A DNA stretch of 64,000 bases from Nitrosomonas sp. Is79A3 (GTDB lineage: Bacteria; Pseudomonadota; Gammaproteobacteria; Burkholderiales; Nitrosomonadaceae). The notes under the pieces were generated by a model. The model ran no database searches and was not told the DNA's origin. It saw nothing but the letters and a program-made list of their open reading frames with translations. The position numbers and the translations under genes are program-made. Every line of letters starts with the position of its first letter. Position 1 is the stretch's first letter. The stretch is from positions 2,480,001 through 2,544,000 of the forward strand of contig NC_015731.1 in NCBI RefSeq assembly GCF_000219585.1, written 5' to 3'. Below are positions 1 through 64,000 of the stretch, in pieces.

Positions 1-521
1 TTGAACATGACATTGACGGCAATCCGATACAGGAAGCGGCTGAACGAGTAGAAGCCTGGGCATCAACCTGGGGTATAAGACAGTTTCAGCAAATCGGTGG
101 CGCTCCAGTCAGCGTTTGGCGTGAATTGCGCAGAATCAGTAATGCACCTGAAGGCATTCTACAACAAGCCCAGCAAGCAGCCGATCAAGGCAAATGGTGG
201 CAATTCATTCAATTGATGGGCGGCGTGACTTCCAAACGAAAAGACAATCCCATCAAGCTAATGAAAGTAGAATCTAAAGAGCTGGGAAAGTATGGTGATC
301 CGATAGGACAAAAAATCTGTGGCGTTCAAACAGATTCCATTCAATTACCCACTCGCTTACATCAATGGCGTATTGAACGATGTGCAATTAACACAGAACA
401 GACTGAACGGCGAAGCGCAAAGCGCCCGAGTGGGAGCGGCAGCGACCGCGAGGACGCATTTGCGGCGCAGCCGCCTTGGAGTTCTGTTAATAACTGTACG
501 TCCGTCGATTTGTCTTGTTAA
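1..521 (+). CDS. Phage P2-type replication protein A (gpA), 3' end only
   Basis: The open frame enters from the left edge (codons from base 3) and ends at TAA 519-521, so only about the last 172 residues are present. The motif [15 protein letters not shown], followed by [10 protein letters not shown], is characteristic of the phage replication gene A family (rolling-circle initiator of P2-like phages); the stretch [16 protein letters not shown] and the end SSVNNCT also fit that family's C-terminus. The catalytic tyrosines lie upstream, outside the window. It shows that a P2-like prophage or its remnant extends to the left. An overlapping frame (319-561) is a shadow. Confidence 0.8.
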
Positions 522-523
522 TG

Positions 524-2404
524 CTAAATGGATTCATTCCAAGTACTACTTAACTTATTGATAAGTTCGCTAGAGTATGTTTCTAAGTAATTAATCAGCT
601 CGCAAAAAATTTTAGGACAATGCTCGTAAAAATACTTTTGTTCTAAATTTCCAACACTAACTATCTCAGAAAATATATAAAGACAGGTTAGAATAATTAA
701 GGATATGACTATTATCTGTAAGATATTTACAATAAATCTGGTTAGCCTATATGTAAGAGTACGTCTTATTCTTCTTTCTCGGTCCCAATATTTGAAATGT
801 TCATATACTCCGTTTCTTAACCACCAGCAGCCAATTGCACATTTTAATTTGGTTTTGTAATTAGTTAATTTTATTAAATTATTTATAAAAAAATTATCTC
901 CATTAAGTGTCACTGCTGCTGGAGTTATCATTTTAGGTTGCAAGACATCTACACAGAGCTTTTTAAGAATATAGTTGTTCCATAAGTAACCAGTCTTTCT
1001 CACATTCTTTCGATACATGTACTCAAAACCTATCAGTACTGAGAGCAGTAAAGCTAATAAATATAATACAGCCAAACTTGCTATAGGAGAGATATTTAGA
1101 AATTCGCTTAGGTAAGCTATTAGTATAGAAATGAAATCAGCAGGCGAATCGCTCTGTTCATTTTTTTTCCGCATGTTTACCCAAAATAACAATAATGGGC
1201 CAGCAGATAGTATAAAAAAGGCAAAAATTTCTTTAGTATACTGTAGGATGACTCCTTTACCTGCTGCTGACACTTCTTGCTGCTTAGTTTCAATTGATTT
1301 TACTAGATTATCTATATATGTTGGTTGGCTTTCTATAAAGGCATTATGTTCTAGATTTTTTACATTTAAAATTTTATCATCTCTAAATTGATGAATTAAT
1401 GTTTTACCATAAGATGCGCAACCGATTGCGTTACGAGTAAATGAAGGTATTCCATATCGATACTTCTTAATTCCAACTAAATTAGACTTAATATCATTAA
1501 GCATTACTCTAGCAAGTTCAATACATCTATCGCCTTTTTTATTTTTTTGTATCGCATGAGGAAGACAAAAGCTATCCAAATCACCTTCATGATGAGAATG
1601 CGTGTGCAGGAGATCTTTCAAATAAAAGTATGCATTCTGTATTTCACTCTTGCTCCCCTGATCATTGTTTTTTCCATTAATTTTTTCTAAATAACAAAAG
1701 CCTAAATTTGTTATATTAAAATTAATTTTTGTAATCATATATCTACATGGGCCTACTAGGCTTAGAGCATCTATTTGATCAAGTATATTATGGTTAAATT
1801 CATTTAAATCCTTCAAGAAAGATAATAAACGTTTCTTTAAATCGGCTTCACTTTCGTCTTCGTCACTTCTTTCTAAGAGATCACTATCTTCATAAGCCAA
1901 TTCTCTTCTAAATTCATTAGCCAAATTACTAAAGTTACTAAAACTTGTTACCATCCTTCTTTCAAACTCCGATTCTAAAGGATTCATATCCCTATCCCAA
2001 ATCATCCATAGATCTCCGATCAGGAAGCCTTTGTCAAATGATATAGCTCTCACGACAAATCGGGTATGTCTGATTATTTCTGGCTGCGGGGGTTGATCAT
2101 TTAAGTCACGAAGTGATGTGACTAAAATAAATCTTACGAGTTTTGGATTATTACAATCCTCCACTTCTCCAGTTGAGGATACTTTGTGCAATTCATTCCA
2201 TTTAGCTGCAATGAAAGGATATTTAGAGGGATTGATTTTTAAAGAAGAGGGGCATATGTTATAAGCATCTATATCATTTCTTCTAACTTTTGCATTACGG
2301 AAATAAACATGCCCAGCAGTATTAGGTATCCAGCCAATGTAACTATAATTTTCTAACAGACACTGCGTTGAAGATCCTGTATCACAATCATTATTATCTG
2401 ACAT
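524..2404 (-). CDS. Unknown 626-residue membrane protein next to the prophage
   Basis: I do not recognise the family. The N-terminal 390 residues look soluble, with an acidic stretch near residue 180 (SDEDESEAD) and a His-rich patch HTHSHHEGD near 270. Three hydrophobic segments follow: around 395-415, a long one around 430-465, and one near 565-590 (IIVISLIILTCLYIF). The coding DNA is clearly more AT-rich than the housekeeping genes, which points to horizontal acquisition. It converges on the end of replication gene A with only 2 bases between the stops. In P2-like phages the segment after gene A is where tin and old, which exclude other phages, are carried, so a defence or exclusion role is possible but is inference only. 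The ribosome site is weak (GGAA about 10 bases before ATG). Confidence 0.6.
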   Translation of the reverse strand: MSDNNDCDTGSSTQCLLENYSYIGWIPNTAGHVYFRNAKVRRNDIDAYNICPSSLKINPSKYPFIAAKWNELHKVSSTGEVEDCNNPKLVRFILVTSLRDLNDQPPQPEIIRHTRFVVRAISFDKGFLIGDLWMIWDRDMNPLESEFERRMVTSFSNFSNLANEFRRELAYEDSDLLERSDEDESEADLKKRLLSFLKDLNEFNHNILDQIDALSLVGPCRYMITKINFNITNLGFCYLEKINGKNNDQGSKSEIQNAYFYLKDLLHTHSHHEGDLDSFCLPHAIQKNKKGDRCIELARVMLNDIKSNLVGIKKYRYGIPSFTRNAIGCASYGKTLIHQFRDDKILNVKNLEHNAFIESQPTYIDNLVKSIETKQQEVSAAGKGVILQYTKEIFAFFILSAGPLLLFWVNMRKKNEQSDSPADFISILIAYLSEFLNISPIASLAVLYLLALLLSVLIGFEYMYRKNVRKTGYLWNNYILKKLCVDVLQPKMITPAAVTLNGDNFFINNLIKLTNYKTKLKCAIGCWWLRNGVYEHFKYWDRERRIRRTLTYRLTRFIVNILQIIVISLIILTCLYIFSEIVSVGNLEQKYFYEHCPKIFCELINYLETYSSELINKLSSTWNESI

Positions 2405-2556
2405 CCAGCTGAAATTCCATTAAGCTTTTAATTCTCTCAAATAGTCGCAATAACTAGAATTGTTTACTACTTCTATTTAGGTACTTTTTTACTAGGCAAA
2501 GAAGAAAGATATACCAAATAATTAGCTTACAAGTATACGCAATAGATGTTAATTTT

Positions 2557-2705
2557 GGCTATGTCGCAATTTACTGTTGAAAATTTATTAACTATATAAT
2601 TCTGAATGGTATTGCTTCTGAAAAATAATAAATGTTCAAACCTACGATTGATATGCGCTTATCTGGTTTGTGAAATTTCATTCAACAGTTAATTGCGACA
2701 TAGCA
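2557..2705. mobile_element. 149-bp MITE-like element with 24-bp terminal inverted repeats
   Basis: The left terminus (2557-2580, beginning GGCTATGTCGCAATT) and right terminus (2682-2705) are inverted repeats matching at 22 of 24 positions. The element is flanked by an exact 8-bp direct repeat, TTAATTTT, at 2549-2556 and 2706-2713, the expected footprint of transposition. The interior is AT-rich and too short to code for a transposase, so it must be moved in trans. An 8-bp duplication occurs in several families (for example IS1595, ISL3, IS6); I cannot choose among them. Confidence 0.75.
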
Positions 2706-2768
2706 TTAATTTTCGGCTATATGATTCTTCCTCTGCACGAAAAGAAGATAAGTGAAACCTGCTACCTT

Positions 2769-2993
2769 TTACAGAGGGAATCCAGCAGGACGCTTTTGTC
2801 CTTTCGTTTTGCCATTCTGATACTTTGCAAGTCCGCGCATCACAAGGAATCCTCCTTCCGCAGTATCCGGTATTTCCCCATCAGCCATAATCTGATTAGA
2901 GCTACGTTTAAGCCAGATTGATATGAGACTACTGATAAAACTTAAAAGAAGTAGTAGAACGATGCCAAAAGCAATATTAATAAATGTAATCAT
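2769..2993 (-). CDS. Possible small membrane protein, 74 residues
   Basis: This frame has a strongly hydrophobic N-terminal segment (residues 3-28), then a basic turn (WLKRSS), then a polar tail rich in Gly, Lys and Pro (ADGEIPDTAEGG, KGQKRPAG). The tail is of normal composition, not low complexity, which argues mildly for a real protein. No convincing Shine-Dalgarno precedes the ATG and I know no family for it. It lies in the AT-rich accessory stretch between the MITE and the integrase. Confidence 0.3.
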   Translation of the reverse strand: MITFINIAFGIVLLLLLSFISSLISIWLKRSSNQIMADGEIPDTAEGGFLVMRGLAKYQNGKTKGQKRPAGFPL

Positions 2994-3818
2994 ATTTTAA
3001 TTAAGATTTAAATTTCGAAAAATTTTTACTAAATAACTCCATGCCTAATAACATGTAATCAAGTAAAACCTGTGAAACTCAAATCTGATTTTATCAGGGT
3101 ATTTTTTTTTGATATGGTTAATGAAAGACTAAAAATCCATAACATCTGAGTTGTAAATTTAGACGTATGAGTACAAGGTAAGCGTTGATTATGATAAAAA
3201 TTCTTTACTCTTTTTAAAGAATAAATTATATCAAATATAAAAAAATAATTCTTTAGTAGTACTCCATTCCTACTAGTCATAATCAGATATTTTTCAAATG
3301 ATTAAATGAAAAAATTCACTTCGCTCACATTTCCAATAATACTTAGAATTTTTATCACCAAATTATGGGATGCATGTTTTTATCACCATTAATATCATAT
3401 ATGTTGACATATTTAATATGAGTAACGGATTCTATTGGTTCTTCTTTAAGTAATAAAATAACACACTAAGAAGAACGAACATTAATAATAAACATAAGAT
3501 GCAATGTACCTACAATAATTCATTATGTCAATCATATATAAATGTATTTATATATGCCTTTTTATGCTTACCATTCGCATATCTGTTGTCAAAAAATAGT
3601 GTAGGCCTAAATCTATTTAAATGTCATGACAAGTTACTAATTTTATGGTTTGTAGAGAGGATTAGAATCCCCGATTTACTGACTACTGATTTGACCAACT
3701 TAGCTGTTAGTTTCTCAACATAAATTATTTTTCTGCTAATTATATTCCGCCTGCTGTCTACATAGTGTCTACATCAATTCATATAAATATAATAAATAAA
3801 TATAAACTATTGATTATT
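2994..3818. other. AT-rich accessory spacer without a convincing gene
   Basis: About 825 bases of very AT-rich DNA lie between the small membrane ORF and the tRNA fragment. The open frames here (for example 3059-3280 minus and 3499-3723 plus) have no ribosome sites and no recognisable motif, and I treat them as chance. The composition matches the neighbouring mobile DNA, not the core genes. Confidence 0.5.
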
Positions 3819-3868
3819 TGGTGCTGTTGCGCAGAATCGAACTGCGGACCTACTGATTACGAATCAGC
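3819..3868 (-). tRNA. 3' fragment of tRNA-Thr(CGT), probable attachment-site half
   Basis: Read on the minus strand, this 50-base stretch gives the anticodon arm (loop TTCGTAA, anticodon CGT), a 5-base variable loop AGGTC, a perfect T-arm (CGCAG, TTCGATT, CTGCG), the 3' acceptor strand CAACAGC and the end ACCA. Upstream of the anticodon arm there is no D-arm or 5' acceptor strand, so this is not a functional tRNA. It lies 19 bases past the integrase stop codon, as expected for an att half left by site-specific integration into the 3' end of a tRNA gene. Confidence 0.8.
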
Positions 3869-3887
3869 GTAGATGAATTCAAGCATG

Positions 3888-5144
3888 TTACGCAGTCCCA
3901 CGAATAGATCTGACCACAGCATCCGTCTTAACTGCAGAACAATATGCGGCCCACTCAGCCATCAATGCAGTGCGTTTGGCGAACTGCGTACCTCGCTGGT
4001 AGGCACGCTCGACAGCATCCGGCAACTGATGCGCTAGTGCGTGCTCAGCAACCTCGCGCGGGTAATTTGTAGTCTCTGCCGCCCACATACGGAAAGTACT
4101 ACGAAAACCATGCACTGTTACACTAGCACCACTGGCATCGACCCAGACTAGCTTGTCATCGCCATTCATGCGCCGGATCACGGCCGTCAATGACATATCG
4201 GACAATGGTTGACCCTGTGTTCCCGCAAACACAATATCTCTATCCTTCGATATAGAATCCAGCAGGGCCAGCGCCGCATCACTCAATGGAATCTGATGTT
4301 CACGTTTAGCCTTCATACGCTCCGCAGGTATCGTCCAAACCTTGCTGATCGTATCGAACTCAGTCCATCGAGCGCCGCGCACCTCACCCGACCGGCACGC
4401 GGTCAGGATTGTGAACTCTACCGCTCGAGCGGATATACCTTCCCGCACCCTCAATGCAGACATAAATGCACCTACGTGCTGCCACGGTAACGATGGATGG
4501 TGTGTTGTCCTACTGGATTTGCTGATAGTTGCCAGTAGGTTTGCTAGATGATCTTTCCATCGAGCAGGGTTTTCGCCAGTACGATAACCGCTGGTGGTAG
4601 CCCACCCTAGGACTGACTCGATACGACCTCGTAGGCGACTAGCGGTTTCGGTCTTATTCTCCCATATAGGTGAAAGACATTTCACGACCAGGCCGGTGTC
4701 AATCTCGGCCACGGGTAAATGCCCGAACACCGGGCTAGCGTAAGTTTTTAGTGTATTTGTCCATTGATCGATATGCTTGGCATTTTTCCAGCCTGCTTTA
4801 TGCGCTAGGATATATGCCTCGGCGCACTGGTCGAATGTCATCATCTTGGCGCTGGCCAGTGCTGCTGCTATCTGTTTCTGCTTTTTGGCTGTTAAAGGAT
4901 TGATACCATCGATAAGCAGTTTCCGTGCATCCATTGCCTTCTGACGAGCCTCAGCCAAACTCACGGTATGCGTCGGCCCCAATCCCATCCCGAAAGACCT
5001 ACCGTTCACCATATAACGAAAAAGCCAAGACTTTGCGCCAGTGGTTGTGATCTGGAGAGTTAAACCTCCACCATCGCCATATAATCCCGGCTTAGTAAGC
5101 TTGGTAATCTGCAGTGCAGAAAGTCTTTGTTGTTGGCGTGCCAT
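3888..5144 (-). CDS. P4-type tyrosine recombinase (integrase)
   Basis: This is a full-length 418-residue integrase of prophages and genomic islands, catalysing site-specific recombination between att sites. The N-terminus (about 5-90) is the DUF4102 arm-binding domain with the motif LYGDGGGLTLQI; a core-binding region follows (about 100-210). The catalytic domain has Arg251 (LTACRSGEVRG), His345 and Arg348 (HGFRST), His372 and the nucleophile Tyr382 (VERAYQRG). All expected residues are present, so it should be active. The gene's 3' end abuts the tRNA-Thr fragment. No clear Shine-Dalgarno precedes ATG; two tandem 12-mers lie just upstream. Confidence 0.93.
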   Translation of the reverse strand: MARQQQRLSALQITKLTKPGLYGDGGGLTLQITTTGAKSWLFRYMVNGRSFGMGLGPTHTVSLAEARQKAMDARKLLIDGINPLTAKKQKQIAAALASAKMMTFDQCAEAYILAHKAGWKNAKHIDQWTNTLKTYASPVFGHLPVAEIDTGLVVKCLSPIWENKTETASRLRGRIESVLGWATTSGYRTGENPARWKDHLANLLATISKSSRTTHHPSLPWQHVGAFMSALRVREGISARAVEFTILTACRSGEVRGARWTEFDTISKVWTIPAERMKAKREHQIPLSDAALALLDSISKDRDIVFAGTQGQPLSDMSLTAVIRRMNGDDKLVWVDASGASVTVHGFRSTFRMWAAETTNYPREVAEHALAHQLPDAVERAYQRGTQFAKRTALMAEWAAYCSAVKTDAVVRSIRGTA

Positions 5145-5152
5145 GTTATCTA

Positions 5153-5176
5153 TTGACTATCAAATTGACTATCAAA
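5153..5176. repeat. Two perfect tandem 12-mers upstream of the integrase start
   Basis: TTGACTATCAAA occurs twice back to back (5153-5164 and 5165-5176), 8 bases upstream of the integrase ATG. Position and exactness suggest a binding site for the integrase, an excisionase or a repressor, overlapping the translation start region. The function is inferred. Confidence 0.6.
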
Positions 5177-5349
5177 CTATAACAGGATTTAGTTGGATTG
5201 CATAGAACAACTTTGGACAATTATATTATGTAACATTTTGTCTTATATGTTACTTTACGGATAAACTTGGATGATATCGGACAACCATTAGGCGGACACC
5301 GCCTCCGCCATTCCCACATCTGATTTTTGCTGGTATCGGAATAAAAAGC

Positions 5350-5802
5350 TCATTTTTTAAGCATTGCAAGCTGTTCTTTCAATGCTTTAATTTCCTCTTC
5401 TGCCCGAATTTGTGGGGTAACATCTAATTGGACACCCAGAAAATAGAGTAAATTTCCGTGGGAATCAAAAAGCGGTGACATTACCAAATGGTTATAGAAT
5501 AACTCACCATTTTTACGATAATTATGTAGCGTTACCTCAACGGGTTTCTTATTCTTTATGGCTTCCCGTAATTTATCAACTTCTGCTTGATCGTGTTCCT
5601 TTCCCTGTAAAAAACGGCAATTCTTACCTACCACTTCCGCTAACGTATAACCAGTTATTGTCTCAAAAGCTTTGTTAACATAAACCAATGGCATATCCTC
5701 CTGATCAGGATCAGCTAGTGATACTCCATTCACGCACGAATCAAGAATCTTGGACAACACTTGTGGAATTAATCCAGGGTCTTTCTCAACAATAAAATCC
5801 AT
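5350..5802 (-). CDS. Short LOV-domain blue-light photoreceptor
   Basis: The 150 residues form a single PAS/LOV domain with short flanking helices and no effector domain. The photoactive motif GKNCRFLQ has the adduct-forming cysteine at residue 62, preceded by the usual VNKAFETITGYT segment and followed by NYRKNGELFYNHL and FLGVQLDVT, which supply the flavin-contacting Asn and Gln. This matches short LOV proteins such as those of Pseudomonas putida, which are flavin-binding light sensors acting through dimer changes. The C-terminus (EEEIKALKEQLAMLKK) should be a coiled-coil helix. It is the last gene of a likely three-gene operon, 61 bases after the SRPBCC gene. An AGAG-containing ribosome site precedes ATG. 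Confidence 0.88.
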   Translation of the reverse strand: MDFIVEKDPGLIPQVLSKILDSCVNGVSLADPDQEDMPLVYVNKAFETITGYTLAEVVGKNCRFLQGKEHDQAEVDKLREAIKNKKPVEVTLHNYRKNGELFYNHLVMSPLFDSHGNLLYFLGVQLDVTPQIRAEEEIKALKEQLAMLKK

Positions 5803-5863
5803 GATTTTCTCTCCAGGTTAATCAACTGCAGGCTAAATAAATACAAATATATACTATGGCTGA

Positions 5864-6343
5864 TTACTTAGAACCAGCCTGTTCTGATTCAATTAATTTT
5901 TTAATGTTTTTTACAGTCCTGTCGGTTCCATCTTGAACAGCAATACGCACCAGCTTCTCAAATGGCCTTACATGTAAATCAAGACTGAGCAACTCAAAGA
6001 TAAACGTTATCCGGCTATCCGATGCGTTGATTGGCTCAATTACATAGTCACAACGATACGGATTAGAAACTCCTTCAAAACAAATGCGTGCTCCAGCATC
6101 AAAAACTTTGACTTTGAATGTCGACTCGGAGCGATTGCCCTGATCAATGCGCACTTGGCGGCATACTGTTCCCAATCTTATAGGACCATCGGTGATTTTT
6201 TCCAATTCCTTCACTTCCGGTGACCATCTGGGATAGTTAATAAGCAGATCATTTCCAATAAAATTGAAAAGCTTATCACTGGGAATTTGGATTATTGTAT
6301 TGGCCTTGCCAATTACAGGGGTATCTTTGAACAAACCAAGCAT
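5864..6343 (-). CDS. SRPBCC (polyketide cyclase/START-like) family protein
   Basis: This 159-residue protein has the pattern of the SRPBCC fold: an opening beta strand (ANTIIQIPSDKLFNFI), a conserved W-x-P-E-V-K-E-L-E segment near residue 40, a central run of strands and a long C-terminal helix (about 130-155). Members bind hydrophobic ligands or act as cyclases or dehydratases; nothing visible names the ligand. There is no signal peptide, so it should be cytoplasmic. It lies between the NDH-2-like flavoprotein (28 bases upstream) and the LOV gene on the same strand, suggesting one transcript. A GGAGG-type ribosome site precedes the ATG. Confidence 0.75.
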   Translation of the reverse strand: MLGLFKDTPVIGKANTIIQIPSDKLFNFIGNDLLINYPRWSPEVKELEKITDGPIRLGTVCRQVRIDQGNRSESTFKVKVFDAGARICFEGVSNPYRCDYVIEPINASDSRITFIFELLSLDLHVRPFEKLVRIAVQDGTDRTVKNIKKLIESEQAGSK

Positions 6344-6371
6344 TATTGTGCCTCCTCCTGCGTAGTATTTG

Positions 6372-7535
6372 CTAAACCAAGTAAGTATCTATTCCTGCTA
6401 ATAATAAGTCATATTGCGCTTCAACCAATTCTTTAATTGTCAAAGCTGGAATTCCTGTAATCAGATTCCCTTCCGAAACCAACCATCCTACCGCATCTGA
6501 AGGCCCAAGACTCACTACATAGCCTAATTCATGATGAAGATAAGGTTCAAGCAATCCGGGAAAACCAGAATTCCGCAATATATTGCGTGCTACTAACTTC
6601 CCTTTCCGGACAGCTGATTGTGCTGTTAATGTATTCGAACCTAATGATTGATAATAAGAACAGTCACCAGCCACAAAAATATTTTGTAATGGCTCCCGAT
6701 TAACTATAACCTGCCCGAAGGCATTTGCGGTAAAAATATTTTGTTGTTTCTTACCTAAAAACAGAATGGACAGGCTAGAAGCTAACTCAAACGATATCTC
6801 TGTTTGTTTTTCTTTCAGTAAAATTTGACCATCTTGCTGTTCAAAGTAATAAGTGTTTGGGTAAAAATCAATACCCATATCACGCATGCGAGATTCCGCA
6901 TAAGAACTAAACCCATCAGGAAATTGCTCCAGAACATGTGCATTCGAATGGATCAGGCGTAATTTAGCTTTGTTTTTGGTGCGATTAAGAAATTGCTTTA
7001 TTTCAAACAAGAACTGTATGCCAGTCGCTCCTCCGCCTACTACAGAAATAGATTTTTCGGACGAATCGTTTTGATCCAGTAATTTTGTTAATAAATCCGA
7101 TCCATTTGCAGCAGTGAAATCTTGCAAACTCAGAATATTATCTTTTCTTAAAGGATCAATCGTCTTACTTTCACAACCCGAGGCAATTATCAAATAGTCA
7201 AAATTTAATACTTCTCCATTGAGAATCAGTCGTTTTTTTTCCTGGCATTCTTGTAGCATATCCTGATCAAAATTTACCGTCGCTAAAATGTGCCGGCAAC
7301 CGTAACGATCTTCTAGCTCGGCAAATGGAATCAGCAAATCTGTTAAGGGATACCGGAATGTCTCATGCAGATGAGTAATTTTTAAATGTTGTGATTTGGG
7401 ATCAATGAGCGTGATATCAGTATCAGGAGCGAATTGCAAAAGATTTGTTAACGCAGCAATCCCGGCATACCCTCCACCTACAATTACCACTTTCAATCTT
7501 TTCTGTTTCAGAATATTAAACGGCAAAAAAGCCAC
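6372..7535 (-). CDS. NDH-2-like FAD/NAD(P)-dependent oxidoreductase
   Basis: The 387-residue protein has two Rossmann motifs, VVIVGGGYAGIAAL near the N-terminus for FAD and SVVGGGATGIQF near residue 165 for NAD(P)H, and the late FAD-contact motif IFVAGDCS near residue 300. This is the layout of type II NADH dehydrogenases and sulfide:quinone reductases. I see no pair of redox cysteines placed as in SQR, so an NDH-2-like or other quinone or small-molecule reductase is likelier. It is the first gene of the run with the SRPBCC and LOV genes, which hints that a flavin redox activity is tied to light sensing. The substrate is unknown. Confidence 0.8.
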   Translation of the reverse strand: MAFLPFNILKQKRLKVVIVGGGYAGIAALTNLLQFAPDTDITLIDPKSQHLKITHLHETFRYPLTDLLIPFAELEDRYGCRHILATVNFDQDMLQECQEKKRLILNGEVLNFDYLIIASGCESKTIDPLRKDNILSLQDFTAANGSDLLTKLLDQNDSSEKSISVVGGGATGIQFLFEIKQFLNRTKNKAKLRLIHSNAHVLEQFPDGFSSYAESRMRDMGIDFYPNTYYFEQQDGQILLKEKQTEISFELASSLSILFLGKKQQNIFTANAFGQVIVNREPLQNIFVAGDCSYYQSLGSNTLTAQSAVRKGKLVARNILRNSGFPGLLEPYLHHELGYVVSLGPSDAVGWLVSEGNLITGIPALTIKELVEAQYDLLLAGIDTYLV

Positions 7536-7728
7536 AGTAACTCCTCACCCGATATGCTTGAAAAACAATAAATTCTTCTTAATAGATCATCAATCACACA
7601 GGCTGATTATTATGCACAATTGCACAAACCCCACTTGAATCAATATGATTCATTAAGTGCTACAGACTAGCACAAATATTAAGCTTAGCGTCCTATTTTA
7701 ATAGGATTCAGCATTATCGATGGCTCAA

Positions 7729-8622
7729 TTAATGAGCAATCAGATCCACGGACCAGTTTTGTTGGGCCCATTGCCAGAAAGAAGAGATGTTTCCTTCTAG
7801 AATTTCCGGGGGTGGCTGTTGGCCTAAGAAATGTACTGCATCGACCAATTGCGGTAATGCATTCGATATAGTGATCGAAGCTGCGTTTGTTTGCTTACTG
7901 AGCTTCTCACCTCTTGCATTTGTTACCACTGGCAAATGCAAATATTGCGGTATTGGATAGCCCAATAATTGCTGTAAGAATATTTGTCGTGGCGTTGAAT
8001 CCAAAAGATCTGCACCACGCACAACATGTGTTATATTTTGTGCCGCATCATCTACCACTACGGCTAATTGATAAGCATAAATTCCATCGGCTCTGCGCAA
8101 GACAAAGTCTCCCACATCACTCTTGAGCCTCTGTGAATATGTGCCATTTAAAATATCCTCGAACTGAATTGGATCATTATTTGTTTGAATGCGAAGTGCA
8201 TGAACATTCTTTATAGAAGCTGGATTCTTAAGGCAAGTCCCAGGATAAACACGCCCATTCAGACCTATAATGCTGGAATCCGCAATTTCTTTTCTTGAGC
8301 AAGTACAGGGATAAATCAAACCTTGTTTATTCAAAATATTCAAGGCTTCGAGATAGGCTCCGGAACGCTGGCTTTGGTAGATAACTTCTTCATCCCACTC
8401 CATACCTAGCCTTTCAAGCTGATATAATATCCCGCTCGCCGCACCCGGTACTTCGCGTTGCGAATCAACATCCTCAATTCTAACCAGCCATTTACCGTGA
8501 TGATATTTCGCATCAAGATAGCTGCCTACAGCCGCAACCAATGAGCCAAAATGCAGAGGCCCGGTTGGTGACGGCGCAAATCGGCCCCGATAATTTAAAT
8601 CAATCAATTGAGTACTTTTCAC
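7729..8622 (-). CDS. gluQ: Glutamyl-Q tRNA(Asp) synthetase
   Basis: GluQ attaches glutamate to queuosine at position 34 of tRNA(Asp). It is a 297-residue truncated relative of glutamyl-tRNA synthetase without the anticodon-binding domain. Visible are the HIGH-like signature GRFAPSPTGPLHFGSL at residues 13-28, the cysteines of the zinc site (YPCTCSR, then YPGTC), and the KMSKS-like motif EKLSKQ near residue 240. The length is normal. It is transcribed alone, divergent from mpl across about 184 bases. Confidence 0.93.
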   Translation of the reverse strand: MKSTQLIDLNYRGRFAPSPTGPLHFGSLVAAVGSYLDAKYHHGKWLVRIEDVDSQREVPGAASGILYQLERLGMEWDEEVIYQSQRSGAYLEALNILNKQGLIYPCTCSRKEIADSSIIGLNGRVYPGTCLKNPASIKNVHALRIQTNNDPIQFEDILNGTYSQRLKSDVGDFVLRRADGIYAYQLAVVVDDAAQNITHVVRGADLLDSTPRQIFLQQLLGYPIPQYLHLPVVTNARGEKLSKQTNAASITISNALPQLVDAVHFLGQQPPPEILEGNISSFWQWAQQNWSVDLIAH

Positions 8623-8806
8623 TAAAAATCAACTAATCGGATATACAGAGGTTTAACACAAACACCCAAACAATTTCTTAATCAGCCCGCTATAGTCACA
8701 AACAACAACCATCGATATTGTCTTATTCAATAGACTATAATCCTAGAAGACAACTAGTTATAGTAGTTGTATCTGTGAAATATAATCAAGAATTTTTAAA
8801 CTGAAT

Positions 8807-10195
8807 ATGCATATCCATATATTAGGAATTTGTGGCACATTTATGGGTGGAATAGCGGCCATTGCACGTGAATCCGGACATAAGGTGACGGGCTGCGATC
8901 AAGATGTTTATCCACCGATGAGTACACAGCTCGAGTCTCAAGGCATCGAATTAATTGCAGGTTATTCACCCGAACAAATCCAGCTTCAACCCGATATATA
9001 CGTAATTGGTAATGTTATTACCCGTGGCAATCCCTTGATGGAAGAGATACTCAACCGGAATCTGCCTTATATTTCGGGTCCGCAATGGTTATCAGAAAAT
9101 ATTCTGAGAAATCGCTGGGTACTTGCCGTTGCTGGCACGCACGGCAAAACAACAACCAGCTCTATGTTAGCTTGGATACTAGATTATGCTGGATTAAGCC
9201 CTGGATTCTTAATCGGCGGAATTCCTGAGAATTTTGGCATATCAGCAAGAATTGGCAATATTCCATTCCCTGTTCAGGACTCCAGTCCGGAACCTGCCGA
9301 TATCTCACCTTTCTTTGTCATCGAAGCGGATGAATACGACACAGCTTTCTTCGATAAACGTTCTAAATTTGTTCACTACCACCCCAGAACTGCAATTTTA
9401 AATAACCTTGAATTTGATCATGCTGACATATTCCCGGATCTTGTAGCTATTGAACGTCAATTCCATCATTTTGTTCGAATTATTCCTAATAACGGTTTAA
9501 TTGTTGCAAACGGAAATGATGTAAATTTAAAAAGTGTCCTGAAGCAGGGTTGCTGGACACCCATTGAAACATTTGGCACAGAAACCGGCTGGCATTCAAA
9601 ATCACAGACAAACGATGATACTGATATCTTTCTTGATGAAACCTACCAAGGCCGCCTGCACTGGGATTTGTTAGGTGAACATAATCGCATGAATGCATTA
9701 GCTGCCCTGATTGCCGCCCGGCATGCCGGAATCCCCATCAAGACGGGAATTGCGGCATTAACGCAGTTTAAGAATGTTAAACGCCGCATGGAGAAGCGCG
9801 GCACCGTCAACGGCATTACTGTTTATGATGATTTTGCACACCACCCTACCGCTATCCAAACAACATTAAATGGCTTACGCACACATGCCGGCAAGCAGAG
9901 AATTTTTGCAATATTGGAGCCGCGTTCAAATACGATGAAAATGGGTATATGGAAAGATAGCCTTGCAGATAGCTTACTGGAAGCTGATCAAGTTTATTGC
10001 TTTACCCGTGATTCGCAATGGGCCAAAGCTGCTATGGATCCATTAGGAGAAAAAGCGCATTGTTATGATGATTTGAATCAACTCGTACAAAATATTTCTG
10101 CAATCACGAAGCCTGGTGATCATATTTTAGTCATGAGCAATGGCGGGTTTGGTGGCATCCACGAAAAAATACTGTTAACCCTTCGCGATGATTGA
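8807..10195 (+). CDS. mpl: UDP-MurNAc:L-Ala-gamma-D-Glu-meso-DAP ligase (murein recycling)
   Basis: Mpl joins recycled murein tripeptide to UDP-N-acetylmuramate in the cytoplasm. The 462-residue protein has the Mur-ligase layout: an N-terminal UDP-binding Rossmann segment (HIHILGICGTFMGG), the ATP-binding P-loop AGTHGKTTT near residue 110, the motif EADEYDTAFFDKRSKF typical of Mpl, the YDDFAHHPTA motif of the C-terminal domain, and EPRSNTMK. The length is usual for the family. It begins at an ATG after an AT-rich leader and converges on apt. Confidence 0.95.
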   Translation: MHIHILGICGTFMGGIAAIARESGHKVTGCDQDVYPPMSTQLESQGIELIAGYSPEQIQLQPDIYVIGNVITRGNPLMEEILNRNLPYISGPQWLSENILRNRWVLAVAGTHGKTTTSSMLAWILDYAGLSPGFLIGGIPENFGISARIGNIPFPVQDSSPEPADISPFFVIEADEYDTAFFDKRSKFVHYHPRTAILNNLEFDHADIFPDLVAIERQFHHFVRIIPNNGLIVANGNDVNLKSVLKQGCWTPIETFGTETGWHSKSQTNDDTDIFLDETYQGRLHWDLLGEHNRMNALAALIAARHAGIPIKTGIAALTQFKNVKRRMEKRGTVNGITVYDDFAHHPTAIQTTLNGLRTHAGKQRIFAILEPRSNTMKMGIWKDSLADSLLEADQVYCFTRDSQWAKAAMDPLGEKAHCYDDLNQLVQNISAITKPGDHILVMSNGGFGGIHEKILLTLRDD

Positions 10196-10230
10196 TTTAA
10201 AAAACCAGATGAAATAGTTTCTCCGTAACA

Positions 10231-10758
10231 CTAGCCGCCTTCAAACTCACATAACGTGAATACTTTACATCCTAAACTTTCCAAACGAAGCCGGCCGCCC
10301 ACATCCGGCAAATCAATCACAAAGCAGCATTCCACGACCACCCCGCCCATGTCCTGTATCAGGCCCACAGCAGCTTCGGCAGTCCCACCCGTTGCAACCA
10401 GATCATCAATGAGGAGTATCCGTTCTCCGGGCTGAATAGCATCGACATGAATTTCAATACGATCGCTACCGTATTCCAGTTGATAATCTCTCCCTATTGT
10501 CTCTGCCGGTAGTTTATTCTGCTTACGGATAGGCACAAAACCCTTATGTAACTGATACGCCACAGGCGCACCAATAATAAAGCCACGCGACTCAATCCCT
10601 ACGACTTTGTCAATCTCCGCATTATTGTATCGGTTTGAAATTTCCTGAATGGTTGTACGCAGCCCAACAGGATCTTTCAGTAGAGTCGTAATGTCACGAA
10701 ACATGATCCCATCATGTGGATAATGCGGAATAGTGCGAATATGTGATTTAATTGACAT
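10231..10758 (-). CDS. apt: Adenine phosphoribosyltransferase
   Basis: Apt converts adenine and PRPP to AMP (purine salvage, cytoplasm). The 175-residue protein starts IKSHIRTIPHYPHDGIMFRDITTLL, the adenine-site segment of Apt, and carries VGIESRGFIIGAPVA and the PRPP loop LLIDDLVATGGTAEA near residue 125. Length and motifs are complete. It converges on mpl with 35 bases between the stops. Confidence 0.95.
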   Translation of the reverse strand: MSIKSHIRTIPHYPHDGIMFRDITTLLKDPVGLRTTIQEISNRYNNAEIDKVVGIESRGFIIGAPVAYQLHKGFVPIRKQNKLPAETIGRDYQLEYGSDRIEIHVDAIQPGERILLIDDLVATGGTAEAAVGLIQDMGGVVVECCFVIDLPDVGGRLRLESLGCKVFTLCEFEGG

Positions 10759-10818
10759 AGAATTGTGCTGATCAACAATGAATAGAGAATATTAAGTGCG
10801 TATTTATATTGCATAAAT

Positions 10819-10852
10819 AAAAAAGCCTCAACCGATGGGTTGAGGCTTTTTT
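10819..10852 (-). terminator. Rho-independent terminator of nirK
   Basis: A perfect 9-bp stem, GCCTCAACC (10825-10833) with GGTTGAGGC (10838-10846), closes a 4-base GATG loop, with A and T runs on the two sides, so it can work in both directions. It lies about 35 bases past the nirK stop and upstream of the apt start. Confidence 0.9.
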
Positions 10853-10884
10853 ATTACTACTTCAACGTTGCACTAAATCAAATC

Positions 10885-11982
10885 TTAGTGATCCATTGCA
10901 GCTTTTGCATCAAAGCTCTTTGGTGCTTTAACTTGGGTCATGAGATCATCGTCCCATTTTCCTTCAACATTCATATGCGCAGCAGCACCCAACAATACAG
11001 CTTCAATCAGGTTATGACTGAGGTATACATAGAGTCCTGGCTGTTTAAATTCATACGCTGCAGCAACTGCTGAACCGGCTGGAACAAACCAAGTTTCTTG
11101 GCTGGTCAGAGGAATGTCGCTGAATGAACCACCTACCCAGTACAGATCACCATGACCACCGATCAAGTGCGGATAGGATGGACGGTTAGCTTGTGAGTGA
11201 ATAAACAACACCTTCTCGCCTACTTTGGCTTTTAATGCGTTATCACCTGTCAGCGCGCCAACAGCGCCATTGAATACTACGTGTGTTGGAATGAGCCCTG
11301 TTGCCACTTTCAGCATATCGGCCATGCCTTCAGCTGGTGAACCGTAGGTTTTGAAATTGCCTTTGTCATCTTTTGGCAGATAGAAATCTTGTTCGCCGAT
11401 GTAATATGCACGGTCATAGGTGTATGGTTTGCCCTTTGCGTCTTTCAAGCCACCTTTTGGCAATACCATAACTGCGCCACTCATACCAGAAATGACGTGG
11501 AAAGGAATCATTGTTCCACCTGGTGCGCAATGATAAACGAATACGCCTGGTTTAATTGCTTTCCAGCGCAATACGACTTCTTCACCAGGTTGTACTAAGG
11601 TTAAACCAGCGCCACCCAATGCACCCGTTGATGCGTGGAAATCCACGTTATGTGCTAACGTGCTGGTTTTTGGGTTAACTAATGTCAATTCAACATAGTC
11701 GCCTTCATTCACTACGATAAGCGGACCAGGAATACTACCATTGAAAGTTAGACCCCATACTTTTGCACCAGGGGCAACTTCTACCAATTTTTCTTGAGTT
11801 TCCATGCGTACTTCAACAATCTTAGGCCCTTTGCTAACCTGTTCGTGTACAGGTACATTTGGCGGAGCCACCAATTCTTGTTTTACACGCGGTAATTTAG
11901 AAATGTCTTGTGCTACTGCTACTTGTGTAGCAGCCAAACAAAGCAATCCTAACCCTACTACTGCCTGAACAGCTTTAATCAT
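10885..11982 (-). CDS. nirK: Copper-containing nitrite reductase (NO-forming)
   Basis: NirK reduces nitrite to nitric oxide in the periplasm. I place the start at 11982 because GGAGGGAG precedes that ATG and residues 1-25 form a signal peptide (cleavage after VAVAQ or close by); the frame is open to 12090. Copper ligands are visible: His111 and His116 (HNVDFH), His151 and Cys152 (YHCAPGG), His162 and Met167 (FHVISGM), plus the late SYPHLIGGH and LSHNLIEA segments. Asp114 is the catalytic Asp. It is the AniA-like two-cupredoxin form, 365 residues. It stands alone here, with its own promoter and terminator, and not in an ncgABC-nirK operon like that of N. europaea. Confidence 0.93.
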
Positions 11983-12104
11983 ATCTCCCTCCATAAAAGA
12001 TGAATTTTGCGCTTCTTTTTTATGCGCCTTTCTAATTTGCTGTGTAACCATTAAGACTACATCAACACCTGCCCTTTTTCTAAAGAGCAAAGGGCGGAAC
12101 CGGG

Positions 12105-12133
12105 ACTATACACTTTCTACGCTACGCTGTCCA
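12105..12133 (-). promoter_or_regulatory. Sigma-70 type promoter of nirK
   Basis: On the minus strand the -35 box TGGACA (12133-12128) and -10 box TATAGT (12110-12105) are 17 bases apart. Transcription would start near 12098, giving a leader of about 115 bases. An AAGATGAATTT sequence in the leader (about 11997-12007) resembles one half of an NsrR operator, but no second half is clear. Confidence 0.6.
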
Positions 12134-12229
12134 TTTTTCATGCAGTAAATTACTGAAATCTTTTTAGAATTAGTCACAATAAAAATAGGGATTTATACTT
12201 TAAATTGATAGATAATTATGCATGTACAT

Positions 12230-14212
12230 TTAACCTTGCATCAATTTAATTTCAGCGGCGGCTAAATTTGCTTGGGTGCCTCTCAGCACTACAACATCAC
12301 CTATCTCCAAGCGCGTTTCCCCGGTAGGCAATAGTCCACGAATATTACGCCGCCTTACTGCTGTCACTTCAACAGCCAAGCTTGCCAGATCAATATCTCC
12401 CAAAGTCCTATTGATAGCAGCTGCACCCGGGATAATGGTAATCGTCAGTAAACGCGGAAGTATATTTTCATTACCATCTTCCCCCTCATCAGTTACGCCA
12501 TAATAGAAACCGCGCAATAGGCTATATCGCTGCTCACGAATTTCTCGTATGCGCCGCAAAATACGGCCTGTTGATATGTCAACAAACATCATTGCATGAG
12601 ATGCCAGCATTAAGCTTCCTTCCATAATCTCTGCAACCACTTCTGTTGCTCCAGCTTCTTTCAGCAAATCAATATCTGAATCATCACGTGTCCGGACAAC
12701 CACAGACAATTCTGGCCGTAATTCCTGAACATGTCTTAAAATTTTTAAAGCGGAAACAGTATCGGCATAGCTAATAACCAAAACTTTTGCACGCATAAGA
12801 CCAGCGGCAATTAATACTTCGCGCCGCGCTGCATCGCCATAAACAACCGATTCTCCTGCGCTGGCCGCTTCATGTATGCGTTGCGGATCAAGATCCAAAG
12901 CAATAAATGGTATAGATTCCTGCTCTAAAATACGCGACATACTCTGACCGCTTCGTCCGTAACCGCATATAATGACATGGTTTTGTGCTACCATAGTCTG
13001 TACTGCAATGGAGGTTATCTGCATTGCTTGATACATCCACTCTGAACCGTAAAAACGCTGAATCACCGGCTCGCTATATTCAATCATGAAAGGCGCGATA
13101 AACATGGATAAAACCATTGCCGCAAGAACGGGTTGAAGCACTGAACTTTCGATCAATCCCATTGCGCCTGCTTGTGCAAGCAAAACAAATCCAAACTCCC
13201 CTGCCTGCGCCAAATTCATCCCTGTTCTTACTGCTACACTGGAATCTGTGCCAAACCAGCGTGACAATCCGGCAATCACAACCGTTTTCAATAAAATGAG
13301 CGCCGTCAGAATCACAAACACCCAAAGGAAATTTTCTATCACTACTTGCATATCTAATAGCATACCGATAGTAATAAAAAACAAACCCAACAGAATATCC
13401 CGGAAAGGCTTAATATCGTCTTCAACCTGATAACGATACTCCGTTTCAGAAATGAGCATGCCCGCAAGAAATGCCCCTAAAGCCAATGAAAGTCCTGCCA
13501 ATTCGGTTAACCATGCAAGCCCCAATGTAATCAATAGTACATTGAGAACAAACAGTTCCGAGGATTTCTGACGAGCAACTAAATGGAACCATGGGCGCAT
13601 TAGCTTATGCCCCAGAAACAAGATGAATGTCAGCACAGTGATTATCTTCAATATGGCTATAGCGAGCATCAAACTAAAATCATTTGTATCGCTATCGACC
13701 TCAGTTGCCAAGGCAGGAATAATTATCAGCAAGGGGATAACTGCCAGATCCTGAAAAAGTAATATGCCGATCACCTGCCTGCCATGTATAGAATTAAGCT
13801 CTGCCCGCTCTGCCAGCATTTTGATCACAATGGCGGTAGAGGACATTGCTAAAGCACCTCCTAATACAAGCCCGATACGCCAATCCAATCCAAGCATCCA
13901 TACGATCGCCATCACCAAAACAATGCTGACTATGACCTGCGCTGTACCAAATCCAAAAACAATGCGTTTCATGGTCAACAATTTTGGCAGGCTGAATTCC
14001 AGACCGATGCTGAACATCAGAAATACCACTCCGAATTCTGCCAAATGACGGGTTTCATCGGTTTCAGGGATCCAACCCAAAGCATGCGGTCCAATAATGA
14101 CACCCGCCAGCAAATAACCCAACATGGGCGGCAAACGCAGCATACGAAAAACAACCACGGCCAAAACTGCGATGGCTAACAAGATGAGTACGGGCTGCAG
14201 AGGGTTAAGCAT
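12230..14212 (-). CDS. KefB/YbaL-type monovalent cation:proton antiporter (CPA2) with TrkA domains
   Basis: The first 385 or so residues form a polytopic Na/H-exchanger domain with 12 or so membrane segments; GYLLAGVIIGPHALGW and LGGALAMSSTAIVIKML are typical of CPA2 antiporters. After residue 410 comes a TrkA-N (RCK) NAD-binding domain, HVIICGYGRSGQSMSR, and at the C-terminus a TrkA-C domain (about 575-658). This layout belongs to K+ efflux or K+/H+ antiport systems (KefB, KefC, YbaL, RosB). I do not assign a specific member. A glutathione synthesis pair lies next door, divergently, and Kef systems are glutathione-gated; the link is suggestive only. Confidence 0.88.
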   Translation of the reverse strand: MLNPLQPVLILLAIAVLAVVVFRMLRLPPMLGYLLAGVIIGPHALGWIPETDETRHLAEFGVVFLMFSIGLEFSLPKLLTMKRIVFGFGTAQVIVSIVLVMAIVWMLGLDWRIGLVLGGALAMSSTAIVIKMLAERAELNSIHGRQVIGILLFQDLAVIPLLIIIPALATEVDSDTNDFSLMLAIAILKIITVLTFILFLGHKLMRPWFHLVARQKSSELFVLNVLLITLGLAWLTELAGLSLALGAFLAGMLISETEYRYQVEDDIKPFRDILLGLFFITIGMLLDMQVVIENFLWVFVILTALILLKTVVIAGLSRWFGTDSSVAVRTGMNLAQAGEFGFVLLAQAGAMGLIESSVLQPVLAAMVLSMFIAPFMIEYSEPVIQRFYGSEWMYQAMQITSIAVQTMVAQNHVIICGYGRSGQSMSRILEQESIPFIALDLDPQRIHEAASAGESVVYGDAARREVLIAAGLMRAKVLVISYADTVSALKILRHVQELRPELSVVVRTRDDSDIDLLKEAGATEVVAEIMEGSLMLASHAMMFVDISTGRILRRIREIREQRYSLLRGFYYGVTDEGEDGNENILPRLLTITIIPGAAAINRTLGDIDLASLAVEVTAVRRRNIRGLLPTGETRLEIGDVVVLRGTQANLAAAEIKLMQG

Positions 14213-14294
14213 AAATCGTGTATAGCCTATTTTGAATATAGAAAACCGTAAGATACTTCAGGAACGGGCCCGCCACAATCTACTCAACACATAA

Positions 14295-14303
14295 TGCTAT
14301 AAT
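14295..14303 (+). promoter_or_regulatory. Extended -10 promoter of gshA
   Basis: TGCTATAAT provides a consensus -10 hexamer with the extended TGn, 27 bases before the gshA ATG. No good -35 box is visible, as is common for extended -10 promoters. Confidence 0.5.
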
Positions 14304-14330
14304 GGCTCTGGATTAATACTTCATACAGAA

Positions 14331-15629
14331 ATGCCAATACCACATCTCTCTACCGCCCTGCGTGGCCCTATCCTTGATCTTGAGAATCGTATTATTAGTG
14401 CTATGCCAACCATTGAACATTGGTTAAGAAACAAATGGCGTGAGCATAAGGTACCTTTTTATTGTTCGGTCGACTTACGCAACAGCGGTTTTAAATTGGC
14501 GCCGGTTGATACGAATTTGTTTCCGGGTGGTTTTAATAACCTTAACCCGGAATTCATTCCGCTCTGTGTACAAGCGATGATGAGTGCCATCGAAAAGATA
14601 TGCCCGGATGCACATAGCATACTTTTGATACCAGAAAATCACACGCGCAACACTTTTTACTTGCAAAATATCGCAACCTTGCAAGGTATTATGCAGCATG
14701 CCGGATTAAATGTGCGTATAGGCACTTTATTACCTGAAGTTACGGCCGCCACCCAAATTGACCTTCCAGACGGACAAACCATAACCCTTGAACCCATCAT
14801 ACGCAAAAACAATCAACTAGGCGTCAGCAACTTTGAACCTTGCGCTGTGCTTCTTAACAACGACCTGTCAACGGGTGTTCCGGAGATTCTCAAAAATCTG
14901 AATCAAATTGTTATTCCACCTTTACACGCAGGCTGGGCAACACGACGAAAATCCAATCACTTCGCCGCCTATGATCGAGTCGCGCAAGAATTTGCTGATT
15001 TGATCGGGATCGACCCTTGGTTGATCAATCCCCGTTTTACATCGTGCGGTGAAATTAACTTTCGTGAAAAACAAGGAGAGGATTGCGTAGCGAGTGCCGT
15101 CGATCGAATCTTATCGATCATCAAGCGAAAATATCAACAATATGATGTCAAGGAAGATCCCTTCGTCATCGTCAAAGCCGACTCGGGTACTTATGGTATG
15201 GGGATTATGACGGTTAAAGACGGATCAGACATCTATAAGCTGAATCGCAAACAGCGCAACAAGATGGCTGTGGTTAAAGAAGGCTTACAAGTCTCAAATG
15301 TCTTGGTTCAGGAAGGTGTTTATACATTTGAAAATATTAACCAGGCGGTTGCGGAACCCGTCATTTACATGATCGATCGCTATGTCGTCGGCGGATTTTA
15401 CCGGGTACATACCGGACGCGGTGTCGATGAAAACCTGAATGCACCCGGCATGTATTTTGTTCCTTTGGCATTTGAAACCACTTGCCTAGTTCCTAAAAGT
15501 GCAACGCAGCCCAATTCCATTCCAAATCGTTTCTATGCATACGACGTTGTGGCGCGCCTGGCCTTGCTGGCCGCCGCATTAGAATTAGAACAAGAGCATC
15601 CTGAGATGACCGCGGCGCTTCCTGCTTAA
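14331..15629 (+). CDS. gshA: Glutamate-cysteine ligase, proteobacterial ferrooxidans type
   Basis: This enzyme catalyses the first step of glutathione synthesis, joining glutamate and cysteine with ATP. The 432-residue protein resembles the GshA form found in Acidithiobacillus and many betaproteobacteria, distinct from the E. coli form. Typical stretches are VDLRNSGFKLAPVDTNLFPGG near residue 45, KADSGTYGMGIMTVKD near 280 and the ATP-grasp-like end NRFYAYDVVARLALLAA. It is followed after 7 bases by gshB, so the two steps are co-transcribed. Confidence 0.92.
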   Translation: MPIPHLSTALRGPILDLENRIISAMPTIEHWLRNKWREHKVPFYCSVDLRNSGFKLAPVDTNLFPGGFNNLNPEFIPLCVQAMMSAIEKICPDAHSILLIPENHTRNTFYLQNIATLQGIMQHAGLNVRIGTLLPEVTAATQIDLPDGQTITLEPIIRKNNQLGVSNFEPCAVLLNNDLSTGVPEILKNLNQIVIPPLHAGWATRRKSNHFAAYDRVAQEFADLIGIDPWLINPRFTSCGEINFREKQGEDCVASAVDRILSIIKRKYQQYDVKEDPFVIVKADSGTYGMGIMTVKDGSDIYKLNRKQRNKMAVVKEGLQVSNVLVQEGVYTFENINQAVAEPVIYMIDRYVVGGFYRVHTGRGVDENLNAPGMYFVPLAFETTCLVPKSATQPNSIPNRFYAYDVVARLALLAAALELEQEHPEMTAALPA

Positions 15630-15636
15630 AATCAAA

Positions 15637-16584
15637 ATGAAACTCGCCTTTGTAATTGATCAGTTGGATTCCATCAAAACCAGCAAAGATTCAAGTTTCG
15701 CAATGATCTGTGAAGCGGTTAGCAGAAACCATCAGATTCATGTGCTTTATCAGCATGATATTGCACTGAACCAGAATATTGTTACAGGCTTCTCCCGCGT
15801 ACTGACCTTAACGAATGATCTTCAGGATAAGCATTGGTTTAAAACCAGTGACCTTTCCGCAACGCCGCTCTATGAATTTGATGCCATAGTAATGCGCAAG
15901 GATCCGCCGTTTGATCTGGAATATGTTTACAGCACGTATCTACTGGAATTGGCTGAAACTCAAGGTGCATTGGTAATCAACAGTCCCCGCGGTATTCGTG
16001 ATCACAATGAAAAGCTGGCGATTACCAGATTTCCACAATTTATCGCACCTACCCTGGTAACCAGCCAGCCTCATTTAATCAGAGAATTTCTCGGTAGCCA
16101 TCAAGACATTATTTTAAAGCCACTCGATGGCATGGGCGGTGCCAGTGTATTTCGTGTGCACAGTGCAGACCACAATATCAATGTTATTCTCGAAACACTG
16201 ACCCACTATGGAACACGAACAATCATGGCGCAACGTTATATTCCTGAAATTGCTCAGGGAGACAAACGTATACTCCTCATTGCGGGAAAAGCTGTGCCCT
16301 ATGCGCTGGCGCGCATTCCGAAACCCGGTGAAACACGTGGCAATCTGGCCGCTGGCGGAACAGGAAAAATACAACCATTATCAGCGCGCGACAAGGAAAT
16401 AGCAGAATTCCTCGGACCTGAATTAGTCAAACACGGTTTAATGCTGGTAGGTCTGGATGTCATTGGCGATTATCTAACGGAAATTAACGTCACCAGCCCG
16501 ACAGGCATGCAAGAAATAACAAAACAAACAGGATTTAATGTCGCCGGAATGATGTTAGATGCAATAGAAAACAGAATCCAATAA
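15637..16584 (+). CDS. gshB: Glutathione synthetase
   Basis: GshB adds glycine to gamma-glutamylcysteine. The 315-residue ATP-grasp protein starts MKLAFVIDQLDSIK, and has the segments DAIVMRKDPPFDLEYVYSTYLLE, LKPLDGMGGASVF (glycine-rich ATP loop, near residue 165), QRYIPEI.GDKRILLI, RGNLAAGGTG and the metal-binding end EINVTSPTGMQEI. Length and motifs are complete. The gene follows gshA after 7 bases and converges on the ftsH-like gene. Confidence 0.96.
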   Translation: MKLAFVIDQLDSIKTSKDSSFAMICEAVSRNHQIHVLYQHDIALNQNIVTGFSRVLTLTNDLQDKHWFKTSDLSATPLYEFDAIVMRKDPPFDLEYVYSTYLLELAETQGALVINSPRGIRDHNEKLAITRFPQFIAPTLVTSQPHLIREFLGSHQDIILKPLDGMGGASVFRVHSADHNINVILETLTHYGTRTIMAQRYIPEIAQGDKRILLIAGKAVPYALARIPKPGETRGNLAAGGTGKIQPLSARDKEIAEFLGPELVKHGLMLVGLDVIGDYLTEINVTSPTGMQEITKQTGFNVAGMMLDAIENRIQ

Positions 16585-16632
16585 ACGACCACCGCCGCAT
16601 TGTGTCATTTAGTCTTTTTAGTATCGTTATCA

Positions 16633-18462
16633 TCACTGCGCCTTTGGTTGTTGCGCAATAATCGCCTGCTTTAGCTTGATTATTTCCGGCTGGTTGAGCG
16701 TTTCCGTTTTTATTAACTCTTCAGCAGTCTGATCAAGCAGAGCGCGATTGACCTGAAGTATATTGATTGCACGTTCCAAAGCCTGATCAACCAGCACGCG
16801 TACTGCAATATCGATCTTATTGGCAGTTTCTTCGCTGTAATTGCGATTCTGCGGCATCGGTATATTGGGTTGCAGGAATACGGATTGCTCCCGCTCATAA
16901 GCCACATTACCCAATGCGTCGCTCATGCCGTAACGCAGAACCATAGCGCGAGCAATATCCGTAGCACGTACCAGATCATCCGCCGCGCCGGTAGAAACCT
17001 CATGAAACACCACTTGTTCCGCCGCTCGTCCGCCCAGCAATACCGCCATTTTATTGAGCAATTCCACGCGCGTCATCAAAAATCGATCTTCGGTAGGGCG
17101 TTGTATGGTGTAACCCAATGCACCGACACCGCGTGGGATGATGGATACCTTGTGAATTTCATCGGTTCCGGGCAACGCCAGTGCAACCATCGTATGCCCC
17201 AGTTCATGAAATGCAACCACGCGCCGTTCTTCAGGATTCAACAGCCGGTTACGTTTCTCCAGACCGGCCACGATACGCTCGATGGCGTTATTGAAATCAT
17301 CCATCGTCACCGACGCGGCAGCACGCCGTGTGGCAAGCAAAGTGGCTTCATTGATGAGATTCGCCAAATCTGCGCCGGTAAAACCCGGCGTTAATGCGGC
17401 AATCTGTTCAATTTTGACATCCATATCCAGCTTCACTTTTTTCGCATGCACGGTCAGAATTTGCTCTCGACCTATCTTATCGGGGCGATCCACCAGCACT
17501 TGACGGTCAAACCGGCCGGCACGCAGCAATGCCGGATCAAGAATTTCCGGCCTGTTGGTTGCCGCCAGCAGCACAATACCGCTGCTGGAATCAAAACCAT
17601 CCAATTCTGCCAGCAATTGGTTCAACGTTTGTTCTTTCTCATCATGCCCACCGCCCAATCCATAAGCGCCGCGTGCGCGGCCTAACGCATCCAGTTCATC
17701 AATAAAAATAATCGCCGGCGCCATTTGACGCGCCTGCTCGAACAGATCACGCACCCTGGCTGCACCCACACCGACAAACATTTCAACAAATTCCGAACCG
17801 GAAATAGAGAAAAACGGCACACCCGCTTCGCCTGCCACAGCGCGCGCCAATAACGTTTTTCCGGTACCCGGCGGGCCTACCAGCAAAATACCTTTAGGCG
17901 CGCGCCCGCCCAAACGGCCATAATCTGCCGGATTTTTCAGGAAATTGATTATTTCCACCAATTCTTCTTTGGCTTCATCCACGCCCGCCACATCATCAAA
18001 GGTCACCTTGGTTTCCTTCTCCACAAACACTTTTGCATGGCTTTTACCAATCGACATCAATCCGCTACCCATACTACTGCCCATACGGCGAATGACAAAC
18101 AGCCAGATACCAATGAAAATCGCTGTCGGCACAATCCAGGAAAGCACATCGCGTAACCAGGTACTCTGCACAACACCGGTATAAACCACATTGTGTTTAT
18201 CCAATATCCCAGCCAGTTCAGGCTCCACTCGTGTGGTGACAAAATCCTTAAAACCATCCGCATGTTTTTCCTTCAGCGTGCCAAAGATCTGATGTTCAGT
18301 AATCGCAATCTCGGCCACCCGCCCTTCCTCCAGAAAATGCTGAAAGCGGCTATAGGGAATGGGTTCTACTTGCGTGTATTGCGAATACAGATTCTGTATA
18401 AGCAGCAAGCTCAATAACGCTACGATGACAAACCAGAAGTTAATATGTGTTTTTTTATCCAT
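16633..18462 (-). CDS. FtsH-family membrane AAA metalloprotease (paralogue)
   Basis: This is an ATP-dependent protease anchored in the inner membrane. I start at 18462, where AAAGG precedes ATG; the open frame runs 22 codons further. Of 609 residues, the first 130 contain two membrane segments around a periplasmic loop. The AAA domain has the P-loop GPPGTGKT, Walker [12 protein letters not shown] and the second region of homology [20 protein letters not shown]. The zinc site is HELGH (His419, His423) where most FtsH proteins have HEAGH. It lacks the company of rlmE/folP seen with the main ftsH, so it is likely a second copy. The C-terminus is short. Confidence 0.9.
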
Positions 18463-18602
18463 TGATTTGCCTTTCTTTATATGAATACATTTATGGGTAA
18501 TAAGTTGTGCCTTTAACACCAATATCAACTGACACTATAAGATACTTCAAAACAGCCTAATTTTCAGCACATTAAGCAGCGGCACACCGTGCATCTGTCA
18601 GA

Positions 18603-19967
18603 TCAGAAACGCCAATCCAGTTGCAAACCGCCGATATTGATTTGCTCGGAATATTGCCCAACGAGATAGCTAGCGGTTGAGCCTCTGTTATTAATCGAGG
18701 CATCGTTCATAAACAAGTGTGCGTAAGCAGCGTGGATGTTCACATTTTTTAACAATGCGTAAGTCAAACCAGCCGTTAACCAGTAACGGCTGCTATCAGG
18801 AATACGCGCTGATCGGTGCTGCGCATCTGGAACAGGCGTTTGGTCGTAGGCAAATCCAGTGCGGAATATCCACTTATTGGTGTCGGAAAAATAATTGACA
18901 CCAAAAGCATAGCGCCATGTGTCGTCCCATTTCAGGTTTTGCACATCGGGCTGTGCCGATGAAAAATTTGTTCTGAGTTCTTTGACAAGACTCCAGTGTG
19001 TCCATAAAGCATCTGCGGAAATAGCCCAGCGGGGGCTAAAGCGATGCGAAAAACCAAACAAAACATTGTCAGGTAATGTTATTGAGGTAAACGCATTGTT
19101 GTCGATACTCCCTCTTCCCGTCAATAACATAGCATTACTCGGCACAGATAAATTCGCATTCCCATGCACATCGTGCGCAATTCTTGAGCGATAACTGACA
19201 CCGAATCGAGTATCTTGATTCAACGCATAGAAGGCGCCGAAATTATAGCCAAATCCTACGCTGTCACCCTTGAGTGAAGCATGTCCGTCTGCGGTTTGCG
19301 GCAAGAGTCCTTGACTCGCACAACCCGGTAAATTATGTAGCGCCTGCAGGCAAGCTACTCCAAAATCAACGGCATTGGTCAGTCTGGATTGCAAGTATTG
19401 CACATTGAAACCAGCACCAACCGAAAATTTCTCGGTTACCTTGAAAGATAACGATGGATTAAAGTTGAAGGTAAAAATTTCCGAATCGATGGCTTGATAG
19501 CGCCCTTTCCAATCTGAATGGTAGCTATTGCTCGTGCCAAATGGCGTATTAAACCCAAAACCAAAAGCCACTCGTTTTGTCAGTTCCTGAACATAATACA
19601 CATTGGGAATAAAAACTAAATTGCCTGAATCCCCGCCATTGCCGCCTTTTAACGGTGCACCACCCAGCGCCGGACTCATATGTGACGCGCTATTTTGGAA
19701 AGTTGCGGAAGGTGCAATGACATACCCTGCCACCGAAACCAGCTTGCCGCGCACCTGACTCATGGCGCCCGGATTAAAAAATACCATACTGCCGTCGTCA
19801 ACATTGGTTGGTGCCCCGGAAAAGGCCTGTCCCAATTCCTTTACACTTTGTTCCATCACAGCAATCCCAGCGCCCAAAACCGGCATTGAAGCAGTAAACA
19901 GGAAGAAACCGATGTAATAAATAAAACCTCGAAGAAAAAAACACGCTGCTATACGTTGCGTATTAAT
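18603..19967 (-). CDS. FadL/OmpP1/TodX family outer membrane transporter, probable ATT start
   Basis: The protein is a FadL-type beta-barrel for hydrophobic substrates. The family hallmark MEQSVKELGQAFSG follows the signal-cleavage region and the chain ends in an aromatic residue (DWRF), typical of outer membrane proteins. The first ATG (19886) gives a 427-residue protein with no signal peptide. The frame is open back to a TAA at 19986-19988 and encodes a good signal peptide (basic NTQR, hydrophobic core FIYYIGFFLFTA, then SMPVLGAG), but has no ATG, GTG or TTG. An ATT at 19967-19965 lies 7 bases after GGGAG, so I take it as the start. A sequence error is the alternative. Confidence 0.75.
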   Translation of the reverse strand: MNTQRIAACFFLRGFIYYIGFFLFTASMPVLGAGIAVMEQSVKELGQAFSGAPTNVDDGSMVFFNPGAMSQVRGKLVSVAGYVIAPSATFQNSASHMSPALGGAPLKGGNGGDSGNLVFIPNVYYVQELTKRVAFGFGFNTPFGTSNSYHSDWKGRYQAIDSEIFTFNFNPSLSFKVTEKFSVGAGFNVQYLQSRLTNAVDFGVACLQALHNLPGCASQGLLPQTADGHASLKGDSVGFGYNFGAFYALNQDTRFGVSYRSRIAHDVHGNANLSVPSNAMLLTGRGSIDNNAFTSITLPDNVLFGFSHRFSPRWAISADALWTHWSLVKELRTNFSSAQPDVQNLKWDDTWRYAFGVNYFSDTNKWIFRTGFAYDQTPVPDAQHRSARIPDSSRYWLTAGLTYALLKNVNIHAAYAHLFMNDASINNRGSTASYLVGQYSEQINIGGLQLDWRF

Positions 19968-20284
19968 AGATTCACTCCCGTAATTTTATTAATCAATTGC
20001 GCTCACTGTTTATCTCAGTCAGCACAAGCGACAGCTTGCTTTACTTACAAAAAATTTTAAGTATAATTCGCTGATTGTCAATAAGAATTATCTGACACCC
20101 AAGAAATGAATATTTTCCAGCCTTGGCTCAAGCACAGCATTGTTACTGGAGCAAATTACACCCCCGCTTTCACGCTCCAACTCATTGAAAATGAATTATA
20201 TGCTTCTTTATGCTGGATAAACAATCTCCCGTTGATTGAAAAATTCTCTGGCAAGGAGCGTACAATTTACGCAATTTGTCCGCG

Positions 20285-22825
20285 ATGAAAAATGATTACA
20301 TGGAATCGAAATTCAATCAGAACACAATGGATTCCCGGTTTCAGCAATCCGATCACGCTGCCGAACTGCTTGCTGAACAGATAAAACTGCTTTACCAGCA
20401 AGCCCCTAAAGCACTTATTGTTTCACTGATCATTGCCGCAGCGCTTACTTTTGTTTTCTGGAATCTCGTTGCAAAAGTCTGGCTGGTGGGCTGGCTGGCG
20501 GCCATCTATCTGCTTACTTTCGCCCGATTTCTGCTGATTAAATCTTATTTCCGCAAAAATCCGGCCATTACAGAATCTCCCGTATGGGGTCGCCGGTTTT
20601 TAATCGGCACATTATTATCGGGAGTGCTCTGGGGCATCGCGGGAAGCATACTTTTTGTGAGCGGCAGCGCAATGCACCAGTTATTTCTTGCTTACCTGCT
20701 CGGCGGCATGGTTGCGGGTGCAATGGCCACATTGTCGTCGTACAAGTGGGCTTTTCCAGCCTTTTCAATACCCGTTGTCTTACCCTTTACCTATCAGGTC
20801 GTTACGCATGAAAGTGACATTCATCTGATCCTTGCGCTTACCTATCTGCTTTTCGTTTTCGCGATGGGAAGTATTTCGCATCGGCTACACCATACCGTCT
20901 CGGATTCACTTAAATTCCGCTTCGAAAATTTCGACCTGTTAAAGCGCCTGATCCAAGCCAAGAATCACCAGAATGCGATCAATCGTGTATTACAAACCCA
21001 AATCGCAGAAAAGGACCGTTCACAGAAAGCATTACAAACCGTTAAAGAGCAATTGGAACAACGGGTAATGGAACGCACTGAAGCACTCGCCTTAGCCAAT
21101 GACGTCCTGTATCAGGAAAAAGAACTTTTTCAAGTGACTCTAGCCAGTATCGGGGACGCGGTGATCACCACGGATTCCAGCGGAAAAATAACCTATCTGA
21201 ACCCGGTCGCGGAAATATTCACCGGCTGGCACAACCAGGAAGCAAATGGTGCACCGCTGCAACAAGTTTTTAACATTCTGGATACAGCTACCCGGAAGCC
21301 TGTTAAAAACCCGCTCGACGGCCACTCAAAAAAATCCGGAAATATCAAAGGCCATCGCGAATGCCTGCTGATTCGTAAAAACAAGCAAGAATGGATTATC
21401 GATTATTCCGTCGCACCGATTCAAAACGAGCAAGAGCATGTAATTGGAACCGTCTTAACCTTCCGGGATGTCACAGAGCAACGCAAGATCACGCAAAAAC
21501 TCGCTTACCAGGCAACGCACGATTCGCTGACCGGTCTGTTGAATCGCAAGGAATTTGAAGCCCGCCTCAGCAAGATTCTGGCATCGACGCGAAAAAATGA
21601 CACGCATGCGCTGCTGTATCTCGACCTGGATCAATTTAAAATTATCAATGATTCTTGCGGACATAGCGCCGGAGATGAATTGTTGCGCCAGGTGACAGTT
21701 TTGTTCCAATCCAAGCTGCGCACACGGGATACGCTGGCCCGTCTCGGCGGCGACGAATTCGGCATTATTCTGGAACATTGCCCGCAAAATGAAGCGTTAC
21801 AAGTTGCGCATACGCTGCGCGAACTGGTGCAGAACTTTCGCTATCACTATCAGAACAAAACTTTCACGATTGGCGTCAGCATTGGATTTTTCCCCATCAC
21901 CCACGCGAATGAAGGGCTTACCCATGCACTCAATGCAGCCGATAGCGCTTGTTATGAGGCGAAAGATCAGGGACGGAACCGGGTTCATGTGTATCAAGCG
22001 GCTGATAAGCAGCAAAAACCGGGTGAAACACAATGGCTGCCGCGTATTCAACAAGCCATCGCCGATCAGCGGCTATACTTGTATTTTCAACCGATCCGGT
22101 CGATTTCCGGCAAAAATGGCTTGGAGGAACATGGCGAGATCCTGTTGCGCCTGAAGGATGAACACGGCCAATTGATCATGCCAGGCGCGTTTCTTCCCGC
22201 CGCCGAACGGCATGACCAGATGCTGATGATCGATCGCTGGGTGATACAACAATTGTTCAAGTTGCTCAAGGCGCACGCACGCCAGCCATCCAATGCGGTT
22301 TACACCATCAACCTGTCCGCACAGGCGCTCGGCAACACGGATTTTCTCAATTTCACAGTGGACAGCATCAAAGCCAGCAAAATAAATCCTGCCAATATCT
22401 GTTTTGAAATCACCGAACATATTGCACTGGCGGATTTAAAGCATGTCATGCATTTTATATCAACCATCAAGGAACTGGGCTGCCGTATCTCCATCGACAA
22501 TTTCGGCAGCGGCGTATCATCGTTCGGCTATTTGAAAAACTTTCCGCTGGATTATCTGAAAATCGACGGACGGCTGATCAAGGATATGGCCACCGATCCG
22601 GTTGATCATGCGATGGTCGAATCGATCAACCGCATTGGACATGTCATGCGGCTAAAAACCATCGCCGGATGGGTCGAAAACGCCCAGACATTGCAACTCC
22701 TGGAAAATATGGGCATCGATTACGCTCAAGGATTCTGGCTTGCTGAACCGCAGCTATTTCATTCCGGTTCGGAAAAATCTTTCAATGCATCTCAGAAAAT
22801 AACACCGCCGACACATGACTATTGA
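20285..22825 (+). CDS. Membrane sensor diguanylate cyclase/phosphodiesterase (PAS-GGDEF-EAL)
   Basis: Five or six membrane segments (about residues 40-200) form an N-terminal sensor, then a coiled coil (about 220-275), a PAS domain (about 280-400), a GGDEF domain and an EAL domain. The cyclase site GGDEF at 488-492 is intact, and the inhibitory RxxD site (RTRD) stands five residues before it. The EAL domain is altered: EIL replaces EAL at 618, and the usual DDFG motif reads D738-N739 (IDNFGSG), losing one metal-binding Asp. NLSAQ, FEITE and YLKIDG are kept. It probably makes cyclic di-GMP, with phosphodiesterase activity in doubt. I start at ATG 20285; a TTG at 20276 is possible. Confidence 0.88.
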   Translation: MKNDYMESKFNQNTMDSRFQQSDHAAELLAEQIKLLYQQAPKALIVSLIIAAALTFVFWNLVAKVWLVGWLAAIYLLTFARFLLIKSYFRKNPAITESPVWGRRFLIGTLLSGVLWGIAGSILFVSGSAMHQLFLAYLLGGMVAGAMATLSSYKWAFPAFSIPVVLPFTYQVVTHESDIHLILALTYLLFVFAMGSISHRLHHTVSDSLKFRFENFDLLKRLIQAKNHQNAINRVLQTQIAEKDRSQKALQTVKEQLEQRVMERTEALALANDVLYQEKELFQVTLASIGDAVITTDSSGKITYLNPVAEIFTGWHNQEANGAPLQQVFNILDTATRKPVKNPLDGHSKKSGNIKGHRECLLIRKNKQEWIIDYSVAPIQNEQEHVIGTVLTFRDVTEQRKITQKLAYQATHDSLTGLLNRKEFEARLSKILASTRKNDTHALLYLDLDQFKIINDSCGHSAGDELLRQVTVLFQSKLRTRDTLARLGGDEFGIILEHCPQNEALQVAHTLRELVQNFRYHYQNKTFTIGVSIGFFPITHANEGLTHALNAADSACYEAKDQGRNRVHVYQAADKQQKPGETQWLPRIQQAIADQRLYLYFQPIRSISGKNGLEEHGEILLRLKDEHGQLIMPGAFLPAAERHDQMLMIDRWVIQQLFKLLKAHARQPSNAVYTINLSAQALGNTDFLNFTVDSIKASKINPANICFEITEHIALADLKHVMHFISTIKELGCRISIDNFGSGVSSFGYLKNFPLDYLKIDGRLIKDMATDPVDHAMVESINRIGHVMRLKTIAGWVENAQTLQLLENMGIDYAQGFWLAEPQLFHSGSEKSFNASQKITPPTHDY

Positions 22826-23011
22826 ACCTAATCGTTTGAACCCTGTGGCGCTCTATGTTTTGATAGCTGTGACTCCATTTTTGACCACACACTTCATCTA
22901 TTCCCTACTGAACAAAATTAAGCAAAATGCTTATTTACTTAGCAAGCTAACAAGTACAGTATGAAAAATGGATAAGTTATAAATTATCCTAAGTAGGTAA
23001 TATGCCCCAGC

Positions 23012-23095
23012 GGGGGGATCCCATACGCTGAGAAAGGAGGAGGCTCTTCGGCAGAGGACAGAAAGTGGTTATTTTGCTCAATTTCCGAAGAATCA
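23012..23095 (+). repeat. Leader-like repeat, copy A, upstream of the LamG gene
   Basis: A GC-richer segment begins GGGGGGATCCCATACGCTG and runs through GGCAGAGGACAGAAAGTGG. It shares about two thirds of its bases, in order, with a second copy at 24093-24175 just after the LamG gene. It ends about 14 bases before the LamG ribosome site, so it would be part of the mRNA leader. I do not recognise a known riboswitch. Confidence 0.5.
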
Positions 23096-23121
23096 ATGAT
23101 TCATAAATGGAGGAATTTGTC

Positions 23122-24069
23122 ATGTTTCATAAAATATTGCTTAATATTCTGCTGATGCTTACTGCAGCATCTTTAGCCGCACCATCCGCTGTGTTTGCCG
23201 TTCAGAATTGTGTTATGCCGCCCGATGGCATGGTTGGATGGTGGCCCGGAGATGGGAATGCAAATGATATAGTGGGTGGTGATAACGGGATTTTGCAGGG
23301 TGGAGCCGCTTTCGGAACAGGCATTGTTGGACAAGCGTTTCAACTTAATGGCAGTACCAATTATGTCGAAGTGCCTGACTCACAAAGTTTAGATGTCAGT
23401 ACTGCTATCACAATTCAGGCTTGGGTGTATATTAATGCCTTCCCAACTTACCCTTCCCCGCCAACGGGATTAAACATGCAAGTGTTTCAGAAAACTAGTA
23501 ACCAAACTCTCCAAGCATACTCGTTAGTCATCTTGGGTGATGGAGGCATCTACGCAGGTTACGAATCCCCCGATAACCCTTATGGTGCTGGCACTCTACA
23601 ACCAAGAAAATTTGGCTTGGAATTGACAGTTGATGGTCAATGGGCTATTGGTAGGTGGTCAAACACTGAGCTTCAAGAACATACTTGGTATCACTTAGTA
23701 ACCACTTACGATGGAAGCGTAGTTAAAGTGTACTTAAATGGACAATTGGATGCTTCCTCTCCCTTAACAGGCGAGATCGAAATTAATGATAAACCTGCCG
23801 CGATAGGTGCTTTTGGGTTTACTAATGGAGGGCCAACTTTTGATTACTTTAACGGCACTATTGATGAGGTTCAGATTTTCAATCGTGCGTTGAGCGCTTC
23901 GGAAATTGCGGCTGCCTACAATGCAGGCAGCGCGGGTAACTGCAAAGTTTCAACTCCGCTGGTCGCGGCCGACTGCAAGAAGGGCGGTTGGCAGGCACTA
24001 ACACGCGCTGATTCTTCACCCTTCAAGAATCAGGGTGATTGTATCCAGTACGTCAACACTGGTAAGTAG
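23122..24069 (+). CDS. Secreted LamG/concanavalin-like domain protein
   Basis: The start at 23122 is chosen because GGAGGAA (23109-23115) sits 6 bases before it. A signal peptide (MFHKILLNILLMLTAASLA, cleaved after VFA) directs export. The body is one LamG/jelly-roll fold: MVGWWPGDGNANDIVGGDNG, an YVEVPDSQSLDV strand, ITIQAWVYI, and the closing IDEVQIFNRALSASEIAAAYNAG, all standard for LamG domains. The tail (about 280-315) is the small Cys-containing module CKKGGWQ..FKNQGDCIQYVNTGK found at the end of many secreted proteins. It likely binds carbohydrate or protein at the cell surface. No sorting tag is seen. It is transcribed alone. Confidence 0.85.
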   Translation: MFHKILLNILLMLTAASLAAPSAVFAVQNCVMPPDGMVGWWPGDGNANDIVGGDNGILQGGAAFGTGIVGQAFQLNGSTNYVEVPDSQSLDVSTAITIQAWVYINAFPTYPSPPTGLNMQVFQKTSNQTLQAYSLVILGDGGIYAGYESPDNPYGAGTLQPRKFGLELTVDGQWAIGRWSNTELQEHTWYHLVTTYDGSVVKVYLNGQLDASSPLTGEIEINDKPAAIGAFGFTNGGPTFDYFNGTIDEVQIFNRALSASEIAAAYNAGSAGNCKVSTPLVAADCKKGGWQALTRADSSPFKNQGDCIQYVNTGK

Positions 24070-24418
24070 CGAACAGAATGGGGGATACCGCGAGGGGATC
24101 TCATCTACTGTAAAAAGAAGCTTGCGGAGGGGGGCAGAGAGTGGCTATTTTTGCCCAAGCCCTCGAAAAGGTAAATTCAAAAACAACCACAGCTTAACGC
24201 CCATCAAATGATCGGGCTGGGTACGATGAGCACGATCATAGTGCCATCGCACTCATCGGGAAAATGGTGATTCCCTCACCCTTACTGGCAGTTCGTAGTA
24301 CGGTAGCCCAACCTTTAGCGTATATGAAACTGATTATGTTGGGCTCCGTTACTACACAGACTATATTTAGGCGGTTTGCAAGTTAAAACACAAGGCAAGC
24401 CAATTGACTGTTCGGAAA
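24070..24418. other. Intergenic region with leader-like repeat copy B and a hairpin
   Basis: 24093-24175 repeats the segment found before the LamG gene (GAGGGGATCTCATCTACTG, then GGGGGCAGAGAGTGGC) but no LamG gene follows it. Further on, AGCCCAAC (24305-24312) and GTTGGGCT (24338-24345) can pair. The region may be the scar of a second, lost LamG unit. No gene is seen. Confidence 0.45.
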
Positions 24419-25588
24419 TTATCTATACTTCGCCTGCCTAATTCTCTCCAATACCCGCAAAACCGTACAACGCGGTACGCCAATATTAAGCCGCATAAAC
24501 CCACTGCCTTCCGCACCAAACAAAATACCTGGACTCATACCGACTCCCGCTTCATGGATGAAAAAATGTTTGAGCTGCGCATCCGTCCTATTCCATGCCC
24601 GGCAATCCAGCCATAACAAATACGTGCCTTCGGCTTTGATGACTTTGATTTCCGGCAAGTGTTCGGCCAAAAAGGTTTCCACGCAATCGCGCGTATCGCG
24701 CAGATAAATCAATAATGCTTCCAGCCAGGCTTCGCCTTCGCGGTAGGCGGCTTCAAAGGCGGCGATGCTGAACGGGTTGGATGCGCTGATATGCATGGTG
24801 TTAAACACTTGTGTGACGGCGTTACGGATGGATTGATCGGGAATAATCAGCGCAGACAGATTCAATCCGGGAATGTTGAAGGTTTTGCTCGGCGCGACCG
24901 CGGTGATGATTTTTGCAGCATGTTCCGGGAACGCGGCCAGGGTATGGTGTTGATTGCCAGGATAGATCAAGTCGGCATGAATTTCATCGGAAAAAACAAT
25001 CACGTCATGTTTTGCGGCAATATCCAATAAACGTTCCAGTTCAGCGGGTTGCCAGACTCGGCCGACCGGGTTATGCGGCGAGCAAAGCAATAGCAGTTTC
25101 GCATCCTTTGCGCATTGTTCCAGATGGTCAAAATCGATGGTGTAGCGGCCATTTTCCAGATGCAGCGGATTTTGGATCAGTTTTCTGCCGGTTTGGGTGA
25201 CGGCAGAGAAAAACGGGAAATACACCGGGGGTTGAATGATGACGGATTCACCGGGTTGCGTAAACGCCATCACCGCCGCATTAATAGAGGGAACCACGCC
25301 GGGACACAGAATAATCCAATCGCGTTGTATGGCCCAGCCGTGGCGCCGCTGCATCCAGCCAATCAGGGCATCGTATAAACTGTCCGGGAAAAGCGTGTAG
25401 CCATAAATCGGGTGAGCGGCACGTTCTGTCAGTGCCCGGGTGACTGCGGGTGGCGCGGCAAAATCCATGTCGGCCACCCACACCGGAATGACGTCGCTTT
25501 TGCCAAACATGTTTTGCCGCCCGTCATACTTGACGCTGTGAGTGCCTTCGCGGTTGATTTCTTGGTCAAAATCAAAACCACTGCTCAA
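24419..25588 (-). CDS. ovoB: PLP-dependent C-S lyase (MalY/PatB family), probable OvoB
   Basis: The 389-residue protein is a fold-type I PLP enzyme of the cystathionine beta-lyase MalY/PatB group: VIPVWVADMDFAAPPAV near the start, LLLCSPHNPVGRVW, VFSDEIHADLIY, and the PLP lysine in APSKTFNIPGLN. Its ATG overlaps the ovoA stop by 4 bases (ATGA at 25588-25585), so the two are translationally coupled. In ovothiol synthesis OvoA makes a 5-histidylcysteine sulfoxide that a PLP lyase cleaves to 5-thiohistidine; the coupling makes that role the natural one. On sequence alone it could be a general cysteine-conjugate lyase. Confidence 0.85.
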   Translation of the reverse strand: MSSGFDFDQEINREGTHSVKYDGRQNMFGKSDVIPVWVADMDFAAPPAVTRALTERAAHPIYGYTLFPDSLYDALIGWMQRRHGWAIQRDWIILCPGVVPSINAAVMAFTQPGESVIIQPPVYFPFFSAVTQTGRKLIQNPLHLENGRYTIDFDHLEQCAKDAKLLLLCSPHNPVGRVWQPAELERLLDIAAKHDVIVFSDEIHADLIYPGNQHHTLAAFPEHAAKIITAVAPSKTFNIPGLNLSALIIPDQSIRNAVTQVFNTMHISASNPFSIAAFEAAYREGEAWLEALLIYLRDTRDCVETFLAEHLPEIKVIKAEGTYLLWLDCRAWNRTDAQLKHFFIHEAGVGMSPGILFGAEGSGFMRLNIGVPRCTVLRVLERIRQAKYR

Positions 25589-27699
25589 GCAATCTTCTCC
25601 CAGATCGTAACTTCTGACAGCGTATGCTGGAATTTACGCTTGGTTTCGCGAATGACAAAAGGCACGGCTTGCGGGCCTTGAATCAAGCGGAAATGGCTAC
25701 CCAGAATTTCTTTCAGGCCATCCAACGTGGTGAAATTTTCTCCATCGCGCTTGAATCCGCCGACCCAGGCTTCTTTTTTTGTGTGCTCGGCCAACCAGGT
25801 GTAAGGCGATGTGATCATCAGCAAACCGCCGCTATTGATGCGCGTGTGAATGCTGTTGAGCAATTTGGCCGGATCGTACAGACGATCAATCAAGTTAGCG
25901 GCGAGTATCAGGTCGTAACCGGTAAAAATAGGCTTCAGGTTGCACGCATCGCCCTGGAAAAACTCGACTTTATGTTTGATTGCGTCCAGTCCCAGGCTGG
26001 TCAGTGTGCGTTCCTTGTAGGATACCAGTTCGCCCTCGTCGGTCAGCGTGTAGCGCAGTATGCCTTGTTGTACCAGTTGCACGCCTTGACCGATGAAGCG
26101 CGCGGAGAAATCTATGCCGGTAACGTGATCGAAAGCATGCGCCAATTCAAACGTAGAGCGACCGGATGCGCAACCCAAATCCAGCGCCGTGCGTTTAGGC
26201 CGGTTACCCATCGCAGCGATGGCAATTTCGGCCAAGGCTTTGGGGAAATTCGGCACATCAAAATAGATATCGCCATAATGAAATTCAGCGTATTCCGACA
26301 GCAGTTTGTCGGTTTCATAGTTGGAACTTTGCAAAATCGCCGGCGTGTCGGTGACGACATAACGAAATCCCGCGTGCTGAAAGAAATGCCGGCGAAATGC
26401 ATAACGTGCGCTACGCAGTGTTTCATTGCCGCAAGCAACCCAGGAACCGCCCTTAATGAGATTGTGCTGATTGTCAAAAGTGGGCGTGGTGAAGTCGTCA
26501 TATAGCGTATGCACATCAAAACCGGCAAAGGGATAAGTAGGCGTTTCAGTCCACTGCCAAACGTTGCCGACGATATCGAAAAATTCGCCCTGCGGAAATT
26601 CGGTCACCGGGCAGCTGGATGCGTAATAATCCAAATGCAGATTCCCCACAGCCGGTGCGTTGAACGGTACCTCGGATAACTGGGCGACATCGTACAACCG
26701 GTACCATTCGTCTTCCGTCGGCAACCGCACAGGTTGCCCGGTGGTTGCAGCTTTCCAGTTACAAAACGCTTTCGCCTCATGGTAATTGACTTCGACCGGC
26801 CAATCCCACGGCATCGGCATTTCTTCGGTCATCACCCGCAAATACCAGGCACCGTCTTTTTTTACCCAGAAAGTGGGATGTTCAGCCAGCGTAAACTTTT
26901 TCCATGAACGGCCTTCTTCCTGCCAGAAACTCTCCGTGTGGTAACCATTGGCTGTTACAAAAGGTAAAAATTCCTGATTACTGACCAGATATTTGCTCGC
27001 CTGGAACGCGGAGATATCCGCGTTGTGCAAGCCATACTCGTTATCCCAGCCATAATGCGAGTGATCGGATTTGCTTTTTCCGATAGTAACAGTGCCGACT
27101 GCAACGGGAATCAGTTCATTGGTTGGCGCGGTTCCAGATTTTCGGCAAGGTTGCCAATCCGGATGCGGTTGCACAAATTCAAGTTTATGTTGGCGTATCA
27201 ATACGGAAGAGGTTTCCAGATGGATACGTTCATGTTCGATGCCCATTAGAATCGGCCACCAAGGACTGTCCCAGGTGATCGGTAAAGTCAGCGGCATCGT
27301 AGTAATCAATTTATCGACCACGGCTCGCATGGTTTTGCGATAGGCACGCACTTCTTCCACGGCAGGCCAATCATAATGCGCACTATCCAGATCGTCCCAG
27401 CTCATTTCATCGACACCGACAGCAAAAATCGATTCCAGTCTGGGATTGATGCGTTCGGTAATGAGCCCGGCGAGAATCAGCTTGTTGACAAAAAATGTGG
27501 CCGTGTGTCCCAGATAAAAAATCAAAGGATGACGGAGTGAAATGGGTTTTTTATAGTAGGCTTCATCATTGCGCAGTGTTTCAAAAAGCTGCTCATAACA
27601 ATCCAGAGTCGAATGAAAATAAGTACGAATCTCTTCACGTTTTAAGTTGACATTATCGCCGTCAAGTAGTGGTGTTCTCTGAAATAATGGTTGTGACAT
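25585..27699 (-). CDS. ovoA: 5-histidylcysteine sulfoxide synthase / mercaptohistidine methyltransferase
   Basis: OvoA joins cysteine sulfur to histidine C5 with O2 and non-haem iron, and its C-terminal domain N-methylates the thiohistidine, giving ovothiol. The start at 27699 (MSQPLFQRTP) matches where the family usually begins; the frame is open to 27789. In 704 residues come a DinB-like domain with RHPLIFYLGH and the iron motif EHERIHLE (HxxxHxE), a formylglycine-enzyme-like domain (about 205-440, with RLPTEDEWYRLYD and GNVWQWTETP), and a methyltransferase (about 490-704, ALDLGCASGRST). Length and order are those of OvoA; the EgtB of ergothioneine synthesis lacks this methyltransferase arrangement. 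Confidence 0.92.
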   Translation of the reverse strand: MSQPLFQRTPLLDGDNVNLKREEIRTYFHSTLDCYEQLFETLRNDEAYYKKPISLRHPLIFYLGHTATFFVNKLILAGLITERINPRLESIFAVGVDEMSWDDLDSAHYDWPAVEEVRAYRKTMRAVVDKLITTMPLTLPITWDSPWWPILMGIEHERIHLETSSVLIRQHKLEFVQPHPDWQPCRKSGTAPTNELIPVAVGTVTIGKSKSDHSHYGWDNEYGLHNADISAFQASKYLVSNQEFLPFVTANGYHTESFWQEEGRSWKKFTLAEHPTFWVKKDGAWYLRVMTEEMPMPWDWPVEVNYHEAKAFCNWKAATTGQPVRLPTEDEWYRLYDVAQLSEVPFNAPAVGNLHLDYYASSCPVTEFPQGEFFDIVGNVWQWTETPTYPFAGFDVHTLYDDFTTPTFDNQHNLIKGGSWVACGNETLRSARYAFRRHFFQHAGFRYVVTDTPAILQSSNYETDKLLSEYAEFHYGDIYFDVPNFPKALAEIAIAAMGNRPKRTALDLGCASGRSTFELAHAFDHVTGIDFSARFIGQGVQLVQQGILRYTLTDEGELVSYKERTLTSLGLDAIKHKVEFFQGDACNLKPIFTGYDLILAANLIDRLYDPAKLLNSIHTRINSGGLLMITSPYTWLAEHTKKEAWVGGFKRDGENFTTLDGLKEILGSHFRLIQGPQAVPFVIRETKRKFQHTLSEVTIWEKIA

Positions 27700-27819
27700 A
27701 TCGTAATTTTTAACGGATTGTTCGGTTCTTTGGCCGGTATTATAGCGCTTCAAACTTTTTAGATCATACCCAATCGGGATAAAAGTCATTTATCCTTGAT
27801 AGATCATGCTTAAAATGAA

Positions 27820-28518
27820 ATGAAAATAATGAATGAAGCCACTTTAATTCTTGTCTGCAAAAAACCCGCTCCCGGTATCGGCAAACAAAGACTGGCAGCG
27901 AGTTTAGGCATTGAAATGACACAGAAAGTTGCCGATGCATTATTGGCTTGCGCGCTGGAAGATGCCTGTGATTGGCCAGGCCCGGTGGTGATTGCTCCCG
28001 CCAGTGTGGAGGATATTGAATGGGCGCGCGCTTTGTCAACATCGGTACCTTCCCCAGTGACAGTTGTCCCTCAGGTAGCAGGTAACCTGGGGCAACGCTT
28101 GAATGCGCTGGATCAAACATTGCGCGCACAGGGAATGGAACAACTGGTATTTATTGGCAGCGACTCCCCCGGGCTGGATATAGCAGATTATACCGCCACA
28201 CGCGCCGCATTGCAGCACGCAGATATAGTGTTGATCCCCGCGCTGGATGGTGGCGTTGTGCTGATGGCCAATCGTTATGCATGGCCGGATTTATCGGCTT
28301 TGCCGTGGAGTAGCGATCAACTGGGCGCCGCGCTCATTGATGCTTGCCGTACAGCAAGGCAATCTGTGAAAACCTTCGGACATGGCACCGATGTGGATGA
28401 AATGGAAGATCTTGTAAGATTAGTTTCTTTGCTGCAACGGGATTCACGACCGGCGCGTTGCGCATTGCTTGAACTGACAAAAAATATTCTTTTCACCTTA
28501 AAAATCGCCAATGCTTAA
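27820..28518 (+). CDS. DUF2064 / rSAM-associated transferase 1 (GT-A like)
   Basis: The 232-residue protein has a nucleotidyl/glycosyltransferase GT-A fold: CKKPAPGIGKQRLA at the start, the metal-binding stretch FIGSDSPGLD near residue 110, and LIPALDGGVVLMA. It matches the family named rSAM/selenodomain-associated transferase 1 (DUF2064). The substrate is unknown. It is the first gene of a five-gene operon, divergent from ovoA, and its stop overlaps the next start by 8 bases. An alternative ATG lies at 27829. Confidence 0.82.
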   Translation: MKIMNEATLILVCKKPAPGIGKQRLAASLGIEMTQKVADALLACALEDACDWPGPVVIAPASVEDIEWARALSTSVPSPVTVVPQVAGNLGQRLNALDQTLRAQGMEQLVFIGSDSPGLDIADYTATRAALQHADIVLIPALDGGVVLMANRYAWPDLSALPWSSDQLGAALIDACRTARQSVKTFGHGTDVDEMEDLVRLVSLLQRDSRPARCALLELTKNILFTLKIANA

Positions 28519-29200
28519 TTTTAGCGTCATTATCCCTTGTTTCCATGACGAGGAAAAACTGGCGTATTTACTCGCGCAATTGCAAAAATTACCGTACAGG
28601 CCTTGGGAAATCATCGTCGTGGATGCTGCCAACAGTGAATCGTGCGCAGAAATCTGCACGCAATTTCAGGCGCAGCGGATAGTCAGTGAACCGTGCCGCG
28701 GCCAGCAATTGCTGACCGGCGCGGCGCAGGCAAGAGGTGACATTTTGTGGTTTTTACATGCGGATGCGCAACTATCGACCGATCCATTGACAGCAATGAC
28801 AAAGGCGATTGCCCAAGGTGCAACCGGCGGTTATTTCCGTTTTCGCTTTGCCGCACCGCGCGCCTGGCCGGCGTTTATCCTGGAACCGATGGTTGCTTTG
28901 CGTTGCCGAATAGGGGTTCCGTATGGCGATCAGGGAATTTTCGTGGCGCGCCCGGTTTATCATCAAGTGGGCGGGCACGCGCCCTGGCCGCTGTTTGAAG
29001 AAGTGCCTTTGGTACGCGCTATGCGCCGGGTTGGCAAGTTTCTGCCGTTAACCGCGCCCATTTTTATCGATCCACGGCGCTGGCAGCGCGATGGCTGGTG
29101 GCGGCGAACCTGGCACAACCGCAAGCTGGCTTTGAATTTTATGTGCGGCGTCACACCGCAGGAATTGGCTTCACGTTATCATTCTAAAATTGGCTCTTGA
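28511..29200 (+). CDS. Glycosyltransferase 2, rSAM-associated transferase 2 type
   Basis: This 229-residue GT2 enzyme opens with FSVIIPCFHDEEKLAYLLAQ, then EIIVVDAANSE and the DxD-type motif LWFLHADAQL near residue 85. It ends with a short basic segment (WWRRTWHNRKLALNFM). It belongs to the small GT2 proteins called transferase 2, rSAM/selenodomain-associated, which occur with the DUF2064 family as here. It probably moves a sugar onto a small molecule or lipid; the acceptor is unknown. It overlaps its upstream neighbour by 8 bases. Confidence 0.82.
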   Translation: MLNFSVIIPCFHDEEKLAYLLAQLQKLPYRPWEIIVVDAANSESCAEICTQFQAQRIVSEPCRGQQLLTGAAQARGDILWFLHADAQLSTDPLTAMTKAIAQGATGGYFRFRFAAPRAWPAFILEPMVALRCRIGVPYGDQGIFVARPVYHQVGGHAPWPLFEEVPLVRAMRRVGKFLPLTAPIFIDPRRWQRDGWWRRTWHNRKLALNFMCGVTPQELASRYHSKIGS

Positions 29201-29239
29201 ATGACATAATGACGCTAATCCTCAAAAATAAGGAATACC

Positions 29240-30286
29240 ATGCAAGAGATTGTTCAAAAATATTATGGCGAAACACTGACGGGCAGTCAGGATTTGCAAA
29301 CCAACGCATGTTGCACGGATGCAGGTTTGCCACATTTTGTAAAACCATTGCTGGCGCGAGTGCACGCGGATGTGCAGACACGTTATTACGGCTGTGGCCT
29401 GGTTTTACCCGAATTACTGCAAGGTTTGACCATTCTTGATCTGGGTTGCGGCGCAGGGCGTGACGTTTTTGTGCTGTCTCAACTGGTGGGGGAAACAGGA
29501 CAGGTCATCGGCGTGGATATGACCGAAGAGCAACTGGCGATTGCGCGTCAACATGAAAAATATCACCAAAAGGCTTTTGGCTACAAACGCAGCAACGTCC
29601 GTTTCCTGCACGGTTATATTGAACGATTGCACGAGCTTGAATTAGCCGATGCCAGCGTGGATGTGATTGTTTCGAACTGCGTGATTAATCTGGCTCCGGA
29701 CAAAGCAGCGGTGCTGCGCGAAGCTTTCCGCGTTTTGAAGCCCGGCGGGGAACTGTATTTTTCCGATGTATACAGCGACCGCCGCATTCCGCTGGCATTG
29801 ACCCAGGATCCGGTACTGTATGGCGAATGCTTGAGCGGTGCACTATATTGGAATGATTTTCTGCAATTGTCACGCAAACACGGCTTCACTGATCCGCGCT
29901 TGGTTGACGACCGGCCCATTGACATCAGCAACCCGGAACTGGCGGAAAAAACCGGCAATATCGGTTTTTATTCGGCGACCTATCGCTTGTTCAAACTGCA
30001 TGATCTGGAACTGGCTTGTGAGGATCATGGGCAATCCGTTGTGTATCGCGGCACCATTCCGCATCATCGCCATGCGTTCCGGCTGGATAAGCACCATTTT
30101 ATCGAGACCGGCAGACAGTTTCCGGTGTGTGGCAATACTTGGCGCATGCTGCATGACACACGCTTTGTTAAACATTTTGATTTTTACGGTAACTTTGATC
30201 AGCACTTTGGCATTTTTCCGGGTTGTGGTATGGGGATTCCATTTGACGATGCGATCATGGGTGATCAGACAAGCGGGTGTTGTTGA
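29240..30286 (+). CDS. arsM: ArsM-type arsenite S-adenosylmethionine methyltransferase
   Basis: ArsM methylates trivalent arsenic. The 348-residue protein has the SAM motif LDLGCGAGRDVFVLS (residues 66-80) and the ArsM arsenic-binding cysteines: Cys24/25 (TNACCTDAG), Cys147 (VSNCVINL) and Cys197 (GECLSGAL). The 50-residue gap between the last two equals that between Cys174 and Cys224 of the algal CmArsM. The C-terminal domain (GNTWRMLHDTRFVKHF, HFGIF) also fits. AAGGAATACC serves as ribosome site. It sits 39 bases after the GT2 gene and is followed at once by a radical SAM gene. Confidence 0.88.
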   Translation: MQEIVQKYYGETLTGSQDLQTNACCTDAGLPHFVKPLLARVHADVQTRYYGCGLVLPELLQGLTILDLGCGAGRDVFVLSQLVGETGQVIGVDMTEEQLAIARQHEKYHQKAFGYKRSNVRFLHGYIERLHELELADASVDVIVSNCVINLAPDKAAVLREAFRVLKPGGELYFSDVYSDRRIPLALTQDPVLYGECLSGALYWNDFLQLSRKHGFTDPRLVDDRPIDISNPELAEKTGNIGFYSATYRLFKLHDLELACEDHGQSVVYRGTIPHHRHAFRLDKHHFIETGRQFPVCGNTWRMLHDTRFVKHFDFYGNFDQHFGIFPGCGMGIPFDDAIMGDQTSGCC

Positions 30287-30288
30287 AC

Positions 30289-31242
30289 ATGAATGCTAAT
30301 GTCTTACCACCACCCGCATCGACTGAACATCGTTCGCGTTCCAAGCTGTGGTATGTCACGCCCGATGACAAGCCGCGCGGCTTTATTCGTTCACATGCCT
30401 TAGAAGAACTCTGGTTTCATACCGGTACCGCTTGTAATCTGGCTTGTCCTTTTTGTCTGGAAGGCTCCAAACCCGGCGACGACCGCTTGCAATTGATGCG
30501 TTTTGACGACGCCAGACCATTTATCGACGAAGCGTTGACACTGGGTGTCAAACAATTCTCTTTTACCGGCGGAGAGCCTTTTATTAACAAAGACTTGATC
30601 CACATTCTGGATTACGCGCTCCAGCACCGCCCCTGCATGGTGCTGACCAATGCCACGGAACCATTGATTAAACGCTTGTCACAATTAAAGCCGCTGCGTG
30701 AGCGGTCGAACGCTGTGCATTTTCGCGTTAGCCTGGATCATTTCTCAGCGGAACAGCATGACAAGAACCGGGGCGAAGGCATGTTTTCAATGGCGTTGGA
30801 TGGACTCTGCGCATTGCATGACATGGGATTCAGTGTATCGGTAGCCAACCAAACCATCCCAGGTTTACCTGCCCATAAAGTCGCCAAATGTTTTGCGGAA
30901 GTTTTTCGCGGCGCAGGATTGCCGGAAAATCTGCCGCGCATCGAGTTTCCTGAATTCCATCCGCCCGGTATCACAGTCACCGCACCGCAAATTACGCACA
31001 GTTGCATGGTCGATTATCAGACCGAATCCACACGCCGTGAATTTATGTGCGCATTCAGCCGCATGGTTGTCAAGAGTGAAGGCAAATGCAGAGTCTATGC
31101 GTGTACGTTGGTGGATGATGACGCCGATTATGTGCTCGGCACAACACTGGCCGCAAGTCTAAAAATTCCGGTCAGTATGAAACATCATCGTTGTTATAGC
31201 TGTTTCCAGTATGGCGCTTCGTGCAGTGAAATGAAGCGATAG
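30289..31242 (+). CDS. Radical SAM enzyme of the ArsM operon
   Basis: The cluster motif CNLACPFC gives Cys49, Cys53 and Cys56 (CxxxCxxC), with the SAM-contact GGEPF near residue 90. The C-terminal third holds seven or so further cysteines (C.VDY, C.FSR, CRVYAC, CYSCFQYGASC), so a second iron-sulfur cluster of SPASM or twitch type is likely. The 317-residue protein is not the known ArsS in full, which has a different Cys-rich tail. Its place directly after arsM and beside the two rSAM-associated transferases suggests it modifies a methylated arsenical or a linked natural product. A GTG at 30277 is an alternative start, overlapping arsM. Confidence 0.8.
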   Translation: MNANVLPPPASTEHRSRSKLWYVTPDDKPRGFIRSHALEELWFHTGTACNLACPFCLEGSKPGDDRLQLMRFDDARPFIDEALTLGVKQFSFTGGEPFINKDLIHILDYALQHRPCMVLTNATEPLIKRLSQLKPLRERSNAVHFRVSLDHFSAEQHDKNRGEGMFSMALDGLCALHDMGFSVSVANQTIPGLPAHKVAKCFAEVFRGAGLPENLPRIEFPEFHPPGITVTAPQITHSCMVDYQTESTRREFMCAFSRMVVKSEGKCRVYACTLVDDDADYVLGTTLAASLKIPVSMKHHRCYSCFQYGASCSEMKR

Positions 31243-31244
31243 CC

Positions 31245-33395
31245 ATGAAACGCCGCTGGGGGCTACTGATACTGCTCGGCTTGTTAGCCGGGTTGTTTTT
31301 CAGTTTTGACTTAGGGCGCTTTTTCACGCTGGAAGCGCTCAAAGACCAGCATGAAGCATTACAACAAGCCTACCGGGCAGAGCCGTTTCTTGTGACCGGT
31401 ATTTTCGCAGCAATCTATATCGTGATGGCTGCGTTATCATTCCCCGGCGCAACCCTAATGACGCTGGCCGGTGGCGCGATATTCGGATTCTGGACCGGCG
31501 TGCCGGTGGTATTGGTATCGGCTACGATTGGTGCCACACTGGCGTTCTGGACTGCGCGCTATGTATTGCGCGATGCCGTGCAGCACCGCTTTGGCGATCG
31601 CCTGGATACCATCAACAAAGGCCTTGAGCGGGATGGCGTTTTTTGTTTGTTTTCCTTGCGCCTGGTGCCTGTTTTTCCATTCTTTCTCATCAATTTGCTG
31701 ATGGGATTGACCGCCATTCGCAGCACTACTTTCTTCTGGGTCAGCCTGGTTGGCATGTTCGCCGGAACCGCCGCCTATGTGAATGCGGGCACACAGTTGG
31801 CAGCGATCACACACTTATCAGATGTCATGTCTCCGGCATTGATTATTTCATTGATTGTGTTGGCGCTCTTTCCGTGGCTGGCCCGCTGGGGCATCGGGCT
31901 GGCAAGAACCCGCCGCTTATATGCGCGCTGGACCAAACCGCGCCAATTTGACCGCAATCTGATCGTGATCGGCGCCGGTTCTGCCGGATTGGTGAGCGCG
32001 TATATTGCAGCGGCAACGCGCGCCAAAGTAACCTTGATTGAAAGCCACAAGATGGGAGGCGATTGCCTCAATTACGGGTGTGTACCGTCCAAAGCATTGA
32101 TCCGTACCGCCACTTTTTTGCAACAGGCAAAAAACGCCACATCACTGGGTATTGCACAGACCACTGTTCGGTATGATTTTTCGGATGTCATGGCACGTGT
32201 CCAGCGCGTGATCAAAACAATCGAACCGCACGATTCGGTAGAACGTTATACCCAATTGGGTGTAGAAGTGTTGCGAGGAAAAGCGAAAATGACTTCGCCC
32301 TGGTCGGTGGAAGTCAATGGACAAACACTCTCCACGCGCGCCATCGTCATCGCGACCGGTGCGCGCCCGGCGATTCCAGAAATCTCGGGACTGGAATCGG
32401 TGCGCTATTACACTTCCGATACCCTTTGGTCGCTGACTGAACGGCCGGAGCGCTTGATTGTGCTGGGCGGCGGACCGATCGGCTGCGAATTGGCACAAGC
32501 ATTTTCCCGGCTAGACTGCCAAGTGACACAGGTCGTGCGAAGTGATTGTTTGCCGCGCGAAGATGCGGATGCTGTAGCGCTGATTAAAGCAGCATTGCAA
32601 GCAGATGGCGTAACCTTGCTGACGCAAACCGAAGCGCTACGCTGTGAGAAAGAAGGCGATGCGCAATATTTGACGGTGCGCGGCACTGACGGCAAAGAAT
32701 TCAAACTGCCGTTTGATGCGCTGTTATGCGCCACCGGCCGGATACCTCGCACAGAAGGTTTTGGATTAGAGGAATTGGGTATCCCGGTTTCACCACTACG
32801 CACCATTGAAACCAATGCCTGGTTACAAACCATTTATCCCAACATCTATGCCTGCGGCGATGTTGCCGGACCCTATCAATTCACCCACACGGCCGCGCAC
32901 CAGGCGTGGCATGCCTCGGTCAATGCCCTTTTTGGCACTCTCAAACGTTTCAAAGTGGACTATTCAGTGATTTCGTGGACGACATTCACCGACCCGGAAG
33001 TTGCGCGGGTAGGATTGTCGGAAAATGAAGCCAAAGCACGCAATATCGCCTTCGAAGTAACGCGTTTTAATCTGAGTGATCTGGATCGCGCGATTACCGA
33101 CGAAGCGGCGCAGGGCTTTGTCAAAGTGCTGACGGTGCCGGGTAAGGATCGTATTCTGGGCGTCAGCATAGCCGGCGCCCACGCCAGCGATTTACTCGCT
33201 GAATTTGTACTCGCCATGAAGCATGGCTTGGGCCTAAACAAAATTCTAGGCACCATGCATACCTATCCCACCTGGTCAGAAGCTAATAAATATGCAGCGG
33301 GAGAATGGAAACGCGCGCATGCGCCACAACTACTGCTTAAGTGGGTGGAGAAATATCATGCTAAGAAGCGAGGGAGAGAGAGTGCAGCTGATTAA
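31245..33395 (+). CDS. TVP38/TMEM64 membrane domain fused to mercuric reductase-like flavoprotein
   Basis: Residues 1-225 or so are a TVP38/TMEM64 (DedA-like) integral membrane domain with GATLMTLAGGAIFG and FSLRLVPVFPFFLINLLMG. Residues 235-716 are a class I pyridine nucleotide-disulfide oxidoreductase: FAD motif VIGAGSAGLVSA, redox pair Cys274/Cys279 (GGDCLNYGCVPSK), NAD motif VLGGGPIGCELAQAF, YACGDVAGP, and the dimerization domain. It lacks the extra C-terminal Cys pair and N-terminal metal-binding domain of MerA. Such fusions exist elsewhere, with unknown substrate. It starts 2 bases after the radical SAM stop, so it belongs to the arsM operon and may reduce a thiol, arsenical or quinone at the membrane. 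Confidence 0.88.
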   Translation: MKRRWGLLILLGLLAGLFFSFDLGRFFTLEALKDQHEALQQAYRAEPFLVTGIFAAIYIVMAALSFPGATLMTLAGGAIFGFWTGVPVVLVSATIGATLAFWTARYVLRDAVQHRFGDRLDTINKGLERDGVFCLFSLRLVPVFPFFLINLLMGLTAIRSTTFFWVSLVGMFAGTAAYVNAGTQLAAITHLSDVMSPALIISLIVLALFPWLARWGIGLARTRRLYARWTKPRQFDRNLIVIGAGSAGLVSAYIAAATRAKVTLIESHKMGGDCLNYGCVPSKALIRTATFLQQAKNATSLGIAQTTVRYDFSDVMARVQRVIKTIEPHDSVERYTQLGVEVLRGKAKMTSPWSVEVNGQTLSTRAIVIATGARPAIPEISGLESVRYYTSDTLWSLTERPERLIVLGGGPIGCELAQAFSRLDCQVTQVVRSDCLPREDADAVALIKAALQADGVTLLTQTEALRCEKEGDAQYLTVRGTDGKEFKLPFDALLCATGRIPRTEGFGLEELGIPVSPLRTIETNAWLQTIYPNIYACGDVAGPYQFTHTAAHQAWHASVNALFGTLKRFKVDYSVISWTTFTDPEVARVGLSENEAKARNIAFEVTRFNLSDLDRAITDEAAQGFVKVLTVPGKDRILGVSIAGAHASDLLAEFVLAMKHGLGLNKILGTMHTYPTWSEANKYAAGEWKRAHAPQLLLKWVEKYHAKKRGRESAAD

Positions 33396-33639
33396 GGAAT
33401 GGCGATTTCGAGGCATACATATATTGATGAGTGAAAATTCTTTATTTGGGATCTGGTGCCTTGTTTTCTGGTCTACCTACCCGGGCAGCACTGGCACAGC
33501 AAACCCCGTCACCCCTGAGTGCTCATATCGGCAGGCACGCACTATTTGCCTGCCGCATCTACAGCAGGCGGCGCACAATAGCTGCGCTGGGCGCTCGCAG
33601 ACTGATTTTTGGCGGCAGCACCGCCCCCAGTGTTTGCAT
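33396..33639. other. Boundary between the arsM operon and the STAND gene
   Basis: About 245 bases separate two convergent genes. An open frame starting at 33431 (MKILYLGSGALF) reads like the first strand of a nucleotide-binding fold, but it soon turns into Arg/Ala-rich sequence and runs into the stop of the next gene. It may be a remnant at the edge of an insertion. Confidence 0.35.
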
Positions 33640-36600
33640 CTAGCGTGAAAGTACGCGCAAGACTTTGGCGCGCAGTGTGACGATAAAGTGATTGACAAAG
33701 CCGCGTTGTTGCGCCAGATCGAGCAGCGCCTGCGCTTGGGCATGGTAAAACACCGGATTGCGGCTGCCATTATTAATTTTTCCCATGAGCAAAATACTGG
33801 CCGCCTCTAGCTGGCCCAATTGGCTCAGCACGTCGGCACGGATGGCATCGGTGTGGTCATCGCAACAACGGCGCTGAGCTGCCAGATCAAGTATCGTCAA
33901 CGCGCCTTGCGTATTGCCTGCCCTCAGCCGGGATTTGGCTTCGTCGTTGAAATAGATCGGGTTTAGGCTGCCGCCATTGATTTTTTCCATGCGCACAGCG
34001 CCTGCAGCGTCTGCCTGCCCGCTGCTTTGCAACGCGCTGCTGCGGATCGCAGCCGTCACGTCATCGAAGCAATTGCGCTTTTGCGCTAAATCGAGTATCT
34101 GCAATGCGCCTCGCGCGTCGTTCGCGTTGAGGCGAGCTTTGGCTTCGTCGTTGTAAAACGCAGCATGCAAACTGCCGTCATTTATTCTCTCCATGCGCAA
34201 CTGGCTCGCCATTGCGTGTTCACCCAAACGCATCAGACAATTGAGCTGCACGGAAATCACAAAATCATCAATTGCTTGCGGGTAGTCTTGCGCCAATACC
34301 GCCAGCCGCAGCAGAAACGCTTTGGCTCCATCTTCGCCTTGGGCCAGTAGGCATTTGCCTAAATTGGCCCAACTTTGTGGAAAACTGGCCGACCATTGAC
34401 AGGCTTGCTCAAAACTAAGCAAGGCATTGGCGCTTGCCCAGCCTTCTTCCTTGGCCCAGCATTCACCCAAAAAGCGCCAAGCCTTGGGTTCATCCGGGGC
34501 TAACTTGACCCAATATTGCAGTACTTTGCGTTGTTCGATGATTGGTGCGCGGTTCTTGAATAAATGTTCATACAATTTGGTGATGCGCGCTACGGCCCAA
34601 CCCTCATTGCCGCCAAGCAAATCAATCGCAATCTCATGTACCCGATCCCCTTGCGCGCCAGCCGTCAAGTGGAAAAACGCTTGCAAGGCCCGCTCGATGT
34701 TCACAGAAGATGTACGCTTGCTTCCGCCTAGCTGCTTAAGCCAGCAGCTTGCCACCACCACATGCAAATGCTGCGCCAGCGTGATTTGTTGTGGCGACAC
34801 CTTGAGAGAAAATTCGGCCTGGCCAGCATCATCCGTCGATTGGTAGCCCAAACCGAAGCGCAGCCAATCGGCGATGAAGCCGTGCAGATAAAACAGCGTA
34901 CCATTGCTGCCAGAGGCCAGCAAACAACGGCGGTGAATTCCATCCCAGGCCCCAGGCAAGCGCAATTCGTTTTCCAGCCCATCGGCATGGTCATGCGGAA
35001 TCGCGACCCGGTACAATGCCAAAGCTTGTAGCATTTGCCGCTCTGCCGGGTTAAGCACTTTGTTGAACAAATCGCCCAGTAAGGCGGTTTCGATATTGTC
35101 TTTAATCTCTTGCTGTTCTAAAACTGTGATCGGAGTGCTTCTTGTCGCACGGCCAATTTCGATCAAAAACGACAAGGCCAGCGGATGCGCCTGCTTGCCG
35201 CCGCCACCGCCCAGCCAGCCATAAACGCGCTTCAACTGGTCGCCGCGCAAAGTCCAATCCGCAGCCATGCCTTCTGGTGCGGCATCGGCCAGCGCTTGGC
35301 CCAGCGCTTCTTTATCCAGACCCAGGATTTCACATTCCACCCCGTCCGCGCCCAACAGACCCCTAGGCGGGCGCTCGCGCAGCTCCAGCACTATCGGCCA
35401 TGTTTTGCCATATGCGCGCTGCAAACCGAGCAGCAATTTGCGCACTTCCTGCGAACGAAAACCCTTGGCGTCGAGCAGCACATGCGCCCTGTCCAACCAC
35501 AGCCACGCGGTGCGTGGTGCGGGGTAGCGCTGCTTGAATTGATTGGCGATGCTGTCGATATCACCAGTAGGTGCCAGTGGGAATTCGGCAGTTTCGCCTA
35601 GTGCCAAGGCAAATTGGCGGAACAGGCTGTCGGCATTCATGCCTGGCTCGGCCTGAATCCTCACTGCCTCGCCCAGCAGCGGCGCTTGCTTGGCCAAGCC
35701 TTCGATAAACCAGGTTTTGCCATTGCCGCGCATGCCATACACCAGTAGCACCGGGTATTGCCGCAATTTGACGGCGGTGGTTTTGAGCAATTGCTCGCGG
35801 CCATACAGCTTGCCTTGCGTGGGCAAGCTGGCGGCGGGGGCGCTCACGGTGGTGCTTTTGGCGGTTGGCTCAGGTGTGGTCATGGGCGCAATTTCGGCTT
35901 CGTACGCAAGCTCGGGTGCGGCCACGGGCGGCGGCACTGCCGCAAGGTTTTGCAGCAAAGCATTGGGCAGTGCAAACGGCCAAATAGCTTTCGGCGCATG
36001 GGTAGGCACAGGCGCTATCATCCAGCCAGTTTTGTCATAGCGATGCAAATGCACTTCACTCTTGCCCGTGGTCAAATCCAAGCGCACTAAATTCATCCCA
36101 AACTCTTGCGCTTGCGCCGCACCTATTGCGCCAGCAGCCACCGTGACGCAGGTGCTCGGTTCCACCCACGTATTATGCGCATGGCCGTGCAGGAAAAAAT
36201 GAAAATCGCTCGCCAGACGCTTGGTCAGGGTGGTGCGTTCGGTTTGGTTAAGATTGTCTATCGGGTGGTGCATCAAAGCGATGCGCAGGGTGGCATTGTT
36301 CAGCGCAGTCTTAGCGGCATTGAGTTGCCATTCTGCCGCTAGCCATAGCTTGCGGTCATCTTCATCAGCCGCGCACGACCAAGCGGAATTCAAGCCGGCG
36401 ATGCCAACTGGTACACCCGCCACGTCCAGCACAGTTGCGTAGCAGATGCGGTCATTCTCGTCATGTTGATGCGGCAAATACTCTTTGACGAATTTGCCGT
36501 AATCTGCCAAGCGTTTGATATTGTTTTGAAACTCCAATTGCCTATCATTGAAACGTTCATTGATTGCGTCCACGTGCTTGCTTGAATCTTCGGTTTTCTT

Positions 36601-36951
36601 ATACAGCGACTCCTGCGCATCACGATCGATGCAGCTACGGTCAATATCATGATTTCCAGGCACCACAAACAAGCGCTGTTTTGCCATCCGCACGCCATCT
36701 TTGCCGCAAACTTGCAACAAATTATCAAAGAATTCTTTTGCCTCTGCATATTGTTCAAGTAAGGGTGCATGGGGCAATTCGCCAAAGGCGATATCGCCAG
36801 TGCAGAAAATCAAATCTGGGCGTAAATGCGGTTCATCCTCGAAGCACTGTTTCAAATACGTCAGCAACGCGGCATGTGAATGCCCATCGCGCCATTTCAA
36901 CTTGGGGAAAAAATGGATGTCAGAAAGATGCAACCAAATCAATTGGCTCAT
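33640..36951 (-). CDS. Metallophosphoesterase-STAND-like ATPase-repeat protein, candidate anti-phage effector
   Basis: This 1103-residue protein has three parts. Residues 1-310 are a calcineurin-like phosphoesterase with all metal ligands: Asp11 and His13, Asp53 (TGDIAFG), GNHD 99-102, His228/229, and GHAH 256-259. A Pro/Ala-rich linker (about 314-380) leads to an ATPase of STAND/NACHT kind: P-loop GMRGNGKT (406-413) and Walker B LWLDRAH (484-490). The last 400 residues are helical repeats, TPR-like, ending with three units of about 68 residues marked by RMEKING.S. Sensor-ATPase-effector layouts of this kind occur in bacterial immunity (for example Avs), where the N-terminal domain attacks nucleic acid or nucleotides. 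The role is inferred. hicBA lies downstream in the same patch. Confidence 0.8.
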   Translation of the reverse strand: MSQLIWLHLSDIHFFPKLKWRDGHSHAALLTYLKQCFEDEPHLRPDLIFCTGDIAFGELPHAPLLEQYAEAKEFFDNLLQVCGKDGVRMAKQRLFVVPGNHDIDRSCIDRDAQESLYKKTEDSSKHVDAINERFNDRQLEFQNNIKRLADYGKFVKEYLPHQHDENDRICYATVLDVAGVPVGIAGLNSAWSCAADEDDRKLWLAAEWQLNAAKTALNNATLRIALMHHPIDNLNQTERTTLTKRLASDFHFFLHGHAHNTWVEPSTCVTVAAGAIGAAQAQEFGMNLVRLDLTTGKSEVHLHRYDKTGWMIAPVPTHAPKAIWPFALPNALLQNLAAVPPPVAAPELAYEAEIAPMTTPEPTAKSTTVSAPAASLPTQGKLYGREQLLKTTAVKLRQYPVLLVYGMRGNGKTWFIEGLAKQAPLLGEAVRIQAEPGMNADSLFRQFALALGETAEFPLAPTGDIDSIANQFKQRYPAPRTAWLWLDRAHVLLDAKGFRSQEVRKLLLGLQRAYGKTWPIVLELRERPPRGLLGADGVECEILGLDKEALGQALADAAPEGMAADWTLRGDQLKRVYGWLGGGGGKQAHPLALSFLIEIGRATRSTPITVLEQQEIKDNIETALLGDLFNKVLNPAERQMLQALALYRVAIPHDHADGLENELRLPGAWDGIHRRCLLASGSNGTLFYLHGFIADWLRFGLGYQSTDDAGQAEFSLKVSPQQITLAQHLHVVVASCWLKQLGGSKRTSSVNIERALQAFFHLTAGAQGDRVHEIAIDLLGGNEGWAVARITKLYEHLFKNRAPIIEQRKVLQYWVKLAPDEPKAWRFLGECWAKEEGWASANALLSFEQACQWSASFPQSWANLGKCLLAQGEDGAKAFLLRLAVLAQDYPQAIDDFVISVQLNCLMRLGEHAMASQLRMERINDGSLHAAFYNDEAKARLNANDARGALQILDLAQKRNCFDDVTAAIRSSALQSSGQADAAGAVRMEKINGGSLNPIYFNDEAKSRLRAGNTQGALTILDLAAQRRCCDDHTDAIRADVLSQLGQLEAASILLMGKINNGSRNPVFYHAQAQALLDLAQQRGFVNHFIVTLRAKVLRVLSR

Positions 36952-37199
36952 AGGGGGTCGATGCTCGCTGTGTACGGTGAATTATTTCGTTCAGGCAACC
37001 GCCAGTATCGTGCAAGCAATTAACCGGGTCAACCGCAATCTAAAAAAGCTGGGTGCAAGTTTTAAAAAAACGGGGGAAATGGTGTCAGTCTATAACTAAT
37101 AATCCCTATTCAAGCAGCATGCCCCCTTTCAGGCGCATGCCTTTGCGCCGATCGGCGGCGAGTAACAAAAAATACAAATCCGTTTTGCCATATGGAAAA
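36952..37199. other. Gene-poor spacer between the STAND gene and hicA
   Basis: No complete gene is seen. A minus-strand stretch at about 37104-37165 reads GMRLKGGMLLE before a stop, and a related-looking end (GMYSKEGMLPFK) occurs at about 37716-37780 on the other side of hicBA. They may be the ends of a gene duplicated or split around the toxin-antitoxin insertion. Confidence 0.3.
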
Positions 37200-37420
37200 T
37201 CAAGGGCGCAACACTTTAATCAATTCATCTGGCGACATTCTTGCTTGCTTAAGAATCCACTCAGAGTTCCCACTTTCAATTCGTGATGATTGGGCACAAC
37301 ACAGCCAGAAGAATCTTCGCGAAGAACGATATGGCTGCTGCGCTGACGTACTACGGAGAAACCCAATCGTTCCAGCGCTTTTATCGCTTCTATCCCGGAA
37401 ATAACGGGCAACTTAGGCAT
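37200..37420 (-). pseudogene. hicA: HicA toxin, frameshifted near its 3' end
   Basis: HicA is a small mRNA interferase of the dsRBD fold. The frame starts MPKLPVISGIEAIKALERLGF and keeps the key histidine in QRSSHIVLR and the segment GCVVPNH.E.K.GTL. It then departs from the family: as read it ends FLSKQECRQMN at 37220 (66 residues). Moving one base near 37254-37257 restores ILKQARMSPDELIKVLRP, a normal HicA end, with a stop at 37200-37202. So one base appears to be lost. The catalytic His remains, so activity is uncertain. The start overlaps hicB by 8 bases. Confidence 0.8.
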
Positions 37421-37619
37421 GTTCCGTTATATGAAAGGTAGTCAGCAGTGAACGAGCAGATGTGGTCAATGGAAATTCTTCAAGGTAGAGTTCAGTTGCT
37501 TCAACCAAATTAGCCAGAGCCTCCTCCACTGTTTCTCCTTGTGTGGTTGTTCCTGTTTCAGGATTGAAGGCAACATAACCACCTTCTGGCGCTGGTGTTA
37601 ATACGGCGGAAAGCTCCAT
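37413..37619 (-). CDS. hicB: HicB antitoxin
   Basis: HicB neutralises HicA. The 68-residue protein has the partial RNase H-like HicB fold: strand LTPAPEGGYVAFNPETG, the TTQGETVEEALANLVEATELYLEE helix typical of the family, and a short tail. It lacks a C-terminal DNA-binding domain, as do many short HicB forms. The antitoxin gene precedes and overlaps the toxin gene. A GAGG ribosome site precedes ATG. Confidence 0.88.
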   Translation of the reverse strand: MELSAVLTPAPEGGYVAFNPETGTTTQGETVEEALANLVEATELYLEEFPLTTSARSLLTTFHITEHA

Positions 37620-37823
37620 GATTTTATCCTCTTAAGTGTGTTTGAGGAATTATACCCTACGAAATCAAAATCAAATTCTGTTTAAAAAAATGGCATCCGA
37701 TCCACAACTAAGAATTCCTACTTGAAGGGCAGCATGCCTTCTTTCGAGTACATACCCTCCTCGCCAGCCGGTGGCGCGTGATGCTACTGGGCAGAAGTCA
37801 TTGAATAGAAGAAAAATGCGGAA

Positions 37824-38408
37824 ATGATGAAGACCAGGAAAAGTTATTATCACCGGGGTGGCAGTGAGCCACTTCTGGGCGCAACCATTCCGGAACATCT
37901 TGCCTCGGTCGTCGAGCGGTTTCCGCAACATTGGGCAGTCGTATCGAAACCGCAAAACCGCCGTTTAAATTATCAGCAATTTGCTGCTGAAGTTGATCAG
38001 CTTGCATGCGCCATTTATGCCATGGGATATCGAAAAGGCAATCGCATCGGCGTGTGGGCGACCAACAACATGGAATGGATTCTGCTGCAAATGGCCACCG
38101 CACGCATCGGCATCGTATTAGTCAATATCAATCCCGCCCATCGCCCCCGCGAACTGGCCTATGCTTTGCAGCATTCGAAAGTGGAAGGCTTGTTTGTCAT
38201 ACCCAAGTTCCGCTCGAGTGACTATATCGGCATGCTGGTAACGTTGATGCCTGAACTTAAACAGATGCCGCATGAGAATCTTCGCTTAAAAGATTTTCCC
38301 GCGCTGCGCAGCAGCGTGGTGTATGACCCTGTGAATCCGTTAAATCCGTTACAAATTAAACGGAAGGTGGAGAATAAACATTCCTTTCCATGCAAAGGAA
38401 TGTACTGA
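37824..38408 (+). pseudogene. Truncated acyl-CoA synthetase (AMP-binding), N-terminal part only
   Basis: The first 145 residues or so match the N-terminal end of fatty acyl-CoA synthetases: TIPEHLASVVERFPQ, a LNYQQFAAEVDQLA segment, then IGVWATNNMEWILLQMATARIG and LVNINPAHRPRELAYAL. Family members run to 540 residues or more and need the later YTSGTTG and GYG motifs, which are absent; the frame ends after 194 residues. The part after about residue 160 no longer looks like the family. It is a decayed gene, probably cut when the neighbouring accessory DNA entered. Confidence 0.75.
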
Positions 38409-38584
38409 AAGCTCTGGCGATTGTCAAACCACAGGGTAAGCAAGTCAAAACTTACGATTGTGCTGGGCATCTGCAAATTGTTCGTCATTACCACGCTCGA
38501 TTTGTAAGGATTCACGGTATGTGCGTTACCTATGCCACATCGCTAGACGCGCGACCTTCCTGTACCACCACCTTTGGCTGATTA

Positions 38585-39052
38585 TTACATCTGTGACTGC
38601 AGGTAGTTCTGTACCCCCACCTTTTCAATGAGACCCAACTGTTTTTCCAGCCAATACGCATGGTCTTCCTCTGTTTCAGCCAGCATGGCTTCGAGAATTT
38701 CCCGGGTCTGATAATCCCGTTCCTGCTCACAAATGGCAATGACATCACGCAATGAGGCAATCACGGCACGTTCCAGCCCCAGATCGTTCTCCAGCATTTC
38801 CGGTACGTTATTGCCAATTCTCAACGGACTCCGGTTACCCACAACAGGCACCCCTTCCAGAAACAGAATTCGTTTGATCAGAAGATCCGCATGCTGTTTC
38901 TCATCGTTCATCTCATGATCAATCCGCTCATACAGCTTGTTGAATCCCCAGTCCTCATACATGCGCGAATGTGTGAAATATTGATCCATCGCAGTTAGCT
39001 CATCGGCAAGCAGTTTGTTCAGCAGATCGATAATTTTTGGATTGCCTTTCAT
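38585..39052 (-). CDS. bfr: Bacterioferritin lacking the haem-ligand methionine
   Basis: Bacterioferritin stores iron in a 24-subunit shell. The 155-residue protein begins MKGNPKIIDLLNKLLADELTA and aligns with E. coli Bfr without gaps in its first half. Ferroxidase ligands Glu18, Glu51 and His54 are kept. Residue 52, the Met that ligates haem between subunits, is Lys here (DEKQHAD). So this subunit should not bind haem alone; in Pseudomonas and others, a subunit of this kind pairs with a Met52 subunit. A GGAGA ribosome site precedes ATG. It is transcribed alone. Confidence 0.92.
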   Translation of the reverse strand: MKGNPKIIDLLNKLLADELTAMDQYFTHSRMYEDWGFNKLYERIDHEMNDEKQHADLLIKRILFLEGVPVVGNRSPLRIGNNVPEMLENDLGLERAVIASLRDVIAICEQERDYQTREILEAMLAETEEDHAYWLEKQLGLIEKVGVQNYLQSQM

Positions 39053-39257
39053 AAAATTCTCCTTTCATTACGAATTGGATTACAGACGGCTCTGGATCCT
39101 CACTTTCTCGAATGCCCTAACAGTCCGGTAAGAGCAACGCGATATTTCATTCGATCAATCGGCATTATATGAATCATGACGCACAAATGCAATAACAAAT
39201 AACTGATTACAAACGATAATAATTCTTTACATCCTTCTCATTCCGGCTTTCCAGTAA

Positions 39258-40481
39258 CTAACAACGAAAACCCGCCAACACGTCCAGCAAATAATCCAAA
39301 TCCTTCCCGGTATGCTCAGCGGAAACTTGCAAGCGGATTTCTTGATCGCCTTGCGGGACCACCGGATAATTCAAACCGGTGGCGAGGATATCGTGTTTGA
39401 ACAGATGCGTCACCAAGGCAGTTGTTTTTGCGGTGTCGCGGATGAAAACCGGCACGATGGGATGTTCTCCGGGCAGCGTTTCGAAACCTAAGCATTGCAG
39501 TCCTGACCTGAGTTTGCCGCTGAAACTGCGTAGCTGATCAAGCAGGCGCGCGCCTTCCGGGCTTTCCAGCACATTCAGGGCGGCCAGCGCGGCAGCGGCC
39601 TCAGCGGGGGTGATCGGGTTGGAATAGATATACAGCGGCGCGGTTTCCCGTAAGTAAGCGATAGTGGTTGCGCTGGCGGCAACGTAGCCGCCGTTAACAC
39701 CGAACGCCTTGCCGAGCGTGGCGATCAACACATCCGCTTGCCCGCCCGTGACTTCTTCGGTACCACGACCGGTGTTGCCAAAAGCACCGGCGCCGTGTGA
39801 ATCGTCCACCACGGTGACAATTCCTTCGGCATAATCGTTCTGGTATTGCGCGCAACAGCGGCTGAGTCCGGCGAGCGGCGCGTAATCGCCGCGCATGCTG
39901 AAAACACCATCGGTGACCACGCAAACACGCTGAAAGCGGCCACGATTGCCGACCAATATGTTATCCAGTTCGCCCATATCACCGTGCGCATAAATCACTT
40001 TTCCTGCCGGATGCGCGAGACGGATCGCATTGATAATGCAGTTGTGGTTCAGCGCATCGCTGACGATCAACGTCTGCTCGGAAATAAACTGCGGCAGCAC
40101 ACCGACCATCGTGGCATAAGCGGCGCTGAACAGCATTGCGGCTTCGCGGCCGTGAAACGCTGCCAGCCTACGCTCCAATTCGACATGCGGCGCATACGTG
40201 CCGCTGATAAAGCGCACCGCGCCGGGACCGGCGCCGTACTTTTCCACTGCCAGCGCTTCCGCTTCGATCACTGCGGGATGCCGCGCCAATCCTAAATAGG
40301 AATTCGAGTTCATGCGTAAAAACGCGCGCTCACCGTAGCCTTGCAACTGATAGCGCGGGCCAAACCCGTCGACCGGCAATTTGATACCGGTAACGATTTT
40401 CTCTTCGCCCTTACGCATACCTTGCTGTTGCAACTGGTTTAATTTTGCCTGGAACAGCGGCTCTACTTTCGATAGGGACAT
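39258..40481 (-). CDS. kbl: 2-amino-3-ketobutyrate CoA ligase-like alpha-oxoamine synthase
   Basis: Kbl cleaves 2-amino-3-ketobutyrate with CoA to glycine and acetyl-CoA. The 407-residue PLP enzyme has MNSNSYLGLARHPAV, GAGPGAVRFISGTY, DSHGAGAFGNTGRGT and the PLP lysine segment TLGKAFGVNGGYV, all of the alpha-oxoamine synthase family. The epimerase-like threonine dehydrogenase gene lies 12 bases upstream on the same strand, so the two steps of threonine degradation are coupled. Other family members (BioF, HemA) are less likely in this setting. Confidence 0.82.
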   Translation of the reverse strand: MSLSKVEPLFQAKLNQLQQQGMRKGEEKIVTGIKLPVDGFGPRYQLQGYGERAFLRMNSNSYLGLARHPAVIEAEALAVEKYGAGPGAVRFISGTYAPHVELERRLAAFHGREAAMLFSAAYATMVGVLPQFISEQTLIVSDALNHNCIINAIRLAHPAGKVIYAHGDMGELDNILVGNRGRFQRVCVVTDGVFSMRGDYAPLAGLSRCCAQYQNDYAEGIVTVVDDSHGAGAFGNTGRGTEEVTGGQADVLIATLGKAFGVNGGYVAASATTIAYLRETAPLYIYSNPITPAEAAAALAALNVLESPEGARLLDQLRSFSGKLRSGLQCLGFETLPGEHPIVPVFIRDTAKTTALVTHLFKHDILATGLNYPVVPQGDQEIRLQVSAEHTGKDLDYLLDVLAGFRC

Positions 40482-40493
40482 ATAGACCTCCGG

Positions 40494-41462
40494 TTAATCG
40501 TTACGTAATATGGCGGTAATGTGCGTCAACATATCGGCCACCATGGCCGGCAAATCGAATCGCGGCTGCCAGCCCCATTCAGCGCGGGCGGCGCTGTCGT
40601 CCATATGACGCGGCCACGAATCGGCAATCGCTTGGCGCAGCGGATCTACCGCATAACTGATGGTAAAACCGGGGAGATGCTTTTGTATTTCCGCCGCCAA
40701 TTGCGCTGGGGTGAAATTCATCGCGGTGACGTTAAAACCATTGCGATGCACTAATTTTCTGGTATTGGTTTCCATCAATTGAATCGCAGCCGCGATGGCA
40801 TCGGGCATATACATCATGTCCAGCTGCGTATCGGCACGCAGAAAACACTCATAATGCCGCTGCTTGACCGCAGCGTAAAAAATATCCACGGCGTAATCGG
40901 TCGTGCCGCCGCCCGGCAGCACTTGATTGGAAATCAACCCCGGATAACGCAGTCCGCGCGCGTCGATGCCGTAGCGATGAGCATAATAATCGCATAACAA
41001 TTCGCCCGTCACCTTGGTAATGCCGTAAATCGTCGCCGGGTGTTGCACGGTATCTTGCGGGGTATCGAACTGCGGCGTGCCAGGGCCGAAAGCGGCAATG
41101 GAACTGGGAAAAAATACTTGGCAACGGTGCTTTCGTGCACTTTCCAGCACGTTGAGCAGGCCATTCATATTGATATCCCATGCCAGCAGCGGCTGTTCCT
41201 CAGCCACTGCGGAGAGCAGTGCGGCGAGATGGTAAATCACCGTAATGCGCTGCTCAGAAACCACTGCATCAAGCGCTGCCGCATCGCGGACATCCAGACG
41301 GCAATAAGGCCCCGTTTGCGCCAGATCATCCGACAGCTCACGGCGGTGCCCGGCAGCCACAACGTTTTCCGCGCCGTAGCGATCACGCAACGCCAATGTC
41401 AATTCCGCGCCAATTTGACCGGCCGCGCCGGTCACTAAAATTTTAGGCATCCCCACCTCCAC
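40494..41462 (-). CDS. SDR-type L-threonine 3-dehydrogenase (NAD-dependent epimerase family)
   Basis: The 322-residue protein starts with the extended SDR motif ILVTGAAGQIGAELTLALRDRYG and has the catalytic YGITK motif (Tyr and Lys) near residue 145 and FPSSIAAFGP before it. LRYPGLIS, GGGTTDYAVDIFY and MYMPDAIAA are features of the epimerase-like L-threonine dehydrogenases, which oxidise threonine to 2-amino-3-ketobutyrate with NAD. Co-transcription with kbl (12-base gap) supports this. GGAGGTGGGG precedes the start; the first or fifth codon (MEVGMP or MPKILV) could begin the protein. Confidence 0.85.
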   Translation of the reverse strand: MEVGMPKILVTGAAGQIGAELTLALRDRYGAENVVAAGHRRELSDDLAQTGPYCRLDVRDAAALDAVVSEQRITVIYHLAALLSAVAEEQPLLAWDINMNGLLNVLESARKHRCQVFFPSSIAAFGPGTPQFDTPQDTVQHPATIYGITKVTGELLCDYYAHRYGIDARGLRYPGLISNQVLPGGGTTDYAVDIFYAAVKQRHYECFLRADTQLDMMYMPDAIAAAIQLMETNTRKLVHRNGFNVTAMNFTPAQLAAEIQKHLPGFTISYAVDPLRQAIADSWPRHMDDSAARAEWGWQPRFDLPAMVADMLTHITAILRND

Positions 41463-41814
41463 GATTTCCTATCATACTGGCTTCTTTCAGGCGGTGTGCA
41501 TCAAACAAAATAGGGCTTAAAAGCATCAATGCAAAAGTATCCGCTTTTTCAAGCTTCAAATTATTGCATAGGCCATTCCTACCAATGTTCTTTCCGCAGA
41601 TAATGGCCAAGTCAATACTCTCAAGTACGAAATCAAACTAATTTTTATAGATTTCAGTCATTTTTTGCTATGATGAAATCAGAAAGTAGAAAAGTTCTAA
41701 TTTAACTTCATAACTTTCTCAAAAAGTAGTAAATACAGAAATATTGCAAACTGATTGAATATTTCGAGTAGCAATGGAATTCCTTTTTATTCATCTAATA
41801 CAAGGAGACTCACC
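41463..41814. other. Intergenic region upstream of the small periplasmic gene
   Basis: An AT-rich 350-base leader region between divergent genes. A plausible -10 (TATGAT) lies near 41669. No gene or repeat was recognised. Confidence 0.35.
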
Positions 41815-42177
41815 ATGCAATCAAAACTATTTTTCTCGATACTAATCTCGCTTAGTTTACTGACTCCCGGTGCATTAATGGCAATAGATCCAGCAAATGT
41901 CAAAGATGCTGAAGCGGAGGCCAGGACCAACTTCGATCATGTTAAATTAGCCGAATATTATGAAAATGAAGCTAATGCAATGAAAGCAAAGGCAGAAGAA
42001 CAAAAACAGCTGCTGCGGGATTATCACGATCATAGCGAATACTACGGCCGGGAAGGACAAGATTTCCACGCACACCACAGCGCATTACTGAAATATTACA
42101 CAGAAGCAGTGGATCGGAATACGGAAATGGCCATGTCCCACCGGAACATGTCTAGGAAAGTCAAAGGATTGAAATAG
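41815..42177 (+). CDS. Small periplasmic protein of unknown function
   Basis: I start at 41815 because AAGGAG sits 8 bases before it; the open frame is 20 codons longer. The 120-residue product has a signal peptide (MQSKLFFSILISLSLLTPGALMA). The mature part is a charged helical chain rich in His, Glu, Lys and Tyr (AEYYENEANAMKAKAEEQKQ, YHDHSEYYGREGQDFHAHH), with no cysteine. Probably an alpha-helical periplasmic protein, perhaps metal-binding through its histidines; I know no named family. Confidence 0.75.
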   Translation: MQSKLFFSILISLSLLTPGALMAIDPANVKDAEAEARTNFDHVKLAEYYENEANAMKAKAEEQKQLLRDYHDHSEYYGREGQDFHAHHSALLKYYTEAVDRNTEMAMSHRNMSRKVKGLK

Positions 42178-42244
42178 CGTAGCATCGGATATCAACCAAC
42201 CTTACCTTTAGTAATTTTGGTTGGTGTCTTGGTGTTTCCGGGTC

Positions 42245-42368
42245 CACAGAAGGGGCAGGTACCGAATCACGAAACCGGAACAGGCGGCACACCTGACACC
42301 TCTGTTCTCATTGTCGTGTAGGTGTAACCTGTTTTGGATTCGTGATTCGATAGCTGACCCCGGCTGTG
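42245..42368. repeat. 124-bp long imperfect palindrome, hairpin-forming element
   Basis: The two ends, starting CACAGAAGGGGCAGG and (in reverse complement) CACAGCCGGGGTCAGC, match over about 32 bases with about 26 identities, both including CGAATCACGAA. The inner parts pair as well (AACAGG..ACACCT with AGGTGTAACCTGTT), so almost the whole element folds into one hairpin. It lies between the small periplasmic gene and the lysozyme gene. It could be a MITE or a palindromic unit, or form a structured RNA. Confidence 0.6.
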
Positions 42369-42424
42369 TTTTACATTAATAAACAAAAATTTAGCTTCAT
42401 AACTTTTTATAGGTGGGGTTTGTT

Positions 42425-43045
42425 ATGAGCATTATTAATGTTGTTGTCGATATTTCTCATCATAACGGGCAGGTTGATTTTGCAAAAGTAAAAGCATCAG
42501 GAGTTGTTGGTGTAATACAAAAATCTACTCAGGGTCAATCATCGATTGATCGTACCTATGACGCCAATCGAAAAGCAGCCTTGAAAGAAGGATTATTATG
42601 GGGTGCTTACCATTTTGCTACAGGAAGTGATGGTATTAAACAAGCAGATAATTTTTTAAAAGTTGCAGCGCCCGATAAGGATACCTTACTGGTTTTGGAT
42701 TTTAAGCCGAACCCAACGGGCCCGAGTATGGATTTAATAGAAGCACATGCTTTCGTTACGCATGTGCAGCAGACTACTGGCAGATATCCAGGCTTTTACT
42801 CAGGACATTACATAAAACAATTATTAGGCGGAAACAAAGATTTGATACTTTCTAATTGTTGGTTTTGGTTAGCACAATACGGTTCAACCGCCGTAATACC
42901 TCCAACTTGGGATACTTGGACAATGTGGCAATATACTGATGGTAATGTGGGACCAGAGCCTCATGATGTGCCTGGAATTGGTTACTGTGACCGCGATAAA
43001 TTCAACGGCGAGCAATCACAGTTAGAAAAATTATGGAAGGGATAA
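42425..43045 (+). CDS. Glycoside hydrolase 25 (lysozyme-like) protein with a changed catalytic residue
   Basis: GH25 enzymes cleave the murein glycan. The 206-residue protein has the fold's start VVVDISHHNG (Asp9), the strand GVVGVIQKSTQG, LLWGAYHFATGSDG and the end DRDKFNG. The catalytic pair of the family is the Asp and Glu of a DxE motif; here it reads LDFKPN, with Lys at residue 94 (codon AAG at 42704-42706) where Glu (GAG) is expected. A single G-to-A change explains it. So the protein is probably inactive or a binder only. There is no signal peptide. I start at 42425, after GGTGGGG. Confidence 0.82.
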   Translation: MSIINVVVDISHHNGQVDFAKVKASGVVGVIQKSTQGQSSIDRTYDANRKAALKEGLLWGAYHFATGSDGIKQADNFLKVAAPDKDTLLVLDFKPNPTGPSMDLIEAHAFVTHVQQTTGRYPGFYSGHYIKQLLGGNKDLILSNCWFWLAQYGSTAVIPPTWDTWTMWQYTDGNVGPEPHDVPGIGYCDRDKFNGEQSQLEKLWKG

Positions 43046-43065
43046 TCAACTAATTTAGCACAAAG

Positions 43066-43090
43066 GTTGGGCTGACGAAGGAAGCCCAAC
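43066..43090. terminator. Hairpin after the GH25 gene
   Basis: GTTGGGCT (43066-43073) pairs with AGCCCAAC (43083-43090) around a 9-base loop, 20 bases past the stop. No T-run follows, so it may be a weak terminator or a repeated palindromic unit; the same arms occur at 24305-24345. Confidence 0.4.
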
Positions 43091-43124
43091 AAATATTTCG
43101 TGGCGCGAATTAACCGACACTTCC

Positions 43125-43301
43125 TCAGGTGTTCTTTACATCTTGTAAACACAAGTCCCAATAAGGCAATCCTTTAAATCGCTTGATGAAGAAATTGACA
43201 AATGCTCTGACGCGCTGCGAGCGATGGTGGGTTTGCGGGTAAATGGCATAAGCGGCGAGTTGTGAAAATTTGGAGAAGCATAGGGGCAGGCTGCGAATTG
43301 A
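43125..43301 (-). pseudogene. C-terminal fragment of a LysR-type regulator
   Basis: Residues decoded here (QLAAYAIYPQTHHRSQRVRAF, then VNFFIKRF..PYWD) are the end of the effector-binding domain of LysR regulators, where the phrase Y-P-hydrophilic-S-x-x-VRAF-hydrophobic-x-FF is usual. The DNA-binding helix-turn-helix half is missing. The fragment is joined in frame to an IS110 remnant. Confidence 0.65.
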
Positions 43302-43397
43302 GAATATAGCCGATGAATTAGGTATGAATTTTGTTTTGTGACCTTGTTGTGCTTGTTGCCGGTATTGTATTCGTGATTCGCGACCTCGTATCAAACC

Positions 43398-43487
43398 GTT
43401 ACATTCTTCGATCAGTGCACAGGCCGTAATCTGCGCTTGATGCACATCGAATCCAATAACACGTTTGTAAAGTGCGGCCAATTCCAT
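43398..43487 (-). pseudogene. N-terminal remnant of an IS110-family transposase
   Basis: The frame begins after a GGAGG ribosome site with MELAALYKRVIGFDVHQAQI, the start of IS110 transposases with the first Asp of the DEDD RuvC-like site. Only about 30 residues match; the rest of the 300-400 residue transposase is gone. Confidence 0.7.
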
Positions 43488-43884
43488 AGCTCCTCCATTT
43501 AATTTATACTCGTGAATGGAAGGCGGCGGATGCCGGAACTGAAAATGTCTGAAGGTAATTATCTGCCTTCGGCCTGTTTAACGTGCGCTCTCTATGGAGG
43601 CAATCCGGGGTTCGAGTCAGTTCGGCGGGTCACGTTAGAGTGCGGGATCAAGTCACCAAAAAATCTGTGCGACCTCTCCCCGCCACCTCCCACCCCAAAG
43701 TTTCTTTCATGATCAGGGGTGGCGTCTAACGCAATGAGCGTTAGGATATTCCCAGATGATTATGATGTATATAAGGAAATGCCTTATTTTTATAAAAGCA
43801 AAATAGTGTCAAATCCATAACGAAGAATTCTTATTCTTGCGAAGAATAACCCAGACCGTCGTTAGATGCACTTGATTCAGAAAC
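43488..43884. other. Gene-poor region beside the IS110 remnant
   Basis: About 400 bases of mixed composition. A short palindrome (CTAACGCAATGAGCGTTAG) lies near 43727-43745. A plus-strand open frame at 43512-43712 ends in a proline run and is not credible. No gene is called. Confidence 0.4.
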
Positions 43885-43915
43885 AAAAAGACCACCGCTT
43901 GGGGGTGGTCTTTTT
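43885..43915 (-). terminator. Rho-independent terminator of the small lipoprotein gene
   Basis: The stem GACCACC (43890-43896) with GGTGGTC (43904-43910) is flanked by five A and five T residues, so it can act in both directions. It lies about 40 bases past the lipoprotein stop codon. Confidence 0.85.
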
Positions 43916-43955
43916 GTCTCATATTTTGAGAGATTATTATAATTAATCTTGAGTA

Positions 43956-44138
43956 TTAATGCCCTGGCTTGCTGTTACCGCCAAAAGGACGTGGATCCTG
44001 TCCTTCCTTGAGGCATTCACCATTACCACCTACTCCAAACTTACAGTCATCTACACTAGCATTTGGATCGCCCATATTAGCATTTGAACAAGCTGCTAAA
44101 AATACTACTAAAGTTGCGGCAAAAATTGATAATTTCAT
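43956..44138 (-). CDS. Small lipoprotein, 60 residues
   Basis: A signal peptide with a lipobox (MKLSIFAATLVVFLAAC) is followed by a short polar chain with two cysteines (DDCKFG, GECLKEG) and many glycines. It should be lipid-anchored. The ATG at 44138 is preferred over the GTG one codon upstream. Its own terminator follows. The function is unknown. Confidence 0.65.
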   Translation of the reverse strand: MKLSIFAATLVVFLAACSNANMGDPNASVDDCKFGVGGNGECLKEGQDPRPFGGNSKPGH

Positions 44139-44260
44139 CACTTAAAATCCCTTTTTTAAATTGATCATCACTTCTTCATGAGTTTTGAGTATATAACGGA
44201 ACTGATCAAATACTCAAGCGCATAGCCTAGCTGCATTATTCCAGTTTATGTTCACAATTT

Positions 44261-46060
44261 CTAACAACCGCGAAGTATCTCGATTAGATGGTTGCCGTAC
44301 TTATCGAGTTTGCGTGCGCCGATGCCGGTTACCAGGCGCAATTCATCTTCCGTTTGCGGGCATAAACGCACTAGCTCATGCAAGGTAGCATCATGAAAAA
44401 TCACATAGGCTGGCACACCATGCTCCTTGGCTGTTTTTGCCCGCCATAAGCGCAACCGTTCCCATCGGTAACGCTCGGCTGTATCCAGCAACGCCAAATC
44501 ATCAGCTTGCCGCTTCCCGGACAATCGTTCAGGCTTTGTTTGCAGCCGTAAGAACACACTTTGCTGTCCCTTCAGCACCGCACGGCTGGCTTCGATCAGT
44601 TGCAAGGCGCCATGGCCCTCACTATCCGTCGTCAATAAACCAAGTGCTACAATCTGACGGAATATCGCACGCCAAGCTCGCTCAGGCAAATCTTTGCCGA
44701 TACCAAACGTACTGATTCTATCGTGATGCCATTGCTGCACACGTTCAGTCAAATTACCTCGCAACACATCAATCAAGTGCCCCGCGCCAAAATTCTGTCC
44801 GGTCCGGTAAACACACGACAATGCTTTCTGCACCTCTACCGTGGCATCCCAGACTTCCGGTGGATTTAGACAGACGTCACAGTTTCCACAAGGTGCCGTA
44901 TCAGCCGTTTCACCAAAATAACTTAATAGGCGTGCGCGGCGGCAAGTTGTTGTTTCGCACAGCGACAACATGGCTTCCAGCTTCCGCGCAGCAACTTGCT
45001 TAAATTTTAATTGCGCTTGAGATTCCTCAATCATGCGCCGTTGCTGAATGACATCACCGAGGCCATAAACCATCCAGGCATTGGCTGCCTGTCCGTCACG
45101 GCCGGCACGGCCGGTTTCCTGATAATAACCTTCAATGCTCTTGGGCAAATCCAAATGCGCGACAAAACGCACATCTGGCTTATCGATCCCCATTCCGAAC
45201 GCGATGGTGGCAACCATGATGATACCTTCTTCGCGCAGAAACTTTTCTTGGTTCAGGCTGCGTTCTTGCATGTTCATACCGGCGTGATAGGCTACTGCGC
45301 GCATGCCATGATCGACCAGACATGCTGTTGTCTCCTCCACTTTCTTACGGGAAAGGCAATAAACAATACCCGCGTCGCCTGGATGTTCTGCTTGTATGAA
45401 GGTCAATAACTGCGAGCGGCTATTGGTTTTATCGATAATTTGATAACGGATATTCGGGCGATCAAAGCTGGAAACAAATACTCTGGCCACATCCAACCCC
45501 AAGCGCTCAATAATTTCTTTGCGGGTATCCATGTCAGCCGTGGCTGTTAAAGCAATACGCGGCACTTCGGAAAAGCGCTCATGCAAAACTGACAATTGAC
45601 TGTATTCCGGACGGAAATCATGTCCCCATTGCGATACACAATGCGCTTCATCAATCGCAAATAATGCAATCGGGATGCGCGTAATCAGGTTCAAAAAACG
45701 CGCAGTCAGCAGACGTTCCGGCGCAACATACAATAAGTCATACTCGCCCGCCTGAAGATTCTGCTCGACTTGGGCGGCTTCCTGCTGTGACAATGAAGAA
45801 TTCAGAACCGCTGCGCGCACCCCGATTTCATGCAGTGCAGCCACCTGATTTTGCATTAATGCAATTAACGGAGAAACAACGATAGCCACTCCGTCGCGCA
45901 ACAAGGCAGGAATCTGATAGCACAGCGACTTGCCGCCACCCGTCGGCATCAGCACAAGACAATCGCCGCCATTGGCAAGATGTGCAATCACTTCTGCTTG
46001 TTGCCCGCGAAAAGCGGGGTAACCAAAAACTTCTTTGAGTATGTTAAGCGCTTTGGACAT
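44261..46060 (-). CDS. recQ: ATP-dependent DNA helicase RecQ
   Basis: RecQ is a 3'-5' helicase of recombination and repair. The 599-residue protein has the P-loop [16 protein letters not shown] near residue 40, [19 protein letters not shown] (DEAH), [19 protein letters not shown] and [10 protein letters not shown], the RecQ zinc cysteines ([24 protein letters not shown]), a winged helix, and a C-terminal HRDC domain (about 520-599). Length and domains are normal. Confidence 0.96.
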
Positions 46061-46071
46061 TCAAGATAAGA

Positions 46072-46311
46072 CTACTGCAAATTCTCAATTTTCTTCGAGT
46101 TCAAGAACCATCTTCCTGGTTTTAGATAAAAACAAAATTCACCCTGTTGATTGCCGCGGGACACTGACGACGAAACACCCCATATCGTAATTTTACGAAT
46201 CGTAAAGACTTGACCGGCGATAGTACAGTAGAATACAAACCCAGGCACTTGCAGTTTATATTCAGTCAGCCAGTTTGATAGCAATCGTTCGTATCGTTTC
46301 AAATTATTCAT
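46072..46311 (-). CDS. Doubtful small ORF upstream of recQ
   Basis: A 79-residue frame lies 11 bases upstream of recQ on the same strand and begins at the edge of the glnA promoter. Its sequence has no signal peptide or motif I know. No Shine-Dalgarno is obvious. It could be a decayed gene or chance. Confidence 0.25.
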   Translation of the reverse strand: MNNLKRYERLLSNWLTEYKLQVPGFVFYCTIAGQVFTIRKITIWGVSSSVSRGNQQGEFCFYLKPGRWFLNSKKIENLQ

Positions 46312-46321
46312 TGTGTTGTGC

Positions 46322-46330
46322 TGGTATAAT
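46322..46330 (+). promoter_or_regulatory. Extended -10 promoter of glnA
   Basis: TGGTATAAT combines a perfect -10 hexamer (46325-46330) with the extended TGn, about 58 bases before the glnA ATG. I see no clear -35 box and no sigma-54 type GG-GC pair in this leader. Confidence 0.5.
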
Positions 46331-46387
46331 TCTATCCAAATGTATCTTTATTTATAAAATTTGTGACGCTAGTCTGGAGAGAGAAAA

Positions 46388-47797
46388 ATGGTGGTAGCTG
46401 ATGTTTTGAAATTGATTCAAGACAATGAAGTCAAATTTGTTGATTTACGTTTTACAGATACGAATGGTAAAGAACACCATGTCACTGTACCTGCACATAC
46501 CTTCGATGCCGACAAATTTGAAGATGGCCATCCTTTTGACGGTTCGTCGATAGAGGGCTGGAAAAGCATTCAAGCATCCGATATGTTGTTGATACCCGAT
46601 CCTGATACCGCCAATATGGATCCATTCATGGATGAGCCGACACTGCTGATCACCTGCGACGTGGTCGAACCGGCCGACGGAAAAGGTTATAGCCGGGATC
46701 CGCGTTCATTAGCCAAACGTGCGGAAATTTACTTAAAGTCAACAGGTATCGGTGATGTTGCATATTTCGGACCTGAACCCGAATTTTTCATTTTCGACTC
46801 AGTGCGCTGGCATACCGATATGTCAGGCTGTTCGGTCAAAATTGCATCTGAGGAAGCTGCATGGAGCTCGGCCATTAAATACGAAAGCGGCAATATTGGC
46901 CATCGTCCCGCCGTAAAGGGCGGTTACTTTCCCGTACCGCCTGTCGATTCCCTGCAAGATATTCGTTCCGCCATGTGTCTTACGCTGGAAGAAATGGGTA
47001 TCGGTGTAGAAGTACATCACCATGAAGTGGCTACAGCGGGCCAGTGTGAAATTGGCACGCGCTTCAATAGCCTGGTTAAACGCGCGGATTGGAACCAAAT
47101 ACTTAAATATGTTGTGCACAACGTCGCGCACTCGTATGGCAAAACGGCGACTTTTATGCCCAAACCCATCGTTGGCGATAACGGTTCAGGTATGCATGTG
47201 CATCAATCCATCTGGAAAGATGGCAAGAATCTATTTTCTGGTAATGGTTACGCCGGTTTATCTGAGATAGCGCTATTCTATATTGGCGGTATCCTCAAGC
47301 ACGCCAAGGCACTGAATGCCATTACCAATCCCAGCACTAACTCCTATAAACGGCTTGTTGCCGGATTTGAGGCGCCGGTCAACCTTGCTTATTCTGCAAG
47401 TAATCGCTCGGCTGCAATCCGTATTCCGCACACCAGCAGCCCGAAAGGACGCCGAATCGAAGTGCGTTTTCCTGATCCGACAGCGAATCCTTACTTGGCA
47501 TTTACCGCACTGATGATGGCAGGTCTGGATGGCATTCAGAATAAAATACATCCTGGTGATCCAATGGACAAGAATCTTTATGATCTGCCGCCGGAAGAAG
47601 CTGCCAAAGTACCGAATTCTTGCGCTTCACTAGATGAAGCTTTGGAGTGTCTGGATAAAGACCGTGATTTTCTAATCCGTGGCGGCGTATTCTCTAATGA
47701 TATGATTGACGCGTTTATCCATCTTAAGATGGATGAAGTCACGTTACTGCGCATGACTACACATCCGGTTGAATTCGATATGTATTACAGCCTATAG
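46388..47797 (+). CDS. glnA: Glutamine synthetase, type I
   Basis: GlnA makes glutamine from glutamate and ammonium, the main ammonium assimilation route. The 469-residue protein has the type I signature [19 protein letters not shown], the metal-binding [11 protein letters not shown], the ATP-site [12 protein letters not shown] and NRSAAIRIP segments, and the adenylylation Tyr398 in NLYDLPPEE, so it should be regulated by GlnE. GGAGAGAG precedes ATG. No glnK or ntrBC is next to it. Confidence 0.97.
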
Positions 47798-47842
47798 AGC
47801 CCGGCAAGAACCGGGCACCCGGAAGAAGATAAATTCGGCTAA

Positions 47843-47982
47843 CAGGCCGTTGAAAAACGTTTCCGAGGCAGCCGATGCAAGGCAAAAACAGGCGAAAAAG
47901 CGCAGTTTATGCATTATAAATGAGCATTTTGAGCTTGTTTTTAACACCGCAGCGGCAACGCAGATAGTTTTTCAACGGCCTG
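47843..47982. mobile_element. 140-bp MITE, copy 1 (IS5-like target preference)
   Basis: The 16-bp termini CAGGCCGTTGAAAAAC and GTTTTTCAACGGCCTG are perfect inverted repeats. Flanks are CTAA and CCAA, so a 4-bp target duplication is slightly decayed. The interior (CGAGGCAGCCGATGCAAGG, AACACCGCAGCGGCAACGC) is shared with copies 2 and 3. It does not code. Confidence 0.85.
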
Positions 47983-48168
47983 CCAATACAATAAATAGCC
48001 AGAATATTTATGCTTTAAAATCAACAAAATAAATTAATTTATTAATCAAGGATACATCAATTGCTGCAATAAGTAGGATTTTTTGGCTCTTTTTTTGCCT
48101 TTCGTTAGAAAAATCATTGATAGACTGATCAAATAGTTGCACTTTTATCGGAATTCTTCTAGCAAAAT

Positions 48169-48597
48169 ATGAAAACCAGAACATTGCTTACTCTGTTAGC
48201 TTTAATCTTGTTGGGCTATCTACCCAAGGTTAATGCCGGAACAGACATATACAAACATGTTGATAAAGAAGGCAATATTACCTTCACCAATCGCCCTGTC
48301 AGTAATGCGCAGAAATTTTCTGTCGCTTCTTTTTCCCGGAATACTGAGGGGTTACAACCCAGCTCTCCCCGGGTAAAAGAAACGATACAGAAAGAGCGCG
48401 ATGCCATGCGTCGCCAGATCCTGAAAAAAGAGCTAGTAACGGAAGAAAAGCTTTTTACCGATACACAAAATTTCTTAGAGCAGGTCATTAGTACGCGCGG
48501 ATCAAACAATCATCAGGAAAAGGTTGTACAGCTAAGAAACAAGCTATTCTTACACCAAAGAAATATATCCGCATTACGAAAAGAGCTTGCTCGATAG
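48169..48597 (+). CDS. DUF4124 periplasmic protein (first of two)
   Basis: A signal peptide (MKTRTLLTLLALILLGYLPKVNA) precedes a DUF4124 domain, recognised by DIYKHVDKEGNITFTNRP. The rest (about 70-142) is a charged helical region likely to form a coiled coil (KRDAM-RRQILKKELV). DUF4124 proteins are small envelope proteins of unknown role common in proteobacteria. A paralogue follows after 37 bases. Confidence 0.85.
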   Translation: MKTRTLLTLLALILLGYLPKVNAGTDIYKHVDKEGNITFTNRPVSNAQKFSVASFSRNTEGLQPSSPRVKETIQKERDAMRRQILKKELVTEEKLFTDTQNFLEQVISTRGSNNHQEKVVQLRNKLFLHQRNISALRKELAR

Positions 48598-48634
48598 ATA
48601 GGCTGAGAATCACAAACGATTAGAACGGTGAATC

Positions 48635-49084
48635 ATGAAAAGAAATAATTTTTTGTTCATTGCGTTAATTCTTTTCTCATGCTTGGCTCAAGCCGGTGTG
48701 TATAAACATATCGATGAACGCGGCAATGTCACGTATTCCAATATCCCTTCCAGTAATTCAAAGAAAATTGATCTGCCCCCGATTGTTGTCGTCCCCTCTA
48801 CCGACTCCGGGGATATTGATGACAGAATCATAAAAAGACGGGAAAATGCCAGAATTGAAGAACAACGCGAACAGATGCAAAGCAAAATCTCTGAGGAAGA
48901 AAATCGTCTTAACGAAGTAAAAAGCGAATACAAAGAGGGCATACCCGATCGTTTAGGCAGCGAACGAAACTATCAAAGATACCTTAATCGCGTAGAACGA
49001 TTGCGGGAAGAAATCAGTGTACGTGAAAAGAATCTGAATATGCTGAGAAACGAACTCGAGAAATTACCGGGTAAAAGCAACTAA
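48635..49084 (+). CDS. DUF4124 periplasmic protein (second of two)
   Basis: The signal peptide (MKRNNFLFIALILFSCLAQA) is followed by the DUF4124 motif GVYKHIDERGNVTYSNIP and a long charged helix (about 75-145, RRENARIEEQREQMQSK) suited to a coiled coil. It shares the design of the gene before it, so the two are probably an old tandem duplication. The pair is bracketed by two copies of the same MITE. Confidence 0.85.
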   Translation: MKRNNFLFIALILFSCLAQAGVYKHIDERGNVTYSNIPSSNSKKIDLPPIVVVPSTDSGDIDDRIIKRRENARIEEQREQMQSKISEEENRLNEVKSEYKEGIPDRLGSERNYQRYLNRVERLREEISVREKNLNMLRNELEKLPGKSN

Positions 49085-49099
49085 CCTGGAAGCATCTAA

Positions 49100-49239
49100 C
49101 AGGCCGTTGAAAAACGTTTTCGAGGCAGCCGATGCAAGGCAAAAACAGGCGAAAAAGCACAGTTTATGTATGATAAATGAGCATTTTGAGTCTGTTTTTA
49201 ACACCGCAGCGGCAACGCAGATAGTTTTTCAACGGCCTG
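49100..49239. mobile_element. 140-bp MITE, copy 2
   Basis: It has the same 16-bp termini and interior as copy 1, in the same orientation. The flanks are an exact 4-bp duplication, CTAA (49096-49099) and CTAA (49240-49243), which fits the YTAR target of IS5-family transposases. Confidence 0.9.
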
Positions 49240-49257
49240 CTAAGAAGCTGTCCAAAT

Positions 49258-50025
49258 TCATACAAAAAGCTCCACCATGACAGGCGCATGGTCTGAAGGC
49301 CGCTCCAGTTTACGCATCGTTTTATCAATCGCACAAGTCACACAAGTCCGAGCAAGTTCATTACTAAGCAAAATATGATCAATACGCAATCCGCGATTCA
49401 AGCGGAAAGCCATCATGCGATAATCCCACCAAGTATAAGATTTCTCCGACTGTTCAAACAAACGAAAACTGTCGGCAAACCCTAAATTAAGCAAATTAGT
49501 GAATGCAGCACGTTCCGGCTGACTGCATAATACTTTTCCTTCCCATATTTTTGGATCATAAACATCGCGATCCTCCGGTGCGATATTAAAGTCGCCCAAT
49601 ACTGCCAATCTTGAATAAACTTTCAATTCCTGTTGCAACCATTCGTTCAAAGCAGGCAGCCACCTCAATTTGTAACCATATTTCTCCGACTCAACGGTAT
49701 CTCCATTAGGCACATAGACAGAAATAACACGCAAATCCCCATAGGTTGCCGCAATAACCCTCTTCTGCTCATCTGCAAAACCAGGTATGGCGGTTATTAT
49801 CTCGCTTCCCTCCTGTTTACTGAGTATCGCGACACCGTTGTAGGTTTTCTGTCCAATAAAAGCAGATTGGTAACCAATCGCTGCAATTTCACTGATTGGG
49901 AAATTATCGTCGGATAGTTTTGTTTCCTGCAAACATAACATGTCCGGCTGATTTTCCACCAACCAATCAATCACTTGCGGAAGCCTCACTTTAAGTGAAT
50001 TCACGTTCCAGGTTGCTAATTTCAT
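49258..50025 (-). CDS. xthA: Exodeoxyribonuclease III
   Basis: This is an AP endonuclease/3'-5' exonuclease of base excision repair. The chain begins MKLATWNVNSLKVRLPQ and has DMLCLQETKLSD (catalytic Glu), GDFNIAPED, and SDHAPVMVE (catalytic His). At 255 residues it is of normal length. I start at 50025, the third codon of the longer frame, because family members start with this Met. Confidence 0.94.
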   Translation of the reverse strand: MKLATWNVNSLKVRLPQVIDWLVENQPDMLCLQETKLSDDNFPISEIAAIGYQSAFIGQKTYNGVAILSKQEGSEIITAIPGFADEQKRVIAATYGDLRVISVYVPNGDTVESEKYGYKLRWLPALNEWLQQELKVYSRLAVLGDFNIAPEDRDVYDPKIWEGKVLCSQPERAAFTNLLNLGFADSFRLFEQSEKSYTWWDYRMMAFRLNRGLRIDHILLSNELARTCVTCAIDKTMRKLERPSDHAPVMVELFV

Positions 50026-50116
50026 AAGCATTTAGTTACTAATAGTTATTTAATAAAGCCGTCAAAGGCTGTCCACGCCGAATTAATCCATCGCATTATG
50101 AATCACTAACAGCAAT

Positions 50117-50275
50117 CTACTTATGCAAGCCATTCAGTTTACGTTTGCTCTCTGTTAGCTGGCGCAGCTCACTGATGATTGGTTGCACAATTTCCAGCAA
50201 ATCCTTCTGCCAGTCAAACTCCAGCTTTTCCGCTGTATCGGCTTTGTTTAATTCCAGAGCAGCAGTCAATATCAT
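50117..50275 (-). CDS. Small helical protein, 52 residues
   Basis: A short frame in the gap between xthA and the dinG-type gene encodes MILTAALELNKADTAEKLEF and a continuing amphipathic helix ending KLNGLHK. The composition (Leu, Glu, Lys) looks like a real coiled-coil protein, not chance. No strong ribosome site is seen and the family is unknown to me. Confidence 0.4.
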   Translation of the reverse strand: MILTAALELNKADTAEKLEFDWQKDLLEIVQPIISELRQLTESKRKLNGLHK

Positions 50276-50346
50276 TTCAAATTAAAATTTTTTACTCATA
50301 GCGGCCTGAATCAATTACCTAATAAGCATCACGCAATCGTTTTAAA

Positions 50347-52281
50347 TTACGACTGTTCGCCAGCATTAAAAAAATTCTCAACTTCAGCTAAGTCCCGTGT
50401 GCGTTTCATCGGCGGCAGACTTTGCCATATTTGTTTCCCGTACGCTTTGGTAGTCAAGCGCGGATCGCAAATCATCAGCACTCCCCGGTCCGCTTCATCC
50501 CGAATCAAACGGCCGGCGCCTTGCTTCAGATTAATGACAGCACGCGGCAATTGGTACTCCATGAAAGCGTTACGGCCCTCACTGTTGATTTTCTCTATTC
50601 GCGCCGCAAGTACTGGATCATCGGGCGGTGCAAACGGCAGCTTATCAATAATGACCAGAGACAGCGCTTCTCCGCGCACATCGACTCCCTCCCAGAAAGA
50701 CTGGCTGCCAATGAGAATGGCATTATTCAATTCGCGGAAACGCTCCAGCATGTAGGAGCGCGAGCCTTGCCCTTGAAGTAGCAATGGGAAAGCGAATTCA
50801 TCGGCTGCCTGTAATAATTCATAAACACGTTGCATCGCACGCAAGCTGGTACACAAGAAAAAAGCACGTCCTCTGCTCGCGCGTAATACCGGCAGCGCCG
50901 CCTGCACCACTTGATCGGTATAAGTTTTATGCTGCGGTTCCGGCAAACCAACCGGCACATAAAGCAACGCTTGTTCAGCAAAATTGAATGGACTTTCCCA
51001 ACAGGCTGTTTGCGCAGTAGCCAGCCCCATTTCCTCATTGTAATGGGTAAAATCCTTTTTAACCGACAACGTCGCTGAAGTAAAAATCCAGGCACGCGGC
51101 GATGTAATCATTTGTTTCTGGAAAATCTCAGCAATCGATAAGGGTGTCGCATTCAATTGCAATGCCTGATTATATATTTCAATCCAGCGCACATAGCCTT
51201 GCATTTCCGTTTCATCCCGCCAGCGTTGTATCAGATAAAAATGCTTGGTTGTGCGCTGCCAGCAATTCTCTAACCCTTCTGACCGTTCAGCCTGATTTTC
51301 CAGCAATTTTGCCAGTGTCGTCAGCTTTTCCAGCAAGTTGCCCAGCGCATCTGTAAACCCTGTATTCTGTCTTATCGCCGCCAAAGATAACCGCGTGTTG
51401 TCTTCCACGATAGTCAAACGCAAATCGCGCGCAGCTTTTTCCATCGCAGCAATAGCGTTTGGCAACTCAACAAAATCTCCAGCAGCCTGAATTGCTTCCG
51501 CTTTGGCATCGCGTGCAAGATCCAGTAATTGGCCGGTGCTGATGGATTCGCCAAAAAATAAACTGGCCGTTTCCGGTAATTGATGCGCCTCATCAAAAAT
51601 GACCGTATTACAGGCAGGTAATAATTCGGACAAACCTTCATCACGCAGCATAACATCAGCAAAAAACAAATGATGATTCACCACTACGATATCTGCAGCC
51701 AAAGCTTGTTTACGCGCTTCCATCACAAAACATTTTTTATAACTGGGACACTCCGAACCCAGGCAACTGTCACGCGTTGAGGTGACCTGCTGCCAGATGG
51801 CGGCATTCTCGGGAACTTCACTGAGTCCGCTTTTATCCCCATTTTTGCTGTTGTTTGCATACCGCTCTATTTGTTGCAGGTACTGGATCTCATCACGGTT
51901 AACAAAACTGAGATGCGTATCCTGCAAGCTTCCTTCCAGATGATAGTGGCAAATATAATTAGCGCGGCCTTTCAACAATGCAACAGTGACCGGTATTTTG
52001 AGCGCCGCCCGCACAGTCGGAATATCACGACTAAACAGTTGGTCCTGCAGCGTTTTTGTTCCTGTGGAAATAATGACTTTGCCACCCGCCAACAAAGCAG
52101 GCACCAGATAAGCCAATGTCTTACCCGTTCCTGTACCAGCTTCAGCAACCAGAATCCGATGCTTTGCAATCGTGCTGGCAATAGCCTGGGCCATCTCCAG
52201 TTGCTGAGAACGTGTGCGGAATCCTGTGATATGGCGCGAAAGCGCGCCATCAGTCGAAAAAATTGAATCAATATCAAACAT
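50347..52281 (-). CDS. DinG/YoaA-type ATP-dependent DNA helicase with Fe-S cluster
   Basis: The 644-residue protein is an XPD-like superfamily 2 helicase of DNA repair. It has the P-loop EAGTGTGKTLAYLVPALL, the Fe-S cysteines (CHYHLEG, CLGSECPSYKKC, near residues 110-180), VIFDEAHQLPETA (DEAH), and the motif VI region QGAGRLIRDEADRG. The order matches the DinG/YoaA family. A DEAH pairing and Fe-S cysteines are intact, so it should be active. Confidence 0.9.
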   Translation of the reverse strand: MFDIDSIFSTDGALSRHITGFRTRSQQLEMAQAIASTIAKHRILVAEAGTGTGKTLAYLVPALLAGGKVIISTGTKTLQDQLFSRDIPTVRAALKIPVTVALLKGRANYICHYHLEGSLQDTHLSFVNRDEIQYLQQIERYANNSKNGDKSGLSEVPENAAIWQQVTSTRDSCLGSECPSYKKCFVMEARKQALAADIVVVNHHLFFADVMLRDEGLSELLPACNTVIFDEAHQLPETASLFFGESISTGQLLDLARDAKAEAIQAAGDFVELPNAIAAMEKAARDLRLTIVEDNTRLSLAAIRQNTGFTDALGNLLEKLTTLAKLLENQAERSEGLENCWQRTTKHFYLIQRWRDETEMQGYVRWIEIYNQALQLNATPLSIAEIFQKQMITSPRAWIFTSATLSVKKDFTHYNEEMGLATAQTACWESPFNFAEQALLYVPVGLPEPQHKTYTDQVVQAALPVLRASRGRAFFLCTSLRAMQRVYELLQAADEFAFPLLLQGQGSRSYMLERFRELNNAILIGSQSFWEGVDVRGEALSLVIIDKLPFAPPDDPVLAARIEKINSEGRNAFMEYQLPRAVINLKQGAGRLIRDEADRGVLMICDPRLTTKAYGKQIWQSLPPMKRTRDLAEVENFFNAGEQS

Positions 52282-52533
52282 AAAATAAGGATACCAACAG
52301 CTCCAAACCAGAAAATCTTGCTTTTTCTGAAACTGCTATCCTTCGGGAATGAGTCAGGACAGAATACTCGTCATTATACTGCTACCCATCAATATGTTCG
52401 ATCTTAAGTGGCAAAGGAATAATTTACTGCGAAAAGAATTTCTTCGGGAATGCCAAATTGATTGGAAATTGAAGAGATTATTTGCAGAAGCTTCCGTGAA
52501 TGGCAGAATATGAGTCTAAAAGAAAATAACTGA
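52282..52533. other. Intergenic region between rnfH and the dinG-type gene
   Basis: About 250 bases contain no credible open frame, tRNA or terminator that I can recognise. Confidence 0.4.
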
Positions 52534-52836
52534 TCAGCGTCGGCTTTCTAAGTGCAGTGACTTTTTGGCGCGTATTCTTCTCGTCTCCTTTGGATCGATG
52601 ATGAGTGGCCGATAAATTTCGATTCTGTCATTAGGTTGCAGGTGCGTTCCCGGTTGTGCAAATTTTCCAAAAATACCCAATTGATTTTTTATCAGATCTA
52701 TTTCAGGAAACCGATCCAGAATTCCGGAACGTCTTATGGCCTGTTCAACTGTACAGCCAGCTGATACATCAAGTTTCTCCAAGATTTGGATATGCGGTAG
52801 CGCATAGACAATCTCGACTTGGAAAAACACTGTCAT
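52534..52836 (-). CDS. rnfH: RnfH family ubiquitin-like protein (RatB)
   Basis: The 100-residue protein has the RnfH beta-grasp pattern: FFQVEIVYALPHIQILEKLDV, then EQAIRRSGILDRFPEIDL, LGIFGKF, and the end DRIEIYRPLIIDPKETRR, which is diagnostic. Its role is not settled in the family; it is regularly encoded next to ratA. It overlaps ratA by 4 bases. Confidence 0.92.
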   Translation of the reverse strand: MTVFFQVEIVYALPHIQILEKLDVSAGCTVEQAIRRSGILDRFPEIDLIKNQLGIFGKFAQPGTHLQPNDRIEIYRPLIIDPKETRRIRAKKSLHLESRR

Positions 52837-53270
52837 GGCTTGCCATAAATCACTTCCGCCCGCTCAATAAAATGCTCCACAAAACTGTTCGCAATCATGT
52901 GAAATACCGGCCCTACCAGTTTCTCAAGGATCTTGTGTGAGAACGTGTAATGCAGCCGGAATTTTATCTTGCATGCCGTATCCGATAATGGAATAAACTG
53001 CCAGTAACCATCCAGATGTTCAAATGGGCCATCCAACAGACTCATTTCTATCAAATCAGGTGGAAAACGTTTATTTATGGTGGTAAAGCTATGCTGAATA
53101 TGATGGTAATCGATTCTAACGGTTGCATGCGTTGTTACTTCATCTTGCGGGTCTACGGAAGTACCGCCGCACCACGGAAGAAATTTAGGATATTCTTCAA
53201 CGTTATCAACCAGCGCAAACATTTGGCTTGCTGAATATTCGACCAAAACTGATTTTTCTATTTCTGCCAT
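52833..53270 (-). CDS. ratA: RatA/Coq10 family START-domain protein
   Basis: This 145-residue SRPBCC protein has SVLVEYSASQMFALVDNVEEYPKFLPWC near the start and the closing helix HMIANSFVEHFIERAEVIYG. The family includes E. coli RatA (ribosome association toxin) and the ubiquinone-binding Coq10 homologues; which role applies here cannot be told. The ratA-rnfH pair divergent from smpB is a conserved proteobacterial arrangement. Confidence 0.93.
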   Translation of the reverse strand: MAEIEKSVLVEYSASQMFALVDNVEEYPKFLPWCGGTSVDPQDEVTTHATVRIDYHHIQHSFTTINKRFPPDLIEMSLLDGPFEHLDGYWQFIPLSDTACKIKFRLHYTFSHKILEKLVGPVFHMIANSFVEHFIERAEVIYGKP

Positions 53271-53360
53271 AAAAGTAAATCACCCAGCATCAATGAGGTA
53301 ATACTGAAAAACTGATAAAATACACGAAATTTTAGTAATTTCCACCTATTCCAATCCTGT

Positions 53361-53804
53361 ATGAGTATAGTACAAAATAAAAAAGCCTTTCACGATTATT
53401 TTATCGAGGAAAAGTACGAAACAGGCATGGTACTAGAAGGTTGGGAAGTCAAAGCCATTCGTGACGGTCGAGTTCAATTAAAAGAAGCCTATGTTATTAT
53501 CCGTAACGAAGCATTATACCTCATTGGCTGTCACATCAGTCCGCTCAAGACAGCTTCAACACACATCAACCCTGATCCTACAAGAACTCGCAAATTGTTG
53601 TTGCATGCCGAGCAGATCAGGCGGCTTATTGGTAAAGTTGAACGCGCCGGATATACTCTGGTTCCGCTGGATATGCATTATAAAACGGGTAGGATTAAAC
53701 TGGAAATCGGCTTGGCTAAAGGCAAGAAGCAGCATGACAAGCGCGAATCCGAAAAAGAAAAGGAATGGGAACGCACCAAGCAACGTATGCTGCGAGACAA
53801 ATAA
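53361..53804 (+). CDS. smpB: SsrA-binding protein SmpB
   Basis: SmpB brings tmRNA to stalled ribosomes for trans-translation. The 147-residue protein has [47 protein letters not shown], and the basic C-terminal tail [19 protein letters not shown], all standard. It is transcribed divergently from ratA. The tmRNA gene itself is not in the window. Confidence 0.97.
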
Positions 53805-53864
53805 AACAATCCAAAATAATTGATCAAAATCAAACTTCAGAAATAATTTTTATTCTTTACGACT

Positions 53865-54878
53865 ATGCAAAAATCTATTGCTATCTGGTTATTAATTTGT
53901 TGCGCCATGGTATTTGCCATGGTAGTGGTCGGTGGTGTTACACGGCTGACTAACTCAGGACTTTCAATTGTTGAGTGGCAGCCGATTGTCGGCACATTAC
54001 CCCCAATCACGCAGGGAGATTGGGATGAGTTATTGGAAAAATACCGCGCAACCCCGCAATACCAAAAAGTTAATAAAGGTATGAGTGTCGATGAATTCAA
54101 GAGTATTTTCTGGTGGGAATACTTTCATCGCCTTTTAGGCCGTCTTATTGGCTTGGTATTTTTTATTCCATTTGTTTATTTCCTGGTGAAAAAGCAGATA
54201 GATCGACCATTAGGTATCAGGCTAGCTGGAATATTTATATTAGGCGGACTACAAGGATTTATGGGCTGGTATATGGTCAAGAGCGGACTGGTTAGCGATC
54301 CCCATGTGAGTCAGTATCGCCTTACCGCACACCTCGGATTGGCATTTGTCATTTTTGCCGCCATGTTCTGGGTTGCCTTAGGATTGCTATCGCCAAAAAA
54401 CGAAAATCTTAAATCCAATGAAGCGATGCAAAGCTTACGGCGATTCTCCTTTGGCCTGACTTCACTCATTTTTATCATGGTTTTATCAGGCGGTTTTGTC
54501 GCAGGCATTCGTGCAGGCTTAGCCTACAATACTTTCCCGCTCATGAACGGGCATCTGATACCACCGGAAATCTTTATGCTGGAACCGTGGTATCGCAATT
54601 TCTTCGATAACATGGCAACCGTACAATTCGATCATCGGCTGATTGCCTGGATATTGGCTTTTTTAGTATCGCTTTTCTGGTTTAAATCGCGCAAAGTAAA
54701 ACTCTCCGGCACGACTCGTATTGCCTGCAATCTTTTTCTGCTGATGCTGGTGATCCAGATTAGTCTGGGTATAGCAACTTTATTGCATGTAGTGCCTATT
54801 CCGTTAGCAGCTTCACATCAAGGCGGTGCAGTATTGCTCTTTGCAGCAGCATTATGGGTTAGTCATCGTTTACGCTAG
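53865..54878 (+). CDS. ctaA: Haem A synthase, COX15/CtaA family
   Basis: CtaA oxidises haem O to haem A for cytochrome oxidase. The 337-residue protein has eight membrane segments and the family motifs [37 protein letters not shown] (haem-ligand His), [23 protein letters not shown] and [10 protein letters not shown]. It is the longer proteobacterial COX15 form. It stands alone, without the cytochrome oxidase genes. Confidence 0.94.
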
Positions 54879-54968
54879 TGCTTGCAGCTCCATCTTATTA
54901 AACCGCACACTTATAATGAGATGGGGCTGGGACTAGCAATTTAATTGCGCAAACAACTATCCGATGCC

Positions 54969-56384
54969 TTAAGATTTTTCATTTAATCCCAATCGTTCCA
55001 TCCGATAGCGCAACGACCTGACTGTGATACCCAATATTTTAGCTGCTTTTGTTCGGTTGTATCGACTCTGATCCAATGCTTTTACAATAGAGTCCCTTTC
55101 AAGCTGATCAAGAAAATCCTGCAACGGCAATCCTGGATCCGCACTGATTATGGGCAAATTATCGGCATTTTGTGGAATTTCTCTGGCTTTATTGGGTAAT
55201 TGCAGCTCTTCTTTACCAATCTGCGTATCGGGGCAAAGTGCCAATGTCCGTTCAAGTATGTTTTCAAGCTCACGTACATTTCCGGGATAACCATAGTTCA
55301 TCAGCAATGCCAGGGCATCTTTCTTAAGATTACAAACGGGCCGTGCGGATTCCCGGCAGATTTTTGCCAGAATTGCTTCTGCTATGAGCGGAATATCTTC
55401 GCGCATCTCACGCAATGCAGGTATGTTCAATTCGATTACATTCAGACGATAGTACAAATCCTGCCGGAATTGCCCGGTCTCAACACAGTCACTAAGCTTC
55501 TTGTGTGTGGCGCTGATGATACGCACATCGATATTTTTTTCTTGCGTATCACCGATTCTTCTCACTTGTTTTTCCTGGATTACCCTAAGCAACTTAACTT
55601 GCATGGCCAATGGCAAATCAGCGACTTCATCAAGAAACAACGTACCGCCATTTGCTGTCAGGAAAAATCCATCATGCTCTTTTTCTGCACCGGTGAAAGC
55701 ACCTTTTTTATAACCAAAAAATTCACTTTCCATCAAATTTTCAGGGATAGCACCACAGTTGACAGCAACAAACGCTTGTTTATGGCGAGCGCTTCTTTCA
55801 TGAATCATTCTGGCTGCCAGTTCCTTTCCACTTCCCGATTCACCACTGATATAAACAGAAGCCTGACTGCGGGAAAGTTTGTCTATGGTTGCACGTAGCT
55901 GACGCATGGGTTGGGATTCACCCAACAGTACGCGCTGATTCGATTGGGTTTGTGATGCCAATTCGGTTTGTATCGGCGGCAGGCTTAGGGCTGATTTAAC
56001 TAAATCCCGCAACTGCTTTAATGAAACCGGTTTCGGTAAATAATCAAAAGCCCCGGCTTTAAGCGCAGCGACGGCATTTTCTGCAGTACCATAAGCTGTT
56101 ATCACGGCAACAGGCAAATCTGCGCAATGCTGCCCAATATATTTAACCAGATCTAACCCTTCTCCATCAGGTAAACGCATGTCCGTGAGGCATAACTGAA
56201 ATTGACGTGATTGCAATAATAGCTTGGCGTCACTGATACACTTTGCACTGAAAACTTCCATGCCCATACGTGCTAATGTCAGTTCGAGCAACTCGATAAT
56301 ATCCGGCTCATCGTCCACAATCAGTATATTGGGAACGGTAGTTTTTCTATGTGGATTAACAATTGATCCGATATCTATAGACAT
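54969..56384 (-). CDS. pilR: Sigma-54 response regulator PilR
   Basis: PilR activates pilA transcription for type IV pili. Of 471 residues, the receiver domain (about 18-135) has NILIVDDEPD and the phospho-Asp in LCLTDMRLPDG; the AAA domain has GESGSGKE and ESEFFGYKKGAFTGA (the GAFTGA loop that contacts sigma-54); the C-terminal Fis helix-turn-helix reads ALDQSRYNRTKAAKILGIT. Its start overlaps the pilS end by 10 bases. Confidence 0.9.
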   Translation of the reverse strand: MSIDIGSIVNPHRKTTVPNILIVDDEPDIIELLELTLARMGMEVFSAKCISDAKLLLQSRQFQLCLTDMRLPDGEGLDLVKYIGQHCADLPVAVITAYGTAENAVAALKAGAFDYLPKPVSLKQLRDLVKSALSLPPIQTELASQTQSNQRVLLGESQPMRQLRATIDKLSRSQASVYISGESGSGKELAARMIHERSARHKQAFVAVNCGAIPENLMESEFFGYKKGAFTGAEKEHDGFFLTANGGTLFLDEVADLPLAMQVKLLRVIQEKQVRRIGDTQEKNIDVRIISATHKKLSDCVETGQFRQDLYYRLNVIELNIPALREMREDIPLIAEAILAKICRESARPVCNLKKDALALLMNYGYPGNVRELENILERTLALCPDTQIGKEELQLPNKAREIPQNADNLPIISADPGLPLQDFLDQLERDSIVKALDQSRYNRTKAAKILGITVRSLRYRMERLGLNEKS

Positions 56385-58021
56385 GGTTGACTGCTTTTGC
56401 AGATTATCCTGAAATGCCCGCCCGGAGAATCCTCAACATAGTCAAGTGATGCATGATTGGTTTCACACAATTCACGTGCGATGTATAAACCCAGACCTGT
56501 ACCGCCAGTTGCAGTAGTGAAAAAAGGCTCAAAAATCTGTTTAACTTGTTTCAAGTCGACACCTTGACCATCATCAATTATATTCAAACAAACATTATTT
56601 TCATTTGCTCCTTTAGACAACTCGATGTGAATACTGCTGGTTTGTTTACGGCAATGTCTCCATGCATTCCGGCATAAATTCCACAGTATCTGGTTTAAAT
56701 GATCACGATCAAAACTAATCAAATAATTCTTCGAGCCATCTACTATAAATACATTCGTATTGATTTTCTCAGTATGACAAAATTCTTCAAGAAATTTCTG
56801 AATAAATTCATGTATCTCAATAACTTCTAATTTTGGAATATTACGCCGGTTCAGTTGTAAAACATCCTGCACTATCTTGTTTAGACGCTGCGTATTATCA
56901 CAAATGATGCGCACGAGACGAGGATTCGTATTATTTTCAAGCTGCTCTTCTTCCAGAAGTTCGGCAGCATGATTGATCGCCGAAAGCGGGTTACGAATTT
57001 CATGTGCGATATTCGCCGTCAAACGGCCCAGTGCTGCAAGTTTTAGTTGCTGTAGTTGCGCCTGTATACGCCCCATATCTTCGAGGAAAATTACAACACC
57101 ATTACGAAAATCCGCCTGAATCGGAAGAAAACGTGTTCGAACCAATGCATTACTATGTGCCAACCGTAACAAATCAAAACTAATGTTGCTATCCCCCTGC
57201 CAGCTTGTAAGCCTTTCGGTTATTTCAGGCACATAATCCGATAATCTGAGCAATTCAGTTTTACCGGCTGATGGATTCATACCAAGCAGCTTCTCAGCGT
57301 AGGTATTACGTTGCCGGATGTTTCCAACTCTATCCACGACAAGCACACCTTCCTGTATATCCTGAATTACTAATTGATTGACTTGCGCCATGTTAACTAG
57401 ATCGATTCCACGTTCTTCCGCAAGCTGTTCACTGGCCAAAGTATGTTTAGCCAGCTGATACGCCAGCCAAGCAACTGCAAAGTACGCCATGCTCAATAGA
57501 CCGGCTTGAGAGTATTGTGCAGAATAGAAATCAGCCGCGAATAAGGAATAAGTTTCTTGCAACAGTAAACTAATGGTCGCAATCGCGGCAAAGAATAGCG
57601 CTAAACGACCACGGCTGATTAGTCCCGCTGCCGCAAGCGATACCAATAGCAAAACGCCCAAGCCGCTTTGCAGGCCTCCGCTGGCATAGAGCATAATAGA
57701 AATGAAAACAATATCAATAACGACTTGTATGGTTAGTTGCGAATTAAAATCAGGAGCGCGCAATTTAATAAGCAGCATCGACACGCAGCTACAAAGAACA
57801 TGGCCTAAACCCGCATAAATAAACAGCGCATAGTGATATGAGCCAAAATTTGCAAATTCAAATTTCCACGTAACAATCAACAGCCCACTGCCAAGCAGTA
57901 GCCGGTAGATGTTGAAATAATAGAGGGAACGCCAGTATTGATCAGCATATTCAGTCTCTGTTGTTCCGGAATTAAATGGCCAGAGTATTGAATGTTTTGT
58001 TTGTGACAAATAAGTAGACAC
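56375..58021 (-). CDS. pilS: Sensor histidine kinase PilS
   Basis: The 548-residue kinase has six membrane segments in its first 190 residues, a PAS domain (about 205-310), the HisKA motif NIAHEIRNPLSAINHAAELL with the phosphorylated His, and HATPase motifs (NLCRNAWRH, DDGQGVD, GGTGLGLYIARELCE). This matches PilS, which senses pilin level in the membrane. It overlaps pilR by 10 bases and follows the PP0621-type gene by 10 bases. Confidence 0.9.
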   Translation of the reverse strand: MSTYLSQTKHSILWPFNSGTTETEYADQYWRSLYYFNIYRLLLGSGLLIVTWKFEFANFGSYHYALFIYAGLGHVLCSCVSMLLIKLRAPDFNSQLTIQVVIDIVFISIMLYASGGLQSGLGVLLLVSLAAAGLISRGRLALFFAAIATISLLLQETYSLFAADFYSAQYSQAGLLSMAYFAVAWLAYQLAKHTLASEQLAEERGIDLVNMAQVNQLVIQDIQEGVLVVDRVGNIRQRNTYAEKLLGMNPSAGKTELLRLSDYVPEITERLTSWQGDSNISFDLLRLAHSNALVRTRFLPIQADFRNGVVIFLEDMGRIQAQLQQLKLAALGRLTANIAHEIRNPLSAINHAAELLEEEQLENNTNPRLVRIICDNTQRLNKIVQDVLQLNRRNIPKLEVIEIHEFIQKFLEEFCHTEKINTNVFIVDGSKNYLISFDRDHLNQILWNLCRNAWRHCRKQTSSIHIELSKGANENNVCLNIIDDGQGVDLKQVKQIFEPFFTTATGGTGLGLYIARELCETNHASLDYVEDSPGGHFRIICKSSQPCL

Positions 58022-58031
58022 TATAGTCGAA

Positions 58032-58259
58032 TCAGGATGAAGAATTTATATACAAATGACTATGCTCGTTACAACAAAAATATTTATTATGATTACCAAC
58101 AGCTTCAGTTTTAGGTAAATAAACGCCACAGTACGCGCAGTTCACCATATCTTCGGCAGATTCCGGAAGTACTTCAGTCTCTTTCTGTTTGGGTTGACGG
58201 ATTTTGAGTATCCAGTAAATCAATACCGCTATCAGTATGTAAAAAATTAATTTGCCCAT
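58032..58259 (-). CDS. PP0621-type small membrane protein with Cys-rich tail
   Basis: A hydrophobic N-terminus (MGKLIFYILIAVLIYWIL) leads to a zinc-ribbon-like end: CAYCGVYLPKTEAV and FCCNEHSHLY. This pattern is that of the PP0621 family, regularly encoded just upstream of pilS, as here. I choose the Met at 58259, which gives the usual membrane-first start; the frame is open 12 codons more. Confidence 0.8.
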   Translation of the reverse strand: MGKLIFYILIAVLIYWILKIRQPKQKETEVLPESAEDMVNCAYCGVYLPKTEAVGNHNKYFCCNEHSHLYINSSS

Positions 58260-58295
58260 ATCAATTTCAATTGCTCTCTTATCGTATGACATCAA

Positions 58296-58735
58296 TCTGG
58301 ATTTAATTTGCCATCGTTATACATTAATCTTAACAGTTTCTTTGTTTTGGCAAATTGTGGATTAATCATGGTTTTAGTGCCTATCAATAAAAGATTAAAT
58401 AGTTACTTAATCAAATGTAAAAGATTTCAACGAGATACCTGATAAAACCCAGGCTTGGAGTTGCAAAAACTTAGCGTATTGCAAATTGGACAATATTTAT
58501 TTGAAGAAGACTCCTCTGCATCACAAGAAGAGTCATCCCATTTAACAGGCCGCTGAAAAACGTTTTCGAGGCAGCCGATGCAAGGCAAAAACAGGCGAAA
58601 AAGCGCAGTTTATGCTTAATAAATGAACATTTTGAGTCTGTTTTTAACACCGCAGGGCAACGCAGATAGTTTTTCAACGGCCTGTTAAATCGATGCTATT
58701 CGCAAACTGTTAGTCAGCCCGAAAACTTTCTAAAA
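58296..58735. other. Intergenic region carrying MITE copy 3
   Basis: Apart from the MITE at 58546-58684 the 440 bases between ispB and the PP0621-type gene hold no credible gene. The open frame at 58471-58677 (minus) reads through the MITE and is an artefact of it. Confidence 0.5.
58546..58684. mobile_element. 139-bp MITE, copy 3
   Basis: Termini CAGGCCGCTGAAAAAC and GTTTTTCAACGGCCTG differ from perfect symmetry at one base; the interior matches copies 1 and 2 with one 1-base gap. It is flanked by TTAA (58542-58545) and TTAA (58685-58688), a clean 4-bp target duplication. Confidence 0.9.
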
Positions 58736-59704
58736 TCAATAATTGCGTGTCACAGAAAAGTTCGCTAATTGCAGGAGACATTTTTTATATTCTGATTCCG
58801 GTAAAAAAGCTATTGCTTCAATTGCTGTTGCAATCTCAGCCGCAGCGCATTGTTTAGCGTAGTCTAAGGCCGCTGTTTGGCGAATCACATCCAGAACAGG
58901 TTGAAAACCATCTTTTCCGCCATCCTCAATCGCTTTGCGGATAATATTTGCTTGCTCGGGCGTTCCCACTTTCATCGCATAGATCAAAGGCAGTGTAGGT
59001 TTTCCTTCAGCCAGATCGTCGCCTAAATTCTTACCGGTATCCTGATTATTACCCGAATAGTCCAGCATATCGTCAATAAGCTGAAATGCGGTGCCCAAGT
59101 GAATGCCATAAATTGACATCGCGTCTTCCTCTTCCGGTGTGGCATTGCCCAGAATCGCGCCCAATCGGCTGGCTGCTTCAAATAATTTGGCTGTTTTAAA
59201 ACGAATGACTTGCAAATAGTTTTCTTCTGTCACAAGCGGATCGCGGCAATTCAGTAGTTGTAAAACCTCGCCTTCAGCAATCGTATTCGTCGCATCGGCC
59301 AATACTTGCATGACGCGCATATTGTCAACATCCACCATCATCTGAAAGGCTCTGGAATAAAGAAAATCTCCTACCAGAACACTGGCCGCATTACCAAACA
59401 GTGCATTGGCTGTTTCTCTATTTCGACGTAGATCAGATTCATCCACGACGTCATCGTGGAGCAAAGTTGCCGTATGAATAAATTCAACAATGGCTGCGAG
59501 GTTGTAATGAAATTTCCCTGAATAACCGAAAGCACCAGCGGATAAAATCACCAATGCAGGACGTAAACGTTTCCCTCCACTATTAATGATGTATTCACTG
59601 ACTTGGCGAATCAGCAGAACATGAGAATGTAATTTCTCTCGGATGACATCGTCTACGATGTCCATGTCTTGAGCAATGAAGCTTCTAATATATTCGATTG
59701 ACAC
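58736..59704 (-). CDS. ispB: Octaprenyl diphosphate synthase
   Basis: IspB builds the side chain of ubiquinone. The 322-residue prenyltransferase has GGKRLRPALVILSAGA, the first Asp-rich motif LLHDDVVDESDLRR and the second LIDDMLDYSGN. Length and motifs are complete. It is divergent from rplU, a classic arrangement in proteobacteria. Confidence 0.94.
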   Translation of the reverse strand: MSIEYIRSFIAQDMDIVDDVIREKLHSHVLLIRQVSEYIINSGGKRLRPALVILSAGAFGYSGKFHYNLAAIVEFIHTATLLHDDVVDESDLRRNRETANALFGNAASVLVGDFLYSRAFQMMVDVDNMRVMQVLADATNTIAEGEVLQLLNCRDPLVTEENYLQVIRFKTAKLFEAASRLGAILGNATPEEEDAMSIYGIHLGTAFQLIDDMLDYSGNNQDTGKNLGDDLAEGKPTLPLIYAMKVGTPEQANIIRKAIEDGGKDGFQPVLDVIRQTAALDYAKQCAAAEIATAIEAIAFLPESEYKKCLLQLANFSVTRNY

Positions 59705-59851
59705 AATATTACCTTGTAGAAAACGCTATGTTAGGAATGACAACACCCAAGTGTCAAGCATAAAGATAAATTGCTCGAAATTTTCCACCACAATCAAAGG
59801 TTATTTATGTATAATTCGCGGTTCTGTAAAAGGGAAGCGTGGAGTCAATAT

Positions 59852-60163
59852 ATGTATGCGGTCATAAAAACCGGCGGTAAGCAGTATCGGATTAAAGTGG
59901 GTGAAACACTGAAGGTGGAACAGCTTGAAGTAGAAAGTGGCAGCGAGCTTATTATTGATCAAGTATTGATGATTGCGGATGGGGATAAAATATCCGTGGG
60001 CACACCGCTCGTCAATGGCGCCAAAGTCAGTGCAACAGTACTGGGTCAAGGCCGTCACGACAAGATTCGTATCTTCAAGATGCGTCGTCGCAAGCACTAC
60101 CAGAAACATCAGGGACATCGGCAGAATTACACTGAAATACAGATTACCGGTATTTCAGCTTAA
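59852..60163 (+). CDS. rplU: Ribosomal protein bL21
   Basis: The protein starts [18 protein letters not shown], the invariant start of bL21, preceded by GGAG, so I place the start at 59852 although the frame is open from 59771. The 103 residues end with the RNA-binding [17 protein letters not shown] stretch. rpmA follows after 10 bases. A TATAAT lies at 59810-59815. Confidence 0.97.
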
Positions 60164-60173
60164 GGAGTACTAG

Positions 60174-60431
60174 ATGGCACATAAGAAAGCAGGCGGAAGC
60201 TCCAGAAATGGACGTGATTCACATTCAAAACGGCTCGGAGTCAAGCGTTATGGTGGTGAATTGATCCCAGCCGGATCGATTATTATCAGACAACGCGGCA
60301 CCCAAGTTCATCCTGGAGAAAATGTAGGTATTGGCAAGGATCATACCTTATTTGCAAAAATTACAGGGAAAGTGAATTTTAGTATCAAGGGTGTACTAAA
60401 ACGAAAAATAGTCAGTGTGATACCAGCATAG
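60174..60431 (+). CDS. rpmA: Ribosomal protein bL27
   Basis: The 85-residue protein starts [20 protein letters not shown], typical of bL27, with GVKRYGGE and [13 protein letters not shown]. It follows rplU in one operon and ends at a terminator. Confidence 0.97.
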
Positions 60432-60456
60432 CTGCACAGAAGCACCAAATTCTTTC

Positions 60457-60488
60457 AAAAAGCCCTGTCTAAATTGATGGGGCTTTTT
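60457..60488 (+). terminator. Rho-independent terminator of rplU-rpmA
   Basis: AAAGCCC (60459-60465) pairs with GGGCTTT (60480-60486) and a T-run follows. It lies 26 bases past the rpmA stop, before obgE. Confidence 0.85.
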
Positions 60489-60526
60489 TGTTTACAGGAT
60501 CACAAAAGAATTACAAGTAACGATAA

Positions 60527-62703
<2,177 letters not shown>

Positions 62704-62768
62704 TTGTAAATTAAGAAAATATGCAATGCGCTGTTGTACTATTTGTTTGATTTTGCCTAAAAGAACGG

Positions 62769-63881
62769 GTGATTCAATTGGATAAAAGCGCGCAACGTAT
62801 CGCTGCCATCGACTGGCTGCGCGGAATTGTGATGATCCTGATGGCGCTTGATCATACGTCATGGTTCTTCAATACGAACCGGATTTTCGCTGACTCGGTA
62901 TTATTGTATGAAACCGGCGATCTGTTTGCCGCCGATCAATTCCTCACACGTTGGATCACCCATATCTGCGCCCCGACTTTTGTTTTCCTGGCAGGAACAT
63001 CGATTGCAATCAGCAATATCCAACGGCGCGAACAGGGCATAAGTAATTCTGTCATTGACCGTGAATTGCTGCTCCGTGGCGCTTTTATTGCCTTGCTGGA
63101 TCTGTGCGTATTCTCACTGGCTTCTGAAAAATTTATTTTTCAAGTGCTCTATGCCATCGGCATCAGCATGATGCTCATGGTTCCTTTACAACGCCTGGGT
63201 ACCCGTGTGGTTTTTTTCTTGGCAGTACCCATCCTTGCGGGAAGTGAGCTATTGCTGATGGCTCTGTGGCAACCCGGTGGTGAAGTACCACTGTGGCTGG
63301 CACTGACCTTCGCGCCGGTATTCGGTGAAACTTATACCGTACTATACCCTGCATTACCCTGGCTGGCGATCATGATGCTGGGCTGGGTGTTTGGCGAACG
63401 ATTAATGTCCCGGCAACCGGGCTTGTGGTCGTTAGAGCGTTTGCTGATGGTCAGCGGCCTATCCGCATTGGTTTTATTTGTGCTTATTCGCAGTATCGAC
63501 GGCTATGGCAACCTTTTTATGCACCTTGACGGCAACACCGTCGTGCACTGGCTACATATCAGCAAATATCCGCCGAGCTTAGCTTACACTATGCTGGAAC
63601 TGGGTTTAATGGCCATTATTTTTGCGCTGCTGATACGCCTGGAATCCGTCAAAGCCGTGATCAATAATAATGGACCCATCCTCGTCTTTGGCCAGACCGC
63701 GTTATTCTTTTATCTTGCGCACTTCGGTGTTTTGGCAGCACTACGTCTTGTGTTGGACCGCGGCGGCCTTGAGCAGACTTATTGGATCACCTTGCTGGTG
63801 CTAATCATTCTCTATCCAATCTGCCGTATTTACCGTTCACTAAAATGGCGCTATCCACAGAGCCTTTTACGTTTCTTGTAA
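62769..63881 (+). CDS. DUF1624 membrane protein (acyltransferase-like)
   Basis: The 370-residue protein begins with RIAAIDWLRGIVMILMALDH, the DUF1624/heparan-glucosaminide acetyltransferase-like start, in which the DxLRG motif and the membrane His are conserved. It has about ten membrane segments. The family may move acyl groups across the membrane, but the substrate is unknown. It starts at a GTG (62769); a TTG at 62778 is possible. A 65-base gap separates it from proB. Confidence 0.8.
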   Translation: MIQLDKSAQRIAAIDWLRGIVMILMALDHTSWFFNTNRIFADSVLLYETGDLFAADQFLTRWITHICAPTFVFLAGTSIAISNIQRREQGISNSVIDRELLLRGAFIALLDLCVFSLASEKFIFQVLYAIGISMMLMVPLQRLGTRVVFFLAVPILAGSELLLMALWQPGGEVPLWLALTFAPVFGETYTVLYPALPWLAIMMLGWVFGERLMSRQPGLWSLERLLMVSGLSALVLFVLIRSIDGYGNLFMHLDGNTVVHWLHISKYPPSLAYTMLELGLMAIIFALLIRLESVKAVINNNGPILVFGQTALFFYLAHFGVLAALRLVLDRGGLEQTYWITLLVLIILYPICRIYRSLKWRYPQSLLRFL

Positions 63882-63940
63882 AATAGCCATAGCTGTGCGA
63901 CTGTGTACAATAGAAAATTAGCTTCACTTCGGGGAAACCA

Positions 63941-64000
63941 GTGAAAAACTTCTACTCGATCTACTCGCACAACTTTATTCGCGTATCCGCATGCATCCCC
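63941..64000 (+). CDS. nadE: NAD+ synthase, first 20 codons
   Basis: A GTG at 63941 after GGGGAAA opens a frame reading KNFYSIYSHNFIRVSACIP to the window edge. This is close to the opening (NFYS-Y-H-F-RVA-C-P) of the glutamine-dependent NAD+ synthase, whose N-terminal domain is a nitrilase-like amidase. The rest lies outside. Confidence 0.65.
   Translation, partial: MKNFYSIYSHNFIRVSACIP

Follow-up and report, generated by a model that had tools for sequence, protein, structure and literature searches.

In many aquatic organisms, arsenosugars are a main form in which arsenic occurs. The enzymology of ArsS was reportedly worked on by Cheng in 2021, and we know of no enzymes assigned to the bacterial steps that follow ArsM and ArsS. 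Among the systems named in PMC8552651, SsArsM and SsArsS of Synechocystis represent arsenosugar biosynthesis by an ArsM-ArsS pair, and the arsinothricin cluster arsQML pairs ArsM with the radical SAM enzyme ArsL (428 amino acids, three conserved cysteines). The window analyzed in this study is a stretch of 64,000 nucleotides from Nitrosomonas sp. Is79A3 and contains an operon that resembles both systems in part. As in ArsM-ArsS loci, a radical SAM protein (rSAM) with CX3CX2C and C-terminal cysteines is accompanied by ArsM, by TIGR04282- and TIGR04283-type proteins, and by a TVP38-reductase fusion. In contrast to those loci, rSAM scores 47 bits against the ArsS model (cut-off 300), lacks DUF3641, and is only weakly ArsS-like in its C-terminal half. 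Like arsQML (ArsL was compared by description only), the operon combines a radical SAM enzyme with ArsM; unlike arsQML, it has five genes without a permease and with extra transferases and the fusion (PMC8552651).

The five tightly packed genes occupy positions 27820-33395 on the + strand, and all ORFs are open (Table 1). The mechanical ORF list starts rSAM at GTG 30277, while ATG 30289 fits the spacing given in the preliminary description; recomputed coordinates reproduced that spacing (the first two genes overlap by 8 bases, and the following gaps measure 39, 2, and 2 bases). Family searches also bore out its assignment of the set as ArsM, a radical SAM enzyme, two transferases, and a TVP38-disulfide reductase fusion.

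Table 1 Features of the operon, in positions of the window.
Feature	Position	Strand	Description
GT1	27820..28518	+	TIGR04282-type (DUF2064, CofC-like), 232 aa
GT2	28511..29200	+	TIGR04283 glycosyltransferase (Glycos_transf_2), 229 aa
ArsM	29240..30286	+	Arsenite S-adenosylmethionine methyltransferase, 348 aa, long form
ArsM cysteine codons C24, C25, C52, C147, C197	from 29309, 29312, 29393, 29678, 29828	+	
rSAM	30289..31242	+	Radical SAM/auxiliary-cluster-type protein, 317 aa, in ArsS position
CX3CX2C radical SAM cluster motif, C49, C53, C56	30433..30456	+	Invariant in A1 (23) and A2 (21)
rSAM C-terminal cysteines C239, C254, C272, C302, C305, C312	31003..31224	+	
TVPred	31245..33395	+	TVP38/TMEM64 (VTT) membrane domain + pyridine nucleotide-disulfide reductase fusion, 716 aa
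TVPred redox cysteines C274-C279	codons 32064-32081	+	

The cysteines of ArsM include C24/C25, C52, C147, and C197. C147 and C197 are 50 residues apart, as had been described, and the corresponding pair of CmArsM is C174/C224. C24, C52, C147, and C197 aligned with cysteines of the solved arsenite methyltransferase 5evj (343.6 bits, residues 4-331), and the stretch from C147 to C197 was ungapped in this alignment. ArsM also matched 4kw7 and 4fr0 (301 bits, residues 4-327). The scores against PRK11873 (189.7 bits, cut-off 263) and the NCBIfam arsenosugar ArsM model NF038099 (101.9 bits, cut-off 400) were below the cut-offs; these models may describe other ArsM subtypes, since the solved arsenic methyltransferases match ArsM better.

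GT2 exceeded the cut-off of TIGR04283 (201.1 bits, cut-off 182) and also matched PF00535. GT1 covered model positions 1-189 of 189 of TIGR04282 at 110.5 bits, below the cut-off of 134, and a marine homologue reached 127.5 bits. GT1 scored 29.9 bits against the CofC model and 58.8 against PF09837. It carries an NTP-binding-like K-Q-R motif and GSD and DVD acidic motifs; K22, Q23, R24, D115, D143, D191, and D193 were invariant in an alignment of 12 sequences. Because GT1 resembles CofC-type nucleotidyltransferases, it is possibly a nucleotidyltransferase that may activate a sugar-1-phosphate instead of transferring a sugar. The two transferase families that the preliminary description had linked to radical SAM proteins were identified as TIGR04282-like and TIGR04283, and the same parts surround ArsS elsewhere. 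TVPred contains VTT_dom (84.1 bits), Pyr_redox_2 (209 bits), and Pyr_redox_dim (97.9 bits), and scored 497 bits against PRK06370.1-3 (cut-off 620). It was not accepted as MerA: TIGR02053 gave 358 bits (cut-off 454), and its cysteines extend no further than residue 537 of 716, while the mark of MerA is presumably a C-terminal cysteine pair.

rSAM matched PF04055 at 63.9 bits. Its best NCBIfam score was with NF049973 (Rv1681 family radical SAM; 98.4 bits, residues 44-202), far under the cut-off of 380 and with the C-terminal half of rSAM unmatched. Searches of genome contigs yielded 411 rSAM relatives. Ten cysteines were conserved in two alignments (A1, 23 sequences; A2, 21 sequences); all six C-terminal cysteines were invariant in A1, and five of them in A2, where the sixth, C312, was almost invariant, with one row stopping short of it. 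These C-terminal cysteines are likely ligands of auxiliary Fe-S clusters. The AlphaFold model of rSAM (mean pLDDT 84.8) predicts a SPASM/twitch-like fold, close to BlsE (7vob; Z 19.2, rmsd 3.6, 247 aligned), SkfB (6efn; Z 18.0, rmsd 3.3, 237 aligned), and MoaA (2fb2; Z 16.3, rmsd 3.4, 233 aligned), at 17-20% identity, a likeness of fold only that implies no common function. All three presumably carry SPASM/twitch domains. Among the papers listed from the PMC open-access literature, none described the rSAM family or an arsenosugar operon of Nitrosomonas, as judged by titles and abstract openings, and rSAM represents an unnamed, apparently unstudied family.

The preliminary description had regarded rSAM as carrying extra cysteines without being a full ArsS, and the family models agreed. 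rSAM scored 47.1 bits against TIGR04167 (cut-off 300), over residues 37-188 only, and showed no match to DUF3641 (PF12345) at E 0.01; as a control, the ArsS of another Nitrosomonas locus (L172) scored 471 bits against TIGR04167 and 194.6 bits against DUF3641 (residues 182-316). The ArsS mark CX3CX2C is present in rSAM, and the ArsS-type genomic partners TIGR04283, TIGR04282, and ArsM lie beside it. By eye, the cysteine tails of the two proteins resemble each other in alignments, and profiles of the C-terminal halves gave a score of 20.3, which 3 of 200 column shuffles exceeded; this likeness is at most suggestive, and we do not claim common descent of that half. Profile-profile comparison aligned only the radical SAM core (33-183, Prob 97.5), which other radical SAM families may match alike, and the AlphaFold models of rSAM and ArsS had largely identical PDB neighbours, namely SPASM/twitch enzymes at large. 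A diverged ArsS was therefore rejected as an identity for rSAM: only the core aligned, DUF3641 was absent, and the C-terminal match was weak. Since rSAM lacks DUF3641 and its C-terminal half is weakly matched, homology gives no warrant for assuming the same chemistry.

The preliminary description had suggested looking for the same gene order in other genomes. Among the named loci, which are the best 80 of the 411 relatives, GT1-GT2-ArsM-rSAM recurred on one strand in 60, so the order is far beyond chance; the TVP38 fusion also lay less than 1 kb downstream in 43 of these 80, and ArsM was within the locus in 71. Ovothiol genes adjoin the Nitrosomonas sp. Is79A3 operon. They were left as neighbours instead of being counted as a pathway part, with OvoA in just 16 of the 80 loci (best 80 of 411).

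At two loci, ArsS stands among the same partners. L211, of the same order as Nitrosomonas sp. Is79A3, reads TVPred (57%)-GT2-GT1-ArsS-ArsM (61%, same long type), and L172, from the Nitrosomonas genome G034, reads ArsM (60%)-GT1-GT2-TVPred (60%)-ArsS. In a class sample of 369 genomes, Nitrosomonas sp. Is79A3 included, ArsS (E 1e-50) occurred in 182 (179 over cut-off) and the new rSAM in seven, with an overlap of zero (hypergeometric P 0.008, a value that ignores kinship and rests on seven genomes). TIGR04283 (E 1e-30) was present in 180 of the 182 ArsS genomes, in six of the seven with the new rSAM, and in 17 of the 180 with neither (Fisher 1.2e-5). ArsS was absent from all 32 named genomes that carry the new rSAM. 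rSAM occurred in 23 of 37 Nitrosomonas genomes, every one of which also held ArsM and an over-cut-off TIGR04283, the counted copy in G034 being that of its ArsS cluster; the 14 genomes without rSAM included one with ArsM (G001, 62%) and none with an over-cut-off TIGR04283. Of 61 Nitrosomonas genomes, G034 alone held an ArsS that passed the cut-off. Its rSAM operon is damaged: GT1 and the fusion are missing, GT2 is reduced to its last 87 residues, and an IS605 OrfB-type frame adjoins the remnants. This decay is as redundancy would predict, in one case. TIGR04283 is not always beside rSAM; it lies on another contig in G234, GT1, GT2, and ArsM are on a contig other than that of rSAM in G009, and G233 gave no TIGR04283 at 1e-30.

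These comparisons establish the gene content, its conservation, the mutual exclusion with ArsS, and the common partners. We consider it fairly probable that the operon encodes a pathway of the arsenosugar type, with rSAM, a distinct radical SAM enzyme, taking the role of ArsS. A modified, perhaps glycosylated, arsenical had been proposed in the preliminary description. The transferase names and the ArsS-type partners speak for it, while the glycosyl part may be subtler, given the CofC-like GT1. A sugar-linked arsenical is our best guess because TIGR04282 and TIGR04283 both bear arsenosugar names in NCBIfam and the same parts surround ArsS elsewhere.

The product could also be another organoarsenical, with rSAM forming a C-As bond to a different group (e.g. 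the 3-amino-3-carboxypropyl of SAM, as in the case of ArsL) or modifying a methylated arsenical otherwise, and the transferases decorating it. The distance of rSAM from ArsS, without DUF3641 and with a weakly matched C-terminal half, would fit such chemistry, and ArsL shows that arsenic can undergo a second kind of radical chemistry (PMC8552651). However, rSAM has 317 amino acids and ten conserved cysteines against the 428 and three given there for ArsL (PMC8552651), and GT1, GT2, TVPred, and the ArsM type are common to true ArsS operons. Furthermore, G034 is the only genome in which rSAM was found together with ArsS. Both the common partners and this separation suggest one line of products, and we regard another organoarsenical as unlikely.

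An arsenic-free substrate for rSAM and the transferases, with ArsM optional, is suggested by four marine loci of Motiliproteus/Neptuniibacter (L095, L101, L103, and L106), which would then represent the core function. The preliminary description had counted operons lacking ArsM while keeping all else as evidence against its proposal. These four largely have that form, with GT1, rSAM, methylthioadenosine (MTA) phosphorylase, and GT2 kept and the TVP38 fusion present in three of the four on the opposite strand, although they have ArsM-bearing sisters. Their genomes gave no ArsM at 1e-30 with the window ArsM as query, nor any protein that passed the cut-off of the ArsM family. ArsM was likewise not found in L059 and L098 (both MAGs, among the ten genomes searched), L059 starting inside rSAM with the upstream part cut off. 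On the other hand, ArsM is in the locus in 71 of the best 80 of 411 and, of the nine remaining, L093, L102, and L110 have it elsewhere in the genome. The rSAMs of the ArsM-less genomes branch with ArsM-bearing sisters in a quick tree (fork support 91), which fits secondary loss of ArsM. ArsC-type reductase genes lie inside the operons of two ArsM-bearing Motiliproteus sisters (L100 and L108; 141 and 132 bits, cut-off 174), and GT2 tracks ArsS throughout the class sample. The ArsM-less marine operons may act on scavenged dimethylarsenic or on an arsenic-free substrate, and marine cells could import dimethylarsenic made by others. Overall, we consider an arsenic-free core function improbable. 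Ordinary detoxification, in which ArsM volatilises arsenic and rSAM and the transferases do unrelated cell-envelope chemistry, agrees with the general family names and with G001, which has ArsM without rSAM or TIGR04283, but 23 of 37 Nitrosomonas genomes hold rSAM, ArsM, and TIGR04283 together and 60 of the best 80 of 411 loci keep the order, which makes it very unlikely.

MTA phosphorylase was found in six of the 80 loci (best 80 of 411) and in L194, and in all six marine genomes that were searched the operon copy is the sole over-cut-off one, so its role may be routine salvage. The Nitrosomonas sp. Is79A3 operon lacks it, and it was not seen in 20 ArsS loci or in L211-L213 by an ORF-based search, which misses genes in GC-rich loci, with tblastn likewise giving none. 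With so few loci and none at ArsS, it was not accepted as a general pathway part. Nitrosomonas sp. Is79A3 has one homologue outside the operon, which we do not count as part of it because its pocket motif differs from the marine TDYD.

In the arsenosugar-type pathway that we favour, ArsM, judging from its family and cysteines, would convert arsenite to dimethylarsenite. rSAM, judging from its genomic slot, would cleave SAM with its CX3CX2C cluster and probably attaches the 5'-deoxyadenosyl group to trivalent dimethylarsenic, the predicted product being 5'-deoxy-5'-dimethylarsinoyl-adenosine. Adenine would then be removed, in marine relatives putatively by the operon MTA phosphorylase, to leave an arsenic-bearing ribose-1-phosphate, which the CofC-like GT1 may activate and GT2 may transfer to glycerol or a lipid headgroup. 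The TVP38-reductase fusion might provide reducing equivalents at the membrane or transport the product. More tentatively, and with some doubt, a second, ArsS-excluding rSAM family may make the arsenosugar C-As bond in nitrifiers, methylotrophs, and marine bacteria, some marine operons, having lost ArsM and carrying an adenosine-type phosphorylase, using dimethylarsenic scavenged from seawater and phosphorolysis that frees the arsenic-bearing ribose-1-phosphate for GT1 and GT2.

If the favoured reading is true, the C-As bonds of arsenosugars could be formed by a second route of radical chemistry. Nitrosomonas, Nitrosospira, and Methylotenera would be candidate arsenosugar makers that ArsS-based surveys would miss. 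The operon MTA phosphorylase suggests how adenine leaves, and the CofC-like GT1 suggests how the sugar is activated.

The five-gene set claimed in the preliminary description was confirmed, with all genes lying on the plus strand and overlapping or nearly abutting. Family models assigned its products as a TIGR04282-like protein (GT1), a TIGR04283 glycosyltransferase (GT2), an arsenite methyltransferase (ArsM), a radical SAM protein (new rSAM), and a TVP38-disulfide reductase fusion (TVPred). ArsM is of the long form, and its top solved relatives were the arsenic methyltransferases 5evj, 4kw7, and 4fr0, which are algal enzymes. GT1 retains motifs of the nucleotidyltransferase kind; its similarity to CofC was weak (29.9 bits), and 3cgx, named a putative nucleotide-diphospho-sugar transferase, was its sole strong solved relative. 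The redox pair C274-C279 is retained in TVPred. The genome (3.78 Mb) is a single contig.

The divergent neighbours likely represent an ovothiol pathway; OvoA matched TIGR04344 (695 bits) and TIGR04345 (345 bits) and the PatB-type C-S lyase matched TIGR04350 (552 bits), all above cut-off. OvoA was present in 16 of the 80 related loci (best 80 of 411). Beyond the operon, the 1103-aa protein gave a partial match of 110 bits to DS8, an anti-phage model with a cut-off of 790, and a 194-aa frame, which scored 196 bits with a fatty acid CoA ligase model (cut-off 832), looks truncated.

Features of the window and of two related loci
Feature	Stretch	Coordinates	Strand	Remark
OvoA and PatB-type C-S lyase	window	24419-27789	-	divergent neighbour pair of the operon
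GT1-GT2-ArsM-rSAM-TVPred	window	27820-33395	+	five genes, overlapping or almost abutting
1103-aa protein	window	33640-36951	-	calcineurin-like phosphoesterase and nSTAND6 NTPase domains
194-aa frame	window	37824-38408	+	matches a fatty acid CoA ligase model over its opening 170 positions (of 558), then ends
Flavin reductase-type frame	L109 (Lentisphaeria MAG)	2785-3444	+	FAD_binding_6 and NAD_binding_1; between ArsM and rSAM
IS605 OrfB-type frame, broken	L197 (G034)	11142-11786	-	between OvoA and shortened GT2

The new rSAM scored 47 bits with the model of ArsS, the radical SAM enzyme of arsenosugar making (cut-off 300), and 98 bits with its top NCBIfam model (cut-off 380). A domain search found no DUF3641 in it, while a true ArsS control scored 194.6 bits. 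Ten cysteines (C49, C53, C56, C116, C239, C254, C272, C302, C305, and C312) were invariant in one alignment (23 rows) and, bar one early-ending row, in another (21 rows). The AlphaFold model (mean pLDDT 84.8) is similar to BlsE (Z 19.2, rmsd 3.6, 247 aligned) and to SkfB (Z 18.0, rmsd 3.3, 237 aligned), so that the predicted fold is one in which a radical SAM core carries a C-terminal domain of the auxiliary-cluster type.

A scan of genome contigs found relatives of the new rSAM encoded in 411 stretches. The best 80 were used as the locus sample, which is tilted to Nitrosomonas because the search patterns were derived from a Nitrosomonas alignment. They span Nitrosomonas, Nitrosospira, Nitrosovibrio, Methylotenera, Motiliproteus, and Neptuniibacter, plus one MAG contig each under the labels Spirochaetes, Lentisphaeria, Verrucomicrobia, and Eisenbacteria. 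Judged by this gene, the named relatives nearest to the window's genome are Nitrosomonas. ArsM was present in 71 of these loci, GT1 in 67, GT2 in 71, and the fusion in 55; contig ends interrupt several. The gene order, which the preliminary description had proposed to seek elsewhere, recurred as GT1-GT2-ArsM-rSAM on one strand in 60/80 loci, with the fusion at most 1 kb downstream as well in 43/80. The product of the flavin reductase-type frame in L109 may pass electrons to the radical SAM cluster.

Within the genus Nitrosomonas, 23 of 37 genomes carry the new rSAM, and all 23 also carry ArsM and an over-cut-off TIGR04283 copy; this copy belongs to an ArsS cluster in G034, and GT1, GT2, and ArsM lie on a different contig from the new rSAM in G009. 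Among the 14 genomes without the new rSAM, one has ArsM (62%) and none has an over-cut-off TIGR04283. TIGR04283-like copies barely below cut-off were seen in nine genomes (G002, G004, G006, G010, G014, G015, G019, G025, and G036), eight of them within frames of 663-696 aa (691 aa in G036, one of the 14), which suggests a fused glycosyltransferase.

The new rSAM fills the slot of ArsS. In a sample of 369 genomes from the class, 182 had ArsS at E 1e-50 (179 above cut-off) and seven, the window's own counted, had the new rSAM; the two never occurred together (hypergeometric P 0.008, kinship not corrected for). TIGR04283 (E 1e-30) accompanied ArsS in 180/182 genomes and the new rSAM in 6/7 (on separate contigs in G234), and was present in 17/180 genomes with neither (Fisher 1.2e-5). 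ArsS was found in none of 32 named genomes bearing the new rSAM, and over-cut-off ArsS in one of 61 Nitrosomonas genomes (G034). There, the ArsS cluster (L172) is complete, with ArsM (60%), GT1, GT2, TVPred (60%), and ArsS; the rSAM cluster (L197) retains ArsM and rSAM, has GT2 reduced to its last 87 residues, and contains neither GT1 nor the fusion. The IS605 OrfB-type frame in L197 has a helix-turn-helix domain (68 bits). L211, from a genome of the same order as the window, has the same set: TVPred (57%), GT2, GT1, ArsS, and ArsM (61%). By tblastn, GT2 was found in 13 of 20 ArsS loci, and at no place in them did the new rSAM outmatch ArsS. The earlier arsenic-sugar reading is supported in part, with the rSAM read as a substitute for ArsS rather than an ArsS.

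A methylthioadenosine phosphorylase (MTAP) gene adjoins or lies near rSAM on the same strand in six Motiliproteus/Neptuniibacter loci (L095, L100, L101, L103, L106, and L108) and in L194; the NCBIfam MTAP model was above cut-off in L095, L100, L103, and L194. The TDYD motif, which serves in adenine recognition, was seen in six of the seven genes. An arsenate reductase gene of the ArsC type, below the cut-off of its own model, lies in between in L100 and L108. ArsM was found in neither the locus nor the genome of L095, L101, L103, and L106 at 1e-30, and its family model reached at best 72 bits in those genomes (cut-off 263). Of five other loci without ArsM, three (L093, L102, and L110) have the gene elsewhere in the genome; in the genomes of the MAGs L059 and L098, it was not found at 1e-30. 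In a quick rSAM tree, the four loci share a seven-row fork with the ArsM-bearing L100, L108, and L194 (SH-aLRT 91). The simplest reading is that ArsM was lost in these four, in which case their rSAM must use scavenged dimethylarsenic or something else.

Because the radical SAM enzyme adenosylates arsenic in published ArsS chemistry (PMC12159101), and because the new rSAM occupies the same slot, we propose that ArsM would methylate arsenic, the new rSAM would then adenosylate it, a phosphorylase would take adenine off, GT1 would activate the arsenic-ribose, and GT2 would transfer it; any role of TVPred is a guess. What the analysis shows is gene content and conservation; the enzymatic steps are all inferred.
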